Assembly (NCBI RefSeq): GCF_010731815.2
Contig: NZ_AP022593.1
Span: 930,001 to 994,000, forward strand
Source: Mycolicibacterium arabiense
GTDB lineage: Bacteria; Actinomycetota; Actinomycetes; Mycobacteriales; Mycobacteriaceae
DNA length: 64,000 nt
Reading direction: 5' to 3'
Both the position numbers and the translations under genes were made by a program. The notes beneath the pieces are model-generated. The model was not told the DNA's origin, ran no database searches, and saw nothing but the letters and a program-made list of their open reading frames with translations. Each line of letters begins with the position of its first letter. The first letter of the stretch is position 1. This document shows, one piece after another, positions 1-64,000 of this stretch.

Positions 1-501
1 GGCCGCGGGCATGTCGTAGCCGAAGTCGCGCCGCCCGCCATCGACGGCCTCTGCCATGGCCAGCAGTGAGCCGCCGCCGTCGAGTAGGCAGTGCGACAAC
101 ACCAGGGTCACCGCGGACGTGCCGTCGCTCATCGGCAGCACGCCCAGATGCCACCCGGGGCCGTGCACGGGATCGACCGGGGTCTGCGACCGTTCCTCGA
201 TCCACGCGCCGAGTTGGCCCGGCGGCCGCGGGTCGGCGACGTCCAGCGGCGCGGGCGCCCCGGCTGCCGACACCCAGCGGTGGCGACCGAAGGGCAGGAC
301 GGAGTGCTCGATCAGCCGAGCCGCCAAACCCTGGCCGAAGTGGGCGTGGAAGCGCCGGAGGCCGTCCATGTCGACTTGGCGCTCGTACACCCAGACGAAC
401 TGGGCCAGCTGTTGCCGCCCGGTGGCCGCGAACGACAGGTACGTCGCCTGGTCGATGTAGGCCAGACGGTCGTCACTGTCGGCGAGACGACCTCGGCTCA
501 C
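1..501 (-). CDS. condensation-fold acyltransferase-like protein, partial (C-terminal part lies outside window)
   Basis: The first 167 codons of a minus-strand gene are visible, starting from a GTG whose last bases overlap the stop of the upstream paralogue (GTGA overlap at 498-501); no stop occurs before the window edge. The protein carries HxxxD (SHCLLDGG, His137 and Asp141), the catalytic motif of condensation-domain, PapA and wax-ester-synthase-type acyltransferases. By eye it is clearly paralogous to the next gene over its whole visible length, sharing FGRHRWV, HGP-W-GVLPM and SHC--DGG. Context beside a PapA gene and a MAS-type PKS suggests transfer or trimming of acyl chains on an envelope glycolipid; in M. 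smegmatis a similar set (pks5, papA and two further acyltransferase-like genes) sits in the lipooligosaccharide locus, recalled from memory. The exact substrate is unknown. Confidence 0.8.
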   Translation of the reverse strand, partial: MSRGRLADSDDRLAYIDQATYLSFAATGRQQLAQFVWVYERQVDMDGLRRFHAHFGQGLAARLIEHSVLPFGRHRWVSAAGAPAPLDVADPRPPGQLGAWIEERSQTPVDPVHGPGWHLGVLPMSDGTSAVTLVLSHCLLDGGGSLLAMAEAVDGGRRDFGYDMPAA

Positions 502-1856
502 AGGACTTCCCCACCGAGCCCGAACTCCGCAAGCGCAGCGGTGACGCGCTCGCGCAGAGCGGCCTTGGTGTTCTCCGACCCTGGCTGGTAGGCGACGATG
601 GTCAGCGTCACCTTGCCGTCGATCCTCGCGCCGACCACCGTCAGCAGCCCCTGCCGCTCCTCGAGCACCCGGCGCGTGACGTGCTGGTCGATGCCGCGCA
701 GCATCACCCGCTCGGCGACGGTCCCGTCCGGGCGGGCAACGTCGGTCGGCAGGTCACCGAGATTGGAGCACGACACGGGTTGTGCGGTGAAACCGAATGC
801 GAGGTCGGCCGATTGGCGTACGGCAACCTTCGGGATGAACGGGGTCAGCGGCAGCAACTCGAACGTCGTGTCCGGTTCTTCGCGCATCACTTGAAGAGCC
901 TGCCGGATCGCGGTTCGCGTCTCGGACAGGTCCTTGGTGACGTAGGTGGGGTCGGCGCGCACGTAGGCCAGCGTGACCGCGTTGGCACGGGTGTCCTCGA
1001 GCGTGCGGTCGTTGATCGGGACGATCAATCCGACCGTGCCGTCGTCGGCGAGTTCCCTGCCCTGCAGGATGGCCAGCCGCGCTGCCACGCCTGCCAGCAT
1101 CGAGTGGCTGTTGCCGCCCAGCTCGGCGGCGCGGGCATCCCAGTCCTCGAGGGGAACGAACGCCGACACGACCGGCACCACGACCGGGGTGTCCGGGTGG
1201 CGCTGCGCGGGCTTCTGCTTGGACGCGCCCGCGGACTCCTTGCGCCTGCCGTTGAGGAACTTGGCGGCGGCGACCAGCGTCCGCCCCAGTTGCGGTGCGT
1301 CCCGTGCGGTTTGGCGTAGATCCTCGAGGATCGCCGCGCGCCTCGCCCGCGATCGGGGTGGCGGATACCCGAGGTCGCGACGGGTGCCCGCCACCGCCTC
1401 GAAGACCGCGAGCAATGCGGCGCCACCGTCACCGATGCAGTGCGATCCGACCAGGCTCACCGCAGTCGACCCGTCGGTCATGGGCAGTACGCCCATGTGC
1501 CAGGCCGGTCCGTGTTCCGGATCGATGGGCCGCTGCGAGTGCTCGTCGAGCCAGTCGCTGAGTTCCGAGCGCGGCCGCGGTTCGGCGACCACCTCGAGCG
1601 GTGCCGCAGGACCGAGTGCGGCGACCCACCGGTGCCGACCGAACGGCAGCGGCGAGGGCTCGATCAGCCTGCCCGCCATGCCGTACCCGAAGTCCCGGTG
1701 GAATCGCCGGAGTTCGTCCCAGTCCACCGGATGGTCGTACACCCACACCATCTGCATGGCGGCGGCCTGCCCCGTGGCCCGCAGGCCAAGGAACAACGCC
1801 TGATCGACGAACTCGAGCAGATGGTCGGGCTGCTCCCGAGTCTGCGGAACCGACAT
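498..1856 (-). CDS. condensation-fold acyltransferase-like protein (paralogue of the next gene)
   Basis: A 452-residue protein with the acyltransferase HxxxD motif SHCIGDGG (His139, Asp143), as in condensation domains, PapA proteins and WS/DGAT enzymes. The N-terminal half reads like the partial paralogue downstream; the C-terminal half contains a second-lobe-like segment (VMLRGIDQHVTRRVLEERQG) and ends LGGEVL. It starts with ATG two bases after the papA stop and overlaps the downstream GTG by 4 nt, so pks, papA and the two paralogues look like one operon. The family is known to esterify sugars or glycolipids with acyl groups from CoA or ACP. The assignment to lipooligosaccharide or acyltrehalose assembly is inferred from neighbours only. 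No transmembrane segment or signal peptide is evident. Confidence 0.85.
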   Translation of the reverse strand: MSVPQTREQPDHLLEFVDQALFLGLRATGQAAAMQMVWVYDHPVDWDELRRFHRDFGYGMAGRLIEPSPLPFGRHRWVAALGPAAPLEVVAEPRPRSELSDWLDEHSQRPIDPEHGPAWHMGVLPMTDGSTAVSLVGSHCIGDGGAALLAVFEAVAGTRRDLGYPPPRSRARRAAILEDLRQTARDAPQLGRTLVAAAKFLNGRRKESAGASKQKPAQRHPDTPVVVPVVSAFVPLEDWDARAAELGGNSHSMLAGVAARLAILQGRELADDGTVGLIVPINDRTLEDTRANAVTLAYVRADPTYVTKDLSETRTAIRQALQVMREEPDTTFELLPLTPFIPKVAVRQSADLAFGFTAQPVSCSNLGDLPTDVARPDGTVAERVMLRGIDQHVTRRVLEERQGLLTVVGARIDGKVTLTIVAYQPGSENTKAALRERVTAALAEFGLGGEVL

Positions 1857-1858
1857 GC

Positions 1859-3346
1859 TCAGCTCTTGGCCGCCGGTACCGGTTCGCGGTCGCGGACACC
1901 GTTGTGGTGCTTGGAGTCTCCGTGACCCACGTGGCCACGGGTGCGGCCGTGCGCGGCGCCGTCGGCGACACCGACGTAGATGGCGGTCATCGCCTCGAGG
2001 TACCGGTCGATGGACTCCCGGGCGATCGGGTTGTTCGGGTACGCCACCGTGACGGTGGTCTCCCGCTCACCGCGGTTGACCCACAGGCCGATCTGGTAGG
2101 CCGAGCGCGCGTCGCCGAACACCCTGCCGTTCATCCGTTCCCACTCGGCGATGATGCTGGCGGACAACGGAGGCAGGCCGGCGTCGAGGAACGACACCAT
2201 CGGCACGCCGGGCGGCGGGCTGTGCAACCCCAGCTCGGGATCGGCCAACTCCAACACCCGGTCGAACGGCACGTCCGCCATGTACATGCGGCCGTCGAAC
2301 GACTTCTGCGCAGCGCGAGCCGTGTCCCCGAACGACGCCGGATCGACGTCCACCGAGATCGGCACCACGCCGGTGAACCACCCGGTGGTCTGGAACTCCT
2401 CGGGCGTTTGCCGCGTCGTGGTGGGGGTAATGACGTGGTACTCCGTGGAGCCGGTCAGCACCTGCTGCGCCATTGCAGCACAGGCGAATACGCCGCCGAT
2501 GAACCGCGCACCCGCCGCGGTGCAGGCGGCTTCGAAGCGATCTGACTGCTGCTTGTCCAGCAACCGCACGGTGAGGAGGTCACCCGACACCGACCACGGC
2601 GGATCGCCGAGGGGGAAGGGGAAGTGCGGCAACGTGCCGTCGTTGCGCTGAGCGAACTCGACCCACTCTCGAACGGCGGGCGTCTCCGCCGTGAGCGCGG
2701 CCAGGTAGTCGCGCTGACGGACGCAGTAGTCGTCGTAGCTACCGGCGGCAGGCAGCGGGATCGGCGCGGAACCCGCGGCGAGTGCGGCGTACATCATGTG
2801 GATCTCCACCAGCACGATTCCCATGAACATCGCGTCGGTGTGGACGTGGTCGATGCTGATGTAAAACGTGAAGTGGTCGGCACGCTGGATGATGCCGAAC
2901 GAGAAGCAGTCCCACTGCAACGGATCCGGCGTGCTGAGCACGTGCTCGCGCCACTGCGGCGCCGTCATCTCGCCGTGCTTGGTGGGCACGAAGTTGATGT
3001 CCCTGGGATTCGCGACGGTATGCCGGACGATCTGGTCGTCGTCGGTCATCTCGAACCAGCTGTGGTAGGTGTCGTGACGGCGCAGGTAGGCGTTGATGAC
3101 GTGGCTCATCGCGCGTACGTCGCACTGACCCTGCATATCCCAGGCCGGGATGTTGAGCCGGGCCATGTCGGTGCCACCGGCCAGATGGCTGAGGTAGCCC
3201 CGGATGTGCTGTGCCTGCTGGTAACTCACCGGCACGTCGCTCACCGGCGCCTTGGCCACCTTCGCGCGGCTCACGGGCGACGGGTGCCAGGACACGACGT
3301 CACCCGACGTCCCGATCCAGTCGTGGATCGCCTTGATCGCAACCAT
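1859..3346 (-). CDS. PapA-family polyketide-associated acyltransferase
   Basis: The 495-residue protein has the PapA signature HxxxD as HVHTDAM (His167, Asp171), set in YISIDHVHTD as in mycobacterial PapA3/PapA4-type proteins. PapA enzymes move a polymethyl-branched or straight fatty acyl chain from a PKS or CoA onto trehalose or a glycolipid. The family is usually encoded beside its PKS, and here it lies 59 bp downstream of a MAS-type synthase on the same strand. The ATG start is preceded by a purine-rich GGGGAAGAG. The likely acceptor is a trehalose-based envelope lipid such as LOS or an acyltrehalose; which one cannot be told because no glycosyltransferase, FadD or MmpL gene is visible in the window. 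Confidence 0.9.
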   Translation of the reverse strand: MVAIKAIHDWIGTSGDVVSWHPSPVSRAKVAKAPVSDVPVSYQQAQHIRGYLSHLAGGTDMARLNIPAWDMQGQCDVRAMSHVINAYLRRHDTYHSWFEMTDDDQIVRHTVANPRDINFVPTKHGEMTAPQWREHVLSTPDPLQWDCFSFGIIQRADHFTFYISIDHVHTDAMFMGIVLVEIHMMYAALAAGSAPIPLPAAGSYDDYCVRQRDYLAALTAETPAVREWVEFAQRNDGTLPHFPFPLGDPPWSVSGDLLTVRLLDKQQSDRFEAACTAAGARFIGGVFACAAMAQQVLTGSTEYHVITPTTTRQTPEEFQTTGWFTGVVPISVDVDPASFGDTARAAQKSFDGRMYMADVPFDRVLELADPELGLHSPPPGVPMVSFLDAGLPPLSASIIAEWERMNGRVFGDARSAYQIGLWVNRGERETTVTVAYPNNPIARESIDRYLEAMTAIYVGVADGAAHGRTRGHVGHGDSKHHNGVRDREPVPAAKS

Positions 3347-3405
3347 TTATCTCTTCCCCGCTCGTTGTCTGGCAATGAGCGACGTCATCGGCGCTGATCG
3401 GGCCA

Positions 3406-6400
3406 TCACGACGACACCGTCGTGGATTCGTTGTCGATGTTCATGGCGCTGGCGATCGTCTCGCTCAGGCGCTCGGCCAACGCACGCACCGTGGTGACGT
3501 CGGTCGAGCCGATGCGGACCCCGGTCTCGGCCTCGAGCCGCGTGCGCAGCTCGAGCGTCCCGAGTGAGTCGAGGCCGTACTCGGACAGCGGTCGGTCGGC
3601 GTCGACCGAGCGCCGCAGGATCAGGCTCATCTCCTCGGAGATCAAGCGGCGCACCCGCGCTGCCCAGTCCTCACGCGGCAGGAGTCGCAGCTCCTCGAGG
3701 AACTCGCTCGTCCCGGACCGGTCCTGGCCCATCGATGCGAACGCCTCGGCGAACGGGCTGGTCTGCGCGAACGCGGTGAGCCAGGCGGCTCCCGCAACCG
3801 GCGCATAGCCGCTGTAGACCCTGGTGTGCCGCATCAGGGCATCGAATGCGTACGCACCGTCCTCGGGGTCGATGGCCATGCCGTCGTTGTCGGCCATCGC
3901 CTGGCCGGCACCGATCTGAGCCCATGCGCCCCAGGCGATCACCTGTGCAGGCAGTCCCTTGGACCGACGCCACCGCGCGAACGAGTCGAGCCAGCTGTTG
4001 GCCGCCGCGTACGCACCCTGGCCGGGTGACCCGACCATCGCCGCCGCCGAGGAGAACCCGCAGAACCAGTCCAGCGACGCCGTCGTCGTGGCCTCGTGCA
4101 GACGCCAGGCACCCAGCGCCTTCGGCGCCCAGTCCCGGTCGAGCAGATCGTCGGTGATGTTGGCCAGCGTCGCGTCCTCGACGACCGCCGCGGCGTGCAG
4201 GACGCCGCGCAGCGGGATGCCCGTCGCGGTGGCGCAGGCAACCAGCCGGACGGCCGTGCCGGGAACCGCCACGTCGCCGAGTTCGACCTCGATCTCGGTG
4301 CCCTTGCGCCGGATCCGGTCGATCACGCGTTGCGCCTCGGGACTCGGCGTGGAGCGACCGTTGAGCACGATGCGCCCACAGCCCGACTTGGCCATCATCT
4401 CGGCGAGGAACAAACCGAGCCCGCCGAGACCACCGGTGACGACGTACGCGCCGTCGCTGCGGAAGGCCGGCGCGCGGTCGGCGGGCACGACGGCGGCGTA
4501 CTGCCCCGCACGCGGCACGTCGAGCACCAGCTTGCCGGTGTGCTCGGCGGCACCCATCGCGCGAATCGCGTTGGCGCCGTTGGCCAGCGGGTAGTGCGTC
4601 GTCTGCGGCGGCGGCAGCTTGCCGTCGGCGATCTGCTGGTAGATCGTCTCGAGCAGGCTGCGCAGCGTGTCCGGGGTGACCAGGGTCAGCAGCGCGAGGT
4701 CGACCGCGTAGAACGACAGGTTCCGACGGAACGGGAACAGGCCCATCTTCGTGTCGCCGTAGATGTCGCGCTTGCCGATCTCCACGAACCGACCGCCGAA
4801 GGTCAGCAGTTCGAGGCCCGCCCGCTGCGCGGCACCGGGCAGCGAGTTCAGCACGATGTCGACGCCATAGCCGTCGGTGTCACGCCGGATCTGGTCGGCG
4901 AACTCGACCGTGCGCGAATCGTAGACGTGGTCGATGCCCATGTCGTTCAGCATCTTCCGACGCTCCGGGCTACCGGCGGTGGCGTAGATCTCCGCCCCCG
5001 CGGCCTGGGCAATCGCGACCGCGGCCTGACCGACGCCGCCGGTGGCCGAGTGGATGAGCACCTTGTCGCCCGCCGTGATCCGGGCCAGGTCGTGCAGCGA
5101 GTACCACGCGGTGGCGTGCGCGCTGGGCACGGCCGCCGCGGTGGCGTCCGGCAGGTCCTCGGGAATGCGCACGGCGAGGTTCGCGTCGCACGTGACGAAC
5201 GTGCACCACGCACCGGTCGCCGAAATGCCCGCGACCCGGTCGCCGATCTGGTGATCGGTCACACCGGCACCGACCGCGGTCACCACGCCTGCGAAGTCGG
5301 CGCCGAGTTGCGGCATCCGGCCCTCGAAGGACGGGTAGCGGCCGTAGGCGACCAGGACGTCGGCGAAGTTCAGGTTCGACGCCGACACCGCGACCTCGAT
5401 CTGGCCGGGGCCCGGTGGAGTCCGCTCGTAGGACACGAGTTCGGCCGACTGCAGGTCGCCGGGGGTGCGGATCTGCAGGCGCATGCCGTCGCGCTCGGGG
5501 TGGACGACGGTGGTGTGCCGCTCCTCGGCCTGCAGCGGCGTGACGTTGAGTCGGGCCGCGTAGTACTGACCCTCGCGCCATGCCGTCTCGTCCTCGTCGG
5601 AACCCGAGAGCAGTTCGGCGGCAATGGATTCCGCGTCGGTGGTGTCGTCGACGTCGATCTGCGTCGGACGCATCGACGGCTGCTCCATGCCCAGGACGCG
5701 CACCAGGCCGCGCACGCCGCCCTGGGCGAGATGCGGCACCTCACCGGACAGCACGGACTGCGCTCCCCTGGTGACGACGTAGAACCTGGGCGGCTCGCCG
5801 GGCACCTCGGGGATGACGCGGGCGATGCGCACGAGGTGGCGCACGTGGTCGGCTCCGTCGGCGACGGGGTCGCCGTCCGCGCGCTGCGGATCCTCGACGA
5901 TCACGACACCGGCGAACGGGCGGGCCGTCAACGTCTCACGCAGTCCTGCGGCCACGGCGGCGTGATCGTCGTGCGCCGACCAGCTCGTGGTCGTCACGTC
6001 GGCGTCGCGGGACTTCAGCACGTCGGCCAGTCGAGCGGCCATCGGGTCGGAGCCGGCGCCGGTGTCGACGACCATCCACGCCCCGGTGCCCGCCACGTCG
6101 GCGACGGGGGTGTCCTGGCGGCGCCAGTCGATGGTCAGGAGCCGGTCGTTGAGACGACGCTCGCGCTCCCCCTGCTCCGAGACTCCGGTCCCGAGCCGCA
6201 GACCGGACACGGTCAGCAGCACGTTGCCGTGCTCGTCGAGCACGTCGATGTCGGCCTCGACCCCGGTGGGCGCCACGCTGGTCAACCGGACCAGGCAGTA
6301 GTGGGCGTTGCGGGTGGAGGCGTACGCCTTCAACTCGCGGACGCCGAGCGGGAGCATCAGCGCGCCGCTGGTGTCCGAGAACAGCTCGGGATGGGCACCC

Positions 6401-9400
6401 ACGGCCTGGAAGCACGCGTCCAGGAGTGCCGGATGCGCCACGAACGAGCCTTGCTGCGAGCGGATCGAACCGGGCAGCGCGACCTCGGCGAGGACCGACG
6501 GGCGGTCGCCGTCTGCGGTGTGGGCCGCGGTCAGACCACCGAACGCCACGCCGTAGCCGATGCCGCGCGCTGCGTAGAAGTCGCGCAGCACCTGACCCTC
6601 GACCCGCACCGGGTGTGCGGCGAGGAGGTCGGCGACGTCGTACGGGGTGGGCTGATCGCCCTCGTCGGCGGCTTGCAGCACGGCAGAGGCGCGCTGCACC
6701 TCCTCGTCGTCGGCGTGGGTCTTCACGGCGAACTCGACGACGCCCGTCGGCGTCACGGACGCGACGGCCGACAGCGGGGTCTGCTCCTCGAGCAGCAGCA
6801 TCTGCTCGAACGTGACGTCGCGCACGGATGCCCCGTCGCCGAGGACCTGGCGGGCGGCGGACAGTGCGATCTCGCAGTAGGCGGCGCCGGGCAGTGCGGC
6901 CACGTCGTGCACCCGGTGATCGTCGAGCCACGGCTGCGCCACGGTGCCGACGTCGGACTGCCACACGTGGCGTTCCGGCGTCTCGGGCAGCCGGACGTGT
7001 GCACCGAGCAGCGGGTGGATGGCGACGGTGGCGCCGCCCTGGCCCTGCTCGTCGCGGGTCAGCATGAGGTGGGTGTGCGTCCACGTGGGCAGCGGCACGT
7101 CGAGGAGGTCACCGTCCGGCCAGAGCACCGAGTAGTCGATCGCCGCGCCTGCGCCGTGCAGGTCGGCGACGAATTCACGCATGCCGTGCGGCAACTCCTG
7201 CTCGCGACGGATGCTCGCCAGCGCCGCGAGGCGGATGTCGAGGCTGCGGGCGTTCTGGTCGACCGCGTGGGTGAGCAGCGGATGCGGCGACAGCTCGCCG
7301 AACACGCGGAAGCCGTCTTCCAGCGCGGCCTGGACGGCCGCGGCGAAGCGCACGGCGTGCCGCAGGTTGTCCGCCCAGTAGTAGGCGTCGAAGTCGGCGG
7401 GATCGCGGGGGTCGTACAGCGTCGACGAGTAGTACCGAACGGTCGGTTCCATCGGCTCGATGTCCTCGAGCGCCTCGGTGAGCTCGTCGAGGATCGGGTC
7501 GACCTGCGGTGAGTGCGACGCCACGTCCACGGCCACCTCGCGCGCCATGATCCCGCGGGCGTCCCACTCGGCGATCAGCGCGCGGATCGACTCCTTGGCG
7601 CCGCCGACGACGGCCGAGGACGGCGACGCCACGACCGACAGCACGACGTCGGTGACGCCGCGGGCGGCGAGTTCGGAGAGCACCTGCTGGGCCGGCAGCT
7701 CGACCGACGCCATGGCGCCCGAGCCGGACACCGTCGCCATGAGGCGCGACCGGCGGGTGATGACCTTGACGCCGTCGGTGAGCGACAGGGCGCCTGCGAC
7801 GACGGCGGCAGCCGCCTCGCCCATGGAGTGCCCGATGACCGCCCCGGGGGTGACGCCGTAGGCCGCCAGGGTGGCCGCGAGACCCACCTGCACGGCGAAG
7901 ACGGTCGGCTGCACCCGGTTGATGCCCGTGACGACGTCGGCCGAGGACATCGCCTCGGTGACGGAGAAGCCGGATTCGGCCTCGATCAGCGGTTCGATCT
8001 CCGCGATCTTGGCGGCGAACACCGGTTCGGTGGCGAGCAGCCCCTTGCCCATGGCAGCCCACTGCGAGCCCTGGCCGGAGAACACCCACACCGGCCCGTG
8101 GTCGCCGGTGCCGACGGCAGGCTCGATGGGGCCGTCGCCGGCGGCGATCTCGCGCAGCGCGGAGACGAGTTGTTCGCGGTCTGCGGCGATGACGACGGTG
8201 CGCACCGGTCGGTGGGCACGTCGGCGCGCCAGCGTGTACGCCAGGTCGGACAGTCCGGTCGTGTCGTCGGCGTCCTGGGTCGCAACCCAGTCGGCCAGCC
8301 GGCCGGCCGTACGGCGCAACTCCTCGACCGAGGTGGCCGACAGCGGGAAGAGCTTCGGGCCGTGCGACGCGGCGTCGGCCAGATCGTTCTGTTCGACGCG
8401 TCGCGTCGACTGCCCCTCGGGGGCGGCCTCGAGGACGGCGTGCACGTTGGTGCCCGACAGGCCGTAGGAGGACACCGCGGCACGACGGGGGTGGTGGCCG
8501 TTGGTGGGCCAGGGGGTCGTCTCGACCGGCACGAAGAGATTGGTCTCGATCCGGGCCATCTCGTCGGGCATCTCGGTGAAGTGCAGGTTCTTGGGCACGG
8601 TGCCGTGCTGCAGCGACAGGATCGCCTTCATCAGGCCGATGGCGCCGGAGGCCGACTGGCCGTGGCCGAGGTTGGTCTTCGCCGATCCGAGCGCGCACGG
8701 TCCTGCGGTGCCGTAGACCTCGGCGAGGCTGGCGTACTCGATGGGGTCGCCGACGGGCGTACCCGTGCCGTGGGCTTCGACCATTCCGACGGTCTCGGGG
8801 TCGATGCCACCGGCGGCGAGCGCCGAGCGGTAGACGTTCACCTGGGCCGGGCGGGACGGCACGGCGATGTTCACCGTGTGGCCGTCCTGGTTGGCGGCGG
8901 AGCCGCGCACCACGGCCAGGACGCGGTCGCCGTCGGCGAGGGCGTCGTCGAGCCGCTTGAGCAACAGGACCGCGGACCCCTCGCCGCTGACGAAGCCGTC
9001 GGCGTTGACGTCGAACGCGTGGCACTTGCCGGTGGGCGACAGCATGCCCTGAGCGGAACCAGACGACATCTTGCGGGGTTCGAGCATGATCGACACGCCG
9101 CCGGCCAGCGCCAGGTCGCTCTCCCCGTCGTGCAGGCTGCGGCAGGCCATGTGCACCGACAGCAGGCTCGACGAGCAGGCCGAGTCGACCGTGTAGGCCG
9201 GGCCGTGCACGCCCAGGTGGTAGGCGATGCGACCGGAGGCCAGGCTGAAGTTGTTCCCGGTGAAGCCGTAGGGGCCCTCGACGGCATGCGCGTCGACGGC
9301 GAGTAGCTGGTAGTCGGCATGGGTCATGCCGATGAATACGCCCGTCAGGGAGTCGGCGATGGTGGCCGGGTCGATACCGGCGTGCTCGATCGCCTCCCAA

Positions 9401-9708
9401 GCCGTCTCGAGCAGCAGTCGGTGCTGCGGGTCGATGGCCGTGGCCTCGCGCTCGCTGATGCCGAAGAAGTCGGCGTCGAATCCGGCGACGTCGTCGATGA
9501 ACGCGCCCCACTTGGACACGGAGCGGCCGGGTACGCCTGGCTCGGGGTCGTAGTACTCCTCGGCGTCCCAGCGGTCCAAGGGAACCTTGGTCACGGTGTC
9601 CTGGCCTCGCAGCAGCGCGTCCCAGAGGGCCGCAGGCGAGTCGATGCCCCCGGGCAGTCGGCACCCCATGCCGATCACGGCCACCGGAGTAACCAGAGTG
9701 TCAACCAC
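3406..9708 (-). CDS. mycocerosic acid synthase-type iterative type I polyketide synthase (KS-AT-DH-ER-KR-ACP)
   Basis: A 2100-residue single-module, fully reducing PKS, close to the length of M. tuberculosis MAS and Pks5. KS (about 8-430): VDSACSSSL with Cys178, EAHGTGT His313, NLGH His349. AT (about 540-850): GHSMGE with Ser628 and VASHSPQVD, consistent with methylmalonyl-CoA. DH from about 898, ER with NAD(P)H motif [11 protein letters not shown] (about 1550), KR with VTGGLGGLG (about 1756) and the S/Y active-site stretch [22 protein letters not shown] with GLDSL (Ser2048). No thioesterase is present, as in MAS, whose product is handed to a Pap or FadD partner. GTG at 9708 is chosen because AAGAGG lies 9 nt upstream; a TTG at 9717 would have no spacing. 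The product is probably a methyl-branched fatty acid for an envelope lipid. Pks5 is the likely orthologue. Confidence 0.95.
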
Positions 9709-9717
9709 GTACTTCAA

Positions 9718-10468
9718 CCTCTTTCACGAACGTTCGGAGCCCGACTCGATGGGGCGTGCAGCCTGCGTCAAATGTGGGTTCGCCGCATGTGTGCTGCAGT
9801 CCCTCGCTTCCTGCCGACATTCGCCTGTTTCGGCTCGAACGACGCGAATGCAACCGGCCAAACCCGAGATACCTCGGCAAACCTACATCCGCTCATTCAC
9901 CCCAACCTTTGCTCGGCGGAAAGGTTACACCCCGGTAGGTCAATTCGTCTTGTCTACCAGGATCATGCCCCTGGCCTGCGCAAATAAGCAAAATTAACGA
10001 TCTTGGTCAAATCTGGTTACCTTCACGGTGATGCCCCAAAGGTTCGCCTTGTGTTGATCTAGCAAACTAAACAGGCGTCAAAACAAGGCCCGCGCGGCAG
10101 TGATCTACGCAACTCCTTGCGTGTGGCAGGACCGTACGCATCGACGACCTATGTTTGCTGACTGATCATGATTTTTTGGAAAACGCCCTGCTGAGAGGCA
10201 TGGGACCAAAGGTATGTGTTAGCCGGATGTGACAGCTGGGCATTCAAGCGCGCCTGCGGCCGGCGGCACGGGTCACGACGACTGGCAATGGTGAGCGGAG
10301 TAACGCATATTGTCGACACCGTCGTATCGGCAACCGATCAGGCCAAAGGTCGGTTTTGGCCCGGCAAACCGTACTGGCTCAACGTCTTTGGGCCAAAACC
10401 GCTGCTACACAAGCCAATCGCGTAATCGCGGTACGTGACCACGCGGTTTCAGGAACGTAGCCAGTCCG
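9718..10468. other. 750-bp AT-richer intergenic region upstream of the PKS operon
   Basis: No convincing gene is seen. The stretch is visibly lower in GC than its surroundings (for example around 9985-10060). It must hold the promoter of the leftward PKS operon and the downstream region of lipL. It contains three exact copies of CCAAAGGT (10036, 10206, 10343) and a 12-bp perfect inverted repeat at 10351-10401. A 69-codon open frame at 10216-10425 has no family resemblance and is not called. AT-rich DNA upstream of envelope-lipid genes is often bound by the silencer Lsr2 in mycobacteria; that is inference here. Confidence 0.6.
10351..10401. repeat. 12-bp perfect inverted repeat with 27-nt loop
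   Basis: CGGTTTTGGCCC at 10351-10362 is the exact reverse complement of GGGCCAAAACCG at 10390-10401. A further GGCCAAA at 10341-10347 can pair alternatively with TTTGGCC at 10355-10361. The structure lies about 68 bp beyond the lipL stop, so it could be a terminator for lipL, but no T-run follows on either strand. It could equally be an operator or DNA-looping site. Confidence 0.6.
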
Positions 10469-11737
10469 TCAGACGGCATCCTCCGCGAGGCCGTCGAACG
10501 ACGATCCAAAATGGCCGATCGGGGTGTGTCCATGCTTGCGGGCATTGGCCACCCCACGTCGAATCAGTGCAGCGGTCGCCACGAAGCCCGCCTGGTCCCC
10601 GACGACCATCGGAGTTAGCAGGCGGTTGTGCACGAAACCGAACGCCAGGCCGCTGCTCGGGTCCGCCCAGCCCAGCGATCCGCCGAGACCCACGTGTCCG
10701 AAGCCCGGCATGATGCCGCCCAGCGGCAGCCCGTGGTACCCGAGATGGAACGACATCGGCATGAGCAGGGTGCCGTCGGGGTGCAGGCTACGACGTCCGG
10801 TGAGGCTCGCCGTCAGCTCCTGGGACAGGAACCGCGTCCCTCCCACCGTGCCACCGTTCGCGATGGCGCCGTACATCCGGGCGAGACCGCGTGCCGTGGC
10901 CACGCCGTTGGCGGCAGGCAGCTCGGCGTCGAGCAGCGGGATGTCGCGCTGGACGGTCGCCTTCATGCCCGGGAAGTAGAGCGACCCGAAACCACCGGCG
11001 ATCGGGAGCGCCGCGATGCGCGGTGCGACCAGGTTGAAGATGGGGTTCTGCAACCGGCTCTGCGGTCCGATGATGCGGGCAGGCTGGGTGGGCGCGCTCA
11101 GCGGTGGGCGTCCGAGGTGGATGCCGTCGGTGTCGAGCGGTTCGGCGAGTTCGGTGCGGAACAGGTCGCGCATGCCGCGTCCGGTGACGGCTCGGGCGAG
11201 ACCCGACACCAGCCAGCCGAAAGTGATCGCGTGATAGGCCGGTCGACCCCGCAGCACGCCCATCGGAGCCGCTGCCATGCGCTCCTCCATGAGCACGTGG
11301 TCCATCATGTCCACCGACGTGGCGCGGTTGAGGTGGGACAGGCCGGCACGGTGCCGCAGCATCTCCCGCACCGTGACGCGTGACTTGCCGTTCGCGCCGA
11401 ACGCGGACCAGTACTCGGCGACCGGGGCGTCGTAGTCGATCAGACCGCGGTCGGCCAACCGGTGGATCACCGTCGCGGCCGCACCCTTGGTCGCCGAGAA
11501 CACCATGGCACCGGTGTCGGCAACCCAGTGTCGCCTGCCGCGCCGATCGGCCCAGCCCGTCCACACGTCGACGACGGGTTCGCCGTCGAGGTAGATGGCC
11601 AGCGCGCCGCCGCCGAGACGGGGATGCGGGAACAGCGTCGCGAACGCGCGCACGGCACAGGCGAAGTTGGGGTCCGCCGCGCCCTGAACGCCGTGCGGAA
11701 GCGCCTCGCTGCGCTCCCGAAGTGTTGCTGGGGTCAC
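10469..11737 (-). CDS. lipL: beta-lactamase-fold esterase/carboxylesterase LipL
   Basis: A 422-residue serine hydrolase of the class C beta-lactamase/esterase EstB family. The nucleophile motif SxxK is FSATKGA (Ser81, Lys84). It matches M. tuberculosis Rv1497 (LipL) in family and in position beside meaB. Members hydrolyse short or medium acyl esters; the natural substrate is unknown. No signal peptide is evident. The reading frame stays open far upstream into meaB, so the start had to be chosen: GTG at 11737 lies just after a TAATCT hexamer (11746-11751) with 8 nt between, fitting a leaderless transcript, and yields the expected family N-terminus. It is transcribed in the same direction as meaB, 110 bp downstream of it. 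Confidence 0.9.
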   Translation of the reverse strand: MTPATLRERSEALPHGVQGAADPNFACAVRAFATLFPHPRLGGGALAIYLDGEPVVDVWTGWADRRGRRHWVADTGAMVFSATKGAAATVIHRLADRGLIDYDAPVAEYWSAFGANGKSRVTVREMLRHRAGLSHLNRATSVDMMDHVLMEERMAAAPMGVLRGRPAYHAITFGWLVSGLARAVTGRGMRDLFRTELAEPLDTDGIHLGRPPLSAPTQPARIIGPQSRLQNPIFNLVAPRIAALPIAGGFGSLYFPGMKATVQRDIPLLDAELPAANGVATARGLARMYGAIANGGTVGGTRFLSQELTASLTGRRSLHPDGTLLMPMSFHLGYHGLPLGGIMPGFGHVGLGGSLGWADPSSGLAFGFVHNRLLTPMVVGDQAGFVATAALIRRGVANARKHGHTPIGHFGSSFDGLAEDAV

Positions 11738-11847
11738 AGTCGAGAAGATTACAGACAGGTGTCCAGTTAGGGACCACCCGTTATCGATCCGATGAGGATT
11801 CGACGGTGACACCGTTGCCTGACCGCGCCGGGCCGCCGAATCCGGGG

Positions 11848-12825
11848 CTAGTCGGCGGACGCGTCGAGGATCGCCTGCGCGGCGAGCGCGGGCGTGAGTT
11901 CTCCCTCGCGCACCTGCCGCTCGACGTCCGCCCGGATGGCCTTGACCCCCGGATGGGACAGCACGCGGTCGAGCACGGTGTCGCGCACCATCGACCACGT
12001 CCACTCGACCTGCTGGGTGCGGCGCCTCGACTCGAACTCACCGGCATCGGTCAGTACCCGCCGGTGCTCGAGGACGGTCTCCCACAACTTCGCCAGACCA
12101 TCGCCGGTCAGCGCACTCATCGTCAACACCGGTGGCCGCCAGAGGGTTTCGCGTGGGTAGATCAGGCGGATTGCGCCGGCGAGTTCCCTGGCGGCCGCCT
12201 TGGCCTCGACCTCGTGCGGGCCGTCGGCCTTGTTGACCACCACCACGTCGGCGAGTTCGAGCACGCCCTTCTTGATGCCTTGGAGCTGATCACCGGTGCG
12301 CGCCAGGGTCAGGAACACGAACGAGTCGACCATGTTGGACACGGTCACCTCGGACTGACCGACGCCCACGGTCTCGACGAGGATCACGTCGTAGCCGGCC
12401 GCTTCGAGCAGCACGATCGTCTCGCGGGTGGCCCTGGCCACCCCGCCGAGCGTCCCCGACGTCGGGGACGGCCGGATGTAGGCGTCGGGATGCACTGCCA
12501 GGCGCGCCATTCGGGTCTTGTCACCCAGTATCGAACCGCCGGTTCGCGTCGACGACGGATCCACCGCGACCACCGCCACGCGGTGCCCCCGTTCGATGAG
12601 GTGCATGCCCAGCGCCTCGATCGTCGTCGACTTCCCGACTCCCGGTACGCCGGTGATCCCCACGTGGTGGCCGCTGCCCGCCTCGGGCATCAACTCCAGC
12701 AGCAGTGCCTGCGCCCGATCCCTGTGATCGGACCGGGTCGACTCGACCAGGGTGATGGCACGCGCCAATGCGGAACGGTCGCCGCCGCGCACGGCCTTGG
12801 CGAGGTCCTCCACGCCGTCGGTCAT
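11848..12825 (-). CDS. meaB: methylmalonyl-CoA mutase-associated GTPase MeaB
   Basis: A 325-residue G3E-family P-loop GTPase. The Walker A is GVPGVGKS (59-66), followed by the VVAVDPSS and VGVGQSE switch regions and the NKADGP base-recognition motif. MeaB/ArgK chaperones protect adenosylcobalamin-dependent methylmalonyl-CoA mutase and gate cofactor loading. The ATG follows the mutB stop codon directly with no gap, so the two are translated as a unit. Orthologous to Rv1496. Confidence in function is high because of the operon with both mutase subunits. Confidence 0.96.
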   Translation of the reverse strand: MTDGVEDLAKAVRGGDRSALARAITLVESTRSDHRDRAQALLLELMPEAGSGHHVGITGVPGVGKSTTIEALGMHLIERGHRVAVVAVDPSSTRTGGSILGDKTRMARLAVHPDAYIRPSPTSGTLGGVARATRETIVLLEAAGYDVILVETVGVGQSEVTVSNMVDSFVFLTLARTGDQLQGIKKGVLELADVVVVNKADGPHEVEAKAAARELAGAIRLIYPRETLWRPPVLTMSALTGDGLAKLWETVLEHRRVLTDAGEFESRRRTQQVEWTWSMVRDTVLDRVLSHPGVKAIRADVERQVREGELTPALAAQAILDASAD

Positions 12826-15096
12826 CTAGCCGAGGTCGTAACCGAGCCGCTCGGCCAGCTTCTGCAGCAGACCGATGGCTGCATCGGCGATCACGGTGCC
12901 CGGCGGGAAGATCGCGGCCGCGCCCGCGGCGTACAGCTCGTCGAAGTCGCCGGGCGGGATGACGCCGCCCACCACGACCATGATGTCGGGCCTGTCGACC
13001 GCTGCGAGGGCGTCGCGCAGGGCGGGCACCAGCGTCAGATGCCCCGCCGCCAACGAGGAGACGCCGACGACGTGCACGTCGTTGTCCGCGGCCTGCCGCG
13101 CCACTTCGTCGGGCGTGGAGAACAGCGAGCCCACGTCGACGTCGAAGCCGATGTCGGCGAACGCCGTCGCGATGACCTTCTGCCCGCGGTCGTGCCCGTC
13201 TTGGCCCATCTTGGCCACCAGGATGCGCGGCCGCCGACCGTCCGCCTCGGCGAACTTCTCGACCAGTTCCGTTGCAGCGCTGACGTTGCTCGCCTTACCC
13301 ACCTCGTCCCGGTAGACCCCTGCGATCGTGCGGATCTCGGCCTGATGCCGCCCGTAGACCTTCTCCAGCGCGTCGGAGATCTCCCCCACCGTCGCCTTGG
13401 CGCGCGCCGCGTCGATCGCGAGCGCCAGCAGGTTGTTCCCCAGGCCGTCCGCCCCGGATGGACCGGAAGCCGCTGCGGCTCTTGTCAATTCGGCCAGCGC
13501 GGCCTGGGTGGCGGCCTCGTCGCGATCGGCGCGCAACTGCTGCAGCTTCGCGATCTGCTCGGCACGCACGCGGCTGTTCTCGACCTTGAGGACCTCGACC
13601 TCCTGGTCCTCGTCGACCTGGTACTTGTTGATGCCGATCACCGTCTGCGCACCCGAGTCGATCCGCGCCTGGGTGCGGGCGGCGGCCTCCTCGATGCGCA
13701 GCTTCGGGATGCCCTCGCCGATCGCCTGCGCCATCCCGCCGTGCTCGGCGACCTCGCGGATGTGGGCGCGCGCCTTCTCGGCCAGCTGATGGGTCAGGAA
13801 TTCGACGTAGTAGGAGCCACCCCACGGGTCGATCGGTCGCGTGGTGCCCGACTCCTGCTGCAGCACCAACTGGGTGTTGCGGGCGATGCGCGCCGAGAAG
13901 TCCGTGGGCAGTGCCAGGGCCTCGTCGAGTGCGTTGGTGTGCAGCGACTGGGTGTGGCCCTGCGTCGCGGCCATCGCCTCGATGCACGTGCGCGCCACGT
14001 TGTTGAACGGATCCTGCGCGGTGAGCGACCACCCCGAGGTCTGCGAGTGGGTGCGCAGCGACAGCGACTTCTCGTTCTTCGGTTCGAACTGCGCGACGAG
14101 TTCGCTCCACAGCAGACGGCCCGCACGCAGCTTGGCCACCTCCATGAAGAAGTTCATCCCGATGCCCCAGAAGAAGGACAGCCGCGGCGCGAAGGAGTCG
14201 ATGTCGAGGCCGGCATCCAGACCGGCCTTGAGGTACTCGACACCGTCGGCCAGCGTGTAGCCGAGTTCGAGATCGGCTGTCGCCCCGGCTTCCTGGATGT
14301 GGTAGCCCGAGATCGAGATCGAATTGAACTTCGGCATCTTCACGCTGGTGTAGCCGAAGATGTCGGAGATCACCCGCATCGACGGCTTGGGCGGGTAGAT
14401 GTAGGTGTTGCGGACCATGAACTCCTTGAGGATATCGTTCTGGATGGTCCCCGCCAGCTTCTCCGGCGGCACGCCCTGCTCCTCCGCGGCCACGACGTAC
14501 AACGCCAGGATCGGCAGCACGGCGCCGTTCATGGTCATCGACACCGACACCGTCGACAGGTCTATCCCGTCGAACAGCTGCCGCATGTCGAGGATCGAGT
14601 CGATCGCCACGCCCGCCATCCCCACGTCACCGGCGACGCGCGGGTGGTCCGAGTCGTAGCCGCGGTGGGTGGCCAGGTCGAAGGCCACCGACAGGCCCTT
14701 CTGCCCGGCGGCGAGGTTGCGCCGGTAGAACGCATTGGACTCGGCGGCCGTGGAGAACCCCGCGTACTGGCGGATGGTCCATGGCTGGTTGACGTACATC
14801 GTCGGGTACGGCCCGCGGACGAACGGCGCTGCACCGGGGAAGCTGTCCAGCGGATACCCCGCGTCCACGATCGCGTCGCGGTCGGCGGCGATGAACACCG
14901 GCTTCACGTCGATGCCCTCGGGCGTGGCCCAATCGAGCTGCTCGGGGGTGTAGCCGTGTGCTTCGGCGGCTTCGGCGACCTGCGCGTCCACCGCGGCGGG
15001 AGTGGCGGGTTCGCCCGTCTTGTCGCCGCGCAGCGGCACGTCGGCGAAGCTGGCGATGGCCGTGGTGTCGGACGCGGCTACATCTGATACGGCCAT
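12826..15096 (-). CDS. mutB: methylmalonyl-CoA mutase large (alpha) subunit
   Basis: A 756-residue catalytic subunit that isomerises (R)-methylmalonyl-CoA to succinyl-CoA using adenosylcobalamin. The N-terminal TIM-barrel substrate domain includes [16 protein letters not shown] and [12 protein letters not shown]. The C-terminal B12-binding domain has the base-off motif DxHxxG as GQDGHDRG (His635), then GVSSLAAGH and [10 protein letters not shown]. It begins one base after the mutA stop and abuts meaB. In mycobacteria this enzyme links propionyl-CoA metabolism with methyl-branched lipid synthesis, which fits the MAS-type PKS a few kb away. Orthologue of Rv1493. Confidence 0.97.
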
Positions 15097-15097
15097 G

Positions 15098-16969
15098 TCA
15101 GGCCCCCAATCTGGTGAGCAGGGTCGACAGCGCGGCGATCGCGTCGATCTTGGCGGTGAGGTACTCGTCGGGCTTGGCTGGATGATCCGCGACCGCCTTC
15201 TCCGGGCCGGCCAGGTAGACGTGCGACACCCCGGCCGCGCGTGCGGCTTCGGTCACCTCGGCGGCCTCGTTGCCGTAGCGGGAGTCGGTGCCGCAGATGA
15301 CGACGACGCTAGGGTCGCCGGCTTCGGTTACCGCGGCGGCGACGCCGGGGGCGCTCACCGTGCCGGGGTTGACGGTCAGGACGCCCCCCGATGCCAGCAG
15401 GTTCGCGGCGAACGTGGTCCGGATGTTGTGCTCGGCGAGCGGGCCCAGCGGCAGCAGCAGCGCCGTGGGGCGGGACCCGTGGGCGGCGAGGAAGGCGTCC
15501 GAGCGGTCGCGCAGCGCTTCGAAGTCGGCACCCCAGCGCACCACCGCCGGCTCCGAGTCCGCGAGCACGTTCGCAGGCAGCGGAGCCTCGGCGAGATTCG
15601 GGTACTCGTTGACGCCGGTCACGGAGGTCCGCCGGTGCGCGACGTCGGCACGACGGCGATCGCGGACCTCGGCGATCTGGGCGCTCACGTAGTCGGCCGA
15701 GCGGTCGAACCCGCCGCGGGCCTCGACGTCGGTGAAGTGGGTCCACGCCTGGTCGGCCAGTGCCTGGGTCAGGTCTTCGACGAACCACGATCCGCCTGCG
15801 GGGTCGAGGACGCGTCCGACATGCGACTCCTCGAGCAGCAGCAGCTGAGTGTTGCGTGCCATGCGCCGCGCGAACGTCGTTGCGACACCGGGCAATCCGC
15901 CAGGGATCGCGCTGTCGAAGGTGTAGACCCCGACGGTGTCCGCTCCCCCGACGCCAGCGGCGAAGGCGGCAAGCGTGGTGCGCAGCATGTTCACCCAGGG
16001 ATCGCGCTGCGACATCATCGACATGGAGGTGACGGCGTGGATGGTCGCCGCACCGGCGTCGGGCGTCCCGACCACCTCCGCGACGCGCGCCCACAGTTGG
16101 CGTGCCGCACGCAGTTTCGCGATCGTCATGAACTGGTCGTCGTCGGCCGCGAAGCGGAAGCTGATCTGGCGCAACGCATCGGGCGTCGGTACGCCACCGT
16201 CGGTCAACGCTCGCAGATAGGTGACGCCGACCGCGATCGCCGCACCCAGCTCCCAGGACGCGCTCGCCCCGAGACCGTGGAACGTCGGCCCGTCCACCGT
16301 GATGGCACGGACCCCGCCGTCGTAGCCGATCGCCGTGGTCGCGGTGGACACGACGTCGTCGACCGACGGTGCCGCGCGACCCGTCAGCGCTGCGGTCAGC
16401 GGGTCTGCGCCCAGATCGATCGACAGCCGTGCGCGCCGATCGTCGTCGAGATCGGTCACCAGCGCCAGCACCGCGTCCGCCGCGGCGGTGTAGTCCGCGC
16501 CCGCCTCGAGTATCACCGGGACCAGTTCGAGGAAGACGCCTTCGAGGAGGCGGTCGAGGTCCGCCGCGGGGATTCCCGTCGCCCCGACGCGAAGGGCGAG
16601 CGCGCTCGCCCCCTCGGTCAGTGCACTGAGCACCGCTCCGTTGCCTTCGGTCACCGACACCTGTCCCGGCAGCGGGAACGTCTCGACGACCTTCCACCCG
16701 GACTTCACGTCCCGGCGGGCATCGCCACCGCGGACGAACGGCCACCGGCCCGGCAGCGGGGGCTCGGGCTGGGAGTCGAGGATCGTGTACAGCGGGCGGA
16801 TGGGGAAGCCCTCATACGTCTGCGAGTCCAGAAGGTGTTCCGGTTCGGCGCCGAGATCGCTGGGATCCTTCCGGCTGCTCTTCGCGAGGACGCCGGCGAC
16901 CGCCGCACGCCACTGGTCGCGGTCCGACTCAGCAATGCTGAGCTTCGAACTGGACACCTGTTCGGACAC
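15098..16969 (-). CDS. mutA: methylmalonyl-CoA mutase small (beta) subunit
   Basis: A 623-residue subunit resembling MutB throughout but lacking the cobalamin ligand: where MutB has DGHDRG this protein reads [14 protein letters not shown]. This is the normal state of the non-catalytic small subunit of the heterodimeric actinobacterial enzyme. It is first in the mutA-mutB-meaB operon; only one base separates its stop from the mutB ATG. Orthologue of Rv1492. The divergent gene at 17135 leaves about 165 bp for promoters of both. Confidence 0.96.
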
Positions 16970-17134
16970 CGATGACTCCCCTGCTATCGACCCTGATGCA
17001 GCGTGTGACTTGACAACCGTCCATCAGGCTAAATGATCGGCGTCACGGCGCGAACCAGCAGGCCGACGCTACTGGCGGGTAGCTCGGCCGCGTCGCCCGA
17101 GGCGGCGGCGCACGGCCCCGTACCCTTGGAAGAC

Positions 17135-17884
17135 GTGAAGTCCGTCGTGAGCACGTTGCGCGCGGTCCGGGGCGCAATTGCATCGACCGCGACCCAGGTG
17201 CCGCGCCGCAAGCTCGTGGCCATCGCGACGGCGATTGTGATTCTCGTCGCAATCGCGCTGCTGGTGCCTCTTCCGTCTGCCGTGCAGCTGCGCGACTGGG
17301 CCACCTCGGTCGGGCCGTGGTTCCCACTGGCGTTCTTCGCAGCGCACGTGGTGGTGACGGTGTTGCCCTTCCCCCGGACTGCGTTCACCCTGTCGGCCGG
17401 GCTGCTGTTCGGCCCGCTGCTCGGGGTGACCATCGCGGTGGCGGCCAGCACGATCAGCGCCGTCGCGGCACTGTTCCTGGTTCGCGCGGCCGGCCTGCAA
17501 CTCGGTCGGCTGGTGTCACACCCCAGGGTCGGCATGGTCGACAAGCGGCTACGGGCCCGCGGCTGGGCCACCGTGCTGTCGATGCGGCTGATCCCCGCCG
17601 TGCCGTTCTCGGTGCTGAACTACGCCGCAGGTGCGTCGGCGGTGCGCCCGCTCCCCTTCACCCTCGCGTCGTTCGTCGGTCTGCTGCCCGGCACGGCCGC
17701 GATCGTGATCCTGGGCGACGCACTGACGGGGAACGTCAGCCCGCTGCTGTTCCTGGTCTCGTCGTGCACGGCCGCGCTGGGAGTCGCGGGACTGTTCTAC
17801 GAGATCCGGACGCACCGCAGGTCGGAGACCGCAGCCGAGGCGGAGTCGCCGACCCCCGACGCCGAACCCGTCGTCACGACCTGA
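17135..17884 (+). CDS. TVP38/TMEM64 (VTT/DedA-like) family membrane protein
   Basis: A 249-residue integral membrane protein with about five to six hydrophobic segments. It carries the VTT/SNARE-associated signature: LPFPRTAFTLSAGLLFGPLLG, then RLIPAVPFSVLNYAAGAS and the LPGTAAIVILGDAL segment. DedA/VTT proteins are implicated in lipid scrambling and envelope maintenance; the specific role here is unknown. It corresponds to Rv1491c in family and position. An open frame reaches back to ATG 17033, but GTG 17135 is preferred: a TACCCT hexamer at 17121-17126 ends 8 nt before it, and the resulting length fits the family. The C-terminal tail is acidic and proline-rich. Confidence 0.88.
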   Translation: MKSVVSTLRAVRGAIASTATQVPRRKLVAIATAIVILVAIALLVPLPSAVQLRDWATSVGPWFPLAFFAAHVVVTVLPFPRTAFTLSAGLLFGPLLGVTIAVAASTISAVAALFLVRAAGLQLGRLVSHPRVGMVDKRLRARGWATVLSMRLIPAVPFSVLNYAAGASAVRPLPFTLASFVGLLPGTAAIVILGDALTGNVSPLLFLVSSCTAALGVAGLFYEIRTHRRSETAAEAESPTPDAEPVVTT

Positions 17885-17896
17885 CCGACGCTCCCC

Positions 17897-18253
17897 TCAC
17901 GTCCGCGGCGGGCCCTTCGCCGTCATCGTCGCGTACAGGCCGAGGAACCCCGACGCCGCAACGATTCCCGGGCTCCAGTCCCTGGCCTTCACGTGGGCCC
18001 CGACGGCCAGCACGAAGTACACGGTCAGCATGAACGTCGTCAGACGCGCCAATCCCGGAAAGCGGTAGACCGACAGCAGCCCGATCGCGGCGGCACTCTT
18101 CACGACCGGGATCAGTGGACGCAGTTCGGGCGCGAGGTTGACGTCGTCCAACGCCTTCTCGATGGGCGCGACGGGGATCGCGCACGCGACGGCGTCACCG
18201 GCCTGGATGGCGGCCAACACGGCGTAGGTGCGCTTTGCCGTCAGGACGCTCAT
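17897..18253 (-). CDS. DoxX-like small membrane protein
   Basis: A 118-residue protein with about four hydrophobic helices, resembling the DoxX-like family. Its ATG overlaps the stop of the SPFH gene by 4 nt (ATGA), so it is translationally coupled and third in the NfeD-SPFH-DoxX unit. It ends 12 bp from the convergent VTT gene. DoxX-type proteins have been linked to redox or membrane complexes, but the function here is not established; it may work with the SPFH/NfeD pair. Confidence 0.8.
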   Translation of the reverse strand: MSVLTAKRTYAVLAAIQAGDAVACAIPVAPIEKALDDVNLAPELRPLIPVVKSAAAIGLLSVYRFPGLARLTTFMLTVYFVLAVGAHVKARDWSPGIVAASGFLGLYATMTAKGPPRT

Positions 18254-19470
18254 GACTCGGGTGACCCGTGCCGCGGTGCCTGGGCCGGCTGACGGAAGTC
18301 CATGGCCGGGGGCTGGGCCTGCTGCGAGAGCGGTGCGTACTGAGACGGGGCGTCGATGGCGCTGGCGACGGGCTTGCGCGCCTCCGCCTCCGCTCTGGCC
18401 ACCGCCTCGGCGATCTCCGGGTCGGTCTTGGTGTTGAACCACTCGGCGACCTCGGCCGTATCGTCTTCGGGCTTGGGCAGGTTCTCCTCGACCGGCGACG
18501 GCTGATAGCGGAACACGCCGTCCTCGCCGGGCGCTCCGAGCATCTTGGTGAAGCCCTGCAGCGCGGAGCCGAAGTCGCTGGGCACCAGCCAGACCTTGTT
18601 CGCCTCGCCCTTGGCCATCAGCGGAAGCGTCTGCAGGTACTGATAGGCCAGCATCTCCGGTGTCGGGCGCCCGGCCTTGATGGCTGCGAACGTCTTCTCG
18701 ATCGCCTTGGCCTGGCCTTGCGCCTGGAGGTAGGACGCCGCGCGTTCGCCCTGTGCCCGCAGCATCCTGGACTGCCGGTCGGCCTCGGCCGCGAGGATCG
18801 CGGCCTGCTTGGCACCCTCGGCCGACAGGATCTGGGCCTGCTTCTGCCCCTCGGCCTGTTTGATCGACGCCTCGCGGTTGCCCTCCGCGGTGAGGATCAT
18901 CGCGCGCTTCTCGCGGTCGGCGCGCATCTGCTTCTCCATCGAGTCCTGGATCGAGGGAGGCGGGTCGATGCTGCGGAGTTCGACGCGGGCCACGCGCAGT
19001 CCCCACCGGCCCGTGGCCTCGTCGAGGACGCCGCGGAGCTGACCGTTGATCTGGTCGCGCGAGGTGAGGGTCTGCTCCAGCGTCATGCCGCCGACGACGT
19101 TGCGCAGTGTCGTGGTGGTCAGCTGTTCGACGCCGACGATGTAGTTGCTGATCTGGTACACCGCGGCCTGCGGGCTGGTCACCTGGAAGTAGACGACGGT
19201 GTCGATGTTGACGGTCAGGTTGTCCTCGGTGATGACCGGCTGCGGCGGGAAGCTCACCACCCGCTCGCGCAGATCGACCCTGGCGCGGATCTTGTCGACG
19301 AACGGCAACAGCAGGGTCAGCTGCCCCGACACCGTCTTGCTGTACCGACCGAGTCGTTCGATCACCGCGGCCTCGGCCTGCGGGATCACCTTGACCGACT
19401 TGGCCACGACGACGATGGCGAACAGTACGAGTACGGCAACCAGGACGAGTCCGGCGACAGCACCTTCCAT
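18250..19470 (-). CDS. SPFH/prohibitin-family (stomatin-like) membrane scaffold protein
   Basis: A 406-residue protein with one N-terminal transmembrane helix (about 5-24), then the SPFH domain (about 30-190: VIPQAEAAVIERLGRYSKTV, VVSFPPQPVITEDNLTVNID). A long alanine/glutamate/glutamine-rich coiled coil (about 190-270) and a disordered C-terminus follow. Such proteins oligomerise at membrane microdomains. The gene lies 16 bp downstream of an NfeD-type gene, the standard bacterial pairing. Orthologue of Rv1488 by family and position. Confidence 0.92.
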   Translation of the reverse strand: MEGAVAGLVLVAVLVLFAIVVVAKSVKVIPQAEAAVIERLGRYSKTVSGQLTLLLPFVDKIRARVDLRERVVSFPPQPVITEDNLTVNIDTVVYFQVTSPQAAVYQISNYIVGVEQLTTTTLRNVVGGMTLEQTLTSRDQINGQLRGVLDEATGRWGLRVARVELRSIDPPPSIQDSMEKQMRADREKRAMILTAEGNREASIKQAEGQKQAQILSAEGAKQAAILAAEADRQSRMLRAQGERAASYLQAQGQAKAIEKTFAAIKAGRPTPEMLAYQYLQTLPLMAKGEANKVWLVPSDFGSALQGFTKMLGAPGEDGVFRYQPSPVEENLPKPEDDTAEVAEWFNTKTDPEIAEAVARAEAEARKPVASAIDAPSQYAPLSQQAQPPAMDFRQPAQAPRHGSPES

Positions 19471-19486
19471 TGCGGTTTCCCCTTAC

Positions 19487-19918
19487 TCAGACGGACTTGA
19501 AGACGACTGCGGTGGCGCCGTCGATGCGCACGACGGTGACGTGGTCCCCGGGTTCGTAGACGTCGTCGTCGCTGAGTGGACGCGCCGTCCAGACCTCGCC
19601 GTCGAGCTTGACCTGTCCCTCGTGGCGGGCCACCCGGTCGAGCACCAGTGCGCTCTTGCCCTCGAGCGCCTTGGCGAAGTCCGGCAGTCCCGTGCCTGCC
19701 GCGAACCTGCGCCGCAGGGCCGGTCGCACCAGGACCAGCAGCAGGATCGACACGACCGCGAAGACGACGCCGTCGACCACGAAGTTGTCGAACAGCAGGC
19801 TCGATCCGACTGCGGCCAGGGCGCCGCCGCTGAGCATGAGCAGGAACAGATCGCCGGTGAGGGCCTCCGCCCCGGCCAACCCCACTGCGGCGATCAGCCA
19901 GAGCAACCAGACGGGCAT
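19487..19918 (-). CDS. NfeD-like membrane protein
   Basis: A 143-residue short-form NfeD protein. Two or three hydrophobic segments (about 3-70) precede a C-terminal OB-fold (about 85-143) with the family sequence [27 protein letters not shown]. NfeD proteins partner SPFH/stomatin proteins, here encoded 16 bp downstream. Corresponds to Rv1487. It is the first gene of the SPFH operon; its start is 59 bp from the divergent gene at 19978. Confidence 0.92.
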
Positions 19919-19977
19919 GTCGCCAGCGTATCGCGTCGGCGGCCGGTGCGGCCGTCAACTATTACACTGCGGTCATC

Positions 19978-20835
19978 ATGTGGTGTCCCAGTGTTTCCCT
20001 CTCCGTGTGGGCCAATGCCTGGCTCGCAGGCGTCGCGGCGCCAGATGACGTTCTTGATGCGCTATCCCTTTGGGCGCCAAGGCATTCGGTGACCGCGTAC
20101 GACTCGGTTGCCGCCGGCCGGACCGGTCTGCCCTGGCCGGACCTGACCGACGCGGGTGCGGTGTCGATGCTGCAGACGCTGCGCACCGCGGCGGGCCCGA
20201 CGACGGTTGAACCGGCGTTCCACGTCGTCCTGCCCGTGCCGGGCGACGTCCGTGGGCTGGCACCGGGCACGCAGTTCCAGACCGACGCCATCACCGCGGG
20301 CGAGGCCATCGTCGTGACGTCCGCGCGCGGTGACGCGGTCGGGCTGGTACCGGACTTCGTCTACGACGACGACGCGGACTACGACGTGGAGGCCGAGTAC
20401 GGCGACCCGTTGGCGCTGTCCTGGACCGTCTACTCGCTGCCGACCGCGCCGATCGCCGACTACCACGACCTCGGCCAGGCCGAACTCGACCTGCGGTCGG
20501 CGGTGCGTTCCGCCGCCGATGCCCTCGGCACGCTGCGGGCCGGGACCGTCGGCGCGGACGTGGCCGATCCACGCGGCCTCGTCGAGCAGATCCTCGAGTC
20601 CGGGAGCGCTCACATGGCACCCGAGCACGCCCCCGCCCGGGCGCTGCGGGTGCTCGAGAACGCTGCGCGTGTCGACGCGATCATCACGGTGAGTTCCGGT
20701 CTGATGCCGATCGGCCTGCAGACCACCCACGACATGCAGATCGCCAACGACGCGCTGCGGCCCCTGACCGGGGTGGTGCGCTCGGCGCGCCTGGCAGCGG
20801 TGGGCGCGATCCTGCAGTCGGCCTGGCGCGACTAG
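19978..20835 (+). CDS. conserved mycobacterial protein of unknown function (Rv1486c-like)
   Basis: A 285-residue soluble protein with no motif I can tie to a biochemical activity. It begins [18 protein letters not shown] and has an acidic loop [17 protein letters not shown]. It matches the M. tuberculosis Rv1486c family in length and location, beside hemH. The 3' end overlaps the convergent hemH stop by four bases (CTAG). A TACACT hexamer at 19963-19968 lies 9 nt before the ATG, consistent with a very short or absent leader. Confidence 0.85.
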
Positions 20836-21920
20836 CCGGGCGGCCGGCCCGCCGAGGCCTCGCCGGGCCTGCGTTGCGACACGCACTGCGGCGTGCACAG
20901 CGCGCCGTCGACCGTGCAGCCGTAACCGGGGACGGGTGCCGGGTCGGTCACCCTGAGGGGATCGAGGCCCAGGCGCAGCTCGTCGACCAGATCCACGGCC
21001 AGGCGCGCGAATTGCCTGCGCGCGTTGGGCGTGCTGGCCCGCGCGAACGCGATGCCGGCCTCCTCGGCCTGGTCGCGCACCTCGTTGTCGAGGTCCCAGA
21101 CCACCTCGATGTGGTCGGCGACGAATCCGATGGGACAGACGACGACGGCCTTGGTGCCCGCCTCCTGTAGCGCGGAGAGATGGTCTCCCACATCGGGTTC
21201 CAGCCACGGCACCTGAGGCGGGCCGGATCGCGACTGCCACACCTGGTCGTAGGTGGGGAAACCCGCCGCCGCAGCGACCAGGGCCGAGGCGTACGCCACC
21301 TGACGGCCGTAGAGGTCGGGGCCGCACAGCGATGCCGCGCGCAGGGGAATCGAGTGGGCGGTGAACACCAGCCGCGCCTCGGCGCGCAGGTCGTCGGGAA
21401 GCGTTGCGGCGGCCTCGGAGATCGACTCGGCGAACATCTCGATCAGCAACGGGTGGTCGAAGTACTGGCGCAGCTTCACGAGTTCGGGTGCGCCGTCTCC
21501 GGCGGCCGTACGAGCCCGGGCGATGTCCTCCTGGTACTGGGTGCATCCGGAGTAGCCGCCCCACGCGGACGTGGTGAACACTGCCGCGCGCCGGACGCCG
21601 TCGTCACGCATCCGCGCGACGGTGTCCTCGACGTAGGGCTCCCAGTTGCGATTGCCGAAGTACACCGGGAGCGTCATGCCGCGGTCGGCCAGTTCGGCCT
21701 CGATCTGTTCGATCAGCGCGCGGTTGATGCCGTTGATCGGTGACACGCCACCGAAGTGCAGGTAGTGCTCGGCGACGCCGTCGAGTCGCTCGGGCGGGAT
21801 GTTGCGTCCGCGGGTCACGTTCTCGAGGAACGGACGAACCTGCTCGGGCCCCTCCGGGCCACCGAACGAGAGCAGGAGCAGCGCGTCGAAGTCCTGCCGG
21901 GTACCGCCGCCGAGTTCCAT
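20832..21920 (-). CDS. hemH: ferrochelatase (actinobacterial, coproporphyrin-type)
   Basis: A 362-residue enzyme inserting Fe2+ into a porphyrin. The metal-binding His is in FTAHSIP (His189) and the acidic helix is [15 protein letters not shown] (to Glu280). In actinobacteria the substrate is coproporphyrin III, on the route to coproheme. Mycobacterial enzymes are known to carry a [2Fe-2S] cluster; the C-terminal cysteines Cys335, Cys342 and Cys346 fit, while the fourth ligand (Cys126 or another) is uncertain. ATG 21920 is preferred over an upstream in-frame start that would overlap inhA; the gap to inhA is 13 bp and the genes are co-directional. Orthologue of Rv1485. Confidence 0.95.
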
Positions 21921-21933
21921 TGCAGCGCGGTAT

Positions 21934-22743
21934 CTACAGCAGCTGCGTGTGTGCGCCACCGTCGGCGTACACGACGGTGCCGGTGGTGGCGGGGAGCCAG
22001 TCGGACAGCAGCGCGCACACCGTCTTGGCCACCGGGGTGGGGTCCTTCATGTTCCAGCCGACGGGGGCACGCTGATCCCAGCCCTCTTCGAGCAGTCGCA
22101 TCTGGTCGCCGGCCTCGGCGCCGAGCGCTCCGCCGACGATCGCGCTCATCGCCAGGGTCCGGATCGGTCCGGCCGCAACGAGGTTCGAGCGGACGCCGAA
22201 CGGTCCCGCTTCGCGGGCGACGAATCGGTTGACCGATTCGAGCGCACTCTTGGCGACGGTCATCCAGTTGTAGGCGGGCATCGCTCGCGTCGGATCGAAG
22301 TCCATGCCGACGATGCTGCCGCCGGAGTTGAGCACCGGCAGTGTCGCCTTCGCCAGCGAGGCATACGAGTACGCCGAGATGTGAATGCCCTTGGCCACGT
22401 CCTCGTATGGCGCGTCGAAGAACGGGTTGACGCCCATGCCGGTCTGCGGCATGAAACCGATCGAGTGCACCACGCCGTCGAGCTTGTTGCCTTCGCCGAT
22501 CACCTCGGTGATGCGGCCGGCGAGGCTGTCGAGATGCTCGCTGTTCTGCACGTCGAGTTCGAGCAGCGGCGCCGGGTTCGGCAGCCGGTCGGCGATGCGC
22601 TGGATCAGCTTCATGCGGTCGAAGCCGGTGAGCACCAGCTCGGCACCCGCCTCCTGCGCGACCTTGGCGATGTGGAACGCGATCGACGAGTCGGTGATGA
22701 TGCCCGTGACGAGGATGCGCTTGCCCTCGAGAAACCCTGTCAT
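21934..22743 (-). CDS. inhA: NADH-dependent enoyl-ACP reductase InhA (FAS-II)
   Basis: Exactly 269 residues from ATG 22743, as in M. tuberculosis. The short-chain dehydrogenase-type enoyl reductase reduces the 2-trans-enoyl chain in mycolic acid elongation and is the target of activated isoniazid and ethionamide. Visible key residues: Ile16, Ile21, Ser94 (HSIGFMPQ), Phe149, Tyr158 and Lys165 (YNWMTVAKS). All are the drug-sensitive wild-type forms of the M. tuberculosis protein. It is the second gene of fabG1-inhA-hemH, 49 bp after fabG1. An in-frame upstream extension exists but runs into fabG1. Confidence 0.99.
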
Positions 22744-22792
22744 TGTGCTGACTCCTTGGTGGGGGAAGTGGTGGCGAGCCGAAGCCCGTAGG

Positions 22793-24591
<1,799 letters not shown>

Positions 24592-24623
24592 GTGTTGCTT
24601 GCCATTTCAGCCCGAATCCCTCG

Positions 24624-25562
24624 CTACCGGAGAGCCAGACGGCGGTTCGCCACGAACCTCACCACGTCGGCGATCCAGTCGCGGTCGGTGCGCAGGGTCA
24701 GCAGCGGCGCACCGCACCGGCGCAGCGTCCTGGCCACCTCGGCGCGGTGTGCGCCTGCCGCCTTCGCGAAGTCCTCGCGCAGCTGAGCATCGATCGTGAA
24801 CTCGCGCGTCACACCGGATTCGGTGTCCTGCAGGATCACCTCGCCGACGTCGGGCAGTTCCACGTCACGGGGGTCGAGCACCTCGATGCCCAGCACCTCG
24901 TGCCGGCCGGCGATGGCGCGCAACGGCTTCATCCACGTGATCGGCCCGAGGAAGTCGCTGATGACCACGGCCATGCCGCGGCGCCGCTCCGGCCTGCGCA
25001 GTGCATCGATGGCCGCCGCGAGGTCACCGCGCACGCCCACCGGCGCCTTGGGCATCGTCGCGATGGTCCGGAGGATCTCCTGCTCGTGCAACCGGCCGGA
25101 CAGCGCGGGCACCCGCTTGGTGGCGTCACCGTTGGTGATCACGGCGCCCAACCGGTTCCCGCCGCCACTGTTGAGGAATGCCACCGCCGCCGCCGCGGCC
25201 ACTGCCAGGTCGCGCTTCTCGCAGCCCGCCGTGCCGAAGTCGAGGCTCGCCGAGACGTCCACGACCAACCACGTCTCGAGTTCGCGGTCGGCGATCATCT
25301 GCCGCACGTGCGGGGTGGTGGTGCGCGCCGTGACCGACCAGTCCATGCGGCGGACGTCGTCGCCGGGCTGGTAGACCCGGGACTCCCCCGGTTCCGAGCC
25401 CGGTCCCGGGATCAGTCCCTGATAGTCGCCGTGCAGCACGCCGTCGAGCTTGCGGCGCACCGTCAGTTCGAGCTTGCGCAGCGCTGCCGAGAGTTCGGGG
25501 TCACGGATCTGACCCCGTTGCAGTGACGGCAGATCGACTGCCCGGCCCTCGGACCGGGTCAC
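24624..25562 (-). CDS. DUF58 domain protein (Rv1480-like)
   Basis: A 312-residue DUF58 protein. The family core is YQPGDDVRRMDWSVTARTT, followed by a VWA-like fold with WLVVDVSASLDFG. It starts with GTG overlapping the moxR1 stop (GTGA), so it is coupled to moxR1. Members accompany MoxR ATPases; the function is unresolved. Orthologue of Rv1480. Confidence 0.93.
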   Translation of the reverse strand: MTRSEGRAVDLPSLQRGQIRDPELSAALRKLELTVRRKLDGVLHGDYQGLIPGPGSEPGESRVYQPGDDVRRMDWSVTARTTTPHVRQMIADRELETWLVVDVSASLDFGTAGCEKRDLAVAAAAAVAFLNSGGGNRLGAVITNGDATKRVPALSGRLHEQEILRTIATMPKAPVGVRGDLAAAIDALRRPERRRGMAVVISDFLGPITWMKPLRAIAGRHEVLGIEVLDPRDVELPDVGEVILQDTESGVTREFTIDAQLREDFAKAAGAHRAEVARTLRRCGAPLLTLRTDRDWIADVVRFVANRRLALR

Positions 25563-26701
25563 CGACCGCTTGCCGCCGCTGCCGCGGTGGGCACAGCGGG
25601 CGCCACCGAATGGCCTTGCTGCGGAATGGCATTGACCTGGGGCAGCGCGACCGTCTGCAGGATGCGGTTGACCACGGTCTCCGCGGACACCTCGTCGGCG
25701 AGCGCATCGTAGGTCAGCACCAGGCGGTGCCGCAGCACGTCCGGGATGATCTCCACGACGTCGGTCGGGATGACGTAGTCACGTCCACGGATCAGCGCCA
25801 GCGCTCGCGACGCGGCGATGATGCCGAGCGACGCACGCGGCGACGCACCGTAGGCGATCCAGGCCTTGGCGTCGGGCATGCCGAAGCGCTCGGGCTCACG
25901 CGTCGCGGTCACGATCCGCACCACGTAGTCGACGAGGGCGTGGTGGACGAAGACGCCTGAGGCCACGCCTTGCAGGCGCAGCAGGTCGTCGGGGTTGAGG
26001 ATCTGCTTCGGCGTGGGCGGGGTGACGCCCATCCGGTAGATGATCTCGCGCTCCTCCTCGGGCGACGGGTAGTCGATGTTGAGCTTGAACAGGAAGCGGT
26101 CGCGCTGGGCTTCGGGGAGCGCGTAGACGCCCTCCTGCTCGATCGGGTTCTGCGTCGCCATGACCAGGAAGGGGTTGGGCAGCGGGAAGGTCTTGCCGCC
26201 GATCGACACCTTGCGCTCGGCCATGACCTCGAGCAGTGCCGACTGCACCTTGGCGGGTGCGCGGTTGATCTCGTCGGCGAGCAGGAAGTTCACCATGACC
26301 GGACCGACCTCGGTGTCGAACTCCTCCTTGCCCACGCGGTAGATGCGGGTGCCGACGATGTCGGTCGGGACGAGGTCGGGCGTGAACTGGATGCGGGCGA
26401 ACGTTCCGCCGACCACCTTGGCGAAGGTCTCGACGGCGAGGGTCTTGGCGACACCGGGGACGCCCTCGAGCAGGACGTGCCCCTTGGCGAGCAGCCCGAC
26501 GAGCATGCGCTCGAGGAGTTGATCCTGGCCGACGATGATGCGCTTCACCTCGAAGATCGCGCGTTCCAGCGTGTGCACCTCCGACTGGAGACCTGCGCTG
26601 GCAGGCGGCGGCGTCTGCTGCGGACCGCCGGCGTAGCCCTGCGCCGGGCCGGGACCGGGAAATCCTCCGGCGCCCTGCTGCGGCCCACTCGGTGACGTCA
26701 T
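25559..26701 (-). CDS. moxR1: MoxR-family AAA+ ATPase
   Basis: A 380-residue AAA+ protein. A proline/glycine-rich N-terminus (about 1-30) precedes Walker A GVPGVAKT (about 80-87), Walker B LLADEINRAP, sensor-1 ATQNP and the MoxR lid. ATG 26701 is selected since GGAGG lies 7 nt upstream; a TTG three bases earlier would be too close. It heads moxR1-DUF58-VWA, a chaperone-like system thought to aid metallation or assembly of VWA proteins in the envelope. Orthologue of Rv1479. Confidence 0.95.
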   Translation of the reverse strand: MTSPSGPQQGAGGFPGPGPAQGYAGGPQQTPPPASAGLQSEVHTLERAIFEVKRIIVGQDQLLERMLVGLLAKGHVLLEGVPGVAKTLAVETFAKVVGGTFARIQFTPDLVPTDIVGTRIYRVGKEEFDTEVGPVMVNFLLADEINRAPAKVQSALLEVMAERKVSIGGKTFPLPNPFLVMATQNPIEQEGVYALPEAQRDRFLFKLNIDYPSPEEEREIIYRMGVTPPTPKQILNPDDLLRLQGVASGVFVHHALVDYVVRIVTATREPERFGMPDAKAWIAYGASPRASLGIIAASRALALIRGRDYVIPTDVVEIIPDVLRHRLVLTYDALADEVSAETVVNRILQTVALPQVNAIPQQGHSVAPAVPTAAAAASGR

Positions 26702-26843
26702 CAAGCACCCTCCACATCGCTCGCGTCAGACCTACCGGTCCGACTCGCCCAGCCAGACGGCGGGCGCTAGTCCCCAACTATTCCAGGCAGTTCGAGATCC
26801 GTCGACGTTGCCCGGTTCGGGCGAGTGTCGCGACCCGCGTGGT

Positions 26844-27560
26844 TCAGGACTCGATGATGCGCGCCAGGTACGGCTGCAGACCCGCTGTGCGCAGGGGGCT
26901 GACCGTCACCTTCTCGGCGCTTCCCGACGCCTCGAGCATCTTGCCGCCGCCGAGGTAGATGGCGACGTGCTGGCTGCCGCCGGGGCCCCAGAACAGCAGA
27001 TCGCCGCGCTTGGCTTGGGACTGCGGCACCTTGCGTCCGGTGTTGTACTGGTCGCCCGAGTACTTGGGAATCTGCACGCCGACGCCGGCGAAGGCGAAGC
27101 GGGTGAAGCCCGAGCAGTCGTAGCCGACCTTGCCCGCGTCGTAGTCGACGCCGGCGCTCGGCCCGTTGAGCGCGCCGCCACCCCACGAGTACGGCACGCC
27201 CATCTGCGAACCGCCGCGCCTGATGACGTACTCGATCGCCTGCGGCCCGCGCACGCGTCCGCCGGGCAGCGCCGCCGCGGCGGGCTTGCCGCCGAGACCG
27301 ATGCTGGAGAGGAATTGCTGTCCGAGGTTCTGCGTGGTCTGCAACGCGATCTGGCTCACCTGGAACGACGCGTTGGCGATCGCCACCGGGTCACCGGGCG
27401 CCCCCGAGCTGGCCACCTTCGGCAGCGTCGGATCCCACGCACCCTCGTCGGGCGCCGCCGTCGCGGGCACCACGAGCCCGATCATCAGCGCGAACGCGCC
27501 GAGCAGCGGTACGAGCGCCTTCGCGATGCGAGAGGACTTGGGAGCCAAGGAGATCACCAT
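26844..27560 (-). CDS. ripB: NlpC/P60 peptidoglycan endopeptidase RipB
   Basis: A 238-residue secreted D,L-endopeptidase. Signal peptide about 1-36 (hydrophobic LVPLLGAFALMIGLVVPATA), short linker, then the NlpC/P60 domain (about 105-238) with Cys149 (YDCSGF) and His198 (GSQHVAIYL). It lacks the coiled-coil inhibitory domain of RipA and so is the compact paralogue. Its start overlaps the ripA stop by 7 nt, so translation is coupled. RipA and RipB cleave the peptide stem during septation. Orthologue of Rv1478. Confidence 0.96.
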   Translation of the reverse strand: MVISLAPKSSRIAKALVPLLGAFALMIGLVVPATAAPDEGAWDPTLPKVASSGAPGDPVAIANASFQVSQIALQTTQNLGQQFLSSIGLGGKPAAAALPGGRVRGPQAIEYVIRRGGSQMGVPYSWGGGALNGPSAGVDYDAGKVGYDCSGFTRFAFAGVGVQIPKYSGDQYNTGRKVPQSQAKRGDLLFWGPGGSQHVAIYLGGGKMLEASGSAEKVTVSPLRTAGLQPYLARIIES

Positions 27561-28999
27561 TCAATGAGTCGGGTTGCGTACGGCGTCATGCCGCTGGTCC
27601 GGACGGGTGAGACCTTCACCACCGAACCGGTGTACGGCGCCTCGAGCATCTGACCGCCGCCGAGGTACATCGCGACGTGCTGGCTGGCATTGGGGCCCCA
27701 GAACAGCATGTCGCCGCGCCGCATCTCCGACGTCGGCACCTTGCGGCCCGCGTTGTACTGGGAGCCGGAGTAGTGGTCGAGCTTGATGCCGACGCCGGCG
27801 AACATGTAGAGCATCAGGCCCGAGCAGTCGAAGCCGACTGTGCCCGAACCGGAGTCGATTCCGCGACTGGCGCCGGCAGCGTTGCCGCCACCCCACGAGT
27901 AGGGCGTGCCCATCACGGCCATGCCGCGCTTGATGACGTACTCGGTGGCCTGCTGTCCGTAGACCCGCGGGATGGCACCGTTGGTGATTCCCGTTGGCGT
28001 GGGCAGGATTCCGAGCTTCTGCAGGAAGCTGCGGCCCATCTGCTGGGTCGCCTGCACCGACGTGGTCGCGATCCCCAGGATGGCGTTGATGATCGCGACG
28101 GGGTCACCGCTGACGAACGCGCTCGGAATTGCAGGCAGCGTCGGATCCCACGGCGTCGCCCAGTTTCCGCCGGCCGGTGCGGGCGCGCCGGGGGTGCGGT
28201 CCCAGTCGGCCGAGGGGCCCGACGGCGTCACCGCGTTTCCGGCGGGCGCAGCGGCCGAGGACGCAGTACCCGCCGGAGCCGTCGAGGACACCTTGCGGAC
28301 CTCCGCCAGCTTGGCCTGGGCCGCAGCGCGTTCGGCGCTGAGGCGGTCGAGTTCGCGCTGCTGATCCTTGAACGTCTGCTGCGCGTCGGTGAGCGACTTG
28401 ACCGCGGCGTCCTCGCTCGACTGGGCGTCGGCGAGGGCCTGGTCGGCCTTCTGCTGGGCCATGCGGGCCGCCGAGTCGCGATTGACCTGCTCGGTGCGGG
28501 CGCGCATCAAGTCGTCGATCGCCTGACGGGAACTGACGGCGAGCGTCTGCCCGGTGGCGGCGGTGTCGATGATCTCGCGCGGATCGTCGGCGGTGAGGTA
28601 GGACGCGGACGGGCCGTTCACGTAGGCCGACGCCGCGAACTGGTCGAACCGCTTTTGCGCGGAGGCGATTGCGGCGTCGGCCTGGGTGAGGGCCGACTTG
28701 CTCGCCTCCACTTCGCCGCGCGCCTTGTCGGCGGCTTCCCTGGCGCTCTGCACGCCGACGAGTGCCTGGTTGACGCTCTCCTGCTCGGCCTGGATCTGAC
28801 TGCCTAGGTCCTGCAACTTCTGATTGGCATCGGCGACTTCGGCCACCAGCGCGGAAATGCCTTCTGGGCCGCCCGGTTCAGCCACGGCGATCCCCGGGCC
28901 GTGGCTGAACACCGTGGCGACGAGGACTCCGAGCACTAGTGAGCATGCGCCGACCCGGCCTGACAGGCGGTAGGCAGAGGCGCTCGTGATGCGTCTCAT
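27554..28999 (-). CDS. ripA: NlpC/P60 peptidoglycan endopeptidase RipA
   Basis: A 481-residue secreted cell-separation hydrolase. Signal peptide about 1-41, long alpha-helical coiled coil (about 45-290) that occludes the catalytic site, Pro/Ala-rich linker, then NlpC/P60 (about 350-481) with Cys392 (FDCSGLM) and His441 (ASQHVAM). ATG 28999 is chosen as it is followed directly by the signal peptide; an upstream in-frame start would add a non-secretory N-terminus. The upstream region carries a tandem repeat and a palindrome (separate entries). Orthologue of Rv1477; ripA is a known MtrA-regulated gene in mycobacteria. Confidence 0.96.
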   Translation of the reverse strand: MRRITSASAYRLSGRVGACSLVLGVLVATVFSHGPGIAVAEPGGPEGISALVAEVADANQKLQDLGSQIQAEQESVNQALVGVQSAREAADKARGEVEASKSALTQADAAIASAQKRFDQFAASAYVNGPSASYLTADDPREIIDTAATGQTLAVSSRQAIDDLMRARTEQVNRDSAARMAQQKADQALADAQSSEDAAVKSLTDAQQTFKDQQRELDRLSAERAAAQAKLAEVRKVSSTAPAGTASSAAAPAGNAVTPSGPSADWDRTPGAPAPAGGNWATPWDPTLPAIPSAFVSGDPVAIINAILGIATTSVQATQQMGRSFLQKLGILPTPTGITNGAIPRVYGQQATEYVIKRGMAVMGTPYSWGGGNAAGASRGIDSGSGTVGFDCSGLMLYMFAGVGIKLDHYSGSQYNAGRKVPTSEMRRGDMLFWGPNASQHVAMYLGGGQMLEAPYTGSVVKVSPVRTSGMTPYATRLIEW

Positions 29000-29055
29000 G
29001 GGTCTCCGGTCTCCTAGGGCTGCGCGCGAACGCGCCGGAATGTCCGTCGAGTGTC

Positions 29056-29073
29056 GAGTCACATGAGTCACAT
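29056..29073 (-). promoter_or_regulatory. tandem 9-bp direct repeat upstream of ripA, candidate MtrA site
   Basis: On the minus strand ATGTGACTC occurs twice back to back, giving GTGAC boxes spaced 9 bp start to start, 57-74 bp upstream of the ripA ATG. MtrA is reported to bind direct repeats of a GTCAC-like box and to control ripA; the match of this repeat to an MtrA site is inferred. Confidence 0.45.
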
Positions 29074-29145
29074 TGAACGCACCTGCAACACCGAGCACCT
29101 TCTGCACCGTACGTCACAAAAAGCGCTAAAGAAACGCCAGTAACG

Positions 29146-29163
29146 AATTACAAAGTTGTAATT
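29146..29163. repeat. 18-bp AT-rich palindrome in ripA upstream region
   Basis: AATTACAA and TTGTAATT form perfect 8-bp arms around a 2-bp spacer, about 147 bp upstream of ripA and 55 bp beyond the stop of the preceding gene. The region between 29000 and 29217 holds no gene. The symmetry and low GC suggest an operator for a dimeric regulator; no regulator is assigned. Confidence 0.5.
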
Positions 29164-29217
29164 GAAACCGGCGTTATCGAAAGGTTATGAAGCCTTTTCC
29201 GAAATGCGAAGATCGGG

Positions 29218-32734
<3,517 letters not shown>

Positions 32735-32771
32735 CCGCAGGCAAAAGAAGTAGAGAAGACGAGGCGCTTCC

Positions 32772-33335
32772 TTGCCCCGGGTGACCGAGGACCATCTCGC
32801 GGCGCGCCGTCGCGAGATCCTCGACGGTGCAAGGAAGTGCTTCGCTCAGTACGGGTACGACAAGGCGACCGTGCGGCGGCTCGAACAGACGATCGGGCTG
32901 TCGCGCGGCGCCATCTTCCACCACTTCAAGGACAAGGACACCTTGTTCTTCGAGTTGGCCCACGAAGACGCCGAGCGCATGGCGGACGTCGCCGCCCGCG
33001 AGGGACTGGTTCAGGTGATGCGGGACATGTTGGCCGCGCCGGAGCAGTTCGACTGGCTGGCCACGCGGCTGGAAATCGCCAGGAAGTTACGCACGGATCC
33101 GGTGTTCAACAAGGGCTGGGCTGAACGCTCGGCGGAGCTGTCGGCAGCGACCACCGAACGGTTGCGTCGGCAGAAACAGGCGGGCCGGTTGCGTGAGGAC
33201 GTGCCGAGCGAGGTGTTGCAGACCTACCTCGATCTGGTCCTCGACGGCCTCGTCGCCCGACTCGCGTCGGGCGACGACACCGAACGCCTAGGCGCAGTAC
33301 TCGATCTGGTGGAGGCGTCGGTTCGCCAACGGTGA
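32772..33335 (+). CDS. acnR: TetR-family repressor of aconitase (AcnR-like)
   Basis: A 187-residue TetR regulator with an N-terminal HTH (about 10-55: ATVRRLEQTIGLSRGAIFHHFKDKDTLFF). It aligns with M. tuberculosis Rv1474c and is the counterpart of C. glutamicum AcnR, a repressor of acn. The start is TTG at 32772, giving MPRVTEDHLAARRREI as in relatives, with GAGG upstream; GTG 32781 is an alternative. It follows acn in the same direction by 37 bp, so it is likely co-transcribed and autoregulated through the operator at 29853. Confidence 0.93.
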   Translation: MPRVTEDHLAARRREILDGARKCFAQYGYDKATVRRLEQTIGLSRGAIFHHFKDKDTLFFELAHEDAERMADVAAREGLVQVMRDMLAAPEQFDWLATRLEIARKLRTDPVFNKGWAERSAELSAATTERLRRQKQAGRLREDVPSEVLQTYLDLVLDGLVARLASGDDTERLGAVLDLVEASVRQR

Positions 33336-33346
33336 ATCGGGTCTGA

Positions 33347-33532
33347 CTAGCTTCGGGTGCGGTGGTTCGGTCCGCCTCGGCTACGCATGGTGGTGCCGGA
33401 TTCGCGCAGCATGGCGTGGATGGACCCGTAGGACCGTCCCGTGCTCGCCACTAGCGATCGGATGCTCGCGCCTTTTTCGTAAGCGCTTCGCAGTTCGTCG
33501 AGCAGTTGGTCGCGCGACTTGGTGTCTCTCAT
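33347..33532 (-). CDS. small helix-turn-helix protein (Rv1473A-like)
   Basis: A 61-residue basic protein with a single HTH: ELRSAYEKGASIRSLVASTGRSYGSIHAMLRESG, then an Arg-rich tail with MRSRGGPNHRTR. ATG 33532 has a strong GGGAGGG 5 nt upstream, which decides against the longer 80-codon frame. It is the counterpart of M. tuberculosis Rv1473A. Similar small proteins regulate transcription, but no target is known. It is convergent with acnR, 11 bp away. Confidence 0.88.
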   Translation of the reverse strand: MRDTKSRDQLLDELRSAYEKGASIRSLVASTGRSYGSIHAMLRESGTTMRSRGGPNHRTRS

Positions 33533-33654
33533 CAATACCCTCCCGGCAACTCTTCCGGATGTGTGCGGGTGTTGTAATACCCTGCCCATCCGGATTCAAT
33601 CGCCATGGGCGAGAACTGAGTTTGCGGAGGAGACGGCCCGGCGCGGCCGCGGCA

Positions 33655-35283
33655 TCAGGCCAATTCGATGAGTTCGCGGTATTCGTCTGACCAGAAGTCC
33701 TCGGTGCCGTCGGGAAGCAGCACCACGCGCTGCGGTTCCAACGCCTCGGCGGCGCCCGGATCGTGGGTCACCAGAACGACCGCGCCGGCGTAGCTGCGCA
33801 GGGCGTCGAGCACCTGCTCACGAGACGCCGGATCCAGGTTGTTGGTCGGTTCGTCGAGCAACAGCACGTTGGCAGTCGACGCCACCAGACCCGCCAGCGC
33901 CAGACGCGTCTTCTCGCCACCGGACAGCGTGCCCGCCGGTTGCTCGAGCTGGGGTCCGGTGAACATGAACGCACCGAGCAGACTGCGCAGCTCCTGTTCG
34001 CCGGTGTCGGGCGCCGCGTGCCGGATGTTCTCCCACACCGATGCCAGGCCGTCGATCGTGTCGTGCTCCTGAGCGAAGTACCCGAGCTTGAGGCCGTGCC
34101 CGGGCTCGATGGCCCCCGCGTCGGCCTTCTCCACGCCCGCGAGGATGCGCAGCAGCGTGGTCTTGCCCGCGCCGTTCAATCCCAGCACGACGACGCGGGA
34201 ACCCTTGTCGATGGCCAGGTCGACGCCGGTGAAGATCTCCAGCGAGCCGTAGGTCTTGGTGAGGCCCTTGGCCACCAATGGCGTACGACCGCACACCGCT
34301 GGCGTCGGGAACCTGATCTTGGCGACCTTGTCGGCAACGCGCTCGTCGTCGAGTTCGGCGATCATGCGCTCGGCCCGACGCAGCATGTTTTGTGCGGCAA
34401 CGGCTTTGGTGGCCTTGGCGCCCATCTTGGCGGCCTGCGTGCGCAGCGCGCCCGCCTTCTTCTCGGCGTTGGCCCGTTCGCGGCGCCTGCGCTGCTCGTC
34501 GGTGGCCCGGGCGTCGAGGTACTTCTGCCAGCCCATGTTGTAGACGTCCGCCTCGCCGCGCACCGCGTCGAGGAACCAGACCCGGTTGACGACGTCGGCG
34601 AGCAGCTCCACGTCGTGACTGATGACCACCAGTCCACCGGAGTGGTTCTGCAGGAACGACCGCAGCCACCCAATCGAGTCGGCGTCGAGGTGGTTGGTGG
34701 GTTCGTCGAGGAGCAGCGTGGTGTCAGAGCCCGAACCGGTGTCCGACGCCGCGAACAGGATGCGGGCCAGTTCGACGCGGCGTCGCTGACCACCGGACAG
34801 GGTGCGCAGCGACTGGGTCAGGATGCGCTCGGGCAGGCCGAGGCTCGCGCAGATGCGGCCCGCCTCGCTCTCCGCGGCGTACCCACCGAGCGCGGCGAAG
34901 CGCTCCTCGAGTTCGCCGTAGCGGCGGACCGCCTTGTCACGGGCGGCGTCGTCGGCGACCTCGGCCATGATCGTCTGCTGCTTCTCGAGGTCGGACAGCA
35001 GCGTGTCGAGCCCGCGCGCCGAGAGGACGCGGTCCCGGGCCAGCATGTCGAGGTCGCCCTCCCTGGGATCCTGTGGGAGGTACCCGATCTCGCCAGTCCG
35101 CTCGATCCTGCCCGCGTAGGGCTCGCCCTCCCCCGCCAGGATGCGCATGGTGGTGGTCTTGCCTGCGCCGTTGCGGCCGACCAGACCGATGCGGTCACCC
35201 GGTTGGATGCGCAGTGCCGAGCCTTCGGTGGACAGCAGCGTGCGCGCGCCGGCGCGGACCTCCAGGTCCGTTGCGGTGATCAC
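33655..35283 (-). CDS. ABC-F family ATP-binding protein (Rv1473-like)
   Basis: A 542-residue soluble protein with two ABC domains and no membrane segment. Walker A motifs: GRNGAGKTTT (about 37-46) and GLNGAGKTTL; signatures LSGGQRRRVEL and LSGGEKTRLAL. A basic inter-domain linker (about 230-310, RRRRERANAEKKAGALRTQ) is typical of ABC-F proteins that enter the ribosomal E site. These act as translation factors or antibiotic-resistance proteins; the M. tuberculosis orthologue has been linked to macrolide tolerance. GTG start at 35283. Confidence 0.93.
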   Translation of the reverse strand: MITATDLEVRAGARTLLSTEGSALRIQPGDRIGLVGRNGAGKTTTMRILAGEGEPYAGRIERTGEIGYLPQDPREGDLDMLARDRVLSARGLDTLLSDLEKQQTIMAEVADDAARDKAVRRYGELEERFAALGGYAAESEAGRICASLGLPERILTQSLRTLSGGQRRRVELARILFAASDTGSGSDTTLLLDEPTNHLDADSIGWLRSFLQNHSGGLVVISHDVELLADVVNRVWFLDAVRGEADVYNMGWQKYLDARATDEQRRRRERANAEKKAGALRTQAAKMGAKATKAVAAQNMLRRAERMIAELDDERVADKVAKIRFPTPAVCGRTPLVAKGLTKTYGSLEIFTGVDLAIDKGSRVVVLGLNGAGKTTLLRILAGVEKADAGAIEPGHGLKLGYFAQEHDTIDGLASVWENIRHAAPDTGEQELRSLLGAFMFTGPQLEQPAGTLSGGEKTRLALAGLVASTANVLLLDEPTNNLDPASREQVLDALRSYAGAVVLVTHDPGAAEALEPQRVVLLPDGTEDFWSDEYRELIELA

Positions 35284-35327
35284 GCTGCTGACCTACCCCT
35301 CTGTGTGTTCGTCGTCGTTACTCGTCG

Positions 35328-36155
35328 TCACTTGTCGTCGGTGAAGACCGCGGGCCGTTTCTCGGCGCGCGCAGCGACCGCCTCCTCGAAGTTGGCGGTG
35401 AGCAGACGCACGTAGAGTTGGCCCAGACCTTCGGCCTGCATGTGACCTTCCAGGCTACCGGCGTCCAGTCCACTCCAGAGCGTGCGCTTGGTCAACTCGA
35501 TACCCGGCCGGGAGAACCCTGCGATGCGCTCGGCCATCTCGTAGCAGGTGTCCAGTAGCTCGCCGTCGGGCACGGCGCGAGACACCAGTCCGATGCGCTC
35601 GGCTTCGGCGGCGTCGACGTCCCGCCCGGTCAGCATGAGTTCGAACGCCCGCGAGGTGCCGATCGCCCGTGGTAGCAGGTAGGACAGCCCGAGTTCGCTC
35701 GCGGTGAGACCGTTGTTGATGCCCGCCGCGCGGAAGTAGGCGCCCTCGGCGGCGACCCTGATGTCGCAGGCCAGTGCCAGACACAACCCGCCACCGATGG
35801 CCGCCCCGTTGACCGCCGCGATGACGGGCTGGTGCAGCTTGCGTATGGCGAGGATCACGTCGTCGAGCACCTCCATCGACCGCAGCGCGAACGTCGGCCG
35901 GGTGAGGCCGGCGACGTGCGGGACCGATCCTGCCGACTTGTGGTCGGCTCCCGACGAGAACCCGCGTCCTGCCCCGGTCAGCACCACGGCGCGCACCGAG
36001 TTGTCGTGGGTCAGCTCGTCGAGGGCCGCCTTGAGGGGCACCATGACGTCGAACGCCATCGAGTTCATCCGCTCGGGGCGGTTGAGGGTGACCACTGCGA
36101 CGTCTGGCCGCGTCCGGTCGACGAGGACGAGGGGCGCGTCGTTCTGCTCGCTCAC
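35328..36155 (-). CDS. echA12: enoyl-CoA hydratase/isomerase family protein EchA12
   Basis: A 275-residue crotonase-fold protein. The oxyanion-hole segments are GAGRGFSSGADHKSAG and NGAAIGGGLCLALACDIR. It is very similar to M. tuberculosis EchA12 (Rv1472), including RAAGINNGLTASELGLSYLLPRAIG. It presumably hydrates 2-enoyl-CoA in beta-oxidation, though substrate is unknown. GTG 36155 is chosen over GTG 36164 because a TAGCGT hexamer (36163-36168) ends 7 nt before it, whereas the earlier GTG would sit inside that element. Degenerate 10-bp repeats occur across its 3' end (35310-35339). Confidence 0.92.
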   Translation of the reverse strand: MSEQNDAPLVLVDRTRPDVAVVTLNRPERMNSMAFDVMVPLKAALDELTHDNSVRAVVLTGAGRGFSSGADHKSAGSVPHVAGLTRPTFALRSMEVLDDVILAIRKLHQPVIAAVNGAAIGGGLCLALACDIRVAAEGAYFRAAGINNGLTASELGLSYLLPRAIGTSRAFELMLTGRDVDAAEAERIGLVSRAVPDGELLDTCYEMAERIAGFSRPGIELTKRTLWSGLDAGSLEGHMQAEGLGQLYVRLLTANFEEAVAARAEKRPAVFTDDK

Positions 36156-36206
36156 GACGTGCACGCTATCGCGTGCGCGCGCCCGTTCCTCGGACCTCGC
36201 CGAAGG

Positions 36207-36572
36207 TCAGGCCTGGTCGGCTTCGCCCTGCGAGGCGATGGCCGCCTCGATGTCGAAGTCCTTGATCTGGGAGATCACGGCGTCCAGGTCCTTGGCGGGC
36301 AGCATCCCGGAGTGCCGGAACACCATGTGGCCCTTCTTGAAGGCCATCAGAGTCGGGATCGCCTGGATCTCGGCCGCCTGGGCGAGTCCCGGTTCCGCCT
36401 CGGTGTCCACCTTGGCGTGCACCACGTCGGGGTGCTTGTCAGACGAGGCGGAGAACGTCGGCGCGAAGGCCTTGCAGGGACCACACCATTCCGCCCAGAA
36501 ATCGACCAGCACGATCTCGTTGTCGGTGATGGTCTCGTTGAACTTCTCGGCAGTGATGTCTTGCGTGCTCAC
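36207..36572 (-). CDS. thioredoxin
   Basis: A 121-residue thioredoxin fold with active site WCGPC (29-33), preceded by VLVDFWAE and followed by the cis-Pro segment IQAIPTLMAF. It reduces protein disulfides in the cytoplasm. It corresponds to Rv1471 (TrxB1) by position next to echA12. GTG 36572 is chosen, with AGGA about 5 nt upstream; a longer ATG start at 36596 would add eight residues. Confidence 0.92.
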   Translation of the reverse strand: MSTQDITAEKFNETITDNEIVLVDFWAEWCGPCKAFAPTFSASSDKHPDVVHAKVDTEAEPGLAQAAEIQAIPTLMAFKKGHMVFRHSGMLPAKDLDAVISQIKDFDIEAAIASQGEADQA

Positions 36573-36638
36573 GTCATTCCTAACGTCGTGTTCCATCCCG
36601 TTGTTCCAGGGCGGGAACGGGCTGTCGGCTCGGTGTTC

Positions 36639-37739
36639 TCAGTTCAGAGCGGCCAGTGCGCTGCGGGCGTCGTAGCCGCGGAACCCCTCCAGGGTTCCCG
36701 CTCGCAGCCGATTGACCCATGTGGGGTCGGCCAACAATGCCCGCCCGATCGCGACGACGTCGAATTCACCCGTGGCGAACCGTTCGATCAGGGTCTCCAC
36801 CGAAGCCGGCTTGATGACCTCACCGTCCTTCTCACTGCGGAACTGGGTCTGCAGGCCCACCGACCCCACCGCGATGACCGGTGCTCCGGTCACCTTCTTG
36901 GTCCACCCCGCAAGGCTGCGCTCCGGGTCGAGATCGGGGAAGGCCGCTGCGTAGTGCCTGCGGGTCGACGGGTGTAGGACGTCCACGCCGGCGTCGAGCA
37001 GCGGAGCCAGGATCGCCTGCAGTTCGGTGGGGTCGTCGGCGATCGACGCGGCATAGTCCGTCCCCTTCCACTGCGAGAACCGGAACACGATCGGGAAGTC
37101 TGGTCCGACGGCGGCCCGCACCGCCGCGACCACCTCGGCGGGGAACCGCGTGCGCTCGACGGCGGAGCCGCCGTAGGCGTCCGTGCGCAGGTTGGTCCTC
37201 TCCCAGAGGAAGCTGTCGAGCAGGTATCCGTGCGCACCGTGCAACTCGACGGCGTCGAAGCCCGCCGCCTTGGCGTTCGCGGCGGCAGTGGCGTAGTCCG
37301 CGGCCACGTCGACGAGTTCGTCGGCGGTGAGCGCACGGCCGCGCGGCTTGCCTGTGCCGCCGACGCCGGACGGGCTGACCGGGGTCACTCCGTCGGCGTG
37401 GTGACGCTCGCCGCCCTGGTGCCAGAGCTGCGCGGCAATGACCGCGCCGTGGGAGTGCACGGCGTTCGTGACCGCGCGCCACCCGGTCACGGCGTCGTCG
37501 CCGACGAGCGTGGGCACCGAATCGGGGTAGGCCGATTCGGCTGCTCCCAGTCGAATGCCCTCCGTGACGATGAGGCCGACTCCCCCGGCCGCCCGACGCG
37601 CGTAGTAGTCGGCGACGTCACGTCCGGGGACGCCACCCGGTGACGCCTGTCGCGTCATCGGCGCCATCGCGAAGCGGTTGGGGATCGTCATCGATCGAAC
37701 GGTCAACGGCGTGAACAGCTCACCGGGGTCGGAGGTCAT
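36639..37739 (-). CDS. NADH:flavin oxidoreductase, old yellow enzyme family
   Basis: A 366-residue FMN TIM-barrel enzyme: LFTPLTVRSMTIPNRFAMAPMTR (FMN-binding N-terminus), AAQLWHQGG, the DAVELHGAHGYLLDSFLWERTNLRTDAYGGS signature and phosphate-binding AIGRALLADP. OYE-like enzymes reduce activated C=C bonds of enones or nitro-compounds with NAD(P)H; the natural substrate is unknown. Start ATG 37739; a TTG 15 bases earlier is possible. It is not part of the M. tuberculosis core order here and looks accessory. Confidence 0.9.
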   Translation of the reverse strand: MTSDPGELFTPLTVRSMTIPNRFAMAPMTRQASPGGVPGRDVADYYARRAAGGVGLIVTEGIRLGAAESAYPDSVPTLVGDDAVTGWRAVTNAVHSHGAVIAAQLWHQGGERHHADGVTPVSPSGVGGTGKPRGRALTADELVDVAADYATAAANAKAAGFDAVELHGAHGYLLDSFLWERTNLRTDAYGGSAVERTRFPAEVVAAVRAAVGPDFPIVFRFSQWKGTDYAASIADDPTELQAILAPLLDAGVDVLHPSTRRHYAAAFPDLDPERSLAGWTKKVTGAPVIAVGSVGLQTQFRSEKDGEVIKPASVETLIERFATGEFDVVAIGRALLADPTWVNRLRAGTLEGFRGYDARSALAALN

Positions 37740-37791
37740 GTAGGCGTGCAACACCCTTCGACTTGGTGCGATTCCGTCGTGATCGTCACGA

Positions 37792-38430
37792 TCAGGCGGT
37801 GGCGCGGCCCTCGGCGAAGAACCCGGCGATCTCCTCGGCGAGGCGGTCGACGTCGTGGCCGGGATTTAGCGGCCGCAGCGCGCCGAAGGGAGCGTTCCAG
37901 AACGCGCCCGTGCGGGGCGTCCAGGGGCCGACGTACGCATAGGGCAGCGGGTGCTGCTCGTCTCCCGCCGAGACGCCGTAGTTGACCTCGGCCTCGGTGA
38001 CGGAGACGTCGAAGTGCTCGGGCCACAACACGGGGTGCTCTTCCGGCAGTGCCTGCTTGAGCGCGAAACCGCCCGCGTAGAGGCACCGATGCAGCAGCTC
38101 CGCCGCGCCGGGGTCGATGTCGAGTTCGGCGTCGGCGGGTAGCGGATCGCGCAGGTCGTACACCCCCACCGGCGGGCCGTAGTCGACGCCCGCGGCCGCC
38201 GCGATTGCCCCGACCGGACCGGTTAGCGGGGCAGAGTCGTCCTGCCAGGTGAACTCGGTGGCGTGCACCGATAGCGGCAGCGCAGTGGCGGCGAAGCCGT
38301 CGGGGCGCACCGCGAGGCGGATGGTGCCGGCGGCTCGGTATTGCGGTCCGGCGACCAGGCTCTCGGCGATGCCGCGCAGCTGCCTGCGCGTCGATGCGTA
38401 GACCCCGATGGCGTCCTTGGTCCCTGACAC
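37792..38430 (-). CDS. conserved hypothetical protein
   Basis: A 212-residue soluble protein that I cannot assign to a function. It has an apparent N-terminal domain (about 1-80), a middle segment with DIDPGAAELLHRCLYAGGFALKQ, and a conserved-looking C-terminal stretch PYAYVGPWTPRTGAFWNAPFGALRP, a pattern I associate with actinobacterial hypothetical proteins. GTG 38430 is supported by GGGAGG about 4 nt upstream. It lies 52 bp upstream of the OYE-type gene in the same direction. Confidence 0.75.
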   Translation of the reverse strand: MSGTKDAIGVYASTRRQLRGIAESLVAGPQYRAAGTIRLAVRPDGFAATALPLSVHATEFTWQDDSAPLTGPVGAIAAAAGVDYGPPVGVYDLRDPLPADAELDIDPGAAELLHRCLYAGGFALKQALPEEHPVLWPEHFDVSVTEAEVNYGVSAGDEQHPLPYAYVGPWTPRTGAFWNAPFGALRPLNPGHDVDRLAEEIAGFFAEGRATA

Positions 38431-38500
38431 GTTGCCTCCCACGGTGCATCCACGAGCACCCGAAGCCGGGCCCGCGGCCAACCTACTCCCGCGGGTCCGG

Positions 38501-39463
38501 TCAGGGTTGTCCGCGCTGCACCTGCTCGAGTGTCGGAAGTGTCCAGTGCTTGCCCTGCTCGACGTCGAAGCTCATCGGCCGATAGCGGAGTAGTCCGCTG
38601 CCCGGGTACGGGGTGTACTCGCCGAACCAGACGGTCCCGTCGACGGCGTAGAGGTCGATCCTGATGAAGTCCCAGCCGGTGCCCAGCGCACTTGCGATCT
38701 CGAGCATCGTCTCCAGTTCCGGTGGGCGGGGTTCGTCGGCGACGGGCATGATGCGCCAGCACACGTCCAGCCGATTCCAGTCGGTGTCGAGGAAGGTGGC
38801 CGTTTGGGACGTGAAGCGGCCGCGATTCACCTGGATGAGTTCCACCCGGCCGTCGAAGACGAAGAACTTGTAGTCGGTCGGCGCCGCGCCGTCGGGGGTC
38901 GGGATGCGTTCCTCGATGAGCAGGCCTGGCCTCGCTTCCGCGTAACCCCACTCCCCGAGCGCGACGGGGGTGTGCTTCCCCCAGTGCCGCGTCTGGTGGA
39001 CGAGCGCGTCGAGGCCGGTTTCCGGGTCGGGCCCGAAGAGCACCTGCCCGCTGCTGTGGTTGGGCTTGAGCACCCACGGCGGCAGCGCGAAAAGATCTGG
39101 CGCAGAGCGCAAGTCGGTTCCGAACCAGTAGGTCTCGGGGATCCGCAACTTCGGCCCCGGGTAGGCCGCCCGGGCCATCTCCTTCATCCGCATCTTGTCG
39201 CACGCAGCGACGATGCGGTCCCGCCGATCGTTGAAGATCCGCCAGTTGGCCTTCTCGTTGAAGGTGCGTGGCCGACGGAAGTTGCCGAACTTGCGAATCA
39301 TCCCGAGGTAGAGGACGTGGCGCAGGAGACGCGTCGGCACCAGACGAGCCGTCCACGCGTGCACCGCCCGTTCCACCCACCGCATGAATGCCTCGATCGA
39401 CTGCTGCGGTCGCTGGCCCCGATCGGCTCGGACGGGTGCATCCGTTTTCAGCAACTCGGTCAT
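38501..39463 (-). CDS. TupA-like ATP-grasp protein
   Basis: A 320-residue protein resembling the TupA-like ATP-grasp family found in teichuronopeptide and polysaccharide loci. It contains TFNEKANWRIFNDRRDRI, PWVLKPNHSSGQVLFGPD and a C-terminal metal/ATP region GWDFIRIDLYAVDGTVWFGEYTPYPGSGL. ATP-grasp enzymes join carboxylates to amines. It is divergent from an IdeR-box-controlled formyltransferase (237 bp apart), so the two may share regulation or a pathway; this is inference. A TAATTT hexamer lies about 40-50 bp upstream of its ATG. Confidence 0.82.
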   Translation of the reverse strand: MTELLKTDAPVRADRGQRPQQSIEAFMRWVERAVHAWTARLVPTRLLRHVLYLGMIRKFGNFRRPRTFNEKANWRIFNDRRDRIVAACDKMRMKEMARAAYPGPKLRIPETYWFGTDLRSAPDLFALPPWVLKPNHSSGQVLFGPDPETGLDALVHQTRHWGKHTPVALGEWGYAEARPGLLIEERIPTPDGAAPTDYKFFVFDGRVELIQVNRGRFTSQTATFLDTDWNRLDVCWRIMPVADEPRPPELETMLEIASALGTGWDFIRIDLYAVDGTVWFGEYTPYPGSGLLRYRPMSFDVEQGKHWTLPTLEQVQRGQP

Positions 39464-39608
39464 CGATAACACTCGATCAAGGTCATGCGGGATGTCTTAC
39501 CAAATTATGACGGCGTTGTGGGGGCTACGTTCGAGAGTTTGCTGGTGGAAGGGTTTCGGTGAAAGCGCCAGACCGCTGGCGGGGCTGATTTGACTATCGT
39601 GACTGAGC

Positions 39609-39627
39609 TTAGGCTAGGGTAACCTCC
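39609..39627 (+). promoter_or_regulatory. IdeR (iron) box
   Basis: TTAGGCTAGGGTAACCTCC matches the mycobacterial IdeR consensus TTAGGTTAGGCTAACCTAA at 15 of 19 positions. It lies 73 bp upstream of the formyltransferase ATG and overlaps two TAGGnT hexamers that could be the -10; a near-consensus TTGACT lies at 39590-39595. IdeR with iron represses siderophore genes through such sites. Confidence 0.8.
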
Positions 39628-39699
39628 GGCCGCGCCAGCAACGTCCCCCAAGATCGGGACCCCGACCCGTCCGGCCCCGACTCATGGAGGAACTCAGCG

Positions 39700-40638
39700 A
39701 TGCGCGTCGTCTTCTTCGGTTTCCAGACGTGGGGCCGCCGCACCCTGCAGGCCCTGCTCGACTTGGACCAGGACGTTCCGCTGGTGGTCACGCACCCCGC
39801 GAGTACGCAGTCCTACAAGGCGATCTGGTCGGACTCAGTCGAGGAACTGGCCCGCGAGCACGACATTCCGGTCCATCTCACCGACCGGATCGACGCCGAG
39901 ACGATCGATCTCGTCAAGCGATCCGAGCCCGACGTCAACGTCGTCAACAGCTGGTACACCAAGTGGCCTGCCGAGTTGTACGACCTACCGCCGCACGGCA
40001 CCTTGAACTTTCACGACTCGATGTTGCCTAGGGGCACCGGGTTCTCGCCCGTGCTGTGGGCGCTGATCAGCGGGGAGACCCACACGGGCCTGACCGTTCA
40101 TCGCATGGACGAGGGCTTGGACACCGGCGACGTGCTCGTTCAGCGGTCGTTGCCGATCGGAAACACCGATACCGGCACCGAGTTGGTCCTGCGGACCATG
40201 GACCTGATCCCCGAGGTACTCCGCGACGCGCTCGACGCGCTGGAATCGGGGACGCCGGTCTGGCGGCCGCAGAACAGGGACGAGCAGACGTACTTCCACA
40301 AGCGTTCGGAGCGGGACAGCCTGCTCGAACTGTCATGGCCTGCAGAGGATCTCGAGAGGTTCGTGCGCGCGCTGTCGGCTCCGTATCCGCGGGCGTTCAC
40401 GTTCTACCGCGGCGAGCGCCTGGAAGTGCTCGAGGCGCACACGTCGAAGGCGCGGTTCGGCGGCACGGTCGGGCGGGTGATCGTGCAGGAGGGCGGCGGC
40501 GCCGTGGTGTGCGGCCCGAACGCCCACCGGGGCGCCAACCGTGCCTTGGTCATCACGCGGGTACGGGGCGCCGACGGCGTCGAGCGCGCGGGCAGCGACG
40601 TGTTCGCCCGTGGCGGCTATTTGCAACTGTCGGCGTAG
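39700..40638 (+). CDS. formyltransferase, FxbA/Fmt-like
   Basis: A 312-residue 10-formyl-tetrahydrofolate-dependent formyltransferase. The catalytic triad Asn103, His105 and Asp141 is visible in LNFHDSMLP and GLDTGD; a C-terminal Fmt-C-like domain follows (about 210-312). The N-terminus MRVVFFGFQTWGRRTLQALL is of the siderophore-type formyltransferases such as M. smegmatis FxbA, which formylates N5-hydroxyornithine for exochelin. It is not the housekeeping Met-tRNA enzyme by context. The IdeR box upstream supports an iron-acquisition role. No NRPS or ornithine hydroxylase lies in the window, so it is an orphan here. GGAGG lies 9 nt before the ATG. Confidence 0.85.
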   Translation: MRVVFFGFQTWGRRTLQALLDLDQDVPLVVTHPASTQSYKAIWSDSVEELAREHDIPVHLTDRIDAETIDLVKRSEPDVNVVNSWYTKWPAELYDLPPHGTLNFHDSMLPRGTGFSPVLWALISGETHTGLTVHRMDEGLDTGDVLVQRSLPIGNTDTGTELVLRTMDLIPEVLRDALDALESGTPVWRPQNRDEQTYFHKRSERDSLLELSWPAEDLERFVRALSAPYPRAFTFYRGERLEVLEAHTSKARFGGTVGRVIVQEGGGAVVCGPNAHRGANRALVITRVRGADGVERAGSDVFARGGYLQLSA

Positions 40639-40694
40639 GAAACCGGGGCTCCGTTCGGCTCTTCTTGTCGGACCCCGTTGGCATAATCGAACAC

Positions 40695-41972
40695 ATGTTC
40701 GACATGCTGGACTTCGACCCCACCACGGTGGACGAGGCCGGCCTGATCGACCGCATCGCCCAACTGGAGCGACTCAAGGCCACCGCCGCCGCAGCCCAAG
40801 CCCGCATGACCGCCGCCCTGGACCTGAAACGCCGCACCGCCGAAGCCGACGCCGGGGTCCCGATGCGCAAGCGCGGCCAGGGCCTCGCCTCCGAAGTCGG
40901 GCTGGCCCGCCGGGAGTCGCCGAAACAGGGCAGTCGCCACCTCGGATTCGCCCGCGCCCTGGTCCACGAAATGCCCCACACCCTGGCCGCCCTGGAAACC
41001 GGGATCCTCTCCGAGTGGCGGGCGACACTGCTCGTGCGGGAATCGGCCTGCCTCGAAGTCGAGGACCGCCGCACCCTCGACGCCGAGATGTGTGCCGACC
41101 CTGCGACGCTGGTGGGTAAGGGTGACAAGCGCATCGAAGCCGACGCCAAGGCCATCGCCTACCGCCTCGACCCCCACGCCGTGGTCGACAAGGCTCGCCG
41201 CGCGCACGAGGACCGGTGCGTCAGCATCCGCCCCGCCGCCGACACCATGGCCTGGGTCAGCATCCTGCTTCCCGTCGCCCAAGGCGTGTCGATCTACGCC
41301 GCCCTCAAACGCGCCGCCGACACCACCAGCGACGGCCGCAGCCGCGGGCAGGTCATGGCCGACACCGCCGTCGAACGCATCACCGGCCGCACCGCCGACA
41401 CCCCCGTCCCGGTCACCGTCGACGTGGTGATCACCGACGAAACCCTGCTCGGCGGCGACACCGAACCCGCCCGCGTTCCCGGGTACGGACCGATCCCCGC
41501 CACCGTCGCACGACACCTGATCTCCAACGCAGTGGGCGACGAGCGGTCGCGGGCGACGCTGCGCCGGCTCTACCGCCACCCGAAGACCGGAGCGCTGGTG
41601 ACCATGGAATCCCGCGCCCGGCTCTTCCCCAAGGCGTTGGCGACGTTCATCGCCCTACGCGACGACACCTGCCGCACCCCCTACTGCAACGCACCGATCC
41701 GCCACACCGACCACGCCGAACCCAACGCGCGGGGTGGGCCCACCTCCGCAGTCAACGGCAACGGACTGTGCGAAGCGTGCAACTACGCCAAGGAAGCACC
41801 CGGCTGGCGCGTCCGCACGTCCCACGAATTCGACTGTCACACAACCGACGTCACCACGCCCACCGGCACCACCTACAGCTCGAAGGCACCACCACTACCC
41901 GGCCTCAACACCGAACACGTCACCAGCATCGACGTCGCACGCTTCCGAGTGGTGGTCCGCCGCGCCGCCTAG
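40695..41972 (+). CDS. DUF222 / HNH endonuclease-like protein (13E12-type repeat family)
   Basis: A 425-residue protein: an N-terminal DUF222 helical region (about 1-300) and a C-terminal HNH domain (CRTPYCNAPIRHTDHAEPNARGGP, then NGNGLCEACNYAKEAPGW) with paired cysteines for zinc. Such genes exist in many copies in mycobacterial genomes and may derive from mobile elements; the biological role is unknown. A CATAAT hexamer at 40682-40687 lies 7 nt before the ATG, so the transcript may be leaderless. Its stop overlaps the convergent sufT stop by four bases. It appears inserted between fxbA-like and suf genes relative to M. tuberculosis. Confidence 0.9.
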   Translation: MFDMLDFDPTTVDEAGLIDRIAQLERLKATAAAAQARMTAALDLKRRTAEADAGVPMRKRGQGLASEVGLARRESPKQGSRHLGFARALVHEMPHTLAALETGILSEWRATLLVRESACLEVEDRRTLDAEMCADPATLVGKGDKRIEADAKAIAYRLDPHAVVDKARRAHEDRCVSIRPAADTMAWVSILLPVAQGVSIYAALKRAADTTSDGRSRGQVMADTAVERITGRTADTPVPVTVDVVITDETLLGGDTEPARVPGYGPIPATVARHLISNAVGDERSRATLRRLYRHPKTGALVTMESRARLFPKALATFIALRDDTCRTPYCNAPIRHTDHAEPNARGGPTSAVNGNGLCEACNYAKEAPGWRVRTSHEFDCHTTDVTTPTGTTYSSKAPPLPGLNTEHVTSIDVARFRVVVRRAA

Positions 41973-42316
41973 ACGGTGAAGCCGAGCGCCCGCAATTGCT
42001 CGCGGCCGTCCTCGGTGATCTTGTCCGGCCCCCACGGCGGGTTCCACACCCAGTTGATCTTGATGTCATTGACCAGGCCGGCACCGACGAGCGCGCTGCG
42101 CGACTGATCCTCGATGACGTCGGTCAGCGGGCAAGCGGCCGACGTCAGCGTCATGTCGATGAGCGCCACCTTGCCGGTGTCGCCCTCCTCGACGTCCAGG
42201 CCGTACACGAGGCCCAGGTCCACGACGTTGATGCCGAGTTCGGGGTCGACGACGTCACGCATCGCCTCCTCGAGGTCGGCAACGAACTCCTCATTGGGCA
42301 CTACGGTGTCGCTCAT
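41969..42316 (-). CDS. sufT: SufT/MIP18-family Fe-S assembly factor
   Basis: A 115-residue DUF59 protein with the conserved cysteine in TSAACPLTD and the VVDPELGINVVDLGLVY motif. SufT aids maturation of Fe-S proteins. It closes the suf operon and its ATG 42316 lies inside the sufU 3' end (26-nt overlap), so expression is coupled. Orthologue of Rv1466. Convergent with the HNH gene. Confidence 0.94.
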   Translation of the reverse strand: MSDTVVPNEEFVADLEEAMRDVVDPELGINVVDLGLVYGLDVEEGDTGKVALIDMTLTSAACPLTDVIEDQSRSALVGAGLVNDIKINWVWNPPWGPDKITEDGREQLRALGFTV

Positions 42317-42794
42317 CCGGCGTCTCCTCACTGGCTTGCGCCTCGATCTGGTCTTGTGGCATGGCCTCGGCCAGCGCGGCCTTGAACGCCATCCAGCCCA
42401 GCAGCGCGCACTTCACGCGCGCCGGGTACTTGGCTACCCCCGCGAAGGCGATGCCATCGCCGATCACGTCCTCGTCACCGTCGATCGTCCCGCGCGACGA
42501 CACCATCTCGCTGAACGACGCGACGGTCTTCATCGCATCCCCCACCGTCAGGCCGATCACCTGGTCGGTGAGCACCGAGGTCGAGGCCTGGCTGATCGAG
42601 CAGCCCTGGCCGTCGTAGGACACGTCGGTGACAGTCTCACCGTCACCCGACAGCGTCACGCGCAACGTCACCTCGTCGCCGCAGGTCGGGTTGACGTGCG
42701 ACACCTCCGCCGCGAACGGGTCGCGCAGCCCACGGTTGTGGGGCCGCTTGTAGTGATCGAGGATCACTTCCTGATACATCTGCTCCAGGCGCAC
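42291..42794 (-). CDS. sufU: SufU zinc-dependent sulfurtransferase/scaffold-like protein
   Basis: A 167-residue SufU that accepts persulfide sulfur from SufS. Zinc/active-site residues Cys38 and Asp40 (TCGD), Cys65 (GQGCS) and Cys129 (RVKCA) are all present. GTG 42794 is chosen, 5 bp after the sufS stop; the upstream open frame is a shadow within sufS. Orthologue of Rv1465. Confidence 0.95.
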   Translation of the reverse strand: MRLEQMYQEVILDHYKRPHNRGLRDPFAAEVSHVNPTCGDEVTLRVTLSGDGETVTDVSYDGQGCSISQASTSVLTDQVIGLTVGDAMKTVASFSEMVSSRGTIDGDEDVIGDGIAFAGVAKYPARVKCALLGWMAFKAALAEAMPQDQIEAQASEETPDERHRSAQ

Positions 42795-42799
42795 GACGG

Positions 42800-44846
<2,047 letters not shown>

Positions 44847-44847
44847 G

Positions 44848-46053
44848 TCAGCTACTTCTCGATTCGGTGATGGCTAGTTCTCGTTCGATGGCTTCGGTCA
44901 GTCGCTCACGCACTGCGGGCACGGCGATCTTGGCGATGATCTCGCCGAAGAAACCGCGTACCACCAGGCGACGGGCCTGCTCCTCGGGGATGCCTCGGGC
45001 ACGCAGGTAGAACAGCTGCTCGTCATCGAAGCGGCCGGTCGCACTGGCGTGTCCGGCGCCGGCGATCTCACCGGTCTCGATCTCGAGGTTGGGCACCGAG
45101 TCGGCGCGGGCGCCGTCGGTGAGCACCAGGTTGCGGTTCGCCTCGTAGGTGTCGGTGCCGGTGGCCTCGGCACGGATCAGCACGTCGCCGATCCACACCG
45201 TGTGGGCGTCGGGCTTGTTGGAGTCCGGATCGCCTTGCAGCGCACCCTTGTACAGCACGTCGGACTTGCAGTTCGGCTGCGCGTGGTCGATCAGGAGCCG
45301 TGACTCGAAGTGCTGTCCGTCGTCGGCGAAGTAGGTGCCGAGCATCTGCGCGTCACCACCGGGGGCGGTGAAGCGCACGTTGGCCGCGGTACGCACGACG
45401 TCGCCACCGAGGGTGACGTTGACGTGGCCCAGCACGGCGTCCTTGCCGAGCTTTGCGTGATGGGCACTGACGTGGACCATGTCGTCGGCCCAGTCGGCGA
45501 TCCAGATGACGCCGAGTCCGGCGGCGTCGCCGACGATGATCTCGACGTTGTCGGCAAGGGTGCCGCTACCCCGCAGGTCCACCACGACGATGGCCCGGGA
45601 CAGTTCCTCGATGCGGATCTGCAGGTGCCCGTAGGCCACCGCGCCCTCGCCGGGTCCGTCGACGGTGATCTCGATGGGCTCGGACACCTCGGTGTCGCGC
45701 GCGACCGTGACGATGGTGGCCTGTTCGAACGACGAGAATGCCTGCGCCGCAACCCGGTCCGACGGCACGCCACCCTGACCCAGGCGCGCGTCGCCGCGGG
45801 CGACCGTCTCGACGGTGACACCGGGACGCTCGGTGACCGTGATCGCCGCCGAGCCGGTGGCGGGAGCCGATCCGTCGTGCAGGCCGCGCAGACGCTTGAG
45901 CGGGGTGAACCGCCACAGTTCGTCGCGACCGCCCGGCACCTCGAACGCGTTGACGTCGAACGACGAGAACAGCTCGCCCTTGTTGAGGGCCGCGAGCGTC
46001 GACCCGCCGTTCTTGGCGGCCTCGGCCGCTTCGGTCAGATTGTTCTGGGTCAC
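44848..46053 (-). CDS. sufD: SufD scaffold subunit
   Basis: A 401-residue beta-helix protein pairing with SufB. The C-terminal SufBD core holds [20 protein letters not shown] and [36 protein letters not shown] 46053 overlaps the sufB stop (GTGA); the upstream open frame continues as a shadow through sufB and is not coding. Orthologue of Rv1462. Confidence 0.96.
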
Positions 46054-47483
46054 CCGACGGCGCCTTCCATCTGCAGTTCGATGAGCCGGTTCAGTTCGAG
46101 CGCGTACTCCATCGGCAGTTCCTTCGCGATGGGCTCGACGAAGCCGCGAACGACCATCGCCATGGCCTCGTCCTCGGTCATGCCGCGGCTCATCAGGTAG
46201 AACAGCTGATCCGCACTGACCTTGGAGACGGTGGCCTCGTGGCCCATCGTGACGTCGTCCTCGCGGATGTCGACGTACGGGTAGGTGTCGCTGCGGCTGA
46301 TCGAATCGACCAGCAGCGCATCGCACTTCACGCTCGAACGCGATCCGTGCGCACCCTTGTTGACCTGGACCAGGCCACGGTAGGACGCCCGACCGCCGCC
46401 ACGCGCCACCGACTTCGAGACGATGTTGCTCGACGTGTTCGGCGCGAGGTGGAGCATCTTGGCGCCAGTGTCCTGGTGCTGGCCCTCGCCCGCGAACGCG
46501 ACCGACAGGACCTCGCCCTTGGCGTGCTCTCCGGTCATCCAGACCGCCGGGTACTTCATGGTCACCTTGGAGCCGATGTTGCCGTCGACCCACTCCATGG
46601 TCGCGCCGGCCTCGGCCCGCGCCCGCTTGGTGACCAGGTTGTAGACGTTGTTCGACCAGTTCTGGATGGTGGTGTAGCGGCAGCGGCCACCGGGCTTGAC
46701 GATGATCTCGACGACCGCGGAGTGCAGCGAGTCGGACTTGTAGATCGGCGCGGTGCAGCCCTCGACGTAGTGCACGTAGGCGTCCTCGTCGACGATGATC
46801 AGCGTGCGCTCGAACTGGCCCATGTTCTCGGTGTTGATGCGGAAGTAGGCCTGCAGCGGGATGTCCACATGGACGCCCTTGGGCACGTAGATGAACGAGC
46901 CACCCGACCACACCGCGGTGTTCAGCGCGGAGAACTTGTTGTCACCGGCCGGGATCACCGTGCCGAAGTACTCCTGGAACAGCTCGGGATGCTGCTTCAG
47001 CGCCGAGTCGGTGTCGAGGAAGATGACGCCCTGGGCCTCGAGATCCTCGCGGATCGAGTGGTAGACGACCTCGGACTCGTACTGCGCCGCGACACCGGAC
47101 ACCAGGCGCTGCTTCTCGGCCTCGGGGATGCCCAGCTTGTCGTAGGTGTTCTTGATGTCGGCCGGCAGGTCGTCCCACGTGGCAGCCTGCTTCTCGCTGG
47201 ACCGCACGAAGTACTTGATGTTGTCGAAGAAGATGCCCTCGAGGTCGGAACCCCAGTTCGGCATCGGCTTCTTGTCGAAGGTGCGCAGTGCCTTCAGGCG
47301 CATGTCGAGCATCCACTGCGGTTCGCTCTTCTTGGCCGAGATGTCGCGCACCACGGCCTCGCTGAGGCCACGCTGGGCACTGGCGCCCGCGACGTCGGAG
47401 TCCGCCCAGCCGTAGCCGTAGGTGCCCAGCGACGCGATGGTCTCTTCCTGGGTCAGCTGTGGTGCCTCGGGGGTGGTCGTCAT
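46050..47483 (-). CDS. sufB: SufB scaffold subunit, intein-free
   Basis: A 477-residue scaffold on which the Fe-S cluster is built with SufC and SufD. Contains [19 protein letters not shown] (Cys243) and [12 protein letters not shown]. In M. tuberculosis this gene carries an intein at the corresponding cysteine; here the coding sequence is continuous. ATG 47483 has AAGGAG 7 nt upstream; the ATG overlaps the sufR stop (ATGA). Orthologue of Rv1461. Confidence 0.97.
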
Positions 47484-48262
47484 GTCGACGCTCCTTGCTC
47501 GATCGTGGTGGTGGACTCGGCGAGGGCTGGATGCCGAGGGAACTGCGTGTCTGGGGCGTGCGCGCCGGTGGCGTGCTTGCCTGGGTCGACGGGAACGTGC
47601 GTGGTGCAGGCGAAGTCGCCGTTGACGATCGTCGACAGCCGCTGGACGTGGGTGCCCAGGATCTCGGCGAACGCCTCGCGCTCGGCGTCGCACAACTCGG
47701 GAAACTCCTCGGCGACGTGCGACACCGGGCAGTGGTGCTGGCAGATCTGCACCCCGCTGAGCGGGCCGGACACCGGCGCCGTCGTGGTGGCGTAACCCGC
47801 CTCGGTCAACGCGTCCGCGACGCGGTCGACCTTGGTCGCAACGTCGGCTGGGCCGTCGGATACTCCCGAGAGGATGGTGTCGATGCGACGCCTGGCGAAC
47901 GTGCGGATCGCGTCGTCGCCGCCGATCTCGCGCAACTGACGCATCGCGGCGACGGCGAGGTCGTCGTAGGCGTGCTCGAGCTTGGCCCGGCCACCGGCGC
48001 TCAGGCGGTAGCGGCGTGCGGGACGGCCACGGCCACTGTGCTGCCAGCTCGCGGCGGCCACCGACTCGGCGTCACCGGCCTCGATGAGGGCGTCGAGGTG
48101 ACGACGCACCCCTGCGGCCGAGATCCCCAGCCTGTCGCCGATCGCGCTCGCGGTGATGGAGCCCGATTCCAGCAGCAGCCGGATGATCGCCTTCCTGGTG
48201 TGCCCGTCCTGGGTCGCAGGCATGGCGTCATGCCCACGCGCGACCTCGGAACGGAATTTCAC
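47480..48262 (-). CDS. sufR: SufR, Fe-S-sensing repressor of the suf operon
   Basis: A 260-residue regulator with an N-terminal DeoR/ArsR-type winged HTH (about 15-85: [41 protein letters not shown]). C-terminal cysteines in [19 protein letters not shown] are likely Fe-S ligands. Mycobacterial SufR represses its operon while holding a cluster. GTG 48262 is chosen to match the orthologue N-terminal length (Rv1460); ATG 48223 is an alternative. The palindrome at 48253-48284 overlaps this start. First gene of sufR-B-D-C-S-U-T. Confidence 0.92.
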
Positions 48263-48284
48263 AACACCAGTGTGACGCAATTCC
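48253..48284. promoter_or_regulatory. nested palindrome at sufR start, candidate SufR operator
   Basis: On the plus strand GGAATT-TCACA-N7-TGTGA-CGC-AATTCC: two sets of perfect arms (GGAATT/AATTCC and TCACA/TGTGA), offset only by a 3-nt insertion. The element covers the proposed sufR GTG and lies between sufR and the divergent mptB, about 90 bp from the latter. Autorepression by SufR binding here is inferred from position and symmetry. Confidence 0.6.
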
Positions 48285-48372
48285 AGGGGTCGGTCTAGCA
48301 AGGTGACCCTTAGCTCGCGGGGAGAACAATCACACCTCCGGACGGGAATACGACGCCGGTTACGCTGCTGTG

Positions 48373-50088
48373 ATGGCAACCCGCCTACAGTCTCTCAGCT
48401 CGGCCGTCGCCCGTTGGCACGCCGACGAGGTCGCGATCGGGTCGCCTCTGAAGGCCGACGAGGTGGCGCTGATGCGCCGCACCCGCGTGTTCGGCGCGAC
48501 GGGCACGGTGCTCATGGCGATCGGGGCGCTCGGCGCGGGTGCCCGGCCCGTGGTCCAGGACCCCACGTTCGGCGTCCGACTGCTCAACCTGCCGTCGCGC
48601 ATCCAGACCGTGTCGCTGACGATGACCACCACCGGCGCGGTCATCATGGCGCTGGCCTGGCTGATGCTCGGCCGCTTCGCGCTCGGTCCCCGGCGCATGT
48701 CACGCAGCCAGATCGACCGCACCCTGCTGCTGTGGGCGTTGCCGCTGCTGATCGCTCCCCCGATGTACAGCAAGGACGTCTACTCCTACCTCGCGCAGAG
48801 CGCGATCGCCCGCAACGGGCTGGACCCCTACGTCGTGGGACCCGCGCCGGGTCTGGGTCTCGACCACGTCTTCACCCTGTCGGTGCCGAGCCTGTGGCGG
48901 GACACACCCGCCCCCTACGGACCGCTGTTCCTCTGGATCGGCAGGGGCATCTCCGAACTCACCGGCGACGACATCGTGTTCGCGGTGCTGCTGCACCGCC
49001 TGGTCGTGCTGCTCGGCGTGGGCCTGATCGTCTGGGCCACGCCGCGCCTGGCGCGCCGCTGCGGCGTCGCCGAGGTCAGCGCGCTGTGGCTGGGACCGTG
49101 CAACCCGCTGCTGTTCATGCACCTGGTCGCGGGCATCCACAACGAAGCGCTGATGCTCGGCCTGATGCTCGCGGGCACCGAGTTCGCGCTGCGCGGCGTG
49201 CAGGCCGCGGGCCGGCTGCTGCCCCGCCCGCTGCGGCGGCCGCACGGCCGGGACGAGTGGGCGCAGTGGATGCCCATGGCGATGCTGCTGCTCGGCACGG
49301 TGCTGATCGCACTGTCGTCGCAGGTGAAGCTGCCGTCGCTGCTGGCGGTCGGGTTCGTGGCGATGGCCCTGGCGTGTCGGTGGGGCGGGACCGTCAAGGC
49401 GTTCTTCCTCGCGGGCGGATCGCTGGCCGCCGTGTCGGTGGCCGTGATGGCGCTGGTCGGTTGGGCGAGTGGACTGGGGTTCGGGTGGCTGTTCACCCTC
49501 GGCACGGCCAACGTGGTGCGGTCGTGGATGTCGCCTCCGACGCTGGTGGCGCTGGGCACCGGTCAGGTCGGCATCCTGCTCGGACTCGGCGACCACACGA
49601 CGGCGATCCTCGGCCTGACCCGCGCCATCGGTGTGATCATCATCGCGATTCTGGTGACCTGGCTGCTGCTCGCAGTGCTGCGCGGGCGCCTCAACCCGGT
49701 CGGCGGCCTCGGCGTCGCACTGGGCGCGACGGTGCTGCTGTTCCCCGTCGTCCAGCCCTGGTACCTGCTGTGGGCGATCATCCCGCTGGCCACCTGGGCG
49801 TCGCGGCCCGGGTTCCGCGGGACGACGATCGTGTTGTCGCTGGTCGTGGGCATCTTCGGGCCGACCGCGAACGGTGACCGCTTCGCGCTGTTCCAGATCG
49901 TCGATGCCACGGGTGCCAGCGCGATCATCGTGGCCCTGCTCATCGCGTTCACCTACCGCCGGCTGCCGTGGCGCCCACCGCTCGAGCCCGAGGTCGCCGA
50001 CGTAGGCCGGCCCGGGCCGCCCAGCGCAGGGTCGAACCCACCGCCACCGCCGACCGCGCGGCCCGACGCCTACGCTGAATCTCCGTGA
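48373..50088 (+). CDS. mptB: alpha-1,6-mannosyltransferase MptB
   Basis: A 571-residue polytopic GT-C glycosyltransferase with about 12-13 hydrophobic segments. The first extracytoplasmic loop has PPMYSKDVYSYLAQS, containing the acidic residue typical of polyprenyl-phosphomannose-dependent GT-C enzymes; also DTPAPYGPLFLW and a Pro-rich cytoplasmic tail. MptB primes the alpha-1,6-mannan core of lipomannan and lipoarabinomannan. A TACGCT hexamer (48361-48366) ends 6 nt before ATG 48373, a leaderless arrangement; GTG 48370 is an alternative. Divergent from sufR. Orthologue of Rv1459c. Confidence 0.94.
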   Translation: MATRLQSLSSAVARWHADEVAIGSPLKADEVALMRRTRVFGATGTVLMAIGALGAGARPVVQDPTFGVRLLNLPSRIQTVSLTMTTTGAVIMALAWLMLGRFALGPRRMSRSQIDRTLLLWALPLLIAPPMYSKDVYSYLAQSAIARNGLDPYVVGPAPGLGLDHVFTLSVPSLWRDTPAPYGPLFLWIGRGISELTGDDIVFAVLLHRLVVLLGVGLIVWATPRLARRCGVAEVSALWLGPCNPLLFMHLVAGIHNEALMLGLMLAGTEFALRGVQAAGRLLPRPLRRPHGRDEWAQWMPMAMLLLGTVLIALSSQVKLPSLLAVGFVAMALACRWGGTVKAFFLAGGSLAAVSVAVMALVGWASGLGFGWLFTLGTANVVRSWMSPPTLVALGTGQVGILLGLGDHTTAILGLTRAIGVIIIAILVTWLLLAVLRGRLNPVGGLGVALGATVLLFPVVQPWYLLWAIIPLATWASRPGFRGTTIVLSLVVGIFGPTANGDRFALFQIVDATGASAIIVALLIAFTYRRLPWRPPLEPEVADVGRPGPPSAGSNPPPPPTARPDAYAESP

Positions 50089-51068
50089 CCTCCCGTTCCG
50101 ACGTTCCCGGCTCCGCGCGCGAGGGTTCCCCGGACGTCGACGACTCGGGGGACGCCGTCGTCCGTCTGCGTGGCATCACCAAGCGGTACGGCACGACCGT
50201 GGCCGTCGACGGCCTCGACCTCGACGTGCGGCGGGCCGAGGTGTTCGCCCTGCTCGGCCCGAACGGCGCGGGCAAGACCACGACGATCGAGATGTGCGAG
50301 GGCTTCCTCAAGCCGGAGTCGGGCAGCATCCGGATCCTCGGACTGGATCCGGTCGCGGACAACGCGCGGCTGCGCGAGCGGATGGGCGTCATGCTGCAGG
50401 GCGGCGGCGGCTACCCGGCGGCGCGGGCAGGCGAGATGCTCGGTCTGGTCGCCGCGTACTCCGCCCGGCCGTTGGACCCGGCCTGGCTGATGGACGTCCT
50501 CGGCCTCACTGACTCGGCCCGCACCACCTACCGACGACTCTCGGGCGGTCAGCAGCAGCGGCTGGCACTCGCCTGCGCCATCGTCGGCAGGCCCGAACTC
50601 GTGTTCCTCGACGAGCCGACCGCGGGCATGGACGCCCACGCGCGGATCGTCGTGTGGGACCTGATCGACGGGCTGCGCCGCGACGGCGTGACCGTGGTCC
50701 TGACCACCCATCAGCTGACCGAGGCCGAGCAGCTCGCCGACCGGCTGATGATCATCGATCGCGGCGCGGCGGTGGCCACGGGTACGCCGAGTGAGTTGAT
50801 GCAGCGCGGCGCGGAGAACCAGCTCCGGTTCTCCGCTCCCCCGAAACTTGACCTGTCGCTGCTGATCTCGGCCCTGCCCGAGACGTACCGCGCGACGGAG
50901 GTGGCGCCCGGCGAGTACCTGGTGGAGGGTCACGTCGATCCGCAGGTGCTGTCGACGGTGACGTCCTGGTGCGCCCGCCTCGACGTGCTCGCCACGGGCA
51001 TGCGGGTCGAGCAGCGCAGCCTGGAGGACGTGTTCCTGGACCTGACCGGACGGGAGCTTCGGCCGTGA
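50085..51068 (+). CDS. ABC exporter ATP-binding protein
   Basis: A 327-residue ABC-2-type ATPase: Walker A GPNGAGKTTT (about 58-67), signature RLSGGQQQRLALACA, Walker B LVFLDEPTAGMD, and a C-terminal accessory region (about 240-327). The GTG start overlaps the mptB stop (GTGA). The permease gene follows after the repeat at 51066-51129. Orthologue of Rv1458c; the substrate is unknown (annotated as antibiotic export by homology). Confidence 0.94.
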   Translation: MTSRSDVPGSAREGSPDVDDSGDAVVRLRGITKRYGTTVAVDGLDLDVRRAEVFALLGPNGAGKTTTIEMCEGFLKPESGSIRILGLDPVADNARLRERMGVMLQGGGGYPAARAGEMLGLVAAYSARPLDPAWLMDVLGLTDSARTTYRRLSGGQQQRLALACAIVGRPELVFLDEPTAGMDAHARIVVWDLIDGLRRDGVTVVLTTHQLTEAEQLADRLMIIDRGAAVATGTPSELMQRGAENQLRFSAPPKLDLSLLISALPETYRATEVAPGEYLVEGHVDPQVLSTVTSWCARLDVLATGMRVEQRSLEDVFLDLTGRELRP

Positions 51069-51129
51069 CGAGCGCTTGCGCGAGGAACCAATGGATATGA
51101 CGAGCGCTTGCGCGAGGAACCAATGGATA
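51066..51129 (+). repeat. perfect 32-bp tandem duplication carrying SD and start codon
   Basis: Two identical 32-bp copies (51066-51097 and 51098-51129) plus five bases of a third. Each begins with the TGA that stops the ATPase gene and contains GAGCGCTTGCGCGAGGAACC followed by AATGGATA, so each has a GAGGAA and an ATG. The first copy opens a 13-codon reading frame (51091-51132) that runs past the true permease start at 51123. Related single copies occur at 61206-61229 and, degenerate, at 59661-59679. Confidence 0.95.
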
Positions 51130-51132
51130 TGA
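51091..51132 (+). CDS. possible 13-residue leader peptide created by the duplication
   Basis: ATG 51091 has GAGGAA 5 nt upstream and encodes MDMTSACARNQWI before TGA at 51130-51132. The frame overlaps the permease ATG (51123) by 10 nt in another phase. It may be only a by-product of the duplication, but its ribosome-binding site equals that of the permease, so initiation there could modulate permease translation. No conservation evidence is available. Confidence 0.3.
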   Translation: MDMTSACARNQWI

Positions 51133-51917
51133 CGCAACCATCGCCGACGAACAGGTTCGAGCCGGGCACGTTTACCCCGGACCCCCGGCCCGCGTCGGTG
51201 CCGAAGATGCTTGCTGCCCAGTTCGGTCTGGAGCTCAAGCTGCTGCTGCGCAACGGCGAGCAGCTGCTGCTGACGATGTTCATCCCGATCACCCTGCTGG
51301 TCGGGATGACGCTGCTGCCGCTTGGCGACTTCGGTCCCAACCGCGCCGCGACGTTCGTCCCGGCGATCATGGCGTTGGCCGTGATCTCGACGGCGTTCAC
51401 CGGTCAGGCGATCGCGGTGGCGTTCGACCGACGCTACGGAGCGCTGAAGCGTCTCGGTGCGACGGCTCTGCCGGTGTGGGGCATCATCGCGGGCAAGTCG
51501 CTGGCCGTCGTCACCGTCGTGTTCCTGCAGTCGGTCCTGTTGGGTGCGATCGGCATCGGGCTCGGTTGGCGCCCGGAACCCGGTGGCCTGGCGCTCGGGG
51601 CGCTGGTGATCGCGCTCGGCACTGCCGCCTTCGCATCACTCGGACTGCTGTTGGGCGGAACGCTACGCGCCGAGATCGTGCTTGCCGTCGCGAATCTGCT
51701 GTGGTTCATCTTCGCAGGATTCGGCGCGCTGACACTCGAGGGCGGGATCGTCTCGAACGCCCTGCATTGGATCGCGCGACTGACCCCGTCGGGCGCGCTC
51801 ACCGAGGCGTTGACTCAGGCGATGACGTTGTCGGTGGACTGGTTCGGCGTGGCCGTGCTGGCCGCGTGGGGTCTGGTCGCCGCGTTGTGCGCGCTGCGGT
51901 GGTTCCGCTTCACCTGA
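51123..51917 (+). CDS. ABC-2 type exporter permease
   Basis: A 264-residue membrane protein with six hydrophobic segments and the ABC-2 pattern: N-terminal cytoplasmic helix KMLAAQFGLELKLLLRNGEQ, the FDRRYGALKRLGATALP coupling segment, and LTPSGALTEALTQAM near the C-terminus. It pairs with the ATPase just upstream. ATG 51123 is chosen, GAGGAA 5 nt upstream. Orthologue of Rv1457c. Confidence 0.92.
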   Translation: MDMTQPSPTNRFEPGTFTPDPRPASVPKMLAAQFGLELKLLLRNGEQLLLTMFIPITLLVGMTLLPLGDFGPNRAATFVPAIMALAVISTAFTGQAIAVAFDRRYGALKRLGATALPVWGIIAGKSLAVVTVVFLQSVLLGAIGIGLGWRPEPGGLALGALVIALGTAAFASLGLLLGGTLRAEIVLAVANLLWFIFAGFGALTLEGGIVSNALHWIARLTPSGALTEALTQAMTLSVDWFGVAVLAAWGLVAALCALRWFRFT

Positions 51918-51970
51918 GCCGCCCGGCCCCCTACTACGGCCTGTAGTTCGGTTTGTCCTACCATCGAAGC

Positions 51971-52960
51971 GTGGCCATCCGACGCTTGTTCATGAAGGGC
52001 GTCGACCTGCTGCCCCTACCCAGCCTGCGCGTGCAGCGCATCATCGCGGCGGTCGTCGTGCTCACCCAGGGCGGCATCGCGGTGACGGGCTCGATCGTCC
52101 GCGTCACCGCGTCGGGCCTGGGCTGCCCGACGTGGCCCCAGTGCTTCCCCGGCAGCTTCACTCCGGTCCCGCACGCCGAGGTCCCCGGAATCCATCAGGC
52201 CGTGGAGTTCGGCAACCGCCTGATCACGTTCCTGGTGGTGCTGACCGCCGCGCTGGCCGTCCTCGCGGTACTGCGCGCCCGCCGTCGCCGCGAGGTGCTC
52301 GTCTACGCCTGGCTGATGCCTGCCTCGACCGTCGCGCAGGCGGTCATCGGCGGCATCACCGTCCTCACCGGGCTGCTGTGGTGGACGGTCGCGATCCACC
52401 TGCTGGTGTCGATGGCGATGGTGTGGCTGGCCGTGCTGCTGTACGTCAAGATCGGCGAACCCGACGACGGAGTGCCTCAGCGGCTGGTCCCGAAACCGCT
52501 GCGCCAGTTGACCTTTCTGAGCGCCATGGCGCTGTCGGTGGTCCTCGTCACCGGGACCATGGTCACCGGTGCGGGCCCGCACGCCGGCGACAAGAGCATC
52601 GACGCGCCCATCCCGCGGTTGGGGCTGGACATCGTCACGCTGGTCTACCGGCACTCCGCGCTGGTGACCGCCTACCTCTGCCTGCTGATCGGCCTCGCGT
52701 TCGCGCTGCTGGCCGTGCGCGCACCGCGCCCGGTCACGATGCGGCTCGTCGTGCTGGTGATCCTGGTCGCCCTACAGGGCATGGTCGGAACGGTGCAGTT
52801 CTTCACCGGCGTGCCCGCAGCCCTGGTGGCCGTGCACGTCGCGGGCGCCGCGATCTGCACGGGTGCGACGGCCGCGCTATGGGCGTCGATGCGACAGCGG
52901 ACCCAGGCCGAACCCGTCGAGAGCCGACTCGACGGCGAGCGCGAACTCTCGCTGCCGTAA
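51971..52960 (+). CDS. ctaA: heme A synthase CtaA/COX15
   Basis: A 329-residue eight-helix membrane protein that oxidises heme o to heme a for cytochrome aa3. Family motifs: TGSIVRVTASGLGCPTWPQC (with a cysteine pair), GIHQAVEFGNRL, GGITVLTGLLWWTVAIHLL, TGAGPHAGDK and the C-terminal VAVHVAGAAICTGAT, with the four conserved histidines visible. M. tuberculosis Rv1456c is often annotated as an antibiotic transporter but is this family. GTG 51971 follows TACCAT (51959-51964) by 6 nt, a leaderless arrangement. Its last 84 bp overlap the convergent ATP-grasp gene. Confidence 0.93.
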   Translation: MAIRRLFMKGVDLLPLPSLRVQRIIAAVVVLTQGGIAVTGSIVRVTASGLGCPTWPQCFPGSFTPVPHAEVPGIHQAVEFGNRLITFLVVLTAALAVLAVLRARRRREVLVYAWLMPASTVAQAVIGGITVLTGLLWWTVAIHLLVSMAMVWLAVLLYVKIGEPDDGVPQRLVPKPLRQLTFLSAMALSVVLVTGTMVTGAGPHAGDKSIDAPIPRLGLDIVTLVYRHSALVTAYLCLLIGLAFALLAVRAPRPVTMRLVVLVILVALQGMVGTVQFFTGVPAALVAVHVAGAAICTGATAALWASMRQRTQAEPVESRLDGERELSLP

Positions 52961-53815
52961 CGCACGGTCTTCGTCGCTCAGCTGCCGCCATCCCAGCGAC
53001 GGCTCGACCAGTTCCAGTTCGAGCAGGCGCGGATCGTCACGCTCGCCGATGACGTCGACGCGGGCGTAGAGGAAGTCCGACGGCGCCCTGCCCAGACGGT
53101 CCGCTGCAGCCGTGAGTGCTGCGTGCCCGACTGCCCACAGTTCGAAGTCGGGTTCTGCCGGGCGCAGCGACTCCTCGGCGTACGTGCCGGATTCGTCCAT
53201 GGCGGGGGCACTACCCGGCGGTGGCAGCAGCGGGCCCTTGGTGAAGGCGTGCGACTGCTGGCCGGCGAGGAACACCAGCGCCGTCTCGCCTGCCTCGATC
53301 CTGGGGTCGTACGGCTGTACGAGCGCGGTGCGGCCGGAGGCCTGCAGTGCGGCGGCGTGTCGGCCGGCGGCTTCGGGGTCGGTGAAGCGCCGGGCGCCAA
53401 CGGAACCCGCGCCCACTGCGGGTTTGACGACGACTTCGCCGTCGGGCACTCGCACGGCCGCACCGGGCGCGAAGAACAGGCTGGGCACAGTCGGGACGCC
53501 GGCCGTCGCGAGATCGTCGAGGTAGCGCTTGTCGCTGTTCCACGCCACCACGTCGGGACCGTTGAGCAGGTTGGGCACCCGCCTCGTCCACGCCAGGAAC
53601 TCGTCGAGACGGTCGGTGTAGTCCCACGTCGCGCGCAGGATGACCAGGTCGGCCCGCTCCGTATCGGGGTCGTCCCAGGCGAGCCAGCGCGCGTGCAAAC
53701 CACGCGCCCGGAGCGCTCCCGCGAGCCCCGCGTCGTCACCGTCACCCTCGACGAGGGCCTTGCAACCTGCGAAGACGATGCGAGGATGCCGAACGTCGGG
53801 CCGTGCGAGTTTCAC
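52877..53815 (-). CDS. ATP-grasp family protein (Rv1455-like)
   Basis: A 312-residue protein of the ATP-grasp type: ADLVILRATWDYTDRLDEFLAW, NSDKRYLDDLATAGVPTVP, VVKPAVGAGSVGARRF (ATP-binding lysine) and DFLYARVDVIGERDDPRLLELELVEPSLG (metal-binding acids). Similar to RimK/glutathione-synthetase-like ligases; the substrate is unknown. GTG 53815 is chosen since TATCAT on the minus strand ends 7 nt before it. The 3' end overlaps ctaA by 84 bp, and the start is 19 bp from the divergent qor ATG. Confidence 0.88.
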   Translation of the reverse strand: MKLARPDVRHPRIVFAGCKALVEGDGDDAGLAGALRARGLHARWLAWDDPDTERADLVILRATWDYTDRLDEFLAWTRRVPNLLNGPDVVAWNSDKRYLDDLATAGVPTVPSLFFAPGAAVRVPDGEVVVKPAVGAGSVGARRFTDPEAAGRHAAALQASGRTALVQPYDPRIEAGETALVFLAGQQSHAFTKGPLLPPPGSAPAMDESGTYAEESLRPAEPDFELWAVGHAALTAAADRLGRAPSDFLYARVDVIGERDDPRLLELELVEPSLGWRQLSDEDRALRQREFALAVESALDGFGLGPLSHRRP

Positions 53816-53821
53816 TGTTGG

Positions 53822-53828
53822 AATGATA
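53822..53828. promoter_or_regulatory. shared bidirectional -10 element (candidate)
   Basis: The 7 bases AATGATA give AATGAT on the plus strand (7 nt before the qor ATG) and TATCAT on the minus strand (7 nt before the ATP-grasp GTG). Only 19 bp separate the two start codons, so each gene's -10 must lie in or near this space. The arrangement fits a symmetric promoter driving two leaderless transcripts. Confidence 0.55.
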
Positions 53829-53834
53829 GGTGGC

Positions 53835-54812
53835 ATGCACGCCATCGAAGTCGCCGAAACGGGCGGACCCGAAGTCCTCAACTACGTCGAGAAGTCTCAG
53901 CCCGCACCCGGGCCGGGCCAGGTTCTGATCAAGGCCGACGCCATCGGCGTCAACTTCATCGACACCTACTTCCGTTCGGGTCAGTATCCGCGCGAACTGC
54001 CCTTCGTCGTGGGCACCGAGGTGTGCGGCACGGTCGCCGAGGTCGGCGAGGACGTCGCCGCGCTGGCCGTGGGCGACCGCGTGGTGACCGCCCAGGCCGT
54101 GGGCGCCTACGCCGAGTACTGCCTGGCCCCGGCCGACTTCGTCGCGTACGTCCCGGACGCCGTGTCCGCTGACGTCGCCGCCTCGGCGCTGCTCAAGGGC
54201 ATGACGGCGCACTACCTCATCAAGTCCGTCTACCCCGTGCAGCAGGGCGACGCCGTGCTGGTGCACGCCGGCGCGGGCGGCGTGGGGCTGATCCTGACCC
54301 AGTGGGCCACCAGCATGGCCGTGAAGGTCATCACCACGGTCTCGACGCCGGCCAAGGCCGAGCTGTCGCGCAAGGCGGGCGCCATCGAGGTCCTCGACTA
54401 CCCCGGCGACGACCCGGCGGAGTTCGGCGCGAAGGTGCGCGACCTGACCGGCGGTGTCGGGGTTGCCGCGGTGTACGACGGCGTGGGCGCCTCGACGTTC
54501 GAGGCGAGCCTCGCCAGCCTGGCGATCCGGGGCACGCTCGCGCTGTTCGGCGCGGCGAGCGGCCCGGTGCCCCCGTTCGACCCGCAGCGGCTCAACGCCG
54601 CCGGTTCGCTGTTCCTGACCCGACCGACGCTTGCCCACTACGCCTCTACCCCCGACGAGTTCTCCTGGCGGGCGGGCGAACTGCTCGACGCGATCGCGAC
54701 GGGCACGCTGGAGGTGACGGTCAGCGAGCGGTACCCGCTGGCGGAGGCCTCCCGGGCGCACGCCGACCTGCAGGGCCGCAAGACCGTCGGCTCGGTGGTC
54801 CTGGTGCCCTGA
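53835..54812 (+). CDS. qor: quinone oxidoreductase, zinc-independent MDR family
   Basis: A 325-residue medium-chain reductase/dehydrogenase: GVNFIDTYFRSGQYP, GTEVCGTVAEVGEDV and the NADPH-binding HAGAGGVGLILTQWA; no zinc-ligand cysteine set. QOR enzymes reduce quinones with NADPH. ATG 53835 fits the orthologue Rv1454c length; ATG 53823 in frame is less likely since it lies within the -10 candidate. Confidence 0.94.
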   Translation: MHAIEVAETGGPEVLNYVEKSQPAPGPGQVLIKADAIGVNFIDTYFRSGQYPRELPFVVGTEVCGTVAEVGEDVAALAVGDRVVTAQAVGAYAEYCLAPADFVAYVPDAVSADVAASALLKGMTAHYLIKSVYPVQQGDAVLVHAGAGGVGLILTQWATSMAVKVITTVSTPAKAELSRKAGAIEVLDYPGDDPAEFGAKVRDLTGGVGVAAVYDGVGASTFEASLASLAIRGTLALFGAASGPVPPFDPQRLNAAGSLFLTRPTLAHYASTPDEFSWRAGELLDAIATGTLEVTVSERYPLAEASRAHADLQGRKTVGSVVLVP

Positions 54813-54844
54813 CGTCGGGACCCCCTCGTGCCACGCTTGTCGGC

Positions 54845-55276
54845 GTGGCCAGGGACCTGAACGTGACACGGACGTTCGTCGTGTCCGGGTCCGAGCTTCA
54901 CGAACGGTTCTCCCGTTCGTCGGGACCCGGCGGGCAGGGCGTGAACACGGCCGACACCCGCGTCGAGTTGTCGCTCGACGTGGCGCACTCGCCGTCGATA
55001 CCGGAGACGCTGCGCTACCGGATGCTGTGCCGACTACGCGGGCGGCTCGTCGACGGCGTGCTGACGGTCACCGCGAGTGAGCACCGCACGCAGCTGCAGA
55101 ACCGTGAGGCTGCTCGCGAACGGATGGCGAAGCTACTGCGCGACGCCGCGGCGGCACCTCCGCCCACGCGCCGGCCCACCAGGCCGACGCGGGGTTCCAA
55201 GGAGCGCAGGATCGCGGAGAAGAAGCGCCGGGGCCAGACCAAGCAGGGTCGCCGCGCGGGCTGGGACGCGAGCTAG
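54845..55276 (+). CDS. arfB: ArfB-type ribosome-rescue peptidyl-tRNA hydrolase
   Basis: A 143-residue protein with the release-factor GGQ loop (29-31, SSGPGGQGVNTADTRVEL) and a basic C-terminal tail (KERRIAEKKRRGQTKQGRRAG) that enters the empty mRNA channel. The length equals E. coli ArfB/YaeJ. It frees stalled non-stop ribosomes without a stop codon. GTG 54845 is the first start after qor; the upstream frame is a shadow of qor. Spacing 32 bp from qor. Confidence 0.92.
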   Translation: MARDLNVTRTFVVSGSELHERFSRSSGPGGQGVNTADTRVELSLDVAHSPSIPETLRYRMLCRLRGRLVDGVLTVTASEHRTQLQNREAARERMAKLLRDAAAAPPPTRRPTRPTRGSKERRIAEKKRRGQTKQGRRAGWDAS

Positions 55277-55283
55277 CCGACGG

Positions 55284-56204
55284 TCAGAGGTGCAGCAGCG
55301 TCGGCAGTGCCAGGGCCGAGTCGACGGCCAATGCGCAGAACACGACCGCGAGGTAGTTGTTCGACTGCAGGAACAGCCGCAGCGGCTTGACGGCCTCGCC
55401 GCGCTTGACGCCGCTGTAGAGCTGGTGGGCCATGACGAGGAACCAAGCACCGGCGAGCAGTGCCACGACCGCGTACAGCCAGCCGGTGGCCAGCACGAGC
55501 GCCAGCGTCGCGAACACCGTCAGCCACGTGTAGATGAGGATCTGCCGGGTGACCTCGCGCTCGGTGGCGACCGCGGGCAGCATCGGTACGCCTGCGGCGC
55601 GGTAGTCGTCCTTGTAGCGCATCGCCAGCGCCCAGGTGTGCGGTGGCGTCCAGAAGAAGATGATCGCGAACATCACCAGCGCGGGCCACTCGATGGTGCC
55701 CGTCACCGCGGACCAGCCGATCATCACCGGCATGCAGCCGGCGGCCCCGCCCCACACCACGTTCTGCGAGGTGCGGCGCTTGAGCAGCAGGGTGTAGACG
55801 AAGACGTAGAACGCGATCGTGACGACGGCCAGCACGCCCGAGAGCAGGTTGGTGGTCGTCCACAGCCAGAAGAACGAGCCCACGGACAGAATCAGGCCGA
55901 AGATCAGCGCATTGCGGGTCGGGACCGTGGCCCGGGCCAGCGGGCGCAGTGCCGTGCGCTTCATCACCTTGTCGATGTCGGCGTCGGCCACGCAGTTGAG
56001 CGTGTTGGCACCCGCCGCGGCCAGCATGCCGCCGACGAGGGTGTTGAGGATCAGCAGCGGGTCGACGGTGCCGCGATGGGCCAACAACATGGCGGGGATC
56101 GCAGTGACAAGCAACAGCTCGATGACCCGGGGCTTGGTCAGCCCGACATAGGCCATGAACGTGGTGCGAATCCGGCTCGGCGCCCCGCGCTCGCGAATGC
56201 TCAC
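55284..56204 (-). CDS. ctaB: protoheme IX farnesyltransferase CtaB/COX10
   Basis: A 306-residue polytopic UbiA-family prenyltransferase making heme o. Motifs: [19 protein letters not shown], the metal-pyrophosphate motif [20 protein letters not shown] and the second acidic region [31 protein letters not shown] 56204 has GAGGAG 8 nt upstream; the much longer antisense frame across tkt is a shadow. Works upstream of CtaA. Orthologue of Rv1451. Confidence 0.95.
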
Positions 56205-56332
56205 GCAGTTGACTCCTCGGTTTCTTCGCGGCAGCGCGCAGCTTCTACTACAGACGATGGTAGACCGCTTTGCGGCCACGGCCGAACCGCAGGGTCGGTT
56301 CACCACCCCGACTCGGCCCGGTGACCAACAGT

Positions 56333-56358
56333 TCTCCCCCGCCGTCTGCGGCGGGAGA
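56333..56358. repeat. GC-rich hairpin in the ctaB-tkt divergent region
   Basis: CCCGCCG and CGGCGGG pair around a TCTG loop, extended by three outer pairs across a 2-nt bulge. It is followed by no T-run and lies just upstream of TAGGGT (56370-56375), a possible tkt -10 about 36 bp before the start codon. It may be an operator or an RNA element; no factor is assigned. Confidence 0.5.
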
Positions 56359-56411
56359 CCCATGAGCACTAGGGTGGACTCGTCTGGCTTTCCTACCTGA
56401 GGAGTGAGTTC

Positions 56412-58505
56412 GTGACCACCGTGGAAGAGATTTCCGCACTCACCCAACCCCACCATCCCGACGACTGGACGGACCTCGACTCCGCCGCCGTCGACACCGT
56501 CCGCGTCCTGGCCGCCGACGCCGTGCAGAAGGTCGGCAACGGCCATCCCGGCACGGCGATGAGCCTCGCGCCGCTGGCCTACACGCTGTTCCAGCGGCAG
56601 ATGCGCCACGACCCGAGCGACGTGCACTGGTTGGGTCGCGACCGATTCATCCTGTCCTGCGGGCACAGCAGCCTGACGCTGTACCTGCAGCTCTTCCTCG
56701 GCGGGTTCGGCCTGGAACTCGAGGACATCGAGTCGCTGCGCACGTTCAAGTCGAAGACGCCGGGCCATCCGGAGTTCCGGCACACCAAGGGCGTCGAGAT
56801 CACGACCGGCCCGCTGGGCCAGGGTCTCGCCTCGTCGGTCGGCATGGCGATGGCGGCACGGTTCGAGCGCGGGTTGTTCGACCCCGACGCAGCTCCGGGC
56901 ACCAGCCCGTTCGACCACTTCATCTACGTGATCGCCTCCGACGGCGACATCGAAGAGGGCGTGACCAGCGAGGCGTCGTCGCTCGCGGCCACGCAGCAGC
57001 TCGGGAACCTGATCGTCTTCTACGACAAGAATCAGATCTCGATCGAGCACGACACCAACATCGCGCTGTCCGAGGACGTGCCCGCGCGTTACCGCGCCTA
57101 CGGCTGGCACGTGCAGGAAGTCGAGGGCGGCGAGAACGTCGCTGGCATCGAGGCCGCCATCGCGGAGGCCAAGAAGGTCACCGACAAGCCGTCGTTCATC
57201 GCGCTGCGCACGATCATCGGCTATCCGGCACCCACCAAGATGAACACCGGCGGCGTGCACGGCTCGGCGCTGGGCGACGAGGAAGTGGCCGCCACCAAGA
57301 AGGTGCTCGGGTTCGACCCGGACAAGACGTTCGAGCTGCGTCCCGAGGTGTTCGAGCACACCCGCAAGCTCGTCGAACGCGGCCGCGAAGCCCACGAGAA
57401 GTGGCAGCCGGAGTTCGACGCCTGGGCCGAGCGCGAGCCGGAGCGCAAGAAGCTCCTCGATCGCCTCACGGCCGAGGAACTCCCCGACGGGTGGGACTCC
57501 GACATCACCTACTGGGAGCCCGGCTCCAAGGCCGTCGCCACCCGCGCCGCGTTCGGCCAGGTGCTCAACGACGTGGCGCCGAAGCTGCCCGAACTGTGGG
57601 GTGGCTCCGCCGATCTCGCGGGCAGCAACAACACCACGATCAAGGGCGTCAAGTCGTTCGGCCCGCCGTCGATCTCGACCGAGGACTTCCAGGCCGACTG
57701 GTACGGGCGCGTCCTGCACTTCGGCATCCGCGAGCACGCGATGGGCTCGATCCTGTCCGGCATCGTGCTGCACGGACCCACCCGCGCGTTCGGCGGAACG
57801 TTCCTGCAGTTCTCGGACTACATGCGCCCCGCGGTTCGGCTCGCGTCCCTGATGGACATCGACACGATCTACATCTGGACGCACGACTCGATCGGCCTCG
57901 GCGAGGACGGTCCGACCCACCAGCCGATCGAGCATCTCGCGGCACTGCGCGCCATCCCGAACCTGTCGGTGGTGCGGCCGGGCGACCCGAACGAGACCGC
58001 CTATGCGTGGCGCAGCATCCTGGCGCGCGGCAACGGCAGCGGCCCCGTCGGTTTCATCCTGACCCGCCAGGGCATCCCGGTGCTGGAGGGCACCGACTTC
58101 GAGGGCGTGTCCAAGGGCGGGTACGTGCTCGGCGGCGGCAAGCCGGCCGATGACGCGGACGTGATCATCATCGCCACCGGCTCGGAGTTGCAGCTGGCAG
58201 TGGAGGCACGAAAGCAGTTGGCGGAGAAGGACATCGTCGCCTACGTGGTCTCCATGCCGTGCGTCGAGTGGTTCGAGAGCCAGCCCAAGGAGTACCGCGA
58301 CAGCGTGCTCCCGCCCGAGGTGTCGGCCCGCGTCGCGGTGGAAGCGGCGGTGGCGCAGAGCTGGCACAAGCTGGTCGGTGACACCGGCGAGATCATCTCG
58401 ATCGAGCACTACGGCGAATCGGCCGACGACAAGACGTTGTTCCGCGAGTTCGGCTTCACGCCGGAGGCAGTGGTGGCCGCCGCGGAACGATCGATGGACA
58501 ACTAG
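56412..58505 (+). CDS. tkt: transketolase
   Basis: A 697-residue TPP-dependent enzyme of the non-oxidative pentose phosphate pathway. It has [18 protein letters not shown], the TPP/Mg motif [24 protein letters not shown], and the central pyrimidine domain [12 protein letters not shown] and [22 protein letters not shown] start preceded by GAGGAG 7 nt upstream. First gene of tkt-tal-zwf-opcA-pgl. Orthologue of Rv1449c. Confidence 0.97.
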
Positions 58506-58533
58506 CGCGACATCTAGCAGAAGAGGCAATCGC

Positions 58534-59652
58534 ATGACTCAGAACCCGAACCTCGCGGCGCTGAGTGCCGCAGGAGTATCCGTATGGCTCGACGACCTCT
58601 CGCGTGAGCGACTGCAGTCCGGCAACCTGCAGAACCTCATCGACACCCGCAGCGTCGTCGGCGTGACCACCAACCCGTCGATCTTCCAGGCCGCCCTGTC
58701 CAAGGGTGACGCCTACGACGGGCAGATCGCCGAACTCGCCGAGCGCGGCGCCGACGTCGACGCCACCATCCGCACGGTGACCACCGACGACGTCCGCAAC
58801 GCCTGCGACCTGTTCACGAAGACCTTCGAGGCGAGCGGCGGAGTCGACGGGCGGGTGTCCATCGAGGTGGACCCCAGGCTCGCCCGCGACGCCGACAAGA
58901 CCATCGCCCAAGCCATCGAGCTGTGGAAGATCGTCGACCGGCCGAACCTGCTGATCAAGATCCCGGCGATGGAGGAAGGCCTGCCTGCGATCACCGCGGT
59001 GATCGCCGAGGGCATCTCGGTCAACGTGACGTTGATCTTCTCGGTCGAACGCCACGAGGCCGTCATGGACGCCTACCTCGCCGGCCTCGAGAAGGCCAAG
59101 GAAGCCGGTCACGACCTGACCAAGATCCATTCCGTCGCTTCGTTCTTCGTGTCCCGCGTGGACTCGGAGATCGACAAGCGACTCGAGGCGATCGGCTCCG
59201 ACGAGGCACTCGCGCTGCGCGGGCAGGCCGGTGTCGCCAACTCGCGACTGGCCTACGCCGCCTACCAGAAGGTGTTCGAGAGCGGACAGCGCTTCGGCGA
59301 GCTGAAGGCCGCCGGCGCCCGGGTGCAGCGCGTGCTGTGGGCGTCGACCGGCGTGAAGAACGAGGACTACTCCGACACGCTCTACGTGACCGAGCTGGTC
59401 GCGCCGGACACCGTGAACACGATGCCGGAGAAGACGCTCGAGGCCGTCGCCGACCACGGCGAGATCAAGGGCGACACCGTAACCGGCACCGCAGACGCGG
59501 CGCAGGAAGTGTTCGACAAGCTCGAAGCCCTGGGCCTCGACCTCACCGACGTCTTCCTGACGCTCGAGAACGAGGGCGTCGAGAAGTTCGACAAGTCGTG
59601 GAGCGAGCTCATGGAGGCCACGCAGCAGCAGCTCGACGAGAAGAAGTCCTGA
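58534..59652 (+). CDS. tal: transaldolase
   Basis: A 372-residue TIM-barrel enzyme transferring dihydroxyacetone. The Schiff-base lysine is Lys142 in [23 protein letters not shown] is also present. ATG 58534 follows tkt by 28 bp with AAGAGG upstream. Orthologue of Rv1448c. Confidence 0.97.
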
Positions 59653-59657
59653 CGCAG

Positions 59658-61208
59658 GTGGCGAGCGATTGCGCGAACCGTCCGGCCGACTGGGTGAACC
59701 CACTGCGGGACAAGCGGGACAAGCGCATGCCGCGCATCGCGGGGCCGTGCGCCGTGGTGATCTTCGGCGTGACGGGCGACCTGGCCCGCAAGAAGTTGAT
59801 GCCCGCGATCTACGACCTCGCCAACCGTGGGCTGCTGCCTCCGTCGTTCGCGTTGATCGGGTTTGCACGTAGGGACTGGGCCGACGAGGACTTCGGCAAG
59901 GTCGTCTACGACGCGGTGAAGCAGCACGCGAGGACGCCGTTCCGCCAGGAGGTCTGGGACCGGCTCGCCGAGGGAATCCGGTTCGTCCAGGGCACGTTCG
60001 ACGACGAGTCGTCGTTCGAGCGGCTCAAGGCGACCCTCGACGAACTCGACGTCGAACGCGGCACGGGCGGCAATCACGCGTTCTACCTGTCGATTCCACC
60101 CAAGGCCTTCCCGGTCGTGTGCGAGCAGCTGTCCAAGTCGGGGCTGGCGAACAAGCCCGATGGCTGCTGGTCACGCGTCGTGATCGAGAAGCCGTTCGGC
60201 CACGACCTGGAGAGTGCCGAGGCGCTCAACGGTGTGGTGAACAGCGTCTTCCCGGAGTCGTCGGTGTTCCGCATCGACCACTACCTGGGCAAGGAGACGG
60301 TGCAGAACATCCTGGCACTGCGGTTCGCCAACGAGTTGTTCGAACCGGTCTGGAACTCGCACTACGTCGACAGCGTGCAGATCACGATGGCCGAGGACAT
60401 CGGTCTCGGCGGTCGCGGCGGCTACTACGACGGGGTCGGTGCGGCGCGCGACGTCATCCAGAACCACCTGCTGCAACTTTTGGCGCTGACCGCCATGGAG
60501 GAGCCGGTGAGCTTCTCGCCCAGTGAATTGCAGGCCGAGAAGATCAAGGTGCTCTCGGCCAGCACGCTCGCCCAGCCGTTGGACGAGACCACCTCCCGCG
60601 GCCAGTACACCGCGGGCTGGCAGGGCGGCGAACGGGTCGTCGGACTCCTCGAGGAGGAGGGATTCTCGGAGACGTCGACGACCGAGACGTTCGCGGCGAT
60701 CACCGTCGACGTCGATACCCGCCGGTGGGCCGGGGTGCCGTTCTACCTGCGAACGGGGAAGCGGTTGGGGCGCAGGGTGACCGAGATCGCGCTGATCTTC
60801 AAGCGCGCGCCGCACCTGCCGTTCGACGCGACCATGACCGAGGAACTCGGCCAGAACGCGCTCGTCATCCGCGTGCAGCCCGACGAGGGCATCACGCTGC
60901 GATTCGGCTCGAAGGTGCCCGGCAACGCCATGGAGGTCCGCGACGTCAGCATGGACTTCTCCTACGGGTCGGCGTTCGCCGAGGAGTCCCCGGAGGCCTA
61001 TGAGCGACTGATCCTCGACGTGCTGCTGGGCGAACCGTCGCTGTTCCCCGTCAACGCGGAAGTCGAACTGGCGTGGAAGATCCTGGACCCTGCGCTGCAG
61101 TACTGGGAGTCGCACGGCAAGCCGGATCCCTACGAGTCCGGCGGCTGGGGTCCCGACTCGGCGTTCGAGATGATGAAGCGGACCGGCCGTGCCTGGAGGA
61201 GACCGTGA
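59658..61208 (+). CDS. zwf: glucose-6-phosphate 1-dehydrogenase
   Basis: A 516-residue enzyme making NADPH and 6-phosphogluconolactone. Dinucleotide motif IFGVTGDLARKKLMPA (about 36), substrate motif RIDHYLGKE and VVIEKPFGHDL; very close to M. tuberculosis Zwf2 (Rv1447c). GTG 59658, 5 bp after the tal stop, gives the family length; it makes a degenerate GAGCG-TTGCGCGA repeat part of codons 2-8, so the true start could be a later GTG. The opcA gene downstream encodes its allosteric partner. Confidence 0.95.
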   Translation: MASDCANRPADWVNPLRDKRDKRMPRIAGPCAVVIFGVTGDLARKKLMPAIYDLANRGLLPPSFALIGFARRDWADEDFGKVVYDAVKQHARTPFRQEVWDRLAEGIRFVQGTFDDESSFERLKATLDELDVERGTGGNHAFYLSIPPKAFPVVCEQLSKSGLANKPDGCWSRVVIEKPFGHDLESAEALNGVVNSVFPESSVFRIDHYLGKETVQNILALRFANELFEPVWNSHYVDSVQITMAEDIGLGGRGGYYDGVGAARDVIQNHLLQLLALTAMEEPVSFSPSELQAEKIKVLSASTLAQPLDETTSRGQYTAGWQGGERVVGLLEEEGFSETSTTETFAAITVDVDTRRWAGVPFYLRTGKRLGRRVTEIALIFKRAPHLPFDATMTEELGQNALVIRVQPDEGITLRFGSKVPGNAMEVRDVSMDFSYGSAFAEESPEAYERLILDVLLGEPSLFPVNAEVELAWKILDPALQYWESHGKPDPYESGGWGPDSAFEMMKRTGRAWRRP

Positions 61209-61229
61209 CGAGCGCTAGCGCGAGGAACC
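61206..61229 (+). repeat. dispersed GAGCGC(T/A)nGCGCGAGGAACC element at zwf/opcA junction
   Basis: Starting at the TGA stop of zwf, the sequence reads GAGCGCTAGCGCGAGGAACC, matching the element at the ABC exporter junction (51066) in all but one base. The GAGGAA acts as the likely ribosome-binding site for opcA (GTG 61237). Confidence 0.8.
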
Positions 61230-61236
61230 GACAACC

Positions 61237-62148
61237 GTGATAGTCGACCTGCCGAACACCAACACCGGCGCGATCAACAAGAAGATTCAGGCACTGCGCG
61301 AAGAGGGCGGCGCGATCACGCTGGGTCGCGTGCTGACCCTGGTCATCGCCCCGGATACCGAAGCGGTGCTTGAGGATTCGATCGAGGCCGCCAACGCGGC
61401 CAGCCGCGAGCACCCCTGCCGCGTGATCGTGGTCAGCCCCGGCGACCGCCTGGCTTCCGACGCCCGGCTCGACGCGCAACTGCGCGTCGGCAGCGACGCG
61501 GGTGCGAATGAGGTCGTGGTGCTTCGCCTCTCGGGTCCGCTAGCCAACCACGCCAGCAGCGTGGTGATGCCGTTCCTGCTGCCGGACACTCCGGTGGTGA
61601 CGTGGTGGCCGGACGTCGCGCCGGACGTGCCTGCGCGAGACCCGTTGGGCCAGTTGGCGCTGCGCCGCATCACCGACGCCACGAACGGCGAGGATCCGCT
61701 GGCCGCGATCAAGGGCAGGCTGGCCGGTTACTCGCCAGGCGACACCGACCTCGCGTGGAGCCGGATCACCTACTGGCGCGCGCTGTTGACCTCGACGCTC
61801 GACCAGGGGCCTTTCGAGGAGATCCAGTCGGCGCACGTCTCTGGCCTCAAGAACGAACCGGCGCTGGACATCCTGGCCGGCTGGTTAACCAGCAAGATCG
61901 ACGGTCCGGTGACCCGTGGGGTCGGCGAGCTGAAGGTCGAACTGGTCCGCGCCAGCGAGACCATCACGCTGAGCCGACCGCAGGAGGGCGTGACCGCGTC
62001 CCTGACCCGGACCGGCAAGCCCGACGCCCTGGTGCCGTTGGCACGCAGGGAGACTCGCGAATGCCTCGCCGAGGACATGCGACGTCTCGACGCCGACGAG
62101 ATCTATCTGGCCGCCCTGCGGGGCATCGACGAGGTGACCTATGTCTGA
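61237..62148 (+). CDS. opcA: OpcA, allosteric effector of glucose-6-phosphate dehydrogenase
   Basis: A 303-residue protein of the OpcA family, which assembles with Zwf and stimulates it. Family features: N-terminal [20 protein letters not shown], middle [19 protein letters not shown]-terminal [18 protein letters not shown] start with the repeat-derived GAGGAA upstream; its 3' end overlaps pgl by 8 nt. Orthologue of Rv1446c. Confidence 0.95.
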
Positions 62149-62881
62149 GACCGTGATCGAGAAGTACGCCGACACCGATGCGTTGGTGACGGCAGCGGGT
62201 GACCGCCTGGTGGCCGCGATCACCGCGGCGATCGACGCGCGCGGCGTTGCGCACGTCTCCCTGACCGGCGGCGGCACCGGCGTCAAGCTGCTCAAGCGCG
62301 TCGCCGAGCGCTCGGCCGAGGTGGACTGGACGAAGGTCCACGTCTACTGGGGCGACGAACGATTCGTCCCGGCCGACGACGACGAGCGCAACGAGAAGCA
62401 GGCCCGCGAGGCGCTGCTCGACGGCATCGACGTCCCGGCGGCCAACGTGCACCCGATGGCGCCGAGCGACGGCGAGTTCGGCGACGACATCGACGCCGCG
62501 GCCGCTGCCTACGCCGACGTCCTCGCTGCCAATGCCTCGGGCGGCGGTCCCGTGCCCGAGTTCGACGTGCACCTGCTCGGCATGGGCGGTGAGGGTCACG
62601 TGAACTCGCTGTTCCCGCACACCGAGGCGACCCGGGAGACCGAGCGGTTCGTCGTCGGGGTGCTCGACTCCCCCAAGCCGCCGCCGAAGCGCATCACGAT
62701 GACCTTCCCCGCGGTCACGAAGTCCCGCGAGGTGTGGCTGGTCGTCTCGGGCGGCGAGAAGGCCGACGCCGTCGCAGCGGCGGTCGGCGGGGCCAGCGCC
62801 GAGGACTTCCCCGCGGCGGGGGCCGTGGGCACCGAGGCCACCGTGTGGCTTCTCGACGAAGCCGCCGCGGCCAAGCTGTAG
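62141..62881 (+). CDS. pgl: 6-phosphogluconolactonase
   Basis: A 246-residue DevB/Pgl hydrolase of the oxidative pentose phosphate pathway. [15 protein letters not shown] (phosphate loop), [19 protein letters not shown] and the [16 protein letters not shown] motif with the catalytic Glu/His. ATG overlaps opcA by 8 nt. Orthologue of Rv1445c. Confidence 0.96.
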
Positions 62882-62900
62882 CACGCCGCATACTCACCTC

Positions 62901-63278
62901 ATGGCAGACAGAGGTGACGGACGCAGCAGGGCCGCGCACGGTCGGCAGCGCATCAAGACGCTGACCCAGGCTGCGCTCAACGCCGACGTCACCGTCGAAC
63001 AGGTCGACACCCTGCTCACCGAACTCGGCGACACCCTGGTCGACCTCAACCGATCGACCAGCGGTCTGGACGTCACGCTCGAGCGGTTCAACGAGACCAT
63101 CACGCGCATCGACGAACTCGCGCCGCGCCTCATCGCGGTCGTGGAGCGCCTCGAACGCATCGTCGACCGGGTCGAGCGGATCGTCGGTCTCGGCGAATCT
63201 GTGGTCGCGCCATGGGCGGCCACCGAACACGTGGTGCGCGGCGCGCTCAACGCCGTCCGCAAGAGCACCGGCCTGTAG
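62901..63278 (+). CDS. Rv1444c-like small helical protein
   Basis: A 125-residue soluble protein, predicted mostly helical, with heptad-like stretches (TVEQVDTLLTELGDTLVDLN and VVERLERIVDRVERIV) that suggest a coiled coil. Function unknown. It follows pgl by 19 bp, so may be in the pentose-phosphate operon, although a CATACT hexamer 6 nt before the ATG could give its own leaderless start. Counterpart of Rv1444c. Confidence 0.85.
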   Translation: MADRGDGRSRAAHGRQRIKTLTQAALNADVTVEQVDTLLTELGDTLVDLNRSTSGLDVTLERFNETITRIDELAPRLIAVVERLERIVDRVERIVGLGESVVAPWAATEHVVRGALNAVRKSTGL

Positions 63279-64000
63279 GTGCCCGCACCGCAGGACGTGC
63301 TTCCGGTCGCCGACGGCGTGGGACTGCCTTGGGACGTCGCGGTCGGTGACGCCGTGGGTGCCATCGCCGACGCACGCGGGGCACACGGCGACGACTTCGT
63401 CGTGATCAGCGGCGGCGACCGTTACGTGTTCACCTTCTCCCCCACCGGCGTCGAGTCGTTCTACGCGTTGCCCGAGGAGGTCGCCAGCAAGGGGCTGGCC
63501 GACTACCGGATGCTGTGCCGCAAACTGCCCGACGAGATCTTCACGGGCAGGCGCACACTGCCCGGTTCGCTGTTCCGGCGCGACGACGTGACGTCCTATC
63601 TCGCCCACCTCGGCCACGCGCTCGACGTGACCGGAGACGAGTTGGGCGAGCGCGGCGACGTCGACGTCTTCGCGGTCACCCGCAGGCTCGGTCACCGAAT
63701 GGGGCTGGCGTCCTGGGCCGCGCCGGGATGCGCCGACGGGGAGCCGTTCGAGCGACTCGTCCGTGCATTCGACGCACTCGACGGATCGGACGCCTTCGTG
63801 CACCCGGACGCGATGGCCGCGGTCGCAGCGTCGGGCAAACGGGTGGAACGGGCCGCGCTCGCCGAAGTCGCCGACGTCGTCGAAGGCGCTCTTGCACGGC
63901 ACGATCCGGCACCGGGGTCACTGTTCGCCCGCATCGTCGCCGGGTGGGCCGACCAAGACCCCGAGGCCCGCGCCCGCGGGGTCGCCATGGACGTCGCACT
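63279..64000 (+). CDS. probable cytochrome P450, partial (C-terminal part outside window)
   Basis: The first 240 codons are visible, from a GTG directly adjoining the preceding stop codon; the frame remains open to the window end. The sequence reads like the N-terminal half of a P450: FTGRRTLPGSLFRRDDVTSYLAHLGHAL (B-C region), then DVFAVTRRLGHRMGLASW, and DALDGSDAFVHPDAM. The heme-binding cysteine loop and the I-helix acid-threonine pair lie outside. The call rests on pattern recognition and may be wrong. Adjacent to the NADPH-producing operon. Confidence 0.65.
   Translation, partial: MPAPQDVLPVADGVGLPWDVAVGDAVGAIADARGAHGDDFVVISGGDRYVFTFSPTGVESFYALPEEVASKGLADYRMLCRKLPDEIFTGRRTLPGSLFRRDDVTSYLAHLGHALDVTGDELGERGDVDVFAVTRRLGHRMGLASWAAPGCADGEPFERLVRAFDALDGSDAFVHPDAMAAVAASGKRVERAALAEVADVVEGALARHDPAPGSLFARIVAGWADQDPEARARGVAMDVA

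Follow-up and report, generated by a model that had tools for sequence, protein, structure and literature searches.

A single pseudo-symmetric -10 element that probably serves two divergent leaderless or near-leaderless genes in Mycolicibacterium arabiense and its relatives

Promoters that are transcribed in both directions from one -10 element have been described by Warman, Grainger and colleagues. According to the available text of these papers, such bidirectional promoters carry a nearly symmetric -10 whose position -11 on one strand falls on position -7 of the other, and their transcription start sites (TSSs) lie 18 bp apart in the commonest case, although distances of 10 and 23 bp are also common and small variation in this distance is caused by a variable gap to the TSS (PMC10268837, PMC12825309). 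In E. coli, 24% of bidirectional promoters were found between divergent genes, yielding two mRNAs; the word "leaderless" does not occur in the available text of either paper (PMC10268837, PMC12825309). In mycobacteria, the accessible parts of the literature describe the -10 element as ANNNT at a distance of 6 to 9 nt from the TSS and report no clear -35 (PMC5511352, PMC6448022, PMC3898074), and an RTG at +1 has been shown to suffice for leaderless translation (PMC5511352, PMC6448022, PMC3898074, PMC4633059). A figure legend in Cortes 2013 presents the divergent genes Rv1129c and Rv1130 as both giving leaderless messages and calls closely juxtaposed divergent promoters common (PMC3898074).

The locus compared with these systems here lies in a 64,000-nt stretch of M. 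arabiense DNA, referred to as the window, and consists of two divergent genes. On the plus strand, positions 53835 to 54812 encode a qor-like NAD(P)H:quinone oxidoreductase of 325 aa, which matches PF00107 and PF08240 and scores 301 bits against NF008024, below the cutoff of 348. On the minus strand, positions 52877 to 53815 encode a ligase of 312 aa related to the D-cycloserine synthetase DcsG; with 190 bits against NF058666 the protein does not reach the curated cutoff of 360 bits and is thus regarded as a relative, and not called a member, of this family. No Pfam match was found for the ligase at E 0.01, and we take it to be of the ATP-grasp type from the name given by an earlier sequence-only reading of this DNA and from the nature of DcsG. 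The ligase gene overlaps a convergent ctaA-like gene (51953 to 52960) by 84 bp at the 3' ends (52877 to 52960). Within the genus, 197 of 198 genomes have a homologue of the ligase; in a sample of 201 genomes taken at family rank, the ligase is present in 42, 15 of them from the genus itself (the genome studied here, G000, included) and 27 from outside it; among the 15 outside-genus ligase loci that were fetched, the qor anchor was found in one (L253), 307 nt away. Since both reading frames are open across the spacer, with ORFs that extend to 53640 on the plus strand and to 53881 on the minus strand, stop codons leave the starts unfixed; the starts used here rest on homology, and the relatives align from the first residues.

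The 19-nt spacer (53816 to 53834), TGTTGGAATGATAGGTGGC, is bounded by the GTG of the ATP-grasp gene, which reads CAC at 53813 to 53815 on the plus strand, and by the ATG of qor at 53835 to 53837. The sequence-only reading had singled out the bases AATGATA between these start codons, which give AATGAT 7 nt before qor and TATCAT 7 nt before the ATP-grasp gene, and this was confirmed: they occupy 53822 to 53828 in exact symmetry, with G53825 lying 10 positions from the first base of either start codon. The core of this putative shared -10, which belongs to neither strand in particular, is ATGAT (53823 to 53827), a palindrome that is perfect except for its centre and in which A53823 and T53827 fit both directions, A-11 and T-7 being reciprocally paired. 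Read towards qor, the predicted -10 is AATGAT (NANGAT; 53822 to 53827, plus strand), 7 nt before the ATG and accompanied by the TG of an extended -10 at 53819 to 53820 on the same strand, where TGGAATGAT fits the motif TGNNANNNT reported in the accessible text of PMC5511352. Read towards the ATP-grasp gene, the predicted -10 is TATCAT (53823 to 53828, minus strand), 7 nt before the GTG, with a T-12 that would serve this direction only (53828, an A on the plus strand). On both sides the window therefore has ANNNT 6 to 9 nt upstream of an RTG start. The outer bases are asymmetric; T-12 is present for the ATP-grasp gene and absent for qor, and the TG extension is found on the qor side, with a full TATCAT lacking this extension on the other. 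Judged from the -10 spacing, the qor TSS is predicted at the A of its ATG (53835, plus strand), preceded by C at -1, and the ATP-grasp TSS at the G of its GTG (53815, minus strand), the A one base upstream (53816) being a near alternative. No -35/-10 pair was scored in 53600 to 54100, and a canonical promoter of this kind was rejected as the main reading for that reason. A search for Shine-Dalgarno (SD)-like motifs (GGAG, GAGG or AGGA 4 to 16 nt upstream) found none in the window spacer.

By itself, the window spacer is weak evidence and within chance; it is the comparison with relatives that makes the case strong. Mononucleotide shuffles of the 19-nt spacer placed ANNNT 6 to 8 nt from both ends in 20% of cases and at the exact 7/7 position in 7%, and the divergent pairs in 1.2 Mb of the same genome contained one shared core against a shuffled-spacer mean of 0.51 (maximum 3). 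As significance within the single genome failed on both the 20% of shuffles and the 1 against 0.51, the weight of the argument was taken from the relatives. The same genome sample (60 stretches, G000:C2:1-1200000, about 19% of 6.45 Mb; home-made gene caller, several starts per gene allowed) did provide a reference for leaderless starts. Of the 1028 predicted starts, 64 have TANNNT 6 nt upstream, 38 have it at 7 nt and 24 at 8 nt, as against 0 to 5 starts at each of the other distances scanned (2 to 24 nt), a peak that marks leaderless genes as common in this genome and makes a gap of 7 nt ordinary for such a gene. Among 160 divergent pairs, 15 had ANNNT 6 to 8 nt from both starts (shuffle mean 1.4, maximum 6), so that divergent leaderless pairs look enriched, and doubly leaderless pairs of this kind may be a general feature of the genome. 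A single shared core was found in the qor pair only.

The relatives were represented by 328 loci, which together with the window gave 329 sequences; these loci, 80 of them named, came from best-match lists and from 140 places picked among the matches listed. They are a sample of those matches and not a census of all 396 genomes, and the class proportions given here are to be read accordingly. Eighteen sequences had no qor anchor and three had no ATP-grasp anchor (L308, L313 and L328), and the 308 anchored sequences were reduced to 230 distinct 85-nt stretches, from which L161, with no scorable core and with its anchored start 12 nt inside a likely earlier ATG, was dropped. The remaining 229 include the window's own stretch, identical in L001 and L081, and one from outside the genus (L253).

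In 141 of these 229 sequences (class S, the sharers), one ANNNT lies 6 to 7 nt from qor and, on the other side, 6 to 9 nt from an ATP-grasp start that is in frame; the spacers are 17 to 21 nt long and their flanks differ, as in CAC-GTTGGA-ATGATA-GGTGTC-ATG, CAT-GACGGGC-ATGATG-TCACCT-ATG and CAT-GCCCGGGC-ATGATA-TCCAC-ATG. Lack of conservation of the spacer among relatives was one ground on which the sequence-only reading could have been refuted, and with the element shared in this number of distinct sequences it did not refute the reading. The scan was built on ANNNT, which is therefore invariant in class S, but 124 of the 141 sharers have ATGATA exactly, and the inner bases vary (ATGAT, AGGAT, ACGAT, AGACT) while the next A is kept in 139, giving ANNNTA, or TANNNT in the ATP-grasp direction. 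In the qor direction, G-9 and A-8 are each found in 140 of the 141.

Among the 141 sharers, 74 have an 8-nt gap on the ATP-grasp side and 7 have one of 9 nt, which makes a leader of 1 to 2 nt possible there. The promoter could thus be shared with qor alone strictly leaderless, the ATP-grasp message starting at A53816 or nearby. This is a refinement that overlaps the best explanation, and we regard it as plausible, if on the whole doubtful. It agrees with the common TSS distance of 18 bp in the available text of PMC10268837, which would put the minus-strand TSS at 53816, an A on that strand. On the other hand, the TANNNT peak in the genome sample spans 6, 7 and 8 nt, so that a gap of 7 nt is nothing unusual where the start codon is at +1, and an RTG at +1 is favoured over one at +2 to +5 in M. 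tuberculosis in the part of PMC4633059 that was accessible.

Two further classes show other arrangements. In class D1 (21 of 229; L018, L109, L116, L122, L125, L137, L139, L178, L261, L263, L312, L314-L317, L319-L322, L324 and L326), the shared element is kept and the ATP-grasp start is preceded by a predicted 11-nt leader that opens with ATG or GTG and forms a 4-codon ORF (e.g., MRSA, VRSA, VKTG) ending on the ATGA of the ATP-grasp start. The interchange of ATG and GTG may mean that a start codon at the TSS is selected. In class D2 (67 of 229), the ATP-grasp gene does not use the shared element; 52 of the 67 have their own TANNNT 6 to 10 nt upstream of the ATP-grasp start (shuffle mean 2.5, maximum 7), 35 of these at 6 to 7 nt and 17 at 9 to 10 nt, where leaders of a few nucleotides are likely, and neither a shared nor an own element was found in 15. 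Scored as in the window, SD-like motifs occur before the ATP-grasp start in none of the 141 sharers, 17 of 21 D1 and 12 of 67 D2 sequences, and before the qor start in 13 of 141, 15 of 21 and 19 of 67, respectively. Elsewhere in the genus, qor is 354 nt away in L179 and L185 and absent from the 400 nt fetched at L181, L184, L187 and L191; given these six loci, sharing is dispensable and the unit is not essential. In L221 (genome G328, about 3.1 Mb), the spacer has 22 nt, the core is CATGCT and the homologous ATP-grasp start codon is ACG, and sharing may be decaying there.

The conserved bases could instead be the site of a regulator, both genes having 5' leaders that arise from promoters inside the neighbouring coding sequence. 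An element of 5 to 7 nt is short for a regulator's site, neither of the two proteins matched a regulator family, and in 141 sequences, with spacers of differing length, the element lies 6 to 9 nt from either start codon; no -35/-10 pair was scored nearby. Regulator binding was rejected as the main reading, and we consider it very improbable. The accessible text of PMC5648196 does describe one mycobacterial precedent in its favour, the divergent lysG-lysE pair, in which overlapping promoters are combined with an inverted repeat bound by a regulator.

A different possibility is that ATGAT is the -10 of qor only, the reverse TATCAT being a by-product of the palindrome and the ATP-grasp gene being transcribed from inside qor or from elsewhere. 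The needs of qor could indeed suffice to keep the ANGAT core, since G-9 and A-8 before qor are also kept in class D2 (66 and 64 of 67). The base that follows ANNNT bears on this directly, as it is T-12 of the reverse -10 and lies outside the -10 of qor. An A at this position was found in 139 of 141 class S sequences as opposed to 28 of the 88 others (Fisher p about 1e-30, kinship ignored), and 60 of the 67 class D2 sequences carry a G there. To allow for the kinship of these sequences, a tree for a paired test was built from the qor DNA of those 191 of the 229 loci that had enough of it, gain and loss being indistinguishable on this tree. The tree requires 19 changes between the shared and the separate state, of which supported branches force at least 10. 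In 10 phylogenetically independent pairs on supported branches, class S being compared with all others, the A base went with sharing in an average of 7.3 pairs and against it in 0.0 (median p 0.016, range 0.008 to 0.125), one opposite pair being found in 4 of 200 random pairings. Counting D1 as sharing gave a median p of 0.008; as D1 was defined with the use of the A base, which it carries in 21 of 21 by construction, the fair figure is that for class S against all others. On the simplest interpretation, the A is kept for the sake of the ATP-grasp promoter as long as the element is shared, and may change freely otherwise. Together with the 52 of 67 non-sharers that have another TANNNT 6 to 10 nt before the ATP-grasp start and with the lack of SD-like motifs before that start in the sharers, this makes a -10 for qor only improbable.

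The sequence-only reading had called the -10 symmetric, and this held for ANNNT but failed for the outer bases. In the qor direction, T-12 was found in 0 of 229 sequences, and the extended -10 is represented in the sharers by TG in 27 of 141 and by the G (G-14) alone in 126. The common core thus appears to be supplemented by a different set of outer bases in each direction. The GA at -9 and -8 of the qor -10 is nearly invariant, which is stricter than ANNNT demands.

We consider it likely that one pseudo-symmetric SigA-type -10 serves both genes, qor being leaderless and the ATP-grasp gene leaderless or near-leaderless. The comparison thus bears out the one -10 for two leaderless genes that had been read from the window, with the qualifications that the ATP-grasp side is possibly near-leaderless and that the TSSs are predicted. 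The analysis shows how the spacer is laid out, that this layout is conserved, that the direction-specific base goes with sharing, and that TANNNT peaks 6 to 8 nt before starts in the genome sample; from these we infer two TSSs, use by SigA, mutual exclusion and any regulatory benefit. The 19-bp spacer would then be a minimal bidirectional promoter in which the pseudo-palindromic ANNNT, present on both strands, together with A53828 as T-12 of the minus strand, could be occupied by RNA polymerase in two opposite orientations. In one orientation, the polymerase would melt ATGAT and start at A53835, giving a leaderless qor mRNA, and in the opposite orientation it would start at or beside G53815, giving a leaderless ATP-grasp mRNA. 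As these orientations would be mutually exclusive, the two genes would share a site and not an initiation event. The earlier suggestion that expression of both genes is tied to one melting event is accordingly not supported, as polymerase would bind one way round at a time. At E. coli bidirectional promoters, the accessible text reports that opposing polymerases cannot bind simultaneously, that basal activity was too low for competition at five tested promoters, and that activating one side can repress the other (PMC12825309). By analogy, the two genes that share the qor spacer are more likely to be independent when activity is low and to compete when it is high.

A bolder proposal, which we think unlikely as it stands, is that the 17-21 bp unit is the whole promoter of both genes as well as the join of their start codons, and has been selected through much of Mycobacterium because polymerase exclusion fixes a useful trade-off between quinone reductase and ligase; lineages that leave this arrangement have a second -10 and lack the base needed only by the shared element. 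If true, it would provide a natural, replicated experiment on bidirectional promoters.

Further analysis of the 160 divergent pairs showed that in three others the two TANNNT elements have their TA in common (ANNNTANNNT), each element lying 6 to 7 nt from an RTG (G000:C2:127398/127422, 232926/232951 and 1099993/1100018; loci L335, L340 and L383/L384). In this they resemble bidirectional promoters of the 23-bp class, and both of their starts are predicted to be leaderless. The pair at 127398/127422 presumably consists of a Ser/Thr kinase gene beside a gene for a small HTH-like protein, these names having been assigned by eye. Two of the three pairs were traced in relatives, with 30 loci each. 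For the kinase pair, the compact 23-nt ANNNTANNNT spacer was found at its own locus and in 3 of 29 others (L389-L392), and the remaining loci have spacers of differing length, many with two separate elements as judged by eye and not by score. For the exonuclease pair, ANNNTANNNT was seen by eye in a few other loci (e.g., L420, L421, L422 and L427) and was absent from many. Sharing looks less stable at these two pairs, and with two pairs for comparison the qor pair thus seems unusual in having retained it.

Bidirectional -10 promoters and leaderless genes are thus both known, and the qor pair is a variant in that it would unite them with no UTR on either side, a union that was not found described. 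In a literature search confined largely to openly accessible main texts, no description of two leaderless mRNAs from one shared -10 was recognised. If the recurring pair does lack 5' UTRs, there would be no leader effects, and only the direction in which polymerase lands would be left. Moreover, this gene pair is found among the relatives in both the shared and the separate form, the latter for example in Mycolicibacterium frederiksbergense (L051), which makes the effect of sharing directly testable, and for annotators the locus indicates that in mycobacteria even a very short spacer between divergent genes can be a complete promoter. With the mycobacterial leaderless genes in the available text of Cortes 2013 (PMC3898074), Shell 2015 (PMC4633059) and Martini 2019 (PMC6448022), the locus has in common an ANNNT or TANNNT a few nucleotides before an ATG or GTG, which is here the predicted TSS, and no conserved -35; it differs from them in that one -10 would serve two genes, and for Rv1129c/Rv1130 one shared -10 is not described in the available text of PMC3898074. 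The D1 arrangement is like the coupled leaderless small ORFs linked by RTGA in the accessible part of Shell 2015 (PMC4633059), as its predicted message opens with RTG and its ORF stops on ATGA, but unlike that class the coupled small ORF is found in 21 of 229 sequences only, and not in the window. With the bidirectional -10 promoters, the qor spacer shares the reciprocal pairing of A-11 and T-7, which is also present in 141 of 229 sequences; unlike them, it has predicted TSSs 20 bp from each other, each falling on a start codon, which would leave no 5' UTR on either side, in a layout that recurs through the genus.
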